A stretch of DNA of 35,161 nucleotides from Candidatus Woesearchaeota archaeon (lineage in GTDB: Archaea; Nanobdellota; Nanobdellia; Woesearchaeales; GW2011-AR4): contig JACOUX010000009.1 in the NCBI GenBank assembly GCA_016177615.1, forward strand, positions 1 through 35,161, read 5' to 3'. The notes under the pieces are model-generated. The model was not told where the DNA came from. It saw nothing but the letters and a program-made list of their open reading frames with translations, and made no database searches. Shown here piece after piece: positions 1-35,161 of the stretch. How positions within the stretch are numbered: position 1 is the first letter of the stretch; each line of letters opens with the position of its first letter. The translations under genes were made by a program, and so were the position numbers.

Positions 1-1586
1 TTTGCAAGCCCATCAGTCATAACAATGATGAATTTTTTCCTTGTCGAGTTGCTTTGCTGCTCGAGAATTGTCCTTGCATTTCTTATCGAGCCGCATATTC
101 CGGTGGCTCCGCTGGGATTGTACGCGTCAATCTGCGCCTTTAGGCTCACATTATTGCTGCTCAGGCTGTGGTTTATCACTATTATCGTGCTGCTTGCAGT
201 CGGTATGAAATTCGGAATTCCGCTGTAAGCTACCAGTCCAATTTTGTTGGTGGTGTTTCCCAATGACGAGTTCAGGATAATATCAACAAACTGCTTGTCA
301 AGGCATTTTGCAACGCTTATTCTTTTGGTGCTTGGGTCGTAAAGCAAAGGATCATCGCAGTTTCTTGTGGTTCCTGTGTTGCCGTTGTCAAGGCGCCAGT
401 TCATGCTGCCTGAAACATCTGTTATTAAAACTATATCAGCATTGCCTCCTGTCAATGATCTGAGGTCTTTCAGGCCCAGCCTCAGCGGAATTGCCTTTTG
501 GCTGAGCGAGCTGTAGTCAAGAATAGCACCTAAAGTTGAATTTGATATTGTGACATCTGTGGCTGTGCTATTGGACTTACCCTCATAAATTGTAGCGTTG
601 CCAAGCTTCAGAAATAATGTGTAGTTGCTTGAGTAATTCAGGAATATTTTCATGCTGTTCAATGAGCCGCCGGCATAGATTGAGGAGTACAAATTAATGA
701 TTCCGTTTATCCCCGGAAACCAGTACTTTTCATAGCCCGAAGTCAAGGTGTCATTGTATGATGAAGTCGTATATGTGACCCTCAAAAAGCCGCCTGCAAT
801 ATAACTGTTGCCTGAAGTGAAATTCACTTTGATGGCGTTTTCGCCGGGCCTGAAGTTTGCCAGGTAAGCATCGCTTAAGTTCCACTTATCAGCGTGCATA
901 TTCCCTCCACCGGTAGAGCCCTTTATGTATGCTCCAGAAAACACGTCGTTGATATAAAGATTGAAATTTCCGCCTGCATCAACCTCAAGGTATGAGCTGT
1001 TGAAGGAGATGACATCGACAGGCAGCATGAGCTTCTTGCTCAGGTTGCCATCCCCCTCATAGCCTCCAAAGTAGGCATAGGCATTGGTTTTTTTGCTTTT
1101 TATTCCAGTCAAAAGCACTCTTGCAGTAAAGCCCTCTGTTGGCTTGGCTTTTGCTATGCCGCTTATCATCTTCCTTGAAGAAACAAGCGTTTTTCTTACA
1201 GGAATATTTCTGGAATATATCTCTTCATCATCCACCAGGATGCTCAGCCCATAAGCGCTTGGGATTATATCTCCTGTCAGGTTTTTTGTCAAATTTGAAG
1301 CTAAGTCGTTTCTTCCGTTGATCCAGAATTCGCCTATCTGCTCTATGATTGTCAGGTTGCTGTTGTTTATATAGCCTGAAGCGATAAGGCTTTTTACGTA
1401 ATCATTGTCAGATTCCGCAAGCGTCATTGAGGAAAAGACCCTTACAATGTCCTGCGCCGCATAATTCACATTTGTCATCTGATGCTCCGAAGAATAAAAG
1501 TTTGAGATCAGGATTAATGCTATTATCAAAATTCCTGAAGCCAGCAGGCTGTCAATCGTGAAAAAGATTCCTTTTTTCATTGCCAT
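1..1586 (-). CDS. VWA-domain surface protein with pilin-like N-terminus, 3' end outside window
   Basis: I read 528 residues before the window ends, so the C-terminus is missing. The N-terminus is a short Lys-rich stretch, then FFTIDSLLASGILIIALILI, a hydrophobic segment like those of archaeal pilin-type or membrane-anchored surface proteins. The middle (about 50-380) is Ser/Thr/Asn/Gly-rich and looks like beta-sandwich extracellular protein. A von Willebrand A domain begins near residue 385: the MIDAS motif DVSGS is at 390-394, a conserved Thr lies in PSGATG near 495, and MTDG is at about 524-527. VWA MIDAS sites bind a divalent metal and usually mediate adhesion, so a pilus-tip or adhesin role is inferred. 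The start at 1586 has GGTGG 7 nt upstream; an alternative ATG at 1580 overlaps the previous stop as ATGA. It is the last visible gene of a minus-strand cluster of pilin-like proteins. Confidence 0.8.
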   Translation of the reverse strand, partial: MAMKKGIFFTIDSLLASGILIIALILISNFYSSEHQMTNVNYAAQDIVRVFSSMTLAESDNDYVKSLIASGYINNSNLTIIEQIGEFWINGRNDLASNLTKNLTGDIIPSAYGLSILVDDEEIYSRNIPVRKTLVSSRKMISGIAKAKPTEGFTARVLLTGIKSKKTNAYAYFGGYEGDGNLSKKLMLPVDVISFNSSYLEVDAGGNFNLYINDVFSGAYIKGSTGGGNMHADKWNLSDAYLANFRPGENAIKVNFTSGNSYIAGGFLRVTYTTSSYNDTLTSGYEKYWFPGINGIINLYSSIYAGGSLNSMKIFLNYSSNYTLFLKLGNATIYEGKSNSTATDVTISNSTLGAILDYSSLSQKAIPLRLGLKDLRSLTGGNADIVLITDVSGSMNWRLDNGNTGTTRNCDDPLLYDPSTKRISVAKCLDKQFVDIILNSSLGNTTNKIGLVAYSGIPNFIPTASSTIIVINHSLSSNNVSLKAQIDAYNPSGATGICGSIRNARTILEQQSNSTRKKFIIVMTDGLA

Positions 1587-2692
1587 GAATAAACCACCAT
1601 TTTAACTAGCTTTGAATTGTATGCCATGTAGCGCTCTGCCTTGGCAAGATTTTTTATACTGATGCCGGATATGTTGATTGGATTGCAGGTGCCTCCAACG
1701 AGAGATTTGGCTGCCTCTTCCACTATGCCGACAAAGTCATCGCTGAAGTATGAGACATCAAAATCGCTGAAAAAAAACAATGTGCCGTTGCCATAATTCC
1801 ATCGTGCGATTGCATTATCGCTTGTCTGGTTGAAAGTCGCTATAATTTTGAAATTTGAAGAGCCTGAAGCGTTTTCAGCATAATAATACTGGTCAAACAC
1901 CATGCTTTGGCCTACTGTAAATGAGAGATACTGGTCGCTGTTGTTGACTATCGCAGTTCTTTGGCTTGATGATTGGCCGGACTTCTTCTTGAAGTTTGCA
2001 CCAGCCATATTGTTTGTTGCAGGAGTTGCCAATTCCCCGCTGATCATGAAAATGCCCCCTCGTGACGAGAAATTTTCCAGATTTGCCTTGTTGTTGCTGA
2101 ACTCACTTCCGCTAAGGAGAGGATGCTCCATGACAATAAAACTGTACTTTGATATATTGTTTGTTAGCCCGGCAATGTCCTGCAAATAAATGTCAGCCTT
2201 GAATGTGCTTTCCATAAATCCCTTCAGGAATGAGTCATCCTCATCCTGGTAATAATAGGCGCTCTTGATGTTGTATGTTGCATTTACAAGGCTGCTGCCG
2301 ATTCCGCAGATGCCATTGATGTTTATGACTTCTCCTTTGTCATTTAGAAAAAACACAAAGTACTCAAATATTGTTCCAAAGAGCTTTTTTGAGCTCTTGT
2401 AGCTCATCTTCTTGAAATTCTGCAGCTTTGTTGAATTAACCCTTGTGTCGTCAGCAATTCCTATCCTTATCACGCTTGTGTTGTCCCAGTTTTGCGGATA
2501 GCCACCTAAAGCCAGAGAGGACGAGATTGATTTTGCATCTTTGAGCGATGTGCTTAAGGCGCTTTGCTCCTCATTTTGAATATTATTCGTATAATTAAAA
2601 TAGAATGCCAATGTGAACAGGAAGAGGAGCATCGCTATGGCAAAATCCATGTACCATGCCTGGGCTTTAGTTGATATGGATAACACCCCCAT
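1577..2692 (-). CDS. Secreted or membrane-anchored protein with class III-like (pilin) N-terminus
   Basis: 371 aa. The N-terminus has a KAQAW motif followed by a single hydrophobic helix (about residues 19-34), the layout of archaeal type IV pilin-like proteins, although Asp replaces the usual Glu after the motif. The rest is a large, Asn/Ser-rich, presumably extracellular domain with few cysteines. I recognise no enzyme motif. The start overlaps the end of the upstream pilin-like gene by 26 nt, and its stop overlaps the start of the VWA gene, so the genes are very probably co-transcribed. A minor pilin or a structural partner of the VWA protein is inferred. A start at the internal Met (2635) would remove the KAQ motif and is less likely. 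Confidence 0.7.
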   Translation of the reverse strand: MGVLSISTKAQAWYMDFAIAMLLFLFTLAFYFNYTNNIQNEEQSALSTSLKDAKSISSSLALGGYPQNWDNTSVIRIGIADDTRVNSTKLQNFKKMSYKSSKKLFGTIFEYFVFFLNDKGEVININGICGIGSSLVNATYNIKSAYYYQDEDDSFLKGFMESTFKADIYLQDIAGLTNNISKYSFIVMEHPLLSGSEFSNNKANLENFSSRGGIFMISGELATPATNNMAGANFKKKSGQSSSQRTAIVNNSDQYLSFTVGQSMVFDQYYYAENASGSSNFKIIATFNQTSDNAIARWNYGNGTLFFFSDFDVSYFSDDFVGIVEEAAKSLVGGTCNPINISGISIKNLAKAERYMAYNSKLVKMVVYSWQ

Positions 2693-3050
2693 CTTTGGTT
2701 ATAGTGTTTGAGCCCTTGGTCACATTTCCAATGGCACTTGGAATTGGCACTATGTAGAACCCGTTTTTAGACTGGACTGCAACTGTGGAGTTTCTTGTTG
2801 TTAAAGAATAATTAATGCCGTCGATCTTGTCAGGAATGCTGAAAGTCCTCACATATCCATCTTCAACCGACGCAGCCAGGATAAGCTCTTTCTGGATCTT
2901 TATTGCAAGGTCCTCAACAGCATCAGCTTCATTTTGAATCCTGAAGTCCCTAAGCTGGTCAAGGGATGCCAGCTCGAAGGCAATCGCTGTCAGGAAAACT
3001 ATCCCAATCAGTATAAAAAATTCAGCACTAATCTGTGCTTTACTGCTCAT
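2667..3050 (-). CDS. Pilin-like protein with class III signal peptide
   Basis: About 127 aa from the ATG at 3050, which has GAGGT four bases upstream; an in-frame TTG at 3071 is a worse start. The N-terminus MSSKAQISAEFFILIGIVFL has the archaeal pilin signature: Lys-Ala before a mature Gln, Ser and Glu at +3 and +5, then a hydrophobic helix. Such precursors are cut before Gln by an EppA/PibD-type prepilin peptidase and assembled into type IV filaments through the helix. The remainder (about 100 aa) is a small predicted beta-rich head. It lies between another pilin-like gene and the 371-aa protein. Pilin-like is well supported; which filament it builds cannot be said. Confidence 0.75.
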   Translation of the reverse strand: MSSKAQISAEFFILIGIVFLTAIAFELASLDQLRDFRIQNEADAVEDLAIKIQKELILAASVEDGYVRTFSIPDKIDGINYSLTTRNSTVAVQSKNGFYIVPIPSAIGNVTKGSNTITKDGGVIHIN

Positions 3051-3075
3051 GTCAACCTCTTTTTTTTGCAAAGCC

Positions 3076-3486
3076 TTAATTTGAGCTTATTTGTACAAAC
3101 CCGTCATCGGCTTTTACAGTTATTACATGTATGCCGGGAGTTATCGGAAGTGAGCCGCTGATATTCACAGAGGAAATCTGGACAACTTCTGCAATTCCCG
3201 CTGCCGTCTTTATCTTTAGCACAACTTCCCTGTTTGTAAGGTTTGTTGAAGCTATCCTGTCAGGAAAATTAATCTTCAGGGTAGTCTGGGACGGCTTGCC
3301 AAGGAAATAAACCTGCTCCGAAGCATCAACCACTTTTCTTGCAATCTGCATTGCCTGGGCAGTTGCCACAGAATCGCTTGTGTTAGAGGAGTACGAATAA
3401 TAAATGAGCAGCAATGGTATGGTCATCAATGTTGCAAAGCCCATCACAAGCATGTATTCAGCGCTGACCTGGGATTTTGAAAGCAT
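3076..3486 (-). CDS. Pilin-like protein with class III signal peptide
   Basis: 136 aa. The N-terminus MLSKSQVSAEYMLVMGFATL carries a textbook class III signal: a short Lys-containing leader, Gln at the predicted cleavage site, Ser-x-Glu-Tyr, then a hydrophobic helix. The C-terminal ~100 residues look like a small beta domain. It is the first of the three pilin-like genes in transcription order and is followed 25 nt later by the next one. Paralogy with the 127-aa neighbour is likely from the shared architecture (signal, helix, short beta head). Function as a pilin or pseudopilin subunit is inferred from the signal alone. Confidence 0.77.
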   Translation of the reverse strand: MLSKSQVSAEYMLVMGFATLMTIPLLLIYYSYSSNTSDSVATAQAMQIARKVVDASEQVYFLGKPSQTTLKINFPDRIASTNLTNREVVLKIKTAAGIAEVVQISSVNISGSLPITPGIHVITVKADDGFVQISSN

Positions 3487-3544
3487 TTCGTTTCTATGCC
3501 TATTGCTAAGTTTATATTTCTTTCTGAATATTTCAATTAAGGAC

Positions 3545-3922
3545 TTACTTTCTGGCCCTTGGCTTTTTTGAACTATGCTGCTTTACAATGGCGCCAATCT
3601 TTGCGCCTTCTTCTTTAAAGCCGAATTCCCTGCTTATCTTAAGCACCCTGTAAGATGCTATTACAAACGCAATATATGCAAAAACTATGAATATGAACTC
3701 AGGATATGTGCCGATGCCAGCGACATTTATGTTTATGCCAAGAATGGTTCTTGCAGTCTGCCATACTGAAAAAATGACAATAAATGCAAGACAGATTGCA
3801 AAATTGTCAAGGTACTTCCTGATAGAGCCCTCGCTCAGCCTGCTCCTTGCCCTTGAGACAAGCAGAAGAGAGGCAATTCCAAAAATAACTGTTGAAATAC
3901 TTACTAAGGCTATTTGTGCCAT
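3545..3922 (-). CDS. Small membrane protein, three predicted TM helices
   Basis: About 125 aa. Three hydrophobic segments are visible (around residues 3-20, 42-58 and 75-92), with a basic loop after the first and a basic, Lys/Arg-rich cytoplasmic tail (SSKKPRARK). No catalytic motif is seen. The chosen ATG at 3922 lies 7 nt after GGAGGTG; an ATG two codons upstream (3928) overlaps the stop of the KaiC-like gene as ATGA but sits only 1 nt from the same ribosome site. The tight overlap places it in one transcript with the KaiC-like gene, just upstream of the pilin genes, so a membrane-platform or accessory role in filament assembly is possible but not shown. Confidence 0.65.
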   Translation of the reverse strand: MAQIALVSISTVIFGIASLLLVSRARSRLSEGSIRKYLDNFAICLAFIVIFSVWQTARTILGININVAGIGTYPEFIFIVFAYIAFVIASYRVLKISREFGFKEEGAKIGAIVKQHSSKKPRARK

Positions 3923-3924
3923 AA

Positions 3925-4488
3925 TCATTCACCTCCAAGGTCTATTCTGGCATCAGAAAACTGAGTAAGCTCGTCCAGCAGCGAGGGATCAGTTTCCTTT
4001 GCAAGAGTCATTACAATCCCCTTTATTTTCCATTCCCTTATCTTGCCCGCAAAGAAATGGACGAATCTTGCCACAGTAACAGGCTTGTTGAATATTGACA
4101 ATGTGTTTAGCGAGTCAAAAATAAGAAACTTGTCTTCCGTTGGCAATGCCTTGACGGCCTGGTCAATCGCTACGGACATGTCGCTCAGCTTTTCGGGATT
4201 GCCTATGCAAAGGCTGTTCTCAGCCTTTTTTATATCCTGTGGCCTGGAAGTTGCATCAATAAAAATTATGATCCTTGAGTCTATCCCGTTGCCTTCAAGC
4301 AGCCTTTTTATAATTTCATAAGGCTTGTTCAGCGTCACATAAACTCCAGGAGTGTGCCTCTCGCTGACCAGATAATGCAGAACCTCGACAATTGCATCAT
4401 TATAATTTTTTGCGTCAGCTGTCAGAAGCAATAGGTAATCTTTCAGCTCCCTGACCTCCTTTTTGAATATTTCCTTGGATTCCAGCAT
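3925..4488 (-). CDS. KaiC/FlaH-like RecA-fold protein lacking a Walker A motif
   Basis: About 187 aa from ATG 4488; a GTG at 4497 is a possible earlier start. The pattern of a strand followed by ...YNDAIVEVLHYL, then GVYVTLNKPYEIIKRLL, then IIFIDATS and FLIFDSLNTLSIF resembles archaeal RecA-superfamily (KaiC/RAD55-like) proteins linked to signalling and archaellum function (FlaH). The Walker B-like strand FLIFDSL is present. The P-loop position reads LTADAKNYND, with no GxxxxGKT, so ATP hydrolysis is doubtful. A TATA-like TTTATATT lies about 40 nt upstream, making it the likely first gene of the cluster. With pilin-like genes directly downstream, a regulatory or assembly role in a type IV filament is inferred. 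Confidence 0.65.
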   Translation of the reverse strand: MLESKEIFKKEVRELKDYLLLLTADAKNYNDAIVEVLHYLVSERHTPGVYVTLNKPYEIIKRLLEGNGIDSRIIIFIDATSRPQDIKKAENSLCIGNPEKLSDMSVAIDQAVKALPTEDKFLIFDSLNTLSIFNKPVTVARFVHFFAGKIREWKIKGIVMTLAKETDPSLLDELTQFSDARIDLGGE

Positions 4489-4549
4489 TTCCACCACTTT
4501 TTATGGGTGGAAATCTGACGCTATGAATATAAACTTTTCGAATTGCTGG

Positions 4550-5413
4550 TTATTTAGAAAACTTCTTGCTTAATTCCATGGCCTTTAGCGTGTTTTCCAT
4601 CAGCATTGCCCTTGTCATGGGACCGACGCCGCCTGGAACAGGAGTTATGAATCCGGCAACTTCCTTTACTTTTTCAAAATCAACATCACCAACTAATTTG
4701 CCTCCAACTCTGTTAATTCCTACATCAATAACAACAGCGCCTTCTTTCACCATTTCTTTAGTTATAAGATTTGGCCTGCCAGCTGCAACAACAAGAATGT
4801 CTGCTTTTTTTGTGAATTCAGCCATATTTTTAGTTTTTGAATGGCAGACGGTTACCGTTGCATTCTTTTCCAAAAGCATCAATGCTGTTGGCTTTCCGAC
4901 AATGTTGCTTCTTCCGACAACAACTGCATTTTTTCCCTCTATTTTTATTCCAGTTGATTCTATCAAATTTATAGCTGCCCTTGCGGTAGCCGGAGCCATT
5001 ATAGTGTCTTCGCAAAGCAATCTGCCAAGGCTTAAAGGAGTAAAGCCGTCCACATCCTTCTGTGGCAGAATAGAATTTGTTACCAGTTTTTCATCAAGGT
5101 GCTTTGGCAATGGCAGCTGTACAAGAACGCCGTGGATTTCAGGCTTCTGGTTTAATTCTGTAACAAGCTTCAGCAAATCCATTTCGCTTATATCTTCTTT
5201 AAGGTTGTACCTTTCGCAATAGAATCCGGCTTCCTTTGAATCCTTTTCCTTGAAATTAACATAGACTTCAGAAGCAGGATTGCTGCCGACCATGACAAGG
5301 GCAAGGCCAGGCTTCTGCTTCATGTTCTTCACTTTATGCTTAATCTCTTCAAGAATGCTTTTTGCTATTTTGCTGCCGTCTATGATTTTTGCTGGCATAA
5401 TATGGGAAGACAT
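4550..5413 (-). CDS. folD: Bifunctional methylene-THF dehydrogenase / methenyl-THF cyclohydrolase FolD
   Basis: 287 aa, the usual FolD length. It interconverts methylene-, methenyl- and formyl-tetrahydrofolate with NAD(P). Visible motifs: Y51 and catalytic K55 in SEVYVNFKEK, QLPLP at 99-103, KDVDGF at 119-124, the nucleotide-binding GRSNIVGKP at 167-175, VIDVGIN, and PVPGGVGPMTRAMLMENT near the end. One odd point: the normally conserved P-C-T-P-x-G segment reads PATARA (141-146). The start at 5413 is supported by a TATA box centred about 23 nt upstream (leaderless). A later Met at 5398 is possible. glyA, the enzyme supplying methylene-THF from serine, lies 720 bp away on the same strand. Confidence 0.95.
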   Translation of the reverse strand: MSSHIMPAKIIDGSKIAKSILEEIKHKVKNMKQKPGLALVMVGSNPASEVYVNFKEKDSKEAGFYCERYNLKEDISEMDLLKLVTELNQKPEIHGVLVQLPLPKHLDEKLVTNSILPQKDVDGFTPLSLGRLLCEDTIMAPATARAAINLIESTGIKIEGKNAVVVGRSNIVGKPTALMLLEKNATVTVCHSKTKNMAEFTKKADILVVAAGRPNLITKEMVKEGAVVIDVGINRVGGKLVGDVDFEKVKEVAGFITPVPGGVGPMTRAMLMENTLKAMELSKKFSK

Positions 5414-5430
5414 TTGTTAGTATTTAAAAT

Positions 5431-5440
5431 TATTTATAAC
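5431..5440 (-). promoter_or_regulatory. TATA box of folD
   Basis: GTTATAAATA on the minus strand, centred about 23 nt before the folD ATG, a spacing that predicts a leaderless mRNA. Confidence 0.6.
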
Positions 5441-5499
5441 TTATGATTTTAAATTTTTGTAAATCAAAATCTAGAGCGTTTTGAATAGCAGTATTACTT

Positions 5500-5516
5500 T
5501 TACCATAAAGTGGTAA
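5500..5516. promoter_or_regulatory. Inverted repeat, possible operator of the GHKL gene
   Basis: TTACCA and TGGTAA are separated by 5 nt and end about 12 nt before the TATA-like CTTTATAAATA (about 5527-5537) of the plus-strand gene at 5572. The position, upstream of TATA/BRE, would fit a regulator site. The repeat is short and could be chance. Confidence 0.3.
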
Positions 5517-5571
5517 CAATCAGAAAACTTTATAAATATTCTGCATTCACATTCTACATGTTACTATTAAA

Positions 5572-6081
5572 ATGAATTTTCAAAATAGGCTAGAAGGTAT
5601 GTTGGAAAACATCGGACACGCTGAAGATGGTAGGGATATAATTAGATTTATACATAATGCTAAACATTGGAGTATTTATGATACAAGTAAATATTTTGAT
5701 CCCGTATTGCAAAAACTTTTCGATAAAGGGTTTGGGTTCACTGAAAGAAGAGAACAAGAAATAAGAAGGACATCAGAAGAAGTGCTTCTTAATTGCTATT
5801 CGGCTTGTGAAGAAAGAACAGACTTGTTTGTTGAGTACATAGTTTACTTTGGAAGGAGAGGAATAGCCATACACGTGAAAGATGAAGGTCCAGGCTTTAA
5901 TCATGCACAAAAATTGAGGGAGACGAGACAAAAGAAAGATCAACCAACAGATGAAATTTTATTGTATGGTGATGACCTACCTGGTAATTCAGGCTTACTT
6001 TGTCTTTTGAGATATACGAATGAGTTTCATCATAACAAAAAAGGAAATGAAGTTATTATGAAATTCGATCTTTCAAAATAA
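5572..6081 (+). CDS. GHKL-type ATPase domain protein (RsbW-like)
   Basis: 169 aa, essentially one HATPase domain. The Bergerat-fold motifs are in order: an N-box with E70 and N74 (SEEVLLNCYSACEE), a G1 box D104-EGPGF, and a G2-like GNSGLLCLL (138-146). There is no histidine-phosphotransfer or receiver domain, so it resembles stand-alone anti-sigma/RsbW-type ATPases more than a sensor kinase. Archaea have no sigma factors, so the partner is unknown. A TATA box about 38 nt upstream predicts a short leader. It sits alone on the plus strand between folD and glyA, and its A-rich codon use differs from these neighbours, which may indicate transfer. The fold call is good; the function is not known. 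Confidence 0.75.
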   Translation: MNFQNRLEGMLENIGHAEDGRDIIRFIHNAKHWSIYDTSKYFDPVLQKLFDKGFGFTERREQEIRRTSEEVLLNCYSACEERTDLFVEYIVYFGRRGIAIHVKDEGPGFNHAQKLRETRQKKDQPTDEILLYGDDLPGNSGLLCLLRYTNEFHHNKKGNEVIMKFDLSK

Positions 6082-6132
6082 AGTTTAAAACCTTCTATAA
6101 AGATTTTGATATCCTAAATGCCCGATCATGCT

Positions 6133-7479
6133 TCACCTCAAAACATCAAACCCAGGATATAATGGGAACTTCCTGCACAATTTAATGACACTATTTCTTA
6201 TTTCAAGGATTTTTTTATTTTCTTTTATTTCTTCCTTGAAAGCTTTCAGATAATTTCCTATTTCCTTTTTGTCTTCCGGCAGCTCAAAATCTTTAATCTC
6301 TTTTATGACATCAGCTATCCACTTTCCAACAAGCTCCATTTCTTTTTCCTTCATCCCTCTTGTTGTCAATGATGGTGTTCCCATCCTTACGCCGCTTGGA
6401 TAGAATGGAGACGATGGATCACCGGGAATGGTGTTCTTGTTCATCGTGATGTTTGCCTCGTCAAGGGCTTCCTGCGCGAATATCCCCTTTCCTTTTCCGA
6501 ACTTCGTCAGGCTTACTAAAACCATATGGTTATCACTTCCTCCCGTTACGACTTCCATTCCGCTACCCATTAATGATTTTGCAAGGGCTCTTGAGTTTTC
6601 AACAATCTGCTCACAGTAAGTTTTGAATTCAGGCTGCATCATCTCTTTCAAAGCAACTGCGATTGCTGCTGTCGTGTGGTCATGGGGGCCGCCTTGCAGT
6701 CCCGGAAAGACTGCCTTGTCGATTTTATTTGCCAACTCAGGATCTTTATCAAGCCCTTTTTGAGTAACCATTATAATTCCCCCTCTCGGGCCTCTAAAAG
6801 TTTTATGCGTAGTTGTAGTTACAATGTGGGCATAAGGAGACGGGCTTTTATGCACTCCCGAAGCAACCAATCCGGAAATATGAGCAATATCGGCAGCAAG
6901 ATAAGCGCCTACTTTATCAGCAATCCTTGCCATTTTTTCAAAGGGAAACTCCCTGACATAAGCAGTATATCCGACCCACATGAGCTTCGGCTTGTGCTCC
7001 ATCGCTAACCTTTCTACTTCTTCCAGATCAATATACCCGTCTTTTCTAACGTGGTAGGGGATGGAATTAAACAGCTGGCCTGTACAGCTTGCTTTAAACC
7101 CATGAGTCAAGTGGCCTCCATCAGGAAGATGAAGTCCCATTATTGTATCATTCGGCTGGCAGACTGCCATATAAACAGCGAAATTTGCAGGGCTTCCTGA
7201 ATATGGCTGCACATTTGCATGGGCAACGTTGAAAACTTTCTTTGCCCTTTCAATTGCGAGAAGCTCGACTTCGTCAACAAACTGATTTCCTCCGTAATAT
7301 CTTTTTTTTGCATAGCCTTCAGAATACTTGTTTGTAAATACAGAGCCCATTGCCTGGAGCACTGCCTTGCTGACATTATTTTCAGAAGGAATCATCTCAA
7401 GCCCATGCTGCTGCCTTTCAAGCTCTTTTTTCAGCAGAGCATAAACTTCAGGGTCAGTCTTTGAAATATCATCCATCAT
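6133..7479 (-). CDS. glyA: Serine hydroxymethyltransferase
   Basis: 448 aa. A PLP enzyme that converts serine plus tetrahydrofolate to glycine plus methylene-THF. The PLP-Schiff-base lysine is K226 in TTTTHKTFRGPRGG; D197 and H200 (AADIAH) hold the cofactor ring; KYSEGYAKKRYYGG (51-64) and the N-terminal IPSENN are further family hallmarks. The length fits the family (about 420-450). Start at 7479 (ATGATG) with GGGGGTGA 8 nt upstream. With folD nearby it forms the folate one-carbon pathway, suggesting this genome makes its own C1 units even if otherwise reduced. The eL41 gene lies 40 nt upstream on the same strand and may share the transcript. Confidence 0.97.
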   Translation of the reverse strand: MMDDISKTDPEVYALLKKELERQQHGLEMIPSENNVSKAVLQAMGSVFTNKYSEGYAKKRYYGGNQFVDEVELLAIERAKKVFNVAHANVQPYSGSPANFAVYMAVCQPNDTIMGLHLPDGGHLTHGFKASCTGQLFNSIPYHVRKDGYIDLEEVERLAMEHKPKLMWVGYTAYVREFPFEKMARIADKVGAYLAADIAHISGLVASGVHKSPSPYAHIVTTTTHKTFRGPRGGIIMVTQKGLDKDPELANKIDKAVFPGLQGGPHDHTTAAIAVALKEMMQPEFKTYCEQIVENSRALAKSLMGSGMEVVTGGSDNHMVLVSLTKFGKGKGIFAQEALDEANITMNKNTIPGDPSSPFYPSGVRMGTPSLTTRGMKEKEMELVGKWIADVIKEIKDFELPEDKKEIGNYLKAFKEEIKENKKILEIRNSVIKLCRKFPLYPGFDVLR

Positions 7480-7518
7480 GGATTAAATCACCCCCAATAT
7501 TTTTAGCGCACTTTATTT

Positions 7519-7629
7519 TTACCTTGCTCTATGCTGCTTCCTCAGCCTTCTCTCTTTTTTCATTCTCTTGCGCTGCCACTTCCAGCGCATCTGCTGCTTC
7601 TTCTTCCATCTGCGGGAGCTTCTTTTCAT
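7519..7629 (-). CDS. rpl41e: Ribosomal protein eL41 (L41e), 36 aa
   Basis: A 36-residue ORF beginning MKRSSRRWKKKQQMRWKWQR, then KRMKK and an Arg/Lys-rich tail. It is almost entirely basic with three Trp. This matches the archaeal eL41 pattern I recall (MKRRPRKWKKKGRMRWKW...), a single basic helix at the subunit interface of the large subunit. The TATA box GTATATAAAT (7651-7660) lies about 26 nt upstream, so the start is leaderless. The gene is too short for standard length cutoffs. An internal ATG would give a 23-aa version closer to eukaryotic eL41, but the promoter spacing favours the long one. Confidence 0.85.
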   Translation of the reverse strand: MKRSSRRWKKKQQMRWKWQRKRMKKERRLRKQHRAR

Positions 7630-7651
7630 AAGAAAAAGTATTTGATAGTTG

Positions 7652-7660
7652 TATATAAAT
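7652..7660 (-). promoter_or_regulatory. TATA box of eL41 (and perhaps glyA)
   Basis: ATTTATATA on the minus strand, centred about 26 nt before the eL41 ATG. No other strong TATA box is seen between eL41 and glyA. Confidence 0.6.
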
Positions 7661-7717
7661 ATTGCGGGTTTGCATAGAGTATACTTGCACCAAGCAGCTT
7701 AACCGTTTTCACCCATC

Positions 7718-8821
7718 TTAAACAACCTTTACAATTTTCCTCTTTAAGCTTCTGTGCATATAATCCTCATATTCAAACTCAACCATGAACTTTGATTTTT
7801 TCAGCAATAACCTGTAATTAACATAGCTCGGAAAGACAATCACTGCCTTTTTCTTCAGCTTTTTTCTTAGGTTCCCCAGGAACAACAAATAAAATTTCTC
7901 AAGGCTTCCGATAAAATCTTTTGTTTCAATCTTCCTGTTTATCCTGTGCTTTTTCCAGTTTTTCTCATACATTGCCATGGCGTTCGAATTCAGCCCGTAA
8001 GGCAGGTCTGTGACAGCATAATCAAATCTATCGCCTATCTTTAATGCGTTTTTTGCTTTAACCTTATGGCCCTTTATTTTGAAATACTCTAAATTTTTCT
8101 TGCAGCCATTTGCCATAATCTTACTTATGTCATAACCGACAGACTTTATCCCCATCAATCCCGATTCAATCAGAAAGCCCCCGGTTCCGCAAAAGGGATC
8201 AAACAAAGTTTTATTTTCCCCGATTTCGGAAATATTGACCAATGCCCTGGCTAATTTCGGGTGCAGGGAGCTTGAGTGCGGAAACGGCCTTAAGTGCGCT
8301 TTTCTGGCTTCAAAATCTTCCTTGTTTTCGTAAACAAGCAATCCGCAATACACCTTATTTTTTATGATGAACAGCTGAATCAGGGTTTTTGGATTTTTGA
8401 GAGCCACTTTCGGGTTTTTCACAGAGCGCCAGACATGCCCTGCAAGGATTTTTTCAGAATAAGCAGTTTTTTTTGCTTTAATTTTTTTATTTGATTTTAC
8501 GTTAATGGAATTTTTAGTTAATGTTTTTTTATTGTTTTCCATATAATTTATTCTCAAGCAAAAATCACCCTGATATACAGAATCCCAGCCAAAATTCTTC
8601 ATAGCATCAGCCAAATCATCAATTTTGCATTTAAACAGCAGCCTGTAAATCTTCTTTGTAAGAGCCAGCCTTTTGCAATTTTTTAAGAAACTTTTTTCAT
8701 TCTTTAAATCGGCAATCAAAATATTTTCTATAAGATTAAAATTTTTAATATTTAACAAGCTTGAAACTTCTTCTCTTCCAATCTCAATATAATCTCCGGA
8801 CAGCAGGAATATAAGCTTCAT
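7718..8821 (-). CDS. trmG10: THUMP-domain tRNA (guanine10-N2)-methyltransferase, Trm-G10 type
   Basis: 367 aa. The N-terminal half (about 60-165) is the region of the THUMP RNA-binding domain, with a Lys-rich linker around residues 105-120. The C-terminal half is a class I SAM methyltransferase: RPFPHSSSLHPKLAR (178-192), the SAM-binding motif DPFCGTGGFLIE (218-229) and the catalytic D-x-P-Y-type motif TDLPYG (271-276). This combination is typical of archaeal Trm-G10, which makes m2G/m2,2G at position 10 of tRNA. Both intron-containing tRNAs of this window have G10. Trm14-like paralogues share the domains, so the exact target base is an inference. Confidence 0.85.
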   Translation of the reverse strand: MKLIFLLSGDYIEIGREEVSSLLNIKNFNLIENILIADLKNEKSFLKNCKRLALTKKIYRLLFKCKIDDLADAMKNFGWDSVYQGDFCLRINYMENNKKTLTKNSINVKSNKKIKAKKTAYSEKILAGHVWRSVKNPKVALKNPKTLIQLFIIKNKVYCGLLVYENKEDFEARKAHLRPFPHSSSLHPKLARALVNISEIGENKTLFDPFCGTGGFLIESGLMGIKSVGYDISKIMANGCKKNLEYFKIKGHKVKAKNALKIGDRFDYAVTDLPYGLNSNAMAMYEKNWKKHRINRKIETKDFIGSLEKFYLLFLGNLRKKLKKKAVIVFPSYVNYRLLLKKSKFMVEFEYEDYMHRSLKRKIVKVV

Positions 8822-8851
8822 AATTTAAGAATCTCAGAATAAGATAATAAT

Positions 8852-9463
8852 CTATCTTTTCTTCTTTCTGCCTGTTTCAACATTTGTCTTAATATCCTTC
8901 AATTTCTTGTAAGCAAGATAGATTACAATAATCAGCTCGACAAAGATCACCAATGGCTTAATATACCTCCCCAAGTACCTGTAATACCTAAAAGTTCCAA
9001 AAAACAAGGTTATCAAACCGCCGAGCATGAATCCTGTAGCAACCCATTCGTTCAAGCTATTGTGCGGCGGCAGCAATAAGCCGATTGCTATTGCAACTAA
9101 TGCCAATACAGATGAAATTAGAAACACATAAAAGTTGTACTTTTCATTTGCGTCGTCAAAATTTTTCTGGCAGAAATTGCAGCCCTTATACTCAACAGGG
9201 CAGTTATAAGCATCATAGCGGTAATCCGGCATCCCTTTTTCTTCAGCGCACTTGTCAAGCTCTGCCTGTGTTGGCTCCTTGTATTTCGGGCATTCTTTTC
9301 TATCAGCAGCAATTGGATATGGCTTTTCTGGGTAATATCTTGTTGTTTTGCAAAAATCCTCGTACCTAGGTGAAGGATAAACTGCATCGATTATGGCGTT
9401 CACCAGCACGGCATATAAAATAGCTATTACAAAGATTATAGCAACTCTTCTTAAATCAATCAT
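8852..9463 (-). CDS. Membrane protein with Cys-rich external loop
   Basis: 203 aa from ATG 9463, chosen because a TATA-like AATATATAC lies about 27 nt upstream; the ORF is open 54 nt further but without support. There is an N-terminal TM helix (about 7-28), then a ~90-residue polar loop with seven or so cysteines (FCKTT, ECPKY, DKCAEE, NCPVEYKGCNFCQ), then three TM helices and a basic tail ending GRKKKR. The paired cysteines suggest disulfides or a metal site on the outside. I do not recognise the family. It stands between trmG10 and a divergent winged-helix gene. Confidence 0.7.
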   Translation of the reverse strand: MIDLRRVAIIFVIAILYAVLVNAIIDAVYPSPRYEDFCKTTRYYPEKPYPIAADRKECPKYKEPTQAELDKCAEEKGMPDYRYDAYNCPVEYKGCNFCQKNFDDANEKYNFYVFLISSVLALVAIAIGLLLPPHNSLNEWVATGFMLGGLITLFFGTFRYYRYLGRYIKPLVIFVELIIVIYLAYKKLKDIKTNVETGRKKKR

Positions 9464-9579
9464 AGTTAAGAGAAACTTTAGGAAGTATATATTATTTGTG
9501 CATATTTCCGGTATCAAGTAATATTTATTTTCTATATGGCAACATAAAGTATATAAATAAGTAAAACATTACCAGGCTT

Positions 9580-9903
9580 ATGAAAAAGGGAAGGCCGGTT
9601 AAATCTGAGATAAGGCAGAACATGGTGGAGATTCTTCACTTCATTCCAAAGGCATATGGCTATGAGATTTACAAGGTTTACGTCGCAATATTCCCAAAAG
9701 TCACTTTAAGGAGCATTTATTACCACCTGAAGAAAGGGCTTGCACTTGGTGAGTTTGTAGTTAATAAGGTTGAGAGAGAGAAGGGGGACTATTCCTGGGG
9801 CGGAGAGGCAGAGAAGATTTATTATGCCCTTGGGCCAAATGCAAAGCCTGCTGGAAACGATAGGGTAAAGGAGTATGTTGAGTTAAAGGGGAAGAAAGAA
9901 TGA
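9580..9903 (+). CDS. Predicted winged-helix DNA-binding protein (PadR-like)
   Basis: 107 aa, basic. The pattern (IRQNMVEILHFIPKAYGYEIYKVYV, then TLRSIYYHLKKGLALGEFVV, then a strand ending IYYALG) fits a winged helix with a recognition helix around 44-55 and a beta wing around 60-85, close to PadR-type regulators. The TATA box (about 9549-9556) lies 27 nt before the ATG, giving a leaderless start. It is divergently transcribed from the Cys-rich membrane protein with 116 bp between, so the two could be linked by regulation. The DNA-binding role is inferred from pattern only. Confidence 0.65.
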   Translation: MKKGRPVKSEIRQNMVEILHFIPKAYGYEIYKVYVAIFPKVTLRSIYYHLKKGLALGEFVVNKVEREKGDYSWGGEAEKIYYALGPNAKPAGNDRVKEYVELKGKKE

Positions 9904-9935
9904 TTTTTATTTAAATCTTTTTTGTTTCAATTTCT

Positions 9936-10412
9936 TTAATTCACTTTCTTTAGTAATTCCGATAAAACCGACATAATTGCGAGTTCTCTTTGTGTAGCAT
10001 CCTGGCATTCTGGTCTTCTTAGGAACTCTTCCGTTGCATTTGATATGTCCACTTTCAGCTCATGGCAGGCACAATACATATCATAATCACTAAATCTTTG
10101 AATACCTTGAGGAAAATATGACATTCCCTTATTTAAGTCACCAAATCTAGCAGTATATTTATACATCTTCCTGTCGGCAGTAGGCGGCTCATGCGCAAGT
10201 CTTTTTAATATCGTTGGCAACCGGTCGTCATTAAAAGAAGCGCCCCATACACTATAATGCGGAGAATCATGTTCATGGATAAAACTATCCTGTCCATATA
10301 TAACGTGAACTTCTGCATCCGGAAACTCAGCTGCCAAAATTCTCCGGAGAGTATGAGTTCCATCATTTGCCCTAATGTGCAAATCAATTTGTTGCTCTAT
10401 TGATAAAATCAT
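9936..10412 (-). CDS. Hypothetical protein, 158 aa
   Basis: No TM segment or signal peptide and no motif I recognise. The composition is that of a soluble alpha/beta protein rich in His and Asp near the N-terminus (HIRANDGTHTLRR, FIHEHDSPHY) with a helical C-terminus containing three scattered Cys (YCACHEL, PEC). A TATA-like TTTATAAAG lies about 34 nt upstream of the start, supporting a real gene with its own promoter. It is flanked by a convergent winged-helix gene and the M50 protease gene. Confidence 0.6.
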   Translation of the reverse strand: MILSIEQQIDLHIRANDGTHTLRRILAAEFPDAEVHVIYGQDSFIHEHDSPHYSVWGASFNDDRLPTILKRLAHEPPTADRKMYKYTARFGDLNKGMSYFPQGIQRFSDYDMYCACHELKVDISNATEEFLRRPECQDATQRELAIMSVLSELLKKVN

Positions 10413-10483
10413 TTTAGGAAGAAAAGTTCAATAGTTATTAAATCTTTATAAATATTTTACTCAGAAATACAAAAATTATTTAC

Positions 10484-11686
10484 TCAACTAAACAGCTTAA
10501 GCAATCCAAACCCGGCTCCAAGATTTACCAGGATAATAACTAAAAATATCAGGCTCACAACCCCAAAAATCCTGTTGCCCTTCTCTTCCCCAAAATATTT
10601 TTGAAGCGGCAGCTGAAGCATCCTGCCCCCGTCTAACGGGCCTATGGGGACAAGGTTAAAGAGGCCGATGCCCAAATTGAGAATAAAAAGAATAGCAAAC
10701 AATCCGAAAGTCCATATCAATGCATTCGGCAAAAATTTGCCATATTTCTTTATGGCACTATCTTTAATCTTGGCATCCTGCTCAAGAAAAGCCCCGATGT
10801 AGGCAAGAGACTCATTTTCAGGATTCCTTGCCAATTTTACCTGATATGAAGACTTGTCCGTTTTAATAACTACAATATCATTGGGCTTTTTTGCTTTCAT
10901 AATATCTGACAAATTTTTTACGTAAGTAGTCTGGATGTTGTCAACATCCTTTATGACTTCTCCAATTTTTATTCCGGATGCTTCAGCAGGAAACAGGCCT
11001 TTTTCCTTTACATAGCCTGTTATTTTTATACCATTTGGCTCTACAAAAGCATTTGCCAAAGGCGAAAGGGCAAACGATAGAATGCCGAGGCAAATGAACG
11101 CTGTAATTATATTCGCCAAAGGGCCAGCCGCGAAAACGCTCAACTGCTCCTTATGCGGCCTTTTCCTCAGCATTTTTTCGTCCGGCTCTACAAAAGCAGC
11201 AGGAATTATTGGAATTATTAACCCAAGAAAAGCAAATCCGCTTGACTTGACTTTTAAGTCATGGGCTCTAGCAACCAGCCCATGCGAAAATTCGTGCACA
11301 ACGGCAATTACAAAAATTGAAATTATCCAGTAAAAAAATGGCACGTAGAAAATGCCTTTTCCCTCGAAAGGAAGAACAAGCCCGACTCCTGACACAGCTT
11401 CAGGCTCTTTGAATAGCGTATACAGGTTATTGATTAAGCTGTATGCGATGAGCGCCATCCCAACGAATCCAACCAAAATGCCAGAATAGCCTAGGTAGAC
11501 GGTAAATTTCCGGTATTTTTTTGCCCAAGAATCCATCATCCTCAATCCCAATTTTGTCCTATACATCGAGAAATAAAGAAAATAGGGAATGAGTTGCTTT
11601 GTGTCAAGCTTTTTTCTTTTTATGGAAAGTATTATTGTCAGGGCAACAACAAAAATTATGGCAGCTATTGTTTCAAAATCAATCAT
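10484..11686 (-). CDS. M50-family membrane metalloprotease (site-2 protease) with PDZ domain
   Basis: 400 aa, an intramembrane zinc protease. The metal motif HEFSH is at 131-135 inside a TM helix and the second ligand motif FNLVPIGPLDGGRM (353-366, D362) is present, so the site looks complete. A PDZ domain spans about 215-297, between the two catalytic TM segments. About six TM helices are visible (residues 5-22, 68-88, 115-135, 150-170, 195-212, 330-355, 375-395). It begins 7 nt after the eL40 stop and is probably the last gene of an eIF5A-eL40-protease transcript. The substrates (membrane regulators or signal-peptide remnants) are unknown. Confidence 0.92.
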   Translation of the reverse strand: MIDFETIAAIIFVVALTIILSIKRKKLDTKQLIPYFLYFSMYRTKLGLRMMDSWAKKYRKFTVYLGYSGILVGFVGMALIAYSLINNLYTLFKEPEAVSGVGLVLPFEGKGIFYVPFFYWIISIFVIAVVHEFSHGLVARAHDLKVKSSGFAFLGLIIPIIPAAFVEPDEKMLRKRPHKEQLSVFAAGPLANIITAFICLGILSFALSPLANAFVEPNGIKITGYVKEKGLFPAEASGIKIGEVIKDVDNIQTTYVKNLSDIMKAKKPNDIVVIKTDKSSYQVKLARNPENESLAYIGAFLEQDAKIKDSAIKKYGKFLPNALIWTFGLFAILFILNLGIGLFNLVPIGPLDGGRMLQLPLQKYFGEEKGNRIFGVVSLIFLVIILVNLGAGFGLLKLFS

Positions 11687-11692
11687 TTTATT

Positions 11693-11854
11693 TTACTTCT
11701 TCCTTACCGCCTTGAAGACCTTGCTGCCGCATCTCCTGCAGCTTACCTTGCCCTGTATTATCTTCATGTTAGGAGACTTGATCTTGGTCTTGCATTTCCT
11801 GCAGACAAAGACATTCCTGAACTTCCTCACATCAGCCTCGTGGAACTTGACCAT
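11693..11854 (-). CDS. rpl40e: Ribosomal protein eL40 (L40e), 53 aa
   Basis: A 53-residue basic protein beginning MVKFHEADVRKFRNVFVC. It has a zinc ribbon with C18/C21 and C39/C42 (VCRKC and SCRRCGS) and a basic tail, the architecture of archaeal eL40, which lacks the ubiquitin fusion found in eukaryotes. The start codon overlaps the eIF5A stop by one base (TAATG), so translation is probably coupled. It is below common ORF length cutoffs and easily missed. Confidence 0.85.
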   Translation of the reverse strand: MVKFHEADVRKFRNVFVCRKCKTKIKSPNMKIIQGKVSCRRCGSKVFKAVRKK

Positions 11855-12255
11855 TAATCAGCACCCTTTACCTGCTTGATTACCCTTTCGTTCATTATCG
11901 TCCAGTAAAGCACAGAAGAGCCCTCGACAACCTGGCCCTTGAGCTCCTCAGGGATCTTCATGTCAAATGTCTCGTAGCTTTCAGAGTCCATCACATTGGC
12001 CATGTCGCCGGAGACAGACATAACCTGCGCATTTCTCTTTTCAATTATGGGAACTTCGATATTGTCATGGCCCGGCATCACCTCGATCCTTTTCTTTTCA
12101 TCAACAAGGCCCACAGCGGATATCCTGACTTTTGAGTGGCCGTGCTTTCCCGGCTTTGAAATCTCGACATCCACGACCTTGCATGCCACCCCTCCCATAA
12201 GTATAAAGCTGCCTTTCTGCACCTGGTTGGCGCCAATCATCTTTGTGTCTGACAT
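11854..12255 (-). CDS. eif5A: Translation initiation factor 5A (aIF5A)
   Basis: 133 aa. It rescues stalled ribosomes, notably at proline stretches, and needs deoxyhypusine/hypusine at a conserved lysine: here K37 in EISKPGKHGHSK. The N-terminal SH3-like and C-terminal OB halves fit the family length. The ATG at 12255 has GGTGA 4 nt upstream; the TTG one codon earlier is rejected. It heads a three-gene run with eL40 and an M50 protease. Confidence 0.96.
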   Translation of the reverse strand: MSDTKMIGANQVQKGSFILMGGVACKVVDVEISKPGKHGHSKVRISAVGLVDEKKRIEVMPGHDNIEVPIIEKRNAQVMSVSGDMANVMDSESYETFDMKIPEELKGQVVEGSSVLYWTIMNERVIKQVKGAD

Positions 12256-12318
12256 CAAATCACCTTAATGGCTTTTTTGTTTTGAACAAATGCCCAATTT
12301 ATAAATTTATGCTTAGAA

Positions 12319-12528
12319 CTATTCCTTCACAGCCAGCTTTATATCCTCAGCTTTTATGGTTTTTCTTCCTGCATGGACCGCAAGCTTTATCGCCTTTACC
12401 GATATCTCGTTTGCGATGTCCTCAAGGGCCTGCTTCAAAGCCAATTTTGCCTTGTCAGAAACCCTTTCCGCGCCCCCCTGTTTCAGGAGCTTTTCCATTG
12501 CAGCCAACGGCAGAAATTTTTCACTCAT
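12319..12528 (-). CDS. Archaeal histone (HMf-like)
   Basis: 69 aa, a single histone fold: LPLAAMEKLLKQGG (alpha 1), SDKAKLALKQALEDIANEI (alpha 2), and RKTIKAEDIKLAVKE (alpha 3), with the typical RKTIKAEDI loop. There is no N- or C-terminal tail. It wraps DNA as dimers or longer polymers. The ATG at 12528 follows GGTGG at a 4-nt spacing, and a TATA-like GTTTAAATAC lies about 35 nt upstream. It is followed by the aIF5A gene after 63 nt. Confidence 0.95.
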   Translation of the reverse strand: MSEKFLPLAAMEKLLKQGGAERVSDKAKLALKQALEDIANEISVKAIKLAVHAGRKTIKAEDIKLAVKE

Positions 12529-12596
12529 CAAACCACCAAATTAATGTTAATTTCAGATGTATTTAAACTTTTTCAATAAAAAGCCAATTTGGGCAG

Positions 12597-13265
12597 TCAA
12601 AAATTCAAAAACGTCTTAATTCCAAATCTGTGCTTCCTAGCCAGCCTTGAAATCTCTTTTTCAATTAAATCCCTACCTGGAAATTTTGCTTCCATTTTCC
12701 TGAATTCCGGGCCGTGGTGCAATGTTCTTCCGTTCCTGCTTTCAAACTTGAATTTCTTGTGCAGCATCTCGTGGTACATTATATAATCGAGCAGCTCGGT
12801 CTTTGCATCCTTAAAAATAGTGCTTACAGTTACTGTATCAGAGCCGTATTCATAAGAGCCGAGCTTGCTTGTCGAGTCATTGCCCCATTGCAGGTTAACC
12901 ATGTCCATCATTCCGTTGAAATACACATCATTTACTCTGTTGAATGATGCTTCAAGAATTTCATCCGTTTTGGTCTTAGGGACTGCAAGATGGACATTCT
13001 TCAGAAAAAGATTATATAACTCCATGTTCATAGTTTTCTTTTTGTCCTTCAGGATTTTTGTCATTAGCTCCTGCACCAATCCCATCTGAATGTCTCGGCT
13101 TATGCTCTTCCACTCCCTGCTTAAAGTGAATACCAGATTATCGCCGTGCAGCTTCACGTTTGCATTATACGGCTTGAACTTTCTGGAATACTTGAGGGAG
13201 AAATAGTATTTTGGCTCTTTTTCAGGATAAAGCTGCTGGAATGCCTCTGTTACTAGGGTCTCCAT
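12597..13265 (-). CDS. SprT-like/YgjP-like zinc metalloprotease
   Basis: 222 aa. The zinc site is visible as H165-E-M-L-H169 in YIMYHEMLHKKF, with a third ligand H193 or H194 in HHGPEFRKME about 24 residues later, the SprT/WSS1-like spacing. The N-terminal ~100 residues are beta-rich with no known motif. SprT-domain proteins act on DNA-protein crosslinks or as unspecified metal proteases; the substrate here is unknown. No TM or signal peptide is present, so it should be cytoplasmic. Confidence 0.8.
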   Translation of the reverse strand: METLVTEAFQQLYPEKEPKYYFSLKYSRKFKPYNANVKLHGDNLVFTLSREWKSISRDIQMGLVQELMTKILKDKKKTMNMELYNLFLKNVHLAVPKTKTDEILEASFNRVNDVYFNGMMDMVNLQWGNDSTSKLGSYEYGSDTVTVSTIFKDAKTELLDYIMYHEMLHKKFKFESRNGRTLHHGPEFRKMEAKFPGRDLIEKEISRLARKHRFGIKTFLNF

Positions 13266-13344
13266 AAAATTTATGTATTTGACCTATCTTTTAAATTTTT
13301 TGAATATGTTTATAAAATACCACCTAATTCCCTTAAGGGTTTAA

Positions 13345-13752
13345 ATGGGAAGAACTCATCCGCTGTTCAATTTGGGGACTAACGCACTTAAAACAGGGGC
13401 AGAATCAGGAATAATACTGGCATTGCTTAAGGATAGCTATACAAAGTGCAGATTGTGCGGAGGAGGCTCATGGACCCAGGAGTCTAAAGGGGTTTTAACA
13501 GACAATGGTGATTCCGGAACATCCATTAAAGATTTAGTTGATAGTGCGATGTCTGATCCCCACACAAGAGGCTTCTTACTGGGATCTGAAGAAGCACGAG
13601 AATATTTTAAAGAATTAGGCGGACAATTTGATGACGGATGTTATTCGGGACTTTATTCGATTCGCGGGAGGACTTTTCTTATTTTGGAACCTGAAGATGG
13701 CTCACTTTTAAAAAAAAACATAATCAACTATGCACCTCATACCTCAGTATAG
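13345..13752 (+). CDS. Hypothetical protein, 135 aa, convergent overlap with aRF1
   Basis: Soluble, with one CRLCGGG motif near residue 35 and no TM. No family recognised. The TATA-like TTTATAAAATA lies about 33 nt before the ATG, which supports expression. Its last 29 nt overlap the 3' end of the aRF1 gene on the other strand, a tail-to-tail overlap that may produce antisense 3' ends. It reads like a genuine protein (balanced composition, start with promoter) but I cannot assign a role. Confidence 0.55.
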   Translation: MGRTHPLFNLGTNALKTGAESGIILALLKDSYTKCRLCGGGSWTQESKGVLTDNGDSGTSIKDLVDSAMSDPHTRGFLLGSEEAREYFKELGGQFDDGCYSGLYSIRGRTFLILEPEDGSLLKKNIINYAPHTSV

Positions 13753-15235
13753 CAGCAACCTTTCCCAAATCCCTTAATTGGGCGCCTTCCCTTGTCTGTG
13801 TTGATATGATTTTGACATTTGTTCCTACTGGCTTTGCAGCATCTTCAAACTCCTCAATCTTTTCATCGCTTAAGGCTTCAGAAAGCAATAAAATATCAAC
13901 AACTCCCATCTTCAGCTTGCTCATGACATCAGCTTCACCATAGGAAACCATGTTCTGCCTCTTGGCAAGCGTCTCAAGGAACTTCCCCACAATCTTTTTC
14001 TCTTCCATCACATCTTCCTGGGCAAGCAAATCGTCGCTTTTCTCCAGGAGCTCCTCAAGGCCAAATTCGCCTGTGTAGCTCAAATCCTTTATCCCTATTA
14101 TCTTTTTCTTGACTTCATTGGTTATAAAATCGCCATCAACAAAATCATATTTTGTAGGCCCGGGCCCGCCAACTATAATCCCCTTCAACCCATCCATCTT
14201 GAGGAATGTTTCCTTCATGTATTCCCCGACTTTCTTGTAGTGGTCTTTTGCAGCGCCTTCTATCTGCCTGCTAAATCTCATTGCTGAGTTATGAACAATT
14301 ATTCCATTTGCTATGAAATTCTGGTTTTTTACAGAAATGTCTATCAAATCAAATTCACCATCTTCAATGGTTATATTTGTAATTTTATCTTCCGATACTT
14401 TCATATTTTTTACAAAAAATAAATTATCCCCGACTTTCAGATTTTTTGCAGGAATTTCCACTTCTTCATTATTCTTTTTAACAAAAAAAGTATGATTTCG
14501 GGAGCATTTTATTTCAGAATTTTTGGTTTTTATTTTGTATGACTCACTTACTTTTTTTTCCCAAAAATCCAGACACGAAGCATTCTTAAGGATTTTATTT
14601 TTGAAATCATAAGTTATTAAATTATTTCCAACCTGAAATTCACCAATTGGCACCGTAACATTCTCATCAACAAGAATTTTAGTGTCAGGATGAAGGCATT
14701 GCCCGCCGGCCTTGAACTTTCCGGGAACTTCAGAATGCGTCTTGACTAATGGAATGATTGATTTACCTTTCAACAGAGCGATATTTGCGTCCCTTCTGTC
14801 CATCACAACAAGGCCATAGACTTCTTTTGCCTCCATCATTTCTCTTAAGATGTCCAGAACAAACTCCTTGTCGCACCTGTAAATTCTTGTTTTTAAAGGA
14901 ACAGGCGGCTCGATACTCCAGACCTTGAAATCCTGCTGGCCTTCCCTTTCAGCGACATTGCCTGAGAAAACACACAATCCATTTGGCGGCGTCCTCTTAA
15001 ATAGCTTCAAATGCTGTATCATTCTTTCAAGAGCATCTGTTACATTTTTTCTGGTTGCAGAAGACTTTATGTTGGATGCAGTCCCCTGCTCCTGCGCAAG
15101 GTGGTTGATTATCTTGTTTAAATCGTAATCCTGCGGCACATAGACACTAACTAATTCCGTATGCCTTCCCCTGTACATTTCCAATTCCTTTATGAATTTC
15201 TTCAGGTGAAACTTCTGCGCTTCTGTTAGTGACAT
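13724..15235 (-). CDS. prf1: Peptide chain release factor aRF1, interrupted by a mini-intein
   Basis: 503 aa from ATG 15235, about 366 aa after removal of the intein. It recognises all three stop codons and triggers peptidyl-tRNA hydrolysis. Domain 1 has NIKS at 55-58 and the YRCDKEF stop-codon motif at about 119; domain 2 has the catalytic GGQ at 177-179; domain 3 follows. The sequence GGQ-SAMRF, contiguous in other aRF1 proteins, is split by a 137-residue intein (C180-N316). An upstream in-frame ATG at 15244 exists, but the TATA box (TTTATAAA, about 15260-15267) lies 29 nt before 15235 and only 20 nt before 15244, which favours 15235. Activity requires protein splicing. Confidence 0.95.
   Translation of the reverse strand: MSLTEAQKFHLKKFIKELEMYRGRHTELVSVYVPQDYDLNKIINHLAQEQGTASNIKSSATRKNVTDALERMIQHLKLFKRTPPNGLCVFSGNVAEREGQQDFKVWSIEPPVPLKTRIYRCDKEFVLDILREMMEAKEVYGLVVMDRRDANIALLKGKSIIPLVKTHSEVPGKFKAGGQCLHPDTKILVDENVTVPIGEFQVGNNLITYDFKNKILKNASCLDFWEKKVSESYKIKTKNSEIKCSRNHTFFVKKNNEEVEIPAKNLKVGDNLFFVKNMKVSEDKITNITIEDGEFDLIDISVKNQNFIANGIIVHNSAMRFSRQIEGAAKDHYKKVGEYMKETFLKMDGLKGIIVGGPGPTKYDFVDGDFITNEVKKKIIGIKDLSYTGEFGLEELLEKSDDLLAQEDVMEEKKIVGKFLETLAKRQNMVSYGEADVMSKLKMGVVDILLLSEALSDEKIEEFEDAAKPVGTNVKIISTQTREGAQLRDLGKVAAILRYEVHS
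14288..14698 (-). other. Mini-intein in aRF1 at the GGQ site
   Basis: 137 residues, beginning CLHPDTKILV (splicing block A, nucleophile Cys1) and ending in NFIANGIIVHN (block F with block G His-Asn), followed by Ser as the +1 extein nucleophile. Block B is represented by SRNHTFFV with its His. No LAGLIDADG or other homing endonuclease is present: the space between blocks B and F is only about 55 residues. Flanking exteins join as KAGGQ/SAMRF, an exact match to uninterrupted aRF1. All splicing residues are present, so it should be active. Confidence 0.93.
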
Positions 15236-15274
15236 TTTATGCATTAGAAATAATGATGGTTTATAAAGATTGAG

Positions 15275-15874
15275 CTATTGGTTCTGATGCTCAGCCGCTT
15301 TGGGCGAGAATGCCCAATACCCTAATCTTAGAATCCATTCAACAGCCACAATGAATATCAGGTATTTCAAGGCTTTTGGGATGTATTGGAGAAAAATATT
15401 AAAGGATGAATAAATCCCTTCAAAGGTTATCGCGCTTGGGTCTATCAAAAAAATAAGTATAAGGCTCCATGGCAGCAGCTTTGCCATGTCTTCTGCAAGT
15501 TTTTCGCTTACGTATGCGCCGATTCTAGTGGCTGCCACCACCACAATCCCAAAGTATAAAATGTCCTCAATGGGCCTTGACTTGGACAGCAAGTGCAACA
15601 GGAAGGAAAAAATCAGGAACCACAGGAATGAATAAACAGGGAATACTATGAGGTACTTCAAAAAATAAACAAGCCTATCGAAAAAATTCCTGAATTTGGA
15701 GACAATTCGAATTTTGGGAAGCTCAAACAAGTCCCTCTTGGCAAGCTGTTTTGAGTAAATAAACCATGCCAAAAGGCTTGCAAGGAATAATATGATTGTT
15801 GATGCCAGCAAACTCAGGTATTGCGTGTCAAAAATCATATTTTTTGCCAAATCGATGAAATCAGAGGGCGCCAT
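15275..15874 (-). CDS. Conserved-type membrane protein, 199 aa
   Basis: Four to five hydrophobic segments (around 19-40, 68-95, 106-118, 130-145, 165-185), connected by short basic loops, with an internal RNFFDRLVYFLKYL amphipathic stretch. No catalytic motif. A TATA box (TTTTTATATATTATC) about 23 nt upstream supports a leaderless start at 15874. It lies between aRF1 and a predicted methyltransferase, all on the same strand but each with its own promoter. Function unknown. Confidence 0.6.
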   Translation of the reverse strand: MAPSDFIDLAKNMIFDTQYLSLLASTIILFLASLLAWFIYSKQLAKRDLFELPKIRIVSKFRNFFDRLVYFLKYLIVFPVYSFLWFLIFSFLLHLLSKSRPIEDILYFGIVVVAATRIGAYVSEKLAEDMAKLLPWSLILIFLIDPSAITFEGIYSSFNIFLQYIPKALKYLIFIVAVEWILRLGYWAFSPKAAEHQNQ

Positions 15875-15905
15875 AAAATTACTTTTATCTGATAATATAT
15901 AAAAA

Positions 15906-16742
15906 TTATGGTTTGATTGTTGTTAATCCATAATGCGCCTTTTCAACATTCCTAAATCCTGCCTGCTTCAGCCTTTTGCTCACATTCCCAGCCAAGTTTA
16001 TCTTCCTGTTCCTGCTTCCGGGGCTACCGGTGTAATGATATATCTTTCCTCGTGGCTTCAGCACCCTAAAAATTTGTTTATAGAATTCAAGCGAGTACAG
16101 CTCAGAAGCCAAGCTGAGCCTCGGAGGGTCATGAATAACAGTATCAAACATACCGCTCTTGAAGAGCTTTATCTCGTCAAAAATGCTGGCTTTCAATATG
16201 CTTATCTTTTTGTTTTCAAATAACTCATTAGACCATGGGTTAATTCTTGCCATCTCCAATACATTTTCATCCTTTTCGCATGTGAACACAAAATCTGCAG
16301 TTTTAGAGGCTTCGATTGCAGTATACCCAAGCCCCATGCACGTGTCTAATACAAACCTTTTAACAGGAGCGATGCTTTCAATCTTTCTTTTTGTGTCCTC
16401 CATTGGAGTTATATTTTTTGTAACATGCATTCTTATTCCAGAAATCTCAATAGTAGGCGCATCATTCGTTGGCACTAGCTTATAGAATTTGCTTGTATCA
16501 TCAGAAAAGAGCTGGATCTTAATTAATGAATTATCTTTAATAAGAAAGCAGGATGCATTATCTTTAATCGGCTTTTTCAGCTGCGATTCGTCAAGCTTTT
16601 GACCATCAGGAAAAGCAAAAAAACCCTTTTCAATCCTCACCCCCGACATGGCTTTGTTTAGGTCAAGCGATATCCAAATTTCTTTTAGTGTTTTTTTTCT
16701 TGCATCTATAAGCTGCTGAGCTTGATGGTATGTAATCATCAT
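15906..16742 (-). CDS. Predicted SAM-dependent methyltransferase, COG2521-like
   Basis: 278 aa. The N-terminal ~110 residues are a poorly conserved domain. The C-terminal Rossmann part has motif I VLDTCMGLGYTAIEA (about 131-145), an acidic motif II (FTCEKDENV) and motif IV TVIHDPPR, a D-P-P-R variant of the D/N-P-P-Y/F motif that often marks methylation of nitrogen in RNA, DNA or protein. DTCMGLGYTA is distinctive of an archaeal family (COG2521) whose substrate I do not know. Start at the ATGATG with TATA-like ATTTTTAAATG about 28 nt upstream. Confidence 0.78.
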   Translation of the reverse strand: MMITYHQAQQLIDARKKTLKEIWISLDLNKAMSGVRIEKGFFAFPDGQKLDESQLKKPIKDNASCFLIKDNSLIKIQLFSDDTSKFYKLVPTNDAPTIEISGIRMHVTKNITPMEDTKRKIESIAPVKRFVLDTCMGLGYTAIEASKTADFVFTCEKDENVLEMARINPWSNELFENKKISILKASIFDEIKLFKSGMFDTVIHDPPRLSLASELYSLEFYKQIFRVLKPRGKIYHYTGSPGSRNRKINLAGNVSKRLKQAGFRNVEKAHYGLTTIKP

Positions 16743-16814
16743 ATTTCTCTTAGAATTTCAAAACATTTAAAAATACTTGTTTAATCCTTGAGAGAGGGCA
16801 TAATGTTATTGTCT

Positions 16815-16916
16815 GGGGCTGTGGTGTAGCTTGGCTATCATTTGAGGTTTGGGACCTTAAGACCCCGGTTCAAACTAAAGCGATTAAAGCGCGATTTGAG
16901 AGTCCGGGCAGCCCCA
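16815..16916 (+). tRNA. tRNA-Pro (UGG) with a T-loop intron
   Basis: Acceptor stem GGGGCTG/CAGCCCC (16815-16821 with 16909-16915), discriminator A, CCA not encoded. The D arm has A14, G18G19 and A21. The anticodon stem TGAGG/CCTTA encloses loop TTTGGGA, giving anticodon TGG (16850-16852). The T stem is CCCGG (16864-16868) with CCGGG (16904-16908), but 35 nt lie between them instead of 7. Removing 28 nt restores TTCAAAT, the standard archaeal T loop. It is read in the same direction as, and just upstream of, the eL43 gene. Confidence 0.92.
16875..16902 (+). other. tRNA-Pro intron, 28 nt, at position 59/60
   Basis: With the exon ends TTCAAA and T, the precursor forms a bulge-helix-bulge. The outer helix is the T stem CCCGG/CCGGG; the central 4-bp helix is UUCA/UGAG (one G-U pair); the two 3-nt bulges are AAC and AGU, cut after the second base (AA/C, AG/U). 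The intron contains a small GCG/CGC hairpin. Other splice registers of the same length give loops TTCGAGT or TTCAAGT but no bulge-helix-bulge. Confidence 0.8.
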
Positions 16917-16933
16917 TTTAAGAAGAACTAAAA

Positions 16934-17239
16934 ATGAAATCTGAAGAAAAACTCGGCTCTGTCAAGAGGTTTGGAGCAAGGTATGGGAGGAAGCTTAAGC
17001 TGAAGCTTTCCAAGATTGAGGCTGAGCAGAGAAAGCTTCACAAGTGTCCGTACTGCAGCAAGACTGCTGTAAGAAGGGTCGCTCTTGGTATATGGCAGTG
17101 CAGGAAATGCAATGCCAAATTTGCTGGCAAGGCATATTCTGTAACGAAAAGGATATTAATGCTTGAGGAAGATGCAGCTGAGGCAGCTCCAGCCATAGTT
17201 GAGGCAAAAGAAGGCGAGGAATCATCACAGGAGGAATGA
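16934..17239 (+). CDS. rpl37ae: Ribosomal protein eL43 (L37Ae) with acidic tail
   Basis: 101 aa. Zinc-binding large-subunit protein: C38/C41 (HKCPYCSK) and C56/C59 (WQCRKCNAKF) flank a VRRVALGIW strand, as in archaeal eL43. The body ends near residue 75; the last ~25 residues are an acidic, Ala/Glu-rich extension ending SSQEE, which most archaeal eL43 proteins lack as far as I know. Its stop overlaps the rpoP start (TGATG). It opens a plus-strand run whose order (eL43, rpoP, prefoldin beta) matches the archaeal exosome/ribosome superoperon. Confidence 0.93.
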   Translation: MKSEEKLGSVKRFGARYGRKLKLKLSKIEAEQRKLHKCPYCSKTAVRRVALGIWQCRKCNAKFAGKAYSVTKRILMLEEDAAEAAPAIVEAKEGEESSQEE

Positions 17240-17376
17240 TGGCAGAGTACAAATGCTTTGAGTGCAACAAAAAGGTTGCTTTGGACTATCTGAGGAAGAG
17301 GATTAGGTGCCCATACTGCGGCAGCAAGATAATTTTTAAGCCAAGGAGTGTAACAACAAAGGTAAAAGCGCGCTAA
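17239..17376 (+). CDS. rpoP: RNA polymerase subunit P (Rpb12/RpoP), 45 aa
   Basis: MAEYKCFECNKKV starts a 45-residue zinc-ribbon protein with C6/C9 and C24/C27 (RCPYCGSKII) followed by a basic tail FKPR. This is the size and pattern of archaeal RpoP, which stabilises the D-L assembly platform and open complex. The ATG overlaps the eL43 stop by one base and the stop is one nt before the prefoldin start, so all three are translationally linked. It is too short for common ORF cutoffs. Confidence 0.92.
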   Translation: MAEYKCFECNKKVALDYLRKRIRCPYCGSKIIFKPRSVTTKVKAR

Positions 17377-17377
17377 A

Positions 17378-17713
17378 ATGGAAGTTCAAAAGGAGACAGA
17401 GGAAAAAATAAGCCAGCTGCAGATGTTTGAGCAGAGCCTTCAGAGCTTCTTAGGGCAGAAGCAGCAGTTCCAGATACAGCTTGTGGAGACAGAGTCCGCA
17501 TTAAGCGAGCTTGCCAACACAAACAAGGCATACAAGATTGTGGGCAACATAATGGTCGAGGCAGGCAAAGACGAGCTGAAGGCAGACCTTCAGTCAAGAA
17601 AAGAAATGCTTGAGATTAGGATAAGGACTATGGAAAAACAGGAAGCGCAAGTGAGGGAAAAGGCCTCCAAGCTGCAGTCCGAAATCCTCAAGAAAATAAA
17701 AAAGGAAGAATAA
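17378..17713 (+). CDS. pfdB: Prefoldin beta subunit
   Basis: 111 aa. Two long coiled-coil helices (about 5-45 and 70-110) joined by a beta-hairpin region (NKAYKIVGNIMVEAGKDELKADL), the hallmark of beta-class prefoldins. It forms the hexameric prefoldin with alpha subunits and delivers unfolded proteins to the thermosome. Start ATG follows the rpoP stop by one base. Position after rpoP is conserved in many archaea. Confidence 0.93.
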   Translation: MEVQKETEEKISQLQMFEQSLQSFLGQKQQFQIQLVETESALSELANTNKAYKIVGNIMVEAGKDELKADLQSRKEMLEIRIRTMEKQEAQVREKASKLQSEILKKIKKEE

Positions 17714-17715
17714 TC

Positions 17716-17973
17716 ATGGATACTATGGGGCAAATGGGCGAAGTAAGCAATGTCATCAGCAGCCTGAGCGAGATTCATGCAGATGCCAGCGTTCCAAGAA
17801 ACGTAAGGATAAGGATAGAGTCTGTTATGAATACTTTGAATGAAAATGCAGAGCTGCCGATAAAAGTCAACAAGATACTTAACGAGCTGGATGAGATTGC
17901 AGGCGATGTTAACCTTGAATCCTACACCAGGACACAGATATGGAACTTAATGAGCCTGCTTGAGAAGCTGTAG
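17716..17973 (+). CDS. UPF0147 family protein
   Basis: 85 aa, all helical. The DASVPRNVRIRIESVMNTL stretch and the ending YTRTQIWNLMSLLEKL resemble archaeal UPF0147 proteins, small helical proteins of unknown function encoded near translation genes. The start is 2 nt after the prefoldin stop with purine-rich AAGGAAGAA as ribosome site. Co-transcription with pfdB and the COG1325 gene is likely. Confidence 0.8.
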   Translation: MDTMGQMGEVSNVISSLSEIHADASVPRNVRIRIESVMNTLNENAELPIKVNKILNELDEIAGDVNLESYTRTQIWNLMSLLEKL

Positions 17974-17982
17974 ATTCATCTT

Positions 17983-18432
17983 ATGAAATTCGCTCACAAT
18001 ATAAAACTCAGCGTTTTTTCTTACAGTAACGAAGACAGCGATAAGATTCTCAAGGCCTCCATCGATTTTTTTCCTTTTGACCTTGAGAAAAGCAAAATTG
18101 CAGTCAAGAAAAGCTCTGCAGAAGGATTTAATGATAGAAAAACAATAATTTACCAAATAATAATTTCAAAAACCACTTTGATAAACCAGTTTCTTTATAA
18201 ATTACTTGAAAGGATTGACAAAATCCAAAAAGATGCAATACTCGAACAATCCGAATCGAGGCTAGACCAAGAGCTGGACTTTTTCATAAGATTTGACAAG
18301 GATTCTTGGGTTAATGAAAGAAAATTGATATTAACTGATTCCGGAAGATGCTTTCACCTCAAAATAAGCATTGCCGCGTTTCCAAAGAAAAGGGAGGTAG
18401 CTTTAAATATTGTAAAAGAACTATTTAAATAA
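17983..18432 (+). CDS. COG1325-like RNA-binding protein linked to the exosome operon
   Basis: 149 aa. Starts MKFAHNIKLSVFSYSNEDSDK, then SIDFFPFDLEK, then a long helix (TLINQFLYKLLERI) and a strand pair LDFFIRFDKDSW ... CFHLKISIAAFP, close to the archaeal COG1325/PF01877 RNA-binding family predicted as exosome-associated. Located 9 nt after UPF0147 in a superoperon remnant. No exosome core genes are in this window. Role is inferred from family resemblance and context. Confidence 0.75.
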   Translation: MKFAHNIKLSVFSYSNEDSDKILKASIDFFPFDLEKSKIAVKKSSAEGFNDRKTIIYQIIISKTTLINQFLYKLLERIDKIQKDAILEQSESRLDQELDFFIRFDKDSWVNERKLILTDSGRCFHLKISIAAFPKKREVALNIVKELFK

Positions 18433-18700
18433 TCAACTTATAATTAAAGAAGTTAAATTATTTTTAGTCGTATTGAAAAGGCGCCAATTGTTCAGCGCAG
18501 CAAGAGCTAAAATTAATCAAGTGCTTGGCAACAATCATACTTTAAAACATTTAATTCCGTTTGCTTTCGCTCACAATAGTGTCAAGAGAGAGCTCGTTTC
18601 ACTCGCTCAGCTCACTGTGCTCGGTTTCGCTTTTCTGCCATTGCGCGAAACCTCGCCTATACATTTCAATAAAAAATTTAAAAAATAAAACCAAAGCAAA
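18433..18700. other. Non-coding stretch, low-complexity intergenic sequence
   Basis: An open reading frame from TTG at 18473 exists but has no promoter-start agreement and an atypical composition. The segment at about 18557-18645 is dense in short repeated CGCTCA/GCTCAC/TTTCGC words. Part of it resembles, in reverse complement, the stretch at about 31839-31858, which suggests a dispersed intergenic repeat. No RNA gene is visible. Confidence 0.4.
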
Positions 18701-19342
18701 ATGCCAAGGATAAAAATCGCGCCTTCGATACTGTCAGCAAATTTGAAAAAAGTAAACGAAGAAATAAAAGAAGTTGAGAAATACTCTGATCTTATCCATG
18801 TCGACATAATGGACGGCATTTTTGTGCCTCCGACAACCATAGATGCAAAGTTTGTAAAAAAGATAAAGACGAAAGTCCCTCTTGATGTCCATCTCATGGT
18901 GCATGAGCCAAGCCATTCTTATATCAAAGAGTTTATTGATGCAGGGGCCCCTTCCATAACAATCCATGAGGAAGCCTGCAAAAATCCTGCAGAGCAAATC
19001 AATTTCATCAGGAGAAATAACGCCAAGGCAGCTATATCGATAAAGCCCAACACTCCCATTGAAAAAATAAAAAATTACCTTGGCATGGTTGACATGGTTT
19101 TGGTCATGACAGTGGAGCCTGGATGGGCTGGGCAGAAATTTATAGATTCCACTATGCTAAAAGTGAGGGAATTAAGAAAACTGAAGAGAAACATCGACAT
19201 AGAGGTTGATGGCGGCATAAACCCTTATACAGCAAGGATCGCTTTTGAGGCAGGCGCCAATGTTTTTGTTGCCGGGTCTGCTATCTTTGGGAAGAAAGAA
19301 AGGGTGGCAGCTATAAAAGAAATTTTAAAGGGGCTGAAATAA
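18701..19342 (+). CDS. rpe: Ribulose-phosphate 3-epimerase
   Basis: 213 aa, a TIM barrel that interconverts ribulose-5-P and xylulose-5-P. Motifs: IAPSILSANL near the N-terminus, HVDIMDGIFVPP (metal-binding His and catalytic Asp), DVHLMV (metal His), MTVEPGWAGQKF and the final EVDGGIN with catalytic Asp, then VAGSAIF (phosphate loop). All are intact. In archaea with few sugar pathways this enzyme often serves pentose synthesis for nucleotides. The transporter gene begins one base after its stop. Confidence 0.95.
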   Translation: MPRIKIAPSILSANLKKVNEEIKEVEKYSDLIHVDIMDGIFVPPTTIDAKFVKKIKTKVPLDVHLMVHEPSHSYIKEFIDAGAPSITIHEEACKNPAEQINFIRRNNAKAAISIKPNTPIEKIKNYLGMVDMVLVMTVEPGWAGQKFIDSTMLKVRELRKLKRNIDIEVDGGINPYTARIAFEAGANVFVAGSAIFGKKERVAAIKEILKGLK

Positions 19343-19343
19343 A

Positions 19344-20204
19344 ATGCTGTGGGCAGCCTTATCCATACTTTCAGGATTTGGCGATGCTGTTTCTTTTGCT
19401 TCAATTAAGAAAATAAAAAATATGGATGCATTCACGAAGCTTGCAGCAATTAATTTGATCATGCTGCCCTTTCTGCTGCTGGGTTTCATATTCTATGACA
19501 TTCCTGAGGCAACTTTCAATTTTTACATTGTAATAGCACTTAATGTTGCGGTCTTCTTGACAGCGCAGTTTGTCATGATAAAATCCTTGGAGCTGTCAGA
19601 CTTGTCAATGTCTGTGCCGATGCTTAGCTTTACTCCAATATTTTTGTTTTTTACATCTTATGTTCTTGTTGGAGAAGCTCCAAATTTTTTAGGATATATC
19701 GGAGTCGTCATCATTGTATTTGGCTCTTATTTTCTTAATATTAAATCAGTTACTTATGGCTATCTAGAGCCGCTAAAAATGATTTTCAGGGATAAGGGAG
19801 TGTTTTACATGCTTATTGTGGCTTTTTTGTTCAGCATCACTGCAAACCTTGCCAAGATTGGCATAGGCCTTTCAAATCCCGCTTATTTTATGTTTACGCA
19901 CTACTTGTTTACATCTATACTTTTAACCATTTTGTTTTTCAGGCGATTAATGGGCAGCATCAAATCTATTAATAAAAATTTCAAGCCTTTTATAACATTT
20001 GGCATTGCAGCAGCATTTTCCGAAATACTGGCAGGAGCAGCATTTAAGCTTGCTATCGTTCCTTACGTGATATCCCTCAAAAGAACCAGCGTCGTATTTA
20101 GCGTTATACTCGGATTCCTGCTGTTCAAAGAGAAAAACTTTAAGGAAGCCATGATAGGCTCGGTTACAATGTTTATTGGCGTTGTTTTGATAACGTTGTC
20201 ATAA
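19344..20204 (+). CDS. EamA/DMT-family transporter
   Basis: 286 aa with about ten TM helices arranged as two repeats of five (N-terminal repeat ends near 135, second begins near 150), the drug/metabolite transporter layout. Each half ends in a helix like FFTSYVLVGEAPNFLGYIGVVIIVFGSYF and LGFLLFKEKNFKEAMIGSVTMFIGVVLI, the EamA repeat. Immediately follows rpe with 1-nt spacing, so co-expressed. Substrate not predictable. Confidence 0.85.
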   Translation: MLWAALSILSGFGDAVSFASIKKIKNMDAFTKLAAINLIMLPFLLLGFIFYDIPEATFNFYIVIALNVAVFLTAQFVMIKSLELSDLSMSVPMLSFTPIFLFFTSYVLVGEAPNFLGYIGVVIIVFGSYFLNIKSVTYGYLEPLKMIFRDKGVFYMLIVAFLFSITANLAKIGIGLSNPAYFMFTHYLFTSILLTILFFRRLMGSIKSINKNFKPFITFGIAAAFSEILAGAAFKLAIVPYVISLKRTSVVFSVILGFLLFKEKNFKEAMIGSVTMFIGVVLITLS

Positions 20205-20236
20205 GATTTATAAAATACCAGATTAAATTTGCTATA

Positions 20237-21364
20237 ATGGCGAATGATTTTACTGTAACACCATGGGAAGTAAGCGGCGAAATAGACTATGACAGTCTGA
20301 TAAGGGAGTTTGGAGTAAAGCCGCTTGACGACAAGCTGCTGGAAAGGCTTGAAAAGCACACCAAAGGACTGCATTACTTTCTCAAAAGGAAAATCTTTTT
20401 TGCGCACACTTATTTTGACACAATTCTGGACCAAGTTGAGAAGGGGAAAAAGTTTTACCTGTATACAGGAAGGGCCCCCTCAGGACCTGTCCATCTTGGC
20501 CATATGGTGCCATGGATGTTCTGCAAGTGGCTCCAGGACAAGTTTAATGTTAATCTTTTGTTCCAGATTCCTGACGAAGAAAAATTCCTGTTCAATGAAA
20601 ATCTGACGATGGAAGAAACGAAGAAATGGTCAGACGAAAATATTCTGGACATCATCGCAATGGGCTTCAACCCAAAAAAGACAAAGATATTCCTAGATAC
20701 AGAATGCGCTAACCTGATGTACAGGCATGCATGCTCTGTGGCCAAAAAGATAACGCTTTCAACAGCAAAATCAACTTTTGGGTTTACTGACTCCAACAAC
20801 ATAGGGGAGGTATTTTACACAAGCATGCAGTCTGTTCCTGCATTCCTTCCAACAATCCTGGAAGGAAAGACAACCTATTGCCTTATTCCATGCGCCATAG
20901 ACCAGCAGCCGCACTTCTTCATGACAAATGATGTCGCGCCAAAGCTTGGCTATCCGAAAACTGCCACTATTCTTTCAAGATTTTTGCCTGGGCTGCAGGG
21001 CATGCACAAAGAAGGCAAGATGTCTTCCTCAATCGAAAGCACTACGATATTTGCAACAGACACGCCAAGGCAGGTGCACGACAAGATAATGAAATATGCG
21101 TTTTCAGGCGGAAGAGACACCTTGGAAGAGCACAGGAAGCTTGGGGGAAACCCTGACGTTGACGTTTCCTACCAATACCTGACTTTTTTCCTTGAAGACT
21201 CAAAAAAACTGGAGCAGATTTACAATGACTACAAAAGCGGCACATTATTGACCGGAGACCTGAAGAAGCTGACTGTTGACACAATCAATAAATTCCTCAA
21301 GAAGCACCAGGCAAGAAGGCAGAAGGCAAAAAAAATGGTTAGGAAGTTTATGCTGAAATGCTAG
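20237..21364 (+). CDS. trpS: Tryptophan--tRNA ligase
   Basis: 375 aa, archaeal/eukaryotic-type TrpRS. The class I signature appears as PSGPVHLGHM (HLGH at 86-89) and the second signature as KMSSS at 261-265. SMQSVPAFLPTI and CAIDQQPHFFMTNDVA are characteristic of TrpRS rather than TyrRS. It is dimeric and cytoplasmic. A TATA-like TTTATAAAATACC lies about 30 nt upstream of the ATG. Confidence 0.96.
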   Translation: MANDFTVTPWEVSGEIDYDSLIREFGVKPLDDKLLERLEKHTKGLHYFLKRKIFFAHTYFDTILDQVEKGKKFYLYTGRAPSGPVHLGHMVPWMFCKWLQDKFNVNLLFQIPDEEKFLFNENLTMEETKKWSDENILDIIAMGFNPKKTKIFLDTECANLMYRHACSVAKKITLSTAKSTFGFTDSNNIGEVFYTSMQSVPAFLPTILEGKTTYCLIPCAIDQQPHFFMTNDVAPKLGYPKTATILSRFLPGLQGMHKEGKMSSSIESTTIFATDTPRQVHDKIMKYAFSGGRDTLEEHRKLGGNPDVDVSYQYLTFFLEDSKKLEQIYNDYKSGTLLTGDLKKLTVDTINKFLKKHQARRQKAKKMVRKFMLKC

Positions 21365-21402
21365 AAAACAATCGTAATATTTAAATAAAGAAAAATAAAT
21401 AA

Positions 21403-21765
21403 ATGAACAGCATGGCTGAAAACAGGAAAATGGGGCACTTCCAGTACGCTTTGGTAGCAGTGTCTTTAGCCATAATTGTCTCTCTTGTTGCCTTTATGAG
21501 CGAGGAAGGCAAAATTACCGGCTTTGCTGTAAGCGATTCAGATAGCTTCGATATAATGGAATCCTCTTTGGTTGAGTACAATACACTAAATGAGTTAGGC
21601 AGCTTGGGCCCTGGAAATTATTATGTCAGCAGCGAAGGAATTGTTTATTGGCTGGATGACAATTCAATGCCTGCAGTCGGGAAGGTCAATCAGATAACAG
21701 AAGCGCAAAAAAATAAGAGGATATACATCGATTCAGAAGGGAATATAGGATACATATTGAACTAG
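21403..21765 (+). CDS. Single-pass membrane protein with ITGFAV anchor
   Basis: 120 aa. A basic N-terminus, a TM helix (about 14-31), then KITGFAV, a motif I associate with membrane-anchored proteins of woesearchaeal genomes, followed by an ~80-residue external domain that appears beta-rich (PGNYYVSSEGIVYWLDDNS, RIYIDSEGNIGYIL). TATA-like ATATTTAAATAAA about 24 nt upstream of the ATG at 21403 suggests a leaderless transcript; the Met three codons later is an alternative. Function unknown. Confidence 0.65.
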   Translation: MNSMAENRKMGHFQYALVAVSLAIIVSLVAFMSEEGKITGFAVSDSDSFDIMESSLVEYNTLNELGSLGPGNYYVSSEGIVYWLDDNSMPAVGKVNQITEAQKNKRIYIDSEGNIGYILN

Positions 21766-21790
21766 AAATTAGACTAAAGGCGGTGATACC

Positions 21791-22009
21791 ATGGAAAAAG
21801 AGCTCAATATAGCTCCCTTATCAGGCGGCTATATGATAACAAGCATTGTAGGGTTTCTTATATCGGCCTTTTACATACTGCCTAACTCAGGCACTTGGGG
21901 TTTTACATTTGTGCTGTTCTTTACAATTATGTTTGTGGCTTCCCTTATCTCGATGACTTATGCACCAAGTGACTGGCCATTGAGGATGGGAAAGCAAAAG
22001 GCAAAATGA
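21791..22009 (+). CDS. Small two-helix membrane protein
   Basis: 72 aa with two TM helices (about 14-30 and 36-54) and a short tail YAPSDWPLRMGKQKAK. Start has GGTGAT 4 nt upstream. The last four bases overlap the MgtC start (ATGA), so the two are translated from one mRNA. Its function may be tied to the MgtC protein, but no motif supports a specific role. Confidence 0.7.
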   Translation: MEKELNIAPLSGGYMITSIVGFLISAFYILPNSGTWGFTFVLFFTIMFVASLISMTYAPSDWPLRMGKQKAK

Positions 22010-22410
22010 CAGAGTATAGCGAGGTTCTTATAAGATTAATATTTGCAGCTTTAGCAGGGGGACTGATAGGGCTAGAAAGGGAAGTTGTGCACAAGCCGGC
22101 TGGCGTAAGAACCCATATGCTTGTGTGCGTTGGCTCCGCATTATTTGTTCTGGTTACACTTGAGTCATTGCCGCACGAGGCAGCAAGGATTATTGCAGGA
22201 GTGGCTACAGGAATAGGATTTTTAGGCGCAGGAACAATATTCAAGGCAAAAGACGAGGTGCATGGCTTGACGACAGCCGCTTCTGTTTGGGCAGTCTCTG
22301 CAGTCGGATTAGCAATTGGGTTTGGCTATTACCTGATGACATTGACCGCAGTTGTGCTTGTGCTTATTATACTGCAATTGAACAAGTTTGAGTTTTTCAG
22401 GAATCTGTAA
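22006..22410 (+). CDS. MgtC/SapB-family membrane protein
   Basis: 134 aa, four to five TM helices. Family signatures: GGLIGLEREVVHKPAGVRTHMLVCVGSALF and ATGIGFLGAGTIFK, GLTTAASVWAVSAVG. It lacks the C-terminal ACT-like domain of virulence-type MgtC (about 225 aa), as do other short members. MgtC proteins affect magnesium homeostasis or ATP synthase in bacteria; the archaeal role is not known. Follows and overlaps the two-helix membrane protein. Confidence 0.85.
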   Translation: MTEYSEVLIRLIFAALAGGLIGLEREVVHKPAGVRTHMLVCVGSALFVLVTLESLPHEAARIIAGVATGIGFLGAGTIFKAKDEVHGLTTAASVWAVSAVGLAIGFGYYLMTLTAVVLVLIILQLNKFEFFRNL

Positions 22411-22413
22411 GAC

Positions 22414-22600
22414 CTATTCCAGACTTTTATAAATCAGATTAAACCACTTTCTGAAGGAGTCTGCTATTTCCTTATTTTCTATTATAAATGCGCTGGGATA
22501 TTTTTCTTTCCAAAGGACTATTGCAACCTTGTTGCCAAAGATGTTTACAACCCCATTTGAATCAAACCCTTTTGGAAAAACTCCGACAAAGATGGGGGAG
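22414..22600 (-). pseudogene. C-terminal remnant of a TrmB-like transcriptional regulator
   Basis: The minus strand reads ...VVNIFGNKVAIVLWKEKYPSA, FIIENKEIADSFRKWFNLIYKSLE, then stop. This resembles the effector-domain end of archaeal TrmB-family regulators (I/V-YGDKVAI-LW, followed by NKEIADSFRKYF). No N-terminal winged helix or start precedes it: upstream, the sequence turns into a transposase fragment on the opposite strand. The junction near 22595-22605 is approximate. The remaining ~60 codons are probably not functional. Confidence 0.55.
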
Positions 22601-22855
22601 ATACTTGCTCTTTGTAGACGGCGCAAAAGCACATGGAGGGGCAAAAGTAAGAGCATACCTGAAAAAGCATAGAAAGACAACAAAACTTGAATATTTTCCA
22701 AAACGCTCGCCAGAAGAAAACCCAACAGAACAATGCTGGAAACCGGGAAGAAACGCATTGGCAAATAGGGTGCTTCCATCACTGAATGCAGCAAAATATC
22801 ACTTGCGGAAAACATTTGACAACACTAAAGCTATGCCCAAAATGTTCCTGTTTCC
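22596..22855 (+). pseudogene. IS630-family transposase fragment (C-terminal DDE part)
   Basis: The plus strand reads GRYLLFVDGAKAHGGAKVRA, then a LEYFPKRSPEENPTEQCWK segment, then LANRVLPSLNAAKYHLRKTF. This is the C-terminal half of a DDE_3/IS630 transposase: the second catalytic Asp in FVDGAKAH and the final Glu in SPEENPTEQCWK. The N-terminal half with the first Asp is absent, so it cannot transpose. No terminal inverted repeats are evident at this size. The ORF reads on to 22910 and backwards into antisense of the TrmB remnant, which is not real coding. Confidence 0.75.
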
Positions 22856-22862
22856 CTGTCTA

Positions 22863-23052
22863 TTCGGCGGGCTTGCAATTACGGGAACATTTAGTCAATC
22901 GCGGCGTTAAATCAGAAAAAATATTTCTTATGTCAGGAGTTGTATCTCATAATGACGAGGCTGAAGCGAAGAAATACGGAGTTTCTCCAAGGCAGATTCT
23001 GGCAAAAGATAATTTTACGGAAAGAATGCTCAAAGAATTATTGAGAAATTAA
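22863..23052 (+). pseudogene. C-terminal remnant resembling a response-regulator receiver domain
   Basis: The reading LREHLVNRGVKSEKIFLMSG, then NDEAEAKKYGVSPRQILAKD, NFTERMLKELL, then stop. The order strand-SG, helix ending in G, K at a strand end, terminal helix resembles the last half of a CheY-like receiver. No start or N-terminal half (phospho-acceptor Asp) is found because the transposase fragment directly precedes it. I consider it a truncated gene; a different origin is possible as the match is from pattern only. Confidence 0.45.
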
Positions 23053-23060
23053 AAAATATT

Positions 23061-24377
23061 TTAAAATTCAAACACCTTCTTCTCTTTCGGCAGTGCGCTT
23101 GGCGCAGACCCTCCATGCCATGAATACTTGGGCCTCACCCTTATCGGGTATAATTTTTCATTTATGTCGTCAAATACAATTGCAGCGCCCTCTTCTGAAG
23201 GCAGGAGGTTAAGCTCCTTGTCAAGGCCCTGGCGCATATAGCTCTGCATTAAGCCGCCCAATGCCTGCACATCAATGTTTGCTGTAAGTCTGTGTGCAAT
23301 CACAACGTCTGACTGAGTGATTACATCGCTATGAATCTTGCCCGGTTGCTGAGAAGCCAGAACAAGAGAAATTCCAGGTTGCCTTCCTTCTCTAAGAACA
23401 GTTATTAAAGGCAATGTTGCAGGCGTTTTTCCTCTATTGGGCAGACACTCATGTGCTTCATCAATGATCAGCCACACTATCGGCTCCTCTTTCTCTTCCA
23501 GATCTTCCTCAAAAAAATGAATTTCCTCGCTAATTGCCTTTTCCTCTTCCGCTTTTCTTGCAGCCATCCTTTGGTTAAATAATTTTTGCGCAACAAGGCC
23601 AATGACAAGGCTCCTGAGGTTTTCAGCGCCGCTTGTTGTGGCATATGCGCTGACATCAAGCACTGTAATCTGCCCCGGAATTACAATATCCTCTATCAAT
23701 GTGCCTTCCTTGCTGAAAAGACCCCATTTTTTTGCAACCAAAAACCTGTTTTCAACAGCATCCTTTATGCTCTTTTCAGACCTGTCATCAGAGCTAACTG
23801 AATCAATAATCTCTTTGATATCGTAATTGCTTCCTTCTTCCTGAAGGGCATTAATTATTCTTTCTACCAATATCCCGACAGAATCTGTTATTGAAATATT
23901 GAAAATCATGCACCACTCTTCTGCATTAATCTCGCTTGTTTTTATTGAGAAAGGGAAGTCTGTCGGAATTCCCTTTTCCTTATATTCATTGAAAAATCCA
24001 ATTGGGGTGAAGATGTTGACGTTTATCCCTTTGCTTTCCAAACCCCACTCTTCAAGAAGAGCTTTCTCCCTGTTGTTTGGGTATTTCATTGTCCAATATA
24101 TTCCCATGGTATCAAGCATCACAACAGCAAGATTGTTCCTTATTTCAGGAGGAAGGTCGTAAATGCCTTCTGCTATGACCGCCATAGAATAGCTTTTTCC
24201 GGAACCCCTTTTTCCGACGACGAAAACAACATGGCTCTTTGCCACATCCAAATAAACATTGTTTGACAAAGAAACAGTCTGCCCCATCTTCACATAATGC
24301 TTGCCAAGGAAGACTGCCCCCTGCAGCCCGTATTTCTCCTTTTCAGCTTCGCTTCTGCCTATTATAATGTCGTACAT
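23061..24377 (-). CDS. HerA-like/DUF87 ATPase
   Basis: 438 aa. A FtsK/HerA-superfamily ATPase: Walker A GKRGSGKS (55-62), Walker B IVWLIIDEAHE with D306-E307, an Arg-finger/sensor region LREGRQPGISLVLASQQP, and an N-terminal beta segment (1-50) like the HAS barrel. An acidic Glu-rich insert (about 275-298) precedes Walker B. HerA with NurA resects DNA ends in archaea; no nurA is seen here, and many DPANN HerA-like proteins serve other DNA pumping functions. The start at 24377 is immediately downstream of a strong hairpin. Confidence 0.88.
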   Translation of the reverse strand: MYDIIIGRSEAEKEKYGLQGAVFLGKHYVKMGQTVSLSNNVYLDVAKSHVVFVVGKRGSGKSYSMAVIAEGIYDLPPEIRNNLAVVMLDTMGIYWTMKYPNNREKALLEEWGLESKGINVNIFTPIGFFNEYKEKGIPTDFPFSIKTSEINAEEWCMIFNISITDSVGILVERIINALQEEGSNYDIKEIIDSVSSDDRSEKSIKDAVENRFLVAKKWGLFSKEGTLIEDIVIPGQITVLDVSAYATTSGAENLRSLVIGLVAQKLFNQRMAARKAEEEKAISEEIHFFEEDLEEKEEPIVWLIIDEAHECLPNRGKTPATLPLITVLREGRQPGISLVLASQQPGKIHSDVITQSDVVIAHRLTANIDVQALGGLMQSYMRQGLDKELNLLPSEEGAAIVFDDINEKLYPIRVRPKYSWHGGSAPSALPKEKKVFEF

Positions 24378-24387
24378 TTTAATGCGT

Positions 24388-24422
24388 AAAAAATTTCATG
24401 CCTTAGGGGCATGAAATTTTTT
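24388..24422. repeat. Perfect 15-bp inverted repeat upstream of herA
   Basis: AAAAAATTTCATGCC and GGCATGAAATTTTTT separated by 5 nt. It ends 11 nt upstream of the HerA-like ATG (minus strand) and lies 113 nt before the divergent plus-strand gene. It could be an operator or hairpin in a 5' leader. Because U-runs flank it on both strands, it could also act as a terminator for a transcript entering from the right. Confidence 0.7.
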
Positions 24423-24534
24423 AATATTATTTTGGATATTATAAATGCTTTTAGTGAAACTTTGCAGTAATGAAAATAAACACTTTTATTAGAAAGATTT
24501 ATCAACTACCTTAATTCCGCAAACAAAGAATTTT

Positions 24535-25656
24535 ATGGACGAAAAAACGCCGAAAGAGAGGCTTGAGCAGGAGCTTAGGTTCCTTAAGGAAAGCCTTGAA
24601 GCGGAAGTAATCGGCAAGGAGGAGTTTGAAAAAGGGAAGGAAAGGATAGAAAAAAAACTTAAGGAAATAGATTCCAAAGAAGGAAATGATGGAGGCAAAA
24701 TAGACTATTCCCCAGAGCCTATAGACGGGGTACAAGAGAAATCAGATGCAGGTCCAGCAAAAGCCGACAATTCAGAGAGTCTGGTGATAAAAGAGCAAAA
24801 TAAAATCAAATTGAAAGTAATCCGGGATGAAAGCCAGGAGCACTCTGAAGAACGGAGACCCGAGGTGCATGAGCAGGAGTCTAATGCAAATGAGCCAAAA
24901 GAAGAAAAAGGAAAAAACAGGCTTTTCAAATATTTTCTTGCTTTTATCCTAGTAGTGGCTGTTTTAGCTTTTGCTTATTACCTTATAGATTCAAATAAGC
25001 CTGTTGCAGGAGAGACTGAAAGGGAAATGGATCAGGCTGGGCAGCAGACACAAAAATCTCAAAAAATAAATGTTATAATTTTGAATGCAAGAAAGGAATG
25101 CTTTAACTGCGACACCAAAAGGATTCTGGATATTCTAACAGGCTGGTTCGGCCCGATCAGCGCAGCTGAGGTGGACTATGGCAGCGTAAAAGGACAGGAA
25201 TTATCCAAAAGCTTGAATATAAAATTATTGCCTGCATACATACTTGACAGCAATATAACAACAACACAGTCATTTGAGAAATACAGCAAGCTGTTTTTGA
25301 AGAAAGGCGATTTGTACATGCTTGCTGATGACGCCGCAGCATCAACTTTCTATTTACAGAGGGAGCCAATCCCAAATAAGCTGGATTTGTTTGTCATTGG
25401 CAATGATGCTGCAAGCTCAAAGGCTGAAGCGAACTTGAGGGAGTTCTTGGAAAATTTCAAGGGCGTCCAATTCCAAATATACCATTCCAATGACAGCTTC
25501 ACAAAAGATCTCGGCATCAAATCATTCCCGACGTTTTTAGTCAACAACAGGATAAGGTTCAGCGGGATACAGCCTGCCGAAACCATAAAGACTAATTTCT
25601 GCAGCATAAACAAGATTGAAGGGTGCGAGAAGGAGCTGTCTAAGAGCTTGGTTTAG
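24535..25656 (+). CDS. Membrane-anchored protein with two thioredoxin-like domains
   Basis: 373 aa. N-terminal ~45 residues form a Lys/Glu-rich SHOCT-like helical pair (RLEQELRFLKESLEAEVIGK, EEFEKGKERIEKKLKEI), then an acidic, low-complexity linker to ~125, a TM helix (131-151), then an outside part. The first outside domain (about 177-260) has a CxxC, C189 and C192 in ECFNCDTKR. The second (about 280-360) has the thioredoxin-like ending SFPTFLVNNRIRFSG but no CxxC. With the linker inside and the domains outside, it may handle disulfides at the cell surface. Divergent from the HerA-like gene. Confidence 0.75.
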   Translation: MDEKTPKERLEQELRFLKESLEAEVIGKEEFEKGKERIEKKLKEIDSKEGNDGGKIDYSPEPIDGVQEKSDAGPAKADNSESLVIKEQNKIKLKVIRDESQEHSEERRPEVHEQESNANEPKEEKGKNRLFKYFLAFILVVAVLAFAYYLIDSNKPVAGETEREMDQAGQQTQKSQKINVIILNARKECFNCDTKRILDILTGWFGPISAAEVDYGSVKGQELSKSLNIKLLPAYILDSNITTTQSFEKYSKLFLKKGDLYMLADDAAASTFYLQREPIPNKLDLFVIGNDAASSKAEANLREFLENFKGVQFQIYHSNDSFTKDLGIKSFPTFLVNNRIRFSGIQPAETIKTNFCSINKIEGCEKELSKSLV

Positions 25657-25730
25657 GGATTATAATCCTTTTATACTGTGTGATTTTCCTTTGCATCTTT
25701 GAATTGATTTTCCAAATTCTTTAAAGTCAT

Positions 25731-26969
25731 TTAAACTTCATTCACTGTCAATAAACTGACCCTTGTCTCGTTTGGCCTGATTTTTGAGTCCATTCCCACA
25801 AGGAACCTCACATTCGATTCTTCAGCGGCCTTTACAATCTCCCTTTCAATGCTGCCGTCAAACACAACAGCGTAGGCGTTGCTGATGCTTTTCAATGCTG
25901 TCTGAACCTCGCTTACAGGGACCTTTCCCATTACAGCAAGCTTGCTGTCAAGAATCTCTGCGCCTCTGGTCCCTATTAGGTCCTCAAGCATGGACTTGAA
26001 GGCGCTTCTCTCTTCATTGGACATCTGCGGCTTTCTTATATTAGGCATGGGCTGGAATGGCCTTTGCATTGGCCTCTGGAACTGCTGATGGTGATGAGGT
26101 CTTCTAACAAGCTCCATGGCTGTCCTTTCCGGCTCCTTTGACAATTCAAGCTTTGCCTGCTCCCCTGAAATCCTGCTCCTTATGGCTTTGTGGATTTCTT
26201 TCTTTGTTATTTCCTCCACTTCCTTGCCATCAGGAGCCTTTGTAACGAAATCAATATCTGCAACAGCGGTCAATTCTTTTATGATTAGATTGCCGCCTCT
26301 GTCCCCATCCACAAATGCAGTCACAACCTTTTTCTTGCACAGCTCTACAATTGTCTCTGGAACAGAAGTGCCGTTTATTGCAATCGCGTTCTTGAAGCCG
26401 TGCTTTAAAAGGTTTAAGACATCTGCCCTTCCTTCAACTACAAGCAATTCATCGCTTTCATCTATTGCAGGGCCTGCAGGAAGCCTGTCTTTTCCGTATT
26501 CAACAATTTCCATGACCCTTACAGATGCAGTGACTTCATCAGCAAGCTCCTGGGAGTCCGGCATTGTGTTTTCCATCATTTTCTTTAGGAGCTCTTTAGC
26601 CCTTTCAACTACCATGCTTCTTTTGCTGACCCTTACATCCTCTATGTTGGTGACTTCAAGCTTTGCGTTGCAAGGCCCTATCCTCTGGATAATCTCCAAG
26701 GCTGCTCCGACTATTGATGTCTCTGCCTTGTCTAGAGAAGACGGTATTATTATGGTGCCTTTTGTCTTTCCTGTCCTTGTTTCTGTGTTGACTTCTATCC
26801 TGCCGATTCTTCCAGATTTCTGAAGCTCCCTGAGCTCCAAATCAGCACCAAGAAGCCCTTCTGTCTGGCCAAAAATTGCGCCTATGACATCGGGCCTGTC
26901 CACTACGCCTTCAATGTCTATGTTTGTATGTATGATATACTTTGCTGCTACCGGGCTTATCTTACCCAT
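25731..26969 (-). CDS. dnaG: Archaeal DnaG-type primase
   Basis: 412 aa. The TOPRIM domain is intact: E179 in [11 protein letters not shown] and D221/D223 in AFVDGDRGG. The N-terminal region ([36 protein letters not shown]) is the archaeal DnaG signature, and a His/Gln/Pro-rich linker around 290-310 precedes the C-terminal domain. Archaeal DnaG can prime but is also found as an exosome subunit for poly(A)-rich RNA binding. Start at 26969 is preceded by GGAGG with 8-nt-class spacing; a long structured upstream region precedes it. Confidence 0.95.
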
Positions 26970-26991
26970 TTTAATCTGCCTCCATAAAGAA

Positions 26992-27049
26992 GAAGCTATC
27001 TAATTAACTCACCAAAGCAAAGCAATGATTCGATGAACATAATAGCTTC
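26992..27049. repeat. Inverted repeat in the dnaG leader
   Basis: GAAGCTAT (26992-26999) and ATAGCTTC (27042-27049) can form an 8-bp stem enclosing 42 nt. On the dnaG strand the stem ends about 23 nt before the start codon and just ahead of the GGAGG ribosome site. A leader hairpin that influences dnaG translation is possible. No known sRNA boxes are seen. Confidence 0.45.
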
Positions 27050-27062
27050 CTCAAGTTTTTCA

Positions 27063-27156
27063 GCATTAAGAACAAGTTACCTCAATTTACTATCCACCTA
27101 AACTGAAGTCAAAATCAACAAGTGAATGATAATGATGAATGCGCTTGTTCTAATGC
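27063..27156. repeat. Long-range inverted repeat in the dnaG-rio1 intergenic region
   Basis: GCATTAAGAACAAG (27063-27076) pairs with CTTGTTCTAATGC (27144-27156), 13 pairs with one bulged A, enclosing 67 nt. An additional internal AACAAG (27115-27120) can compete for the same CTTGTT. It lies between the dnaG leader and the candidate H/ACA-like RNA. A plus-strand reading would place a short T5 run after it. No protein is encoded. Confidence 0.45.
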
Positions 27157-27172
27157 CTTTTTAATAATAAAA

Positions 27173-27252
27173 TTTTGTAGCCCGTGGCACTAACCCCAAA
27201 GCTCATTGCTTGATGGTCATCGTGAGCTCCATTTGGTACTCTCGTGACGGGC
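27173..27252 (-). ncRNA. Candidate H/ACA-like small RNA
   Basis: On the minus strand a single hairpin unit is visible. The basal stem is GCCCGT/ACGGGC (27252-27247 with 27185-27180). Above it lies an internal loop of about 10+10 nt, then an upper stem CCAAA/TTTGG and GCTCA/TGAGC with a 4-nt bulge, and a 17-nt apical loop containing GATGA. The trinucleotide ACA (27178-27176) follows the basal stem after one base, as in H/ACA guides. A TATA box is centred 26 nt before the stem, so transcription would start at its first base. The distance from the upper stem to ACA is 17 nt, slightly more than the usual 14-16, so the class is uncertain. Confidence 0.45.
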
Positions 27253-27272
27253 AATTTAATAGAATTATTGCT

Positions 27273-27284
27273 AAATATATAAAT
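27273..27284 (-). promoter_or_regulatory. TATA box for the H/ACA-like RNA
   Basis: ATTTATATATTT on the minus strand, centred about 26 nt before position 27252. No protein start lies within 300 nt downstream, so it probably serves a non-coding RNA. Confidence 0.5.
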
Positions 27285-27351
27285 GTTTGGGTTGATTTGT
27301 TTTCAGTATAGAAATAAAATTAACAGATTGTGATGTAATAAAAATTTGGGT

Positions 27352-27448
27352 TAAAATAAAACCCCAGCGAGATACCTTGCGGCACCCCGCTAGGGAAAAA
27401 GAGGTGATATTCAAAAAGCTATAACTATAAAACCCCCAAACGTTTATG
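27352..27448 (-). ncRNA. Candidate small RNA ending in a GNRA-capped terminator hairpin
   Basis: Read on the minus strand, 27395-27362 fold into one hairpin: CCCTAGCG/CGCTGGGG (8 bp), a G-T pair, GGTGCC/GGTATC (6 bp) and a GCAA tetraloop (GNRA). Several pairs are G-U on this strand and become A-C mismatches on the other, so the minus strand is the RNA. A U-rich tract (TTTTATTTT) follows immediately, like an intrinsic terminator. A TATA box centred near 27474 predicts a start near 27448, about 97 nt in total. The single-stranded part contains ATCACCTC (27408-27401), the anti-Shine-Dalgarno sequence. Confidence 0.45.
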
Positions 27449-27468
27449 TTACTACTATAAAATAGAAC

Positions 27469-27480
27469 TAATATATAAAT
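27469..27480. promoter_or_regulatory. Symmetric TATA box, possibly bidirectional
   Basis: TAATATATAAAT reads as a TATA box in both directions. To the plus side it lies 54-65 nt before the rio1 ATG; to the minus side it predicts a transcript starting near 27448 (candidate small RNA). Confidence 0.5.
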
Positions 27481-27533
27481 CTTTCGGTTAGTTTACTATT
27501 TTAGAGTGTATCCGCTTTTCTTCTCGCTATTTA

Positions 27534-28247
27534 ATGAAAAAATCAAAACCAAAGGAAGAGTTCAAGACCTGGGGAGACGTATTTGACCGGTTTACCCAGA
27601 AGACAGTTTACAGGCTAATCAAGCAAGGCCATTTTGAAGGCTTGCAAAGCCCGATTTCAATCGGAAAAGAAGCCAACCTTTTCTCTGCTTTGAGGAAAGA
27701 CGGCTCAAGAGTGATGGTCAAGATTTACAGGCTTGAAACCTGCGACTTCAACAGGATGATAGATTATCTGAAGGATGATCCAAGGCTTTCAACACTGAAA
27801 GGCGGCAAAAGAAACACTATATTTGCATGGGTGCAGAGAGAGTACAGGAATCTGATAAAGGCAAGGGAAGCTGGAGTAAACGTGCCGACGCCATTCACTT
27901 TCTCAAACAATGTGCTTGTTTTGGAATTCATAGGGGATGATGGAATGATTGCACCCAAGCTAAAGGATGAGATTCCAACAAACCCAAAAGACTTTTTTGA
28001 CAGAATTATAATAAACATGAAAAAGCTGAATAAGGCAAGGCTTGTTCATGCAGACTTGTCGGCATTTAACATACTAAATAACAACGAAAAGCCCGTATTC
28101 ATTGACTTTTCGCAATGCACGACTCTGGAAAGCTCAAGAGCCGATGAATATCTTGAAAGGGACGTAAGAAACATATGCACTTTTTTCAGAAAGCTCGGAT
28201 TAAATGCTGACGAGCAGAAAGCCAAGAAGCAGATTGTTGGGAGATAA
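27534..28247 (+). CDS. rio1: RIO1-type serine/threonine kinase
   Basis: 237 aa. The nucleotide loop is SIGKEANLF (42-50, RIO1 form STGKEANV), the ATP lysine is K63 (MVKIYR), the catalytic loop is H172-A-D174-LSAFNIL with N179, and the metal motif is FIDFSQ with D191. No RIO2 winged helix is present at the N-terminus. RIO1 acts in small-subunit maturation in archaea and eukaryotes. Followed downstream by a KH protein of the Dim2/Pno1 type, its partner in 40S/30S maturation. Confidence 0.94.
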   Translation: MKKSKPKEEFKTWGDVFDRFTQKTVYRLIKQGHFEGLQSPISIGKEANLFSALRKDGSRVMVKIYRLETCDFNRMIDYLKDDPRLSTLKGGKRNTIFAWVQREYRNLIKAREAGVNVPTPFTFSNNVLVLEFIGDDGMIAPKLKDEIPTNPKDFFDRIIINMKKLNKARLVHADLSAFNILNNNEKPVFIDFSQCTTLESSRADEYLERDVRNICTFFRKLGLNADEQKAKKQIVGR

Positions 28248-28434
28248 TAAAAATCGCTGTTTTTAATTTTTTTAAAAATATAGTTATAATGCGTTAGGAA
28301 GGAGAGAAAACCAATAAACAAAATGTTATCTGCTTAGAGGCTAAGGACTAAACAAAAAGTTTAATGAAAAAACCCAATAAAAAACATAAACTTCAATCAA
28401 AATCAATAAACTTAAAAATAATTTGCGTTTTCAA

Positions 28435-28983
28435 ATGAAAATGGAATTTTCTTATGAGCTGAAAGTGCCGAGAAACAGGATAGCAGTCATTATAGGAAAA
28501 GATGGCGTTATCAAGAAAGAGCTAGAGGAATCTACAAACACAAAGCTCAATATTGACTCAAAGGAGGGGGATGTGTTTGTATCAGGAGAAGACGCCCTTG
28601 GGCTTTATACCGCAAGGGAAATAATAAAAGCGATTGGAAGGGGCTTCAACCCGGAAATTGCAAAGCAGCTTCTAAAGTCTGATTATGTTTTTGAGGTTGT
28701 TGACCTGAGCGAATTTGCAGGCAAGTCAAAGGAAGCCATGATAAGGCTGAAGGGGAGGGTAATAGGGAAGGAGGGCAAGTCCAGAAGGCTTATAGAAGAG
28801 CTTGCGGAATGCAGCATCTCCGTGTTCGGAAAAACGATAAGCATAATAGGAACTCCAGAATCTGCCTATAGCGCAAAGCACGCTGTCGAGGCATTGCTCA
28901 GGGGCTCAACCCATGCAAATGTCTACAAGTGGCTTGAAAAGCGCAGAAGGGAAACGAAAAGGAAAGCGATAATGGAATTGTAA
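28435..28983 (+). CDS. KH-domain RNA-binding protein, Dim2/Pno1-like
   Basis: About 182 aa. KH1 has the GxxG loop IIGKDGVIK (near residue 20), KH2 has [10 protein letters not shown] (near 110). The final segment [19 protein letters not shown] matches the archaeal Dim2/Pno1 end. This protein binds the 3' end of small-subunit rRNA and cooperates with RIO1 and Nob1. The ATG at 28435 or 28441 is preferred; a TATA-like TTAAAAATA centred near 28416 favours 28441 as a leaderless start. A TTG at 28423 is unlikely. top6B begins one nt after its stop. Confidence 0.88.
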
Positions 28984-28984
28984 T

Positions 28985-30640
28985 ATGGCAGCGCAGCAAT
29001 CAGAAACTCCAATAGCGTATGAACTGGCTAAAAAGCAGAAGGAAATTTCAGTAGCCGAATTCTTCACAAAAAACAGGCATTTGCTGGGATTTGACAATAA
29101 GAGAAAGGCGCTTTTGATGGCAGTGAAAGAGGCCGTCGACAATTCTCTCGATGCATGCGAGGAAGCAAGGATATTGCCAGAAATCAGCGCTGAAATCATC
29201 CAGATGGCGGAATTCAAATACAAAGTCGTCATTGAAGATAATGGGCCCGGCATAGTAAAAAAACAGATTCCGAATATCTTTGCCAAGCTGCTTTACGGAA
29301 GCAAGTTCCACACATTGCGCCAAGCCCGCGGCCAGCAGGGAATTGGGATAAGCGCGGCAGTCCTCTACTCACAACTGACTACAGGAAGGCCAGCTAAAAT
29401 TACTTCAAGAGTTTCAAAAAAAGAGCCAGCACATTACTATGAGCTTGGGATTGACACTCAAAGCAACAAGCCCATGATTGCAAAAGAAAGCGAAGTTGAA
29501 TGGCCAAAAGAGCATGGAACCAGGGTAGAAATAGATCTGGAGGGGGAGTACCTAAAGGGAAGTCAGTCGGTTGATGAATATTTGAAACAAACTGCCGTAA
29601 TTAACCCGCATGTTACCATTATATACACAAATCCGAAATCAGAGCAGGTGATCTATGCAAGGGCAACTGACAAGCTGCCTGAGCAGGCCCAGGAAATCAA
29701 GCCTCATCCTTATGGGATAGAGATGGGAATGCTCATAGACAAGCTGCGCTGGACAGAATCAAGGACCTTGCAAAGCTTCCTGACATCAGAATTCTCAAGG
29801 GTCGGGCCAGGAACAGCAAAGGAGATTTGCCAGCATGCCGCTGTTTTGCCGAATACAAAGCCAAGCGAAGTAAGCAGGGACATGGCTGAAAAGCTGATAC
29901 AGGGCATCCAGAAGACAAAAATAATCGCGCCTCCTACAGACTGCCTTAGCCCGATTGGGGAAGAGGCACTTGAAAAAGGGCTTCGAAAGGAGATTAAAGC
30001 AGAGTTCTATTGCGCGAAATCAAGGCCGCCTGCTGTCTACAGGGGCAATCCTTTTATTATAGAGGTCGCAATTGGATGGGGGGGCGAAATTCCGAAAGAG
30101 GAGAAAGCAAATATTTTGAGATTTGCAAATCGAGTTCCATTGCTTTATCAGGAAGGGGCATGCGGCATGACAAAATCAATTATGGAAACAAACTGGAAAG
30201 CCTACGGGCTGCAGCAAAGCGGGGAATCAGTTCCTTATGGTCCTGTTGTCATCCTCGTGCACATGGCATCTGTTTGGGTTCCGTTTACAAGCGAGAGCAA
30301 GGAGGCAATCGCGCATTACGACGAGATAAAAAAGGAGATCAAGCTTGCAGTGCAGGAATGCGGCAGGCTGCTTGGCTCCTACGTAAGGAAAAAGACGAGA
30401 ATAAGCGACCAGATTGAAAGGGCCAATATGTTTGAGAAGTACATTCCGGAGGTTGCAGACTCTCTTGCAGTTTTGAGCAATGGCAAAAAAGAAAAGATAC
30501 TTCAGGGGCTGCAGAAGATGCTTGTGAAGCCGGAAATCAGGCAGGAAATAATAGAGGAAGGGGATTCTGACGATAAGCTGTACAGGATGGAGTTCAAGAA
30601 AGAAGCTGAAAATGAAGAAGCAAGACAAGAAGCCAGTTAA
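28985..30640 (+). CDS. top6B: DNA topoisomerase VI subunit B
   Basis: 551 aa. GHKL ATPase of the type IIB topoisomerase: N-box [17 protein letters not shown]1 box IEDNGPGI, G2 box [19 protein letters not shown], then the transducer domain with the Lys loop [13 protein letters not shown]. The C-terminus ends near 551 without the extra Ig-like domain seen in some archaea. It relaxes supercoils and decatenates with Top6A. The subunit A start lies 29 nt inside its 3' end. Confidence 0.97.
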
Positions 30641-31700
30641 GGAGCTTGAATCTTTTGGGCAAAAGCTCGTTACAGACATTGAAAAAGGCAAAAATCCCAC
30701 TATAGAATTTTCGCTGAGGTCTTTAAGCAATGTAGTTTATGACACAAAAACAAAAACCCTGGGATTGGGGGAGAAGCAGCAGCAAAGAGCATTCTTCAAT
30801 GTCGGCCATGCAAAGAAGTTCCTGCAGACATTGGAGATAGCAAAGATAAGCAAAAATCTTCTTGACGTAGGAAAGCATGCCAGCTTAAGAGATGTTTTTT
30901 ACATGGCAAAAAGGACTTTGCCAAGTTCTAATATAAACATAGTTGACGATCAAGTAGAATCGGATAAGTCATTGGAGGACCTCGAATTAATAACAGACTG
31001 CTCGCGCGAGCAGCTGAACATTAATGCAAACAAGATGGGCTCTGTTGCAGGAAACGTGGTCATTGAGGATTCGGGAGATTCAATCAACTGGGCAAAGCTG
31101 GGAAGCGGGGGCTGGAGCATCCCTTCAAATGTCGAGGATGTAGAGTTCAAAAGCGTCAAGGCAAAATATGTGATATACATGGAAAAGCAGGCTGTGTGGG
31201 AAAGGCTGCATGAAGACAAGTTCTGGGAGAAGCAGAACTGCATAATTGTAACATCGCAAGGGCAGACTACAAGGGGAATCAGGAGGCTTCTGCAGAGGCT
31301 TAATGACGAGTATGACCTTCCGATTTATGTTCTTGCTGACTTTGATCCCTGGGGATTTTATATCTATTCTGTTTTGAAGTTCGGCTCCATAAACCTAGCC
31401 CACATGTCCGGCACAATGACATTGCAGAACGCGAGATTCCTTGGCGTTACGGCAGATGATGCATTAAACTACGACCTAAAGAAGCATTTCATTAAATTTA
31501 AGGATGTGGACATGACAAGGCTTAAGCAGATTGCAGACTACGAATGGTTCCAGAAGAACAAGGACTGGCAGAGGCAGTTCAAGCTCATGAAGGACTTCGG
31601 AGCAAAATTGGAAATACAGGCTTTGAGCTCAAAAGGCATAACATTTATATCTGAGAAGTACCTTCCTGAGAAGATAAAGAAGCAGGAGTTTTTAGATTAA
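30612..31700 (+). CDS. top6A: DNA topoisomerase VI subunit A (Spo11-like)
   Basis: 362 aa. The 5Y-CAP domain contains the cleavage tyrosine Y97 in [14 protein letters not shown]. The TOPRIM domain shows E191 (IYMEKQAVW) and D243/D245 ([10 protein letters not shown]). These are the residues used for the two-strand break with 5' covalent linkage. It starts within the top6B end (29-nt overlap), which supports translational coupling and 1:1 synthesis. Confidence 0.97.
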
Positions 31701-32023
31701 CCCTTTCGTGAGTTAACGACGAAAAACTTTTTGCGAAAAAGTTTTATCAAAAAAGTGCCATCTTCAACGGCACAAAATTAAAATAAATTGGCGAGGCAAA
31801 ATTTTAATGGCAGAAAAAATTTTGCCGAGCACAAGATAATGTGAGCGAAGCGAACGGATTCAAAATTTGTTTAATGAATCTGAATGTACCAACTTGTTAA
31901 ATTTTGCCGAAGGCAGATTGAAATAAAAAAATGAATCAGCCAGAATCCAAAACGATTTTAGGAAAAATAGCAGAAAGAGTTCAGAAGCTAAGATTAATAA
32001 AATAAAAATCATTTTTTTGACAA
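31701..32023. other. Gene-free stretch with several palindromes after top6A
   Basis: A 10-bp perfect hairpin (AAAACTTTTT 31723-31732 with AAAAAGTTTT 31736-31745, 3-nt loop) lies 23 nt after the top6A stop and is a likely terminator. A second repeat pairs GGCAAAATTTT (31795-31805) with AAAATTTTGCC (31816-31826). Its AAATTTTGCCGA word recurs near 31909. A TGCC/GGCA short hairpin lies between. The piece at about 31839-31858 resembles, in reverse complement, intergenic sequence near 18560. No gene is supported. Confidence 0.5.
31723..31745 (+). terminator. Hairpin downstream of top6A
   Basis: Perfect 10-bp stem with GCG loop, 23 nt after the stop codon, followed by an A/T-rich stretch. Archaeal termination mainly uses T-runs, so the hairpin may only stabilise the mRNA end. 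Confidence 0.45.
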
Positions 32024-32197
32024 ATGGCTGAAGAGCAAAAAACCGAACCAAAACCCGAAAAGAAAAGTGATGTTCCAAGATGCTGCGCAGGCTGCGTCCG
32101 CTGGGAAAAGTTCGGCAAGCAGTGCTTCTATTACTGGGAAGGCAAAAAGCACTGCACGATGTGGGCAGGCTCATGGGAAGGGGCAATGTCTCCTTAG
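32024..32197 (+). CDS. Small Cys-rich protein, 57 aa
   Basis: MAEEQKTEPKPEKKSDVPRC opens a highly charged tail of about 18 residues, followed by a compact Cys/Trp/Lys-rich part with C20, C21, C24, C34 and C44 (PRCCAGCVRWEKFGKQCFYY, then CTMWAGSWEG). The spacing CC-x2-C-x9-C-x9-C is suitable for a zinc or iron-sulfur site. The preceding CATTTTTTTGACAA has no clear ribosome site. It is below usual length cutoffs; coding is judged from the ordered Cys pattern and the intact frame. Function unknown. Confidence 0.6.
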   Translation: MAEEQKTEPKPEKKSDVPRCCAGCVRWEKFGKQCFYYWEGKKHCTMWAGSWEGAMSP

Positions 32198-32247
32198 AAT
32201 GCTGATTTCTTTTATTTTTTAAAAAAACGCGCCAGGGAGGATTCGAA

Positions 32248-32277
32248 TTCGGGATGAAAGAGTGTAACTCAATCATG
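32248..32277 (-). other. tRNA-Arg intron 2, 30 nt, at position 53/54
   Basis: CGGG (variable loop/T stem) pairs with CCCG near the intron end; bulges are GGC (GG/C) and AAU (AA/U), cut after the second base as expected. The inner helix is AUGA/UCAU followed by GAG/CUC. A regular outer helix is not visible, so it is a relaxed (hBH) form. The exon junction gives a standard T arm. Confidence 0.82.
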
Positions 32278-32302
32278 CCCCCGACCTACAGCTTAGAAGG
32301 CT

Positions 32303-32320
32303 TTAGCGTATATTCAATAT
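32303..32320 (-). other. tRNA-Arg intron 1, 18 nt, in the anticodon stem (28/29)
   Basis: The bulge-helix-bulge is formed by AGCG (exon, D-stem 3' end) with CGCU (intron end), four pairs, bulges ACA and AAA, cut after the second base (AC/A, AA/A). A short UAU/AUA inner stem closes the intron. The repeated A makes the cut equivalent to 29/30 in the product. Confidence 0.82.
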
Positions 32321-32476
32321 GTCGCTCTATCCAAGCTGAGCTACTGGCGCATATTCCAAGAGCAATAGTTATTGTTTATAAAAGTTGTTGAATTCAAAAT
32401 TCAAGCCTTCAAAAAAGAAATCTTTATATATATGCTTTTACAAAATCCCGATATAGAAATTAAAAAGGTGATTTTA

Positions 32477-32614
32477 ATGGATTTTATGAAGAACAAGAGA
32501 GGGATTGTGACTCATCCGGCAATGATGTTTGTTATTGCATTTGTACTTGGGCTGGTCGCAGCTTATTTATGGATAAATTATGTTGACATAGCAAACCCAT
32601 TCTGCCCGGCATAA
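32477..32614 (+). CDS. Small membrane protein, 45 aa
   Basis: MDFMKNKRGIVTHPAMMFVI begins a 45-residue protein with one TM helix (about 15-35) ending NPFCPA. GGTGAT lies 4-5 nt before the ATG, and a TATA box (TTTATATATA, near 32422-32431) about 50 nt upstream. The longer open frame upstream has no start support. The THPAMMFVIAF segment looks conserved-like, but I cannot name the family. Confidence 0.6.
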   Translation: MDFMKNKRGIVTHPAMMFVIAFVLGLVAAYLWINYVDIANPFCPA

Positions 32615-32644
32615 ATAAAATTTTATTTTTTGGAATTATTAGAA

Positions 32645-32893
32645 TTAAAGCTCCATGGCAAATGTAGCTATCATCAGGAAAGCGCCTTCCAGCATGAACA
32701 CTATGTTATAAACAGTCCTGCTGAGCCAGCCAAATTCAAACCATGAAGGGCCGACATTAAGGCTGTGAAGCACTGGCAGAAGCCCCACAAGGAATGCAGC
32801 AGCCGCTATTGAAAAAGAAACCCATCCTACAACATTGCTATTTGTGATTTCTATAATGGAGTTGACCATGAGGTAAAGCCCTGCGATAGCCAC
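32645..32893 (-). CDS. Small membrane protein, 82 aa, start uncertain (possible frameshift)
   Basis: Three hydrophobic helices (MAIAGLYLMVNSII, VVGWVSFSIAAAAFLVGLLP and TVYNIVFMLEGAFLMIATF). The listed start is a GTG at 32893. In the same frame the coding-like sequence extends upstream as PATILIWIVAIAG, without an ATG before a stop. In the next frame an ATG at 32946 with GAGG upstream reads MMQMRDWTTFLPPY and then stops. A one-base deletion between the two would fuse them into a natural start (…DWTTFLPATILIW…). Either a sequencing error, a decaying gene or a real GTG start. Confidence 0.5.
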   Translation of the reverse strand: MAIAGLYLMVNSIIEITNSNVVGWVSFSIAAAAFLVGLLPVLHSLNVGPSWFEFGWLSRTVYNIVFMLEGAFLMIATFAMEL

Positions 32894-32974
32894 AATCCAT
32901 ATTAGTATGGTGGCAGGAAGGTCGTCCAGTCGCGCATCTGCATCATTTTAATGGCCTCTTTTTTTTGATAAAAA

Positions 32975-33958
32975 TTACCTTCTTCTGGTGTGAGCTAAAA
33001 CTTCTATTTCTTTTGCCAATTTCTCTGTTTCATGCTCTAATGTGAATATTCTTCTCATGCCTTGGGAAAGAACATGCATATCCTCTGCAAGCTTTCTCTT
33101 TAATTCCTCTAAATTCTCTATTCTTTCCTCCTCTGGCAATGTTGGCATTACTTGCTTAATGTAGTATTCCTGCATTTTTCCTTCAGCGTCGTCAAGGTAC
33201 TTTAGCGTTAATATTATCAATAAAAAGTCCCTTTTTGCCACAAGAGCATCACTATGCAATGTAGATTGAATGTCTGCTTCAACCTGGGCCAAAGCATTCT
33301 TGAGGTGGGCTTCTGCTTTTTGTCTATTGCCCTTTGCATTATCCCATTCTTTTAAGGCGTTCCTGATTGCTTTCTTATCATGCCTAAGCTTTGTTATGCC
33401 TTTGCTTGCATGCCTTATATCAAGCCTCATCGCAAGGGCTGCAAAAAGATTTGTTTGAGTAGATCCCAAAAGCCTTATCTTTTCCATCAATGCTTCGTGA
33501 TCCCCTTTCTTTTCGGCAACTTTTATAATCGGCTCAAGATAGGTGAAGTAAGTTTTCCGATCTTCAGCCTCTACACCGCTTAAAATTGCAACAACTTTTT
33601 TGCCAAATTCCTCCTCATATCCAGTCACCCCATGCTGCTCTTCATGCTGCAATAACATAGCTTCAATCTCTTTTATCTCGTTTAGGGTTAAGGTTTCTTC
33701 AACTTCTTCATCGAATCCCAAATCAAACTCAGCTTTTTCTAGCTCTTTTGCTTCTTTATTGACCTTCAATTGGTCTTTCATAGCTTTGGTAACCCTATGC
33801 TCCTTCAAAACTTCTTTTGGAATCTTATCATAGATGAAGAATTTTAAATGGTGCAGGAGCCTTACAGCTTTCCTGTCCCTGCGCCTCATTTGCGCTCTCA
33901 AGAAAAATGGGACTTTAATGAACTTACTCCACCAGCGCGTTAACCATCCTTCTGCCAT
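32975..33958 (-). CDS. Long helical (coiled-coil) cytoplasmic protein
   Basis: 327 aa, almost all alpha-helix, rich in Lys, Glu, Leu and Ala; no TM or signal. The N-terminus is basic (TRWWSKFIKVPFFLRAQMRRRDRK) and could touch membrane lipids or nucleic acid. Coiled-coil-like heptads are clear at about 200-240 and 275-325. GAGGT precedes the start at about 9 nt and a TATA-like AAATATATTTT lies about 20 nt upstream. No family recognised. Confidence 0.65.
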   Translation of the reverse strand: MAEGWLTRWWSKFIKVPFFLRAQMRRRDRKAVRLLHHLKFFIYDKIPKEVLKEHRVTKAMKDQLKVNKEAKELEKAEFDLGFDEEVEETLTLNEIKEIEAMLLQHEEQHGVTGYEEEFGKKVVAILSGVEAEDRKTYFTYLEPIIKVAEKKGDHEALMEKIRLLGSTQTNLFAALAMRLDIRHASKGITKLRHDKKAIRNALKEWDNAKGNRQKAEAHLKNALAQVEADIQSTLHSDALVAKRDFLLIILTLKYLDDAEGKMQEYYIKQVMPTLPEEERIENLEELKRKLAEDMHVLSQGMRRIFTLEHETEKLAKEIEVLAHTRRR

Positions 33959-34063
33959 ATGCTCAACCTCAAAAATATATTTAACTTACATTTCTAATCT
34001 TCTTTATTTAAATCTTTCTTTTTTGTTTAGTTTTCTGAAGTGGTGAAATGATTTTTTAATATG

Positions 34064-34136
34064 TCGAAAATATACCATCAGTTTTTAACTGATGGACGTA
34101 AGTCCAATGTTGTTGCACATTATGGTATATTTTCGA
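34064..34136. repeat. 15-bp inverted repeat enclosing three small hairpins (cloverleaf-like)
   Basis: TCGAAAATATACCAT (34064-34078) pairs perfectly with ATGGTATATTTTCGA (34122-34136). Between them are CAGTT-TTT-AACTG (extendable to 9 bp as CCATCAGTT/AACTGATGG at 34075-34095), GGAC-GTAA-GTCC (34094-34105, GNRA-type loop) and AATGT/ACATT (34106-34121). It is either a structured RNA or the remnant of a small mobile element with palindromic ends. Confidence 0.65.
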
Positions 34137-34161
34137 GCATGCTCAAAAACCATCGTATGTG

Positions 34162-34222
34162 GACGGGATGGCTTACAAGGCTTTCAGCCCATCAAGCCAC
34201 CCGTCTCTGACGGGTGGTTTTT
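34162..34222 (+). terminator. Terminator hairpin with a competing antiterminator pairing
   Basis: CCACCCGTC (34197-34205) and GACGGGTGG (34209-34217) form a perfect 9-bp stem with TCT loop, followed by T5. Upstream GACGGG (34162-34167) and GGCTT (34170-34174) can instead pair with CCCGTC and AAGCC (34194-34205), excluding the terminator. It ends about 127 nt before the sod start, but sod has its own TATA box downstream. Confidence 0.55.
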
Positions 34223-34348
34223 GACACGTAAACGGATAAACCACAATCCAAAACGCGTTCCCAATCACTAAAAATGCGCCAATCAGAAAACTATTTATAT
34301 TCTAAAAACATTCCGAATTAACAATAGTTAATATTGGAGGTGGTACGC

Positions 34349-34915
34349 ATGCATGAATTACCGAAATTGCCATACAGTTATGATGCTTTAGAGCCGCATA
34401 TTGACGAGCAGACCATGAAGCTGCACCATACCAAGCATCATCAGGCTTATATCGATAAGCTGAACGGCGCAGTCAAAGGCACAAAGTTCGAAAATATGGA
34501 TGTTGATGAATTAATAAAAAATTTAAATAATGTGCCTGAAAACATAAGGACTGCAGTAAGAAACCACGGAGGGGGGCATTCAAACCATTCATTCTTCTGG
34601 AAGGTAATGGCGCCGAATGCAGGCGGAGAACCGACAGGAGAAGTTGTGGATGAAATAAAGAAGGCGTTCAATTCAATTGAAAAATTCAAAGAAGAATTTA
34701 CTAATGCAGGATTGAACAGATTCGGCTCAGGATGGGCATGGCTCGCATTTGACAACGGAAAACTTGTGGTTTACAGTACTGCAAACCAGGTGGATGTATG
34801 GGAACATGCGTACTATAAAAAGTTTGGTCCTGCCAGGGCAGACTATATTAAAGAATGGTGGAACATAGTTAATTGGCAGCAAGTTGAAGAAAATTTTAAG
34901 AAAGCCAGCAAGTAA
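34349..34915 (+). CDS. sod: Superoxide dismutase (Fe/Mn family), shortened loop
   Basis: 188 aa. Converts superoxide to O2 and H2O2. Metal ligands are visible: H26 (KLHHTKHH), H80 (NHSFFW), D149 and H153 (DVWEHAYY). Family signature DVWEHAYY and RFGSGWAWL are intact. In standard Fe/Mn SODs about 13 residues (for example GTPLTTDATPLLT in E. coli SodB) separate STxN(Q/A) from DVWEHAYY; here STANQ is followed by one Val. Start ATG 34349 has GGAGGTG 6 nt upstream; a TTG at 34334 in the same frame lies within the ribosome site and is rejected. Q147 suggests Mn rather than Fe. Confidence 0.93.
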   Translation: MHELPKLPYSYDALEPHIDEQTMKLHHTKHHQAYIDKLNGAVKGTKFENMDVDELIKNLNNVPENIRTAVRNHGGGHSNHSFFWKVMAPNAGGEPTGEVVDEIKKAFNSIEKFKEEFTNAGLNRFGSGWAWLAFDNGKLVVYSTANQVDVWEHAYYKKFGPARADYIKEWWNIVNWQQVEENFKKASK

Positions 34916-34920
34916 TCAAT

Positions 34921-35160
34921 TTATTTTTTCTTTTCTATCTTTTTTGCATCTGAAATTTTTACGACAAAATAATAAACCAATGCTCCCAACAGGTGCAGGA
35001 ATATCATAACCAGAATCCACACCACCTTTTCAACATCCTTCTTGAAGTTTCTTTTCAGGCAGTCTATAAGCATCCACAGCCAGAAAATAAAAAGGAACAA
35101 AATTGCAGCCAGTACAACCAATCCAAAACCGGCAAACAAGCCAAAGCCATGCATCCCCAT
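34921..35160 (-). CDS. PLDc_N-like small membrane protein, start near window edge
   Basis: 79 aa, two TM helices (about 10-31 and 45-67) with IFWLWMLIDCLKRNFKKDVEKVVW between them, the pattern of the phospholipase D N-terminal transmembrane domain (PLDc_N), but no PLD catalytic part. The ATG lies one base from the window end, so the true start may be further upstream. It converges with sod. Function unknown. Confidence 0.7.
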   Translation of the reverse strand: MGMHGFGLFAGFGLVVLAAILFLFIFWLWMLIDCLKRNFKKDVEKVVWILVMIFLHLLGALVYYFVVKISDAKKIEKKK

Positions 35161-35161
35161 G

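Follow-up and report, generated by a model that had tools for sequence, protein, structure and literature searches.

How could a tRNA-Arg(UCU) gene that is interrupted twice outside position 37/38 give rise to a mature tRNA in a DPANN archaeon, and which enzymes would be at hand to splice it? The question is raised by a 123-nt locus in the window, i.e. the 35,161-nt stretch of Candidatus Woesearchaeota archaeon DNA analysed here, for which an earlier note had proposed a tRNA-Arg(UCU) split by two non-canonical introns. All bulge-helix-bulge (BHB) excisions were enumerated de novo, with the remaining RNA scored as a cloverleaf. The best parse is unique (score 107) and contains the same two introns; the runner-up (94.5) merely moves the second intron by 1 nt. 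Removal of the 18-nt and 30-nt inserts leaves a 75-nt cloverleaf with anticodon UCU, GCGCCAGTAGCTCAGCTTGGATAGAGCGACAGCCTTCTAAGCTGTAGGTCGGGGGTTCGAATCCTCCCTGGCGCG, in agreement with the regular tRNA predicted earlier. The gene lies on the minus strand, which had not been given before. We are highly confident that the locus is a functional tRNA-Arg(UCU) gene, probably present as a single copy, whose transcript would carry BHB introns at 28/29 and 53/54 (Table 1).

Table 1 Features of the tRNA-Arg(UCU) locus and its syntenic neighbour, in window coordinates.
Feature	Coordinates	Strand	Description	Basis or use
pre-tRNA-Arg(UCU) gene	32228..32350	-	123 nt; runs from 32350 (5' end) to discriminator G73 (32228)	de-novo parse, R1 model match, sub-threshold Rfam tRNA match at the same coordinates
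exon 1	32321..32350	-	positions 1-28, 30 nt	parse; identical in ortholog L058
intron 1	32303..32320	-	18 nt at 28/29, AUAUUGAAUAUACGCUAA	parse, shuffles, folding, orthologs
exon 2	32278..32302	-	positions 29-53, 25 nt, holds anticodon UCU	parse
intron 2	32248..32277	-	30 nt at 53/54	parse, shuffles, folding, ortholog L070
exon 3	32228..32247	-	positions 54-73, 20 nt, without encoded CCA	parse
TATA box	32375..32382	-	TTTATAAA, ~25-33 nt upstream of the tRNA 5' end	sequence
T7 tract	32221..32227	-	directly after G73, likely transcription terminator	sequence
topoisomerase VI subunit A (TopoVI-A)	30612..31700	+	syntenic neighbour	anchor in the search for orthologous tRNAs

Both introns display the archaeal BHB geometry that had been described, with 4-bp central helices and 3-nt bulges. 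The central helix of intron 1 is formed by AGCG of exon 1 and CGCU of the intron 3' part, with bulges AC↓A and AA↓A (arrows mark the predicted cut) and a 3-bp inner helix (UAU/AUA). In intron 2, CGGG of exon 2 pairs with CCCG of the intron 3' part, the bulges are GG↓C and AA↓U, and the inner helix comprises 4 bp (AUGA/UCAU). The earlier description can be refined in one respect, as the outer helix is absent (0 bp) from both. Judged by sequence, both introns are relaxed HBh' motifs and, with h = 0 bp and sites at 28/29 and 53/54, fall outside the strict hBHBh' 37/38 class. The window sequence alone would allow the 18-nt intron to slide by one A (28/29 or 29/30); it was placed at 28/29 because ortholog L062 fixes the site. 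When the intron letters were shuffled and the exons kept, 0.05% (28/29) and 0.15% (53/54) of shuffles combined a perfect central helix with a flanking helix of ≥3 bp. A shuffle test across 45 distinct ortholog introns found a perfect central helix in 36, compared to 1.9 expected, a ratio that is an upper bound and somewhat optimistic because the parser itself favours BHB motifs. Unconstrained ViennaRNA folding pairs the central helices with probabilities of 0.87-0.89 and 0.54-0.55, and places the double-BHB structure only 0.5 kcal/mol above the minimum. In the proposed mechanism, the splicing endonuclease EndA would accept these motifs without an outer helix and release each intron by cleavage behind the second nucleotide of both its 3-nt bulges. 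The exons would then be joined by an RNA ligase, in most relatives RtcB, to yield the 75-nt tRNA, which would read AGA codons.

Orthologous loci were sought through the neighbouring TopoVI-A gene. This search returned 64 loci, nearly all from Woesearchaeota or Nanoarchaeota-type archaea and the closest with 92% protein identity, confirming that the relatives are Woesearchaeota and that the DPANN placement suggested earlier was right. A tRNA-Arg(UCU) near TopoVI-A was parsed in 33 loci, window counted, with introns at 19-21, 28/29, 29/30, 30/31, 37/38, 42/43, 53/54 and 59/60; many orthologs contain two introns and three are intronless. A TATA-like AT-rich box at similar distance is located upstream of most orthologs, and many are T-rich downstream. 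The intron positions, which the earlier note had suggested seeking in related genomes, were both located there: L062 and L068 share the site of intron 1 and its CGCUAA↓A border but have different interiors, and L070 has, at the site of intron 2, a 31-nt intron of clearly similar sequence. A family model search gave four Arg loci with 28/29 introns, comprising two new Arg(UCU) genes (G039 and G041), an Arg(UCU) that is apparently the same locus as L062 (G013), and an Arg(CCU) (G021). The sister species L058 encodes an identical 75-nt mature tRNA interrupted at 37/38 and 42/43, the first of these introns having been placed by hand where the parser's top parse gave 35/36.

Comparison of 24 distinct mature sequences reveals that 98.8% of stem cells in the spliced cloverleaf are paired, with double-sided change in 10 of the 21 stem pairs. 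The covariation score of 0.438 exceeds those of shuffled (0.141) and slid partners (at most 0.102); relatedness inflates these scores, and the slid controls retain that relatedness. The pattern argues for purifying/compensatory selection on the spliced product. Together with the shuffles and the sharing of either intron by syntenic orthologs, these compensatory changes rule out coincidence. On the TopoVI-A tree, at least 12 changes are required at 37/38, at least three at 28/29 and at least two at 53/54, counts that are indicative only because resolution within the genus is poor, and in which gain, loss and tRNA gene exchange are not separated. The introns would form a fast-changing set across Woesearchaeota tRNA genes, with close relatives differing, through gain and loss or exchange, at many positions within one gene.

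Could the inserts instead be mutational debris in a decaying pseudogene, with tRNA-Arg(UCU) supplied by another gene? Standard tRNA finders do miss the gene: neither ARAGORN nor Rfam at gathering score reports a tRNA in the window, and the Rfam tRNA model reaches the locus only at 23 bits, below the cut-off. The earlier note had named an intact second tRNA-Arg(UCU), or decayed copies in relatives, as grounds for abandoning its proposal. A search of the 99.08%-complete genome with a model (R1) derived from 24 mature orthologs found no second Arg(UCU); the better-scoring matches were rejected as candidates, being Lys, Arg(CCU), Ile, Asn and an anomalous tRNA-like sequence on C13. Standard models missed other intron-rich tRNAs, so a second Arg(UCU) broken by long introns could be hidden. 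Arginine codons in 20 window ORFs are predominantly AGA (82) and AGG (159), with 23 CGN. In relatives the gene is conserved rather than decaying, and neither relaxed constraint nor an intact second copy, the marks of a tRNA pseudogene, was observed. The perfect BHB geometry at both inserts, the compensatory changes across the introns, the identical mature product of L058, and the presence of promoter and T tract all speak against decay, which we consider very improbable. An assembly or binning artefact is a still fainter prospect. The genome is a fragmented metagenome-derived assembly of 67 contigs, but the recurrence of intron 1 in L062/L068 and of intron 2 in L070, in independent assemblies with syntenic TopoVI-A, already refutes it. 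As far as sequence can tell, the locus encodes a genuine tRNA interrupted by two non-canonical BHB introns; it is of a known kind and not exceptional in its lineage.

The latter point is borne out by a census of the same genome. Among 26 clearly parsed tRNAs, 22 contain one or more introns (28 in total), 16 are interrupted outside 37/38 and six carry two introns; this census, drawn from Rfam and model matches and counted by eye from parser output, is incomplete, with several hard cases left out and tRNAs that no model found absent. The suggestion that two introns in one tRNA are unusual for such a genome does not stand, given these six tRNAs and the many syntenic orthologs with two. Non-canonical introns are most frequent at 59/60 and also occur at 10/11 in Gln, 15/16 and 19/20 in Glu, 19/20 in Thr(CGU) and Met, and 28/29 in Thr(GGU). 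For Leu/Ser tRNAs, the extra introns that the parser put into the long variable arm were discarded as artefacts. Further tRNA-like loci were seen in this assembly (G000): a tRNA-Ile (anticodon UAU) interrupted at 37/38 by a 35-nt intron (C5:18039-18148, minus strand), an apparent tRNA-Cys with an intron at 8/9 plus further introns (L178; C16:12102-12223, minus strand), and two tRNA-like sequences whose anticodon stem includes two T-T mismatches (C13:24220-24293 and C45:6089).

The intron load resembles that of Thermoproteales, where short BHB/HBh' introns occur at scattered sites including 29/30, 53/54 and 59/60, with up to three per tRNA (PMC8450103, PMC4090602). Introns per tRNA gene average 0.84 in that order and 0.21 over the archaea studied (PMC8450103), compared to 28 in 26 tRNAs here. 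The two groups belong to different phyla, Woesearchaeota being DPANN. In our search of non-subscription literature, the sole paper combining Woesearchaeota and tRNA introns concerned group I introns in rRNA genes.

We sought to identify the endonuclease, as the earlier note had supposed that introns outside 37/38 require an enzyme of broader specificity. The EndA found is alpha-type by sequence and not one of the known broad types. The window's genome contains one EndA gene (C21:87735-87995) encoding a single unit of 201 residues, in which the region with the catalytic Tyr, His and Lys is conserved (residues assigned by alignment to solved EndAs). The best structural-database match is the Nanoarchaeum equitans alpha chain (3iey_A, 1.3e-33), and M. 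jannaschii EndA is also among the best. The Crenarchaea-specific loop (CSL) is absent: the insertion of 2cv8 is missing, METJA 1a79 aligns at this site with a single-residue gap, and none of 17 aligned Woesearchaeota EndAs has the loop. A single gene with METJA-like sequence was seen; in the alpha4 (METJA-type) class one ~180-residue catalytic subunit acts as a homotetramer, a state that this enzyme may share. Neither a structural beta subunit, as in the (alpha-beta)2 class, nor the three fused units (~390 residues) of epsilon2 were detected. The predicted structure is of moderate confidence (mean pLDDT 75.9) and was left out of the conclusions.

These observations sit uneasily with the literature, which ties intron-rich, relaxed-motif tRNA sets to heteromeric or loop-bearing EndAs and reports that only (alpha-beta)2 and epsilon2 enzymes efficiently remove relaxed BHB introns, the METJA alpha4 enzyme being listed as narrow (PMC6379350). 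On sequence evidence, the processing system departs from this published association, and it counts against our reading that the only EndA appears to be of the reportedly narrow type (PMC6379350), yet both motifs lack an outer helix. Either this EndA has a wider substrate range than expected for its type, or splicing is aided by an unseen factor. The latter could be a divergent beta subunit that escaped detection, making this the usual broad (alpha-beta)2 enzyme acting on real introns. All characterised EndAs listed as broad are indeed (alpha-beta)2 or epsilon2 (PMC6379350), and beta subunits can be short and divergent (96 aa in Pyrobaculum). Against this, no second PF01974 match was found in the window's genome at E≤10. 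A Woesearchaeota EndA profile run over 24 genomes at the same threshold revealed no second full-length copy except in G012, which has two strong copies, both near contig starts, while G002 has a contig-end fragment. A PF02778 search added only weak sub-threshold matches, and G032, a single contig that is 100% complete, contains just one EndA. Furthermore, the EndA query matches the N. equitans beta chain at 1.7e-16, so a beta subunit of that kind should have been seen. We consider a hidden beta subunit or other factor unlikely, if a serious contender, and favour splicing by the alpha-type EndA itself.

Several other archaea offer points of comparison. The crenarchaeal enzyme is (alpha-beta)2 with a CSL, unlike the CSL-free alpha-type EndA found here without a detectable beta subunit. 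N. equitans is likewise a DPANN archaeon with disrupted tRNAs, and its EndA alpha is the closest structural match, but it has an (alpha-beta)2 enzyme and split tRNAs where we observe cis introns and no beta subunit. Micrarchaeum ARMAN-2, also DPANN with varied introns, has an epsilon2 EndA reported to cut relaxed motifs (PMC12397907); that enzyme, however, consists of three units (~390 residues) with an ASL loop, in contrast to the 201-residue single unit found here.

The ligation step raises a question of its own. RtcB was found in 31 of the 39 genomes searched, several of the eight without it being incomplete. Neither profile nor protein search detected RtcB in the window's own 99%-complete assembly, although tRNA introns abound there, and seven further genomes of the 39 lack it too; for the joining step in the window's genome, this counts against our reading. 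An ATP-dependent RNA ligase (PF09414) was considered as a substitute and gave no match there. Within the same genus, rtcB genes contain one or two 12-33-nt inserts that introduce stops or frameshifts. Removing BHB-like inserts restores the conserved RtcB protein in L163 (G003), L164 (G009), L165 (G006), L166 (G001) and L169 (G012), and removal of two inserts does so in L168 (G016, JACPJQ010000004.1); L167 is left out of this count. The inserts cluster in the conserved active-site region PDGHWGYG...GGIGFDINCG. Their geometry is strong at sites near residues 78 and 105 (0.0002 of shuffles as good at each), and weak near residues 75 (one helix mismatch, 0.051) and 100 (0.050). If these are BHB introns in active-site codons, active ligase would be made only after its own message is spliced. 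No report of BHB introns in rtcB was recognised among the papers listed by our search of non-subscription literature. Separately, the open frame of rtcB in L170 (G019 C18) spans 992 aa and includes a large insertion, probably an intein, and the window itself encodes an aRF1 release factor (13724..15244, minus strand) with an apparent mini-intein directly after the GGQ motif (CLHPDTK...IIVHN).

A possible origin of new introns is suggested by a repeated element. The window's genome contains six copies of the motif AACCTTTT..AAAGCTTNACC, compared to zero matches to the reversed control. Inspection by eye places five copies within tRNA genes (C41:11366, C41:12888, C46:6897, C62:38127 and C65:53677): the host intron is in the D-loop for Ala(GGC), Met and Glu(CTC), and in the T-loop for one Val-like and one Ser-like tRNA; the sixth copy (C48:9759) is outside any recognised tRNA. 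The motif is also present inside the 37/38 intron of Arg(UCU) in L078 (5766) and beside the gene in L062 and L067. In L055, L059, L062 and L072, the 3' end of tRNA-Arg is repeated 67-86 nt downstream, the two copies being separated by a small element, and a 59/60 intron that uses the distal end is an alternative reading of these loci. The elements resemble insertion at tRNA 3' ends, and we hypothesise a link to intron gain. A model for the disrupted tRNA-Thr of Caldiarchaeum similarly involves direct repeats of tRNA ends and repeated elements near disrupted tRNA genes (PMC3293823), while the elements described here are ~80-110 nt, contain no genes and in some cases lie inside introns of several tRNAs.

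Taken together, we regard the case as evenly balanced for a broader proposal: that Woesearchaeota splice a relaxed intron load of Thermoproteales scale by a single-subunit alpha-type EndA without CSL or beta subunit, against the published rule; that the rtcB mRNA of some same-genus genomes carries BHB introns in active-site codons; and that 80-110-nt elements in tRNA introns and beside the tRNA 3' ends of relatives may seed new introns. The default tools tried here miss such tRNAs, and DPANN genomes may wrongly seem to lack them. Combining this intron load with one loop-less alpha-type EndA, the lineage would allow a direct in-vitro test of the published rule that uses only the 201-residue protein and the 123-nt RNA. 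Differing introns interrupt a nearly constant mature tRNA at the syntenic tRNA-Arg(UCU) locus of close species, which would offer a dense natural series for the study of intron gain and loss.
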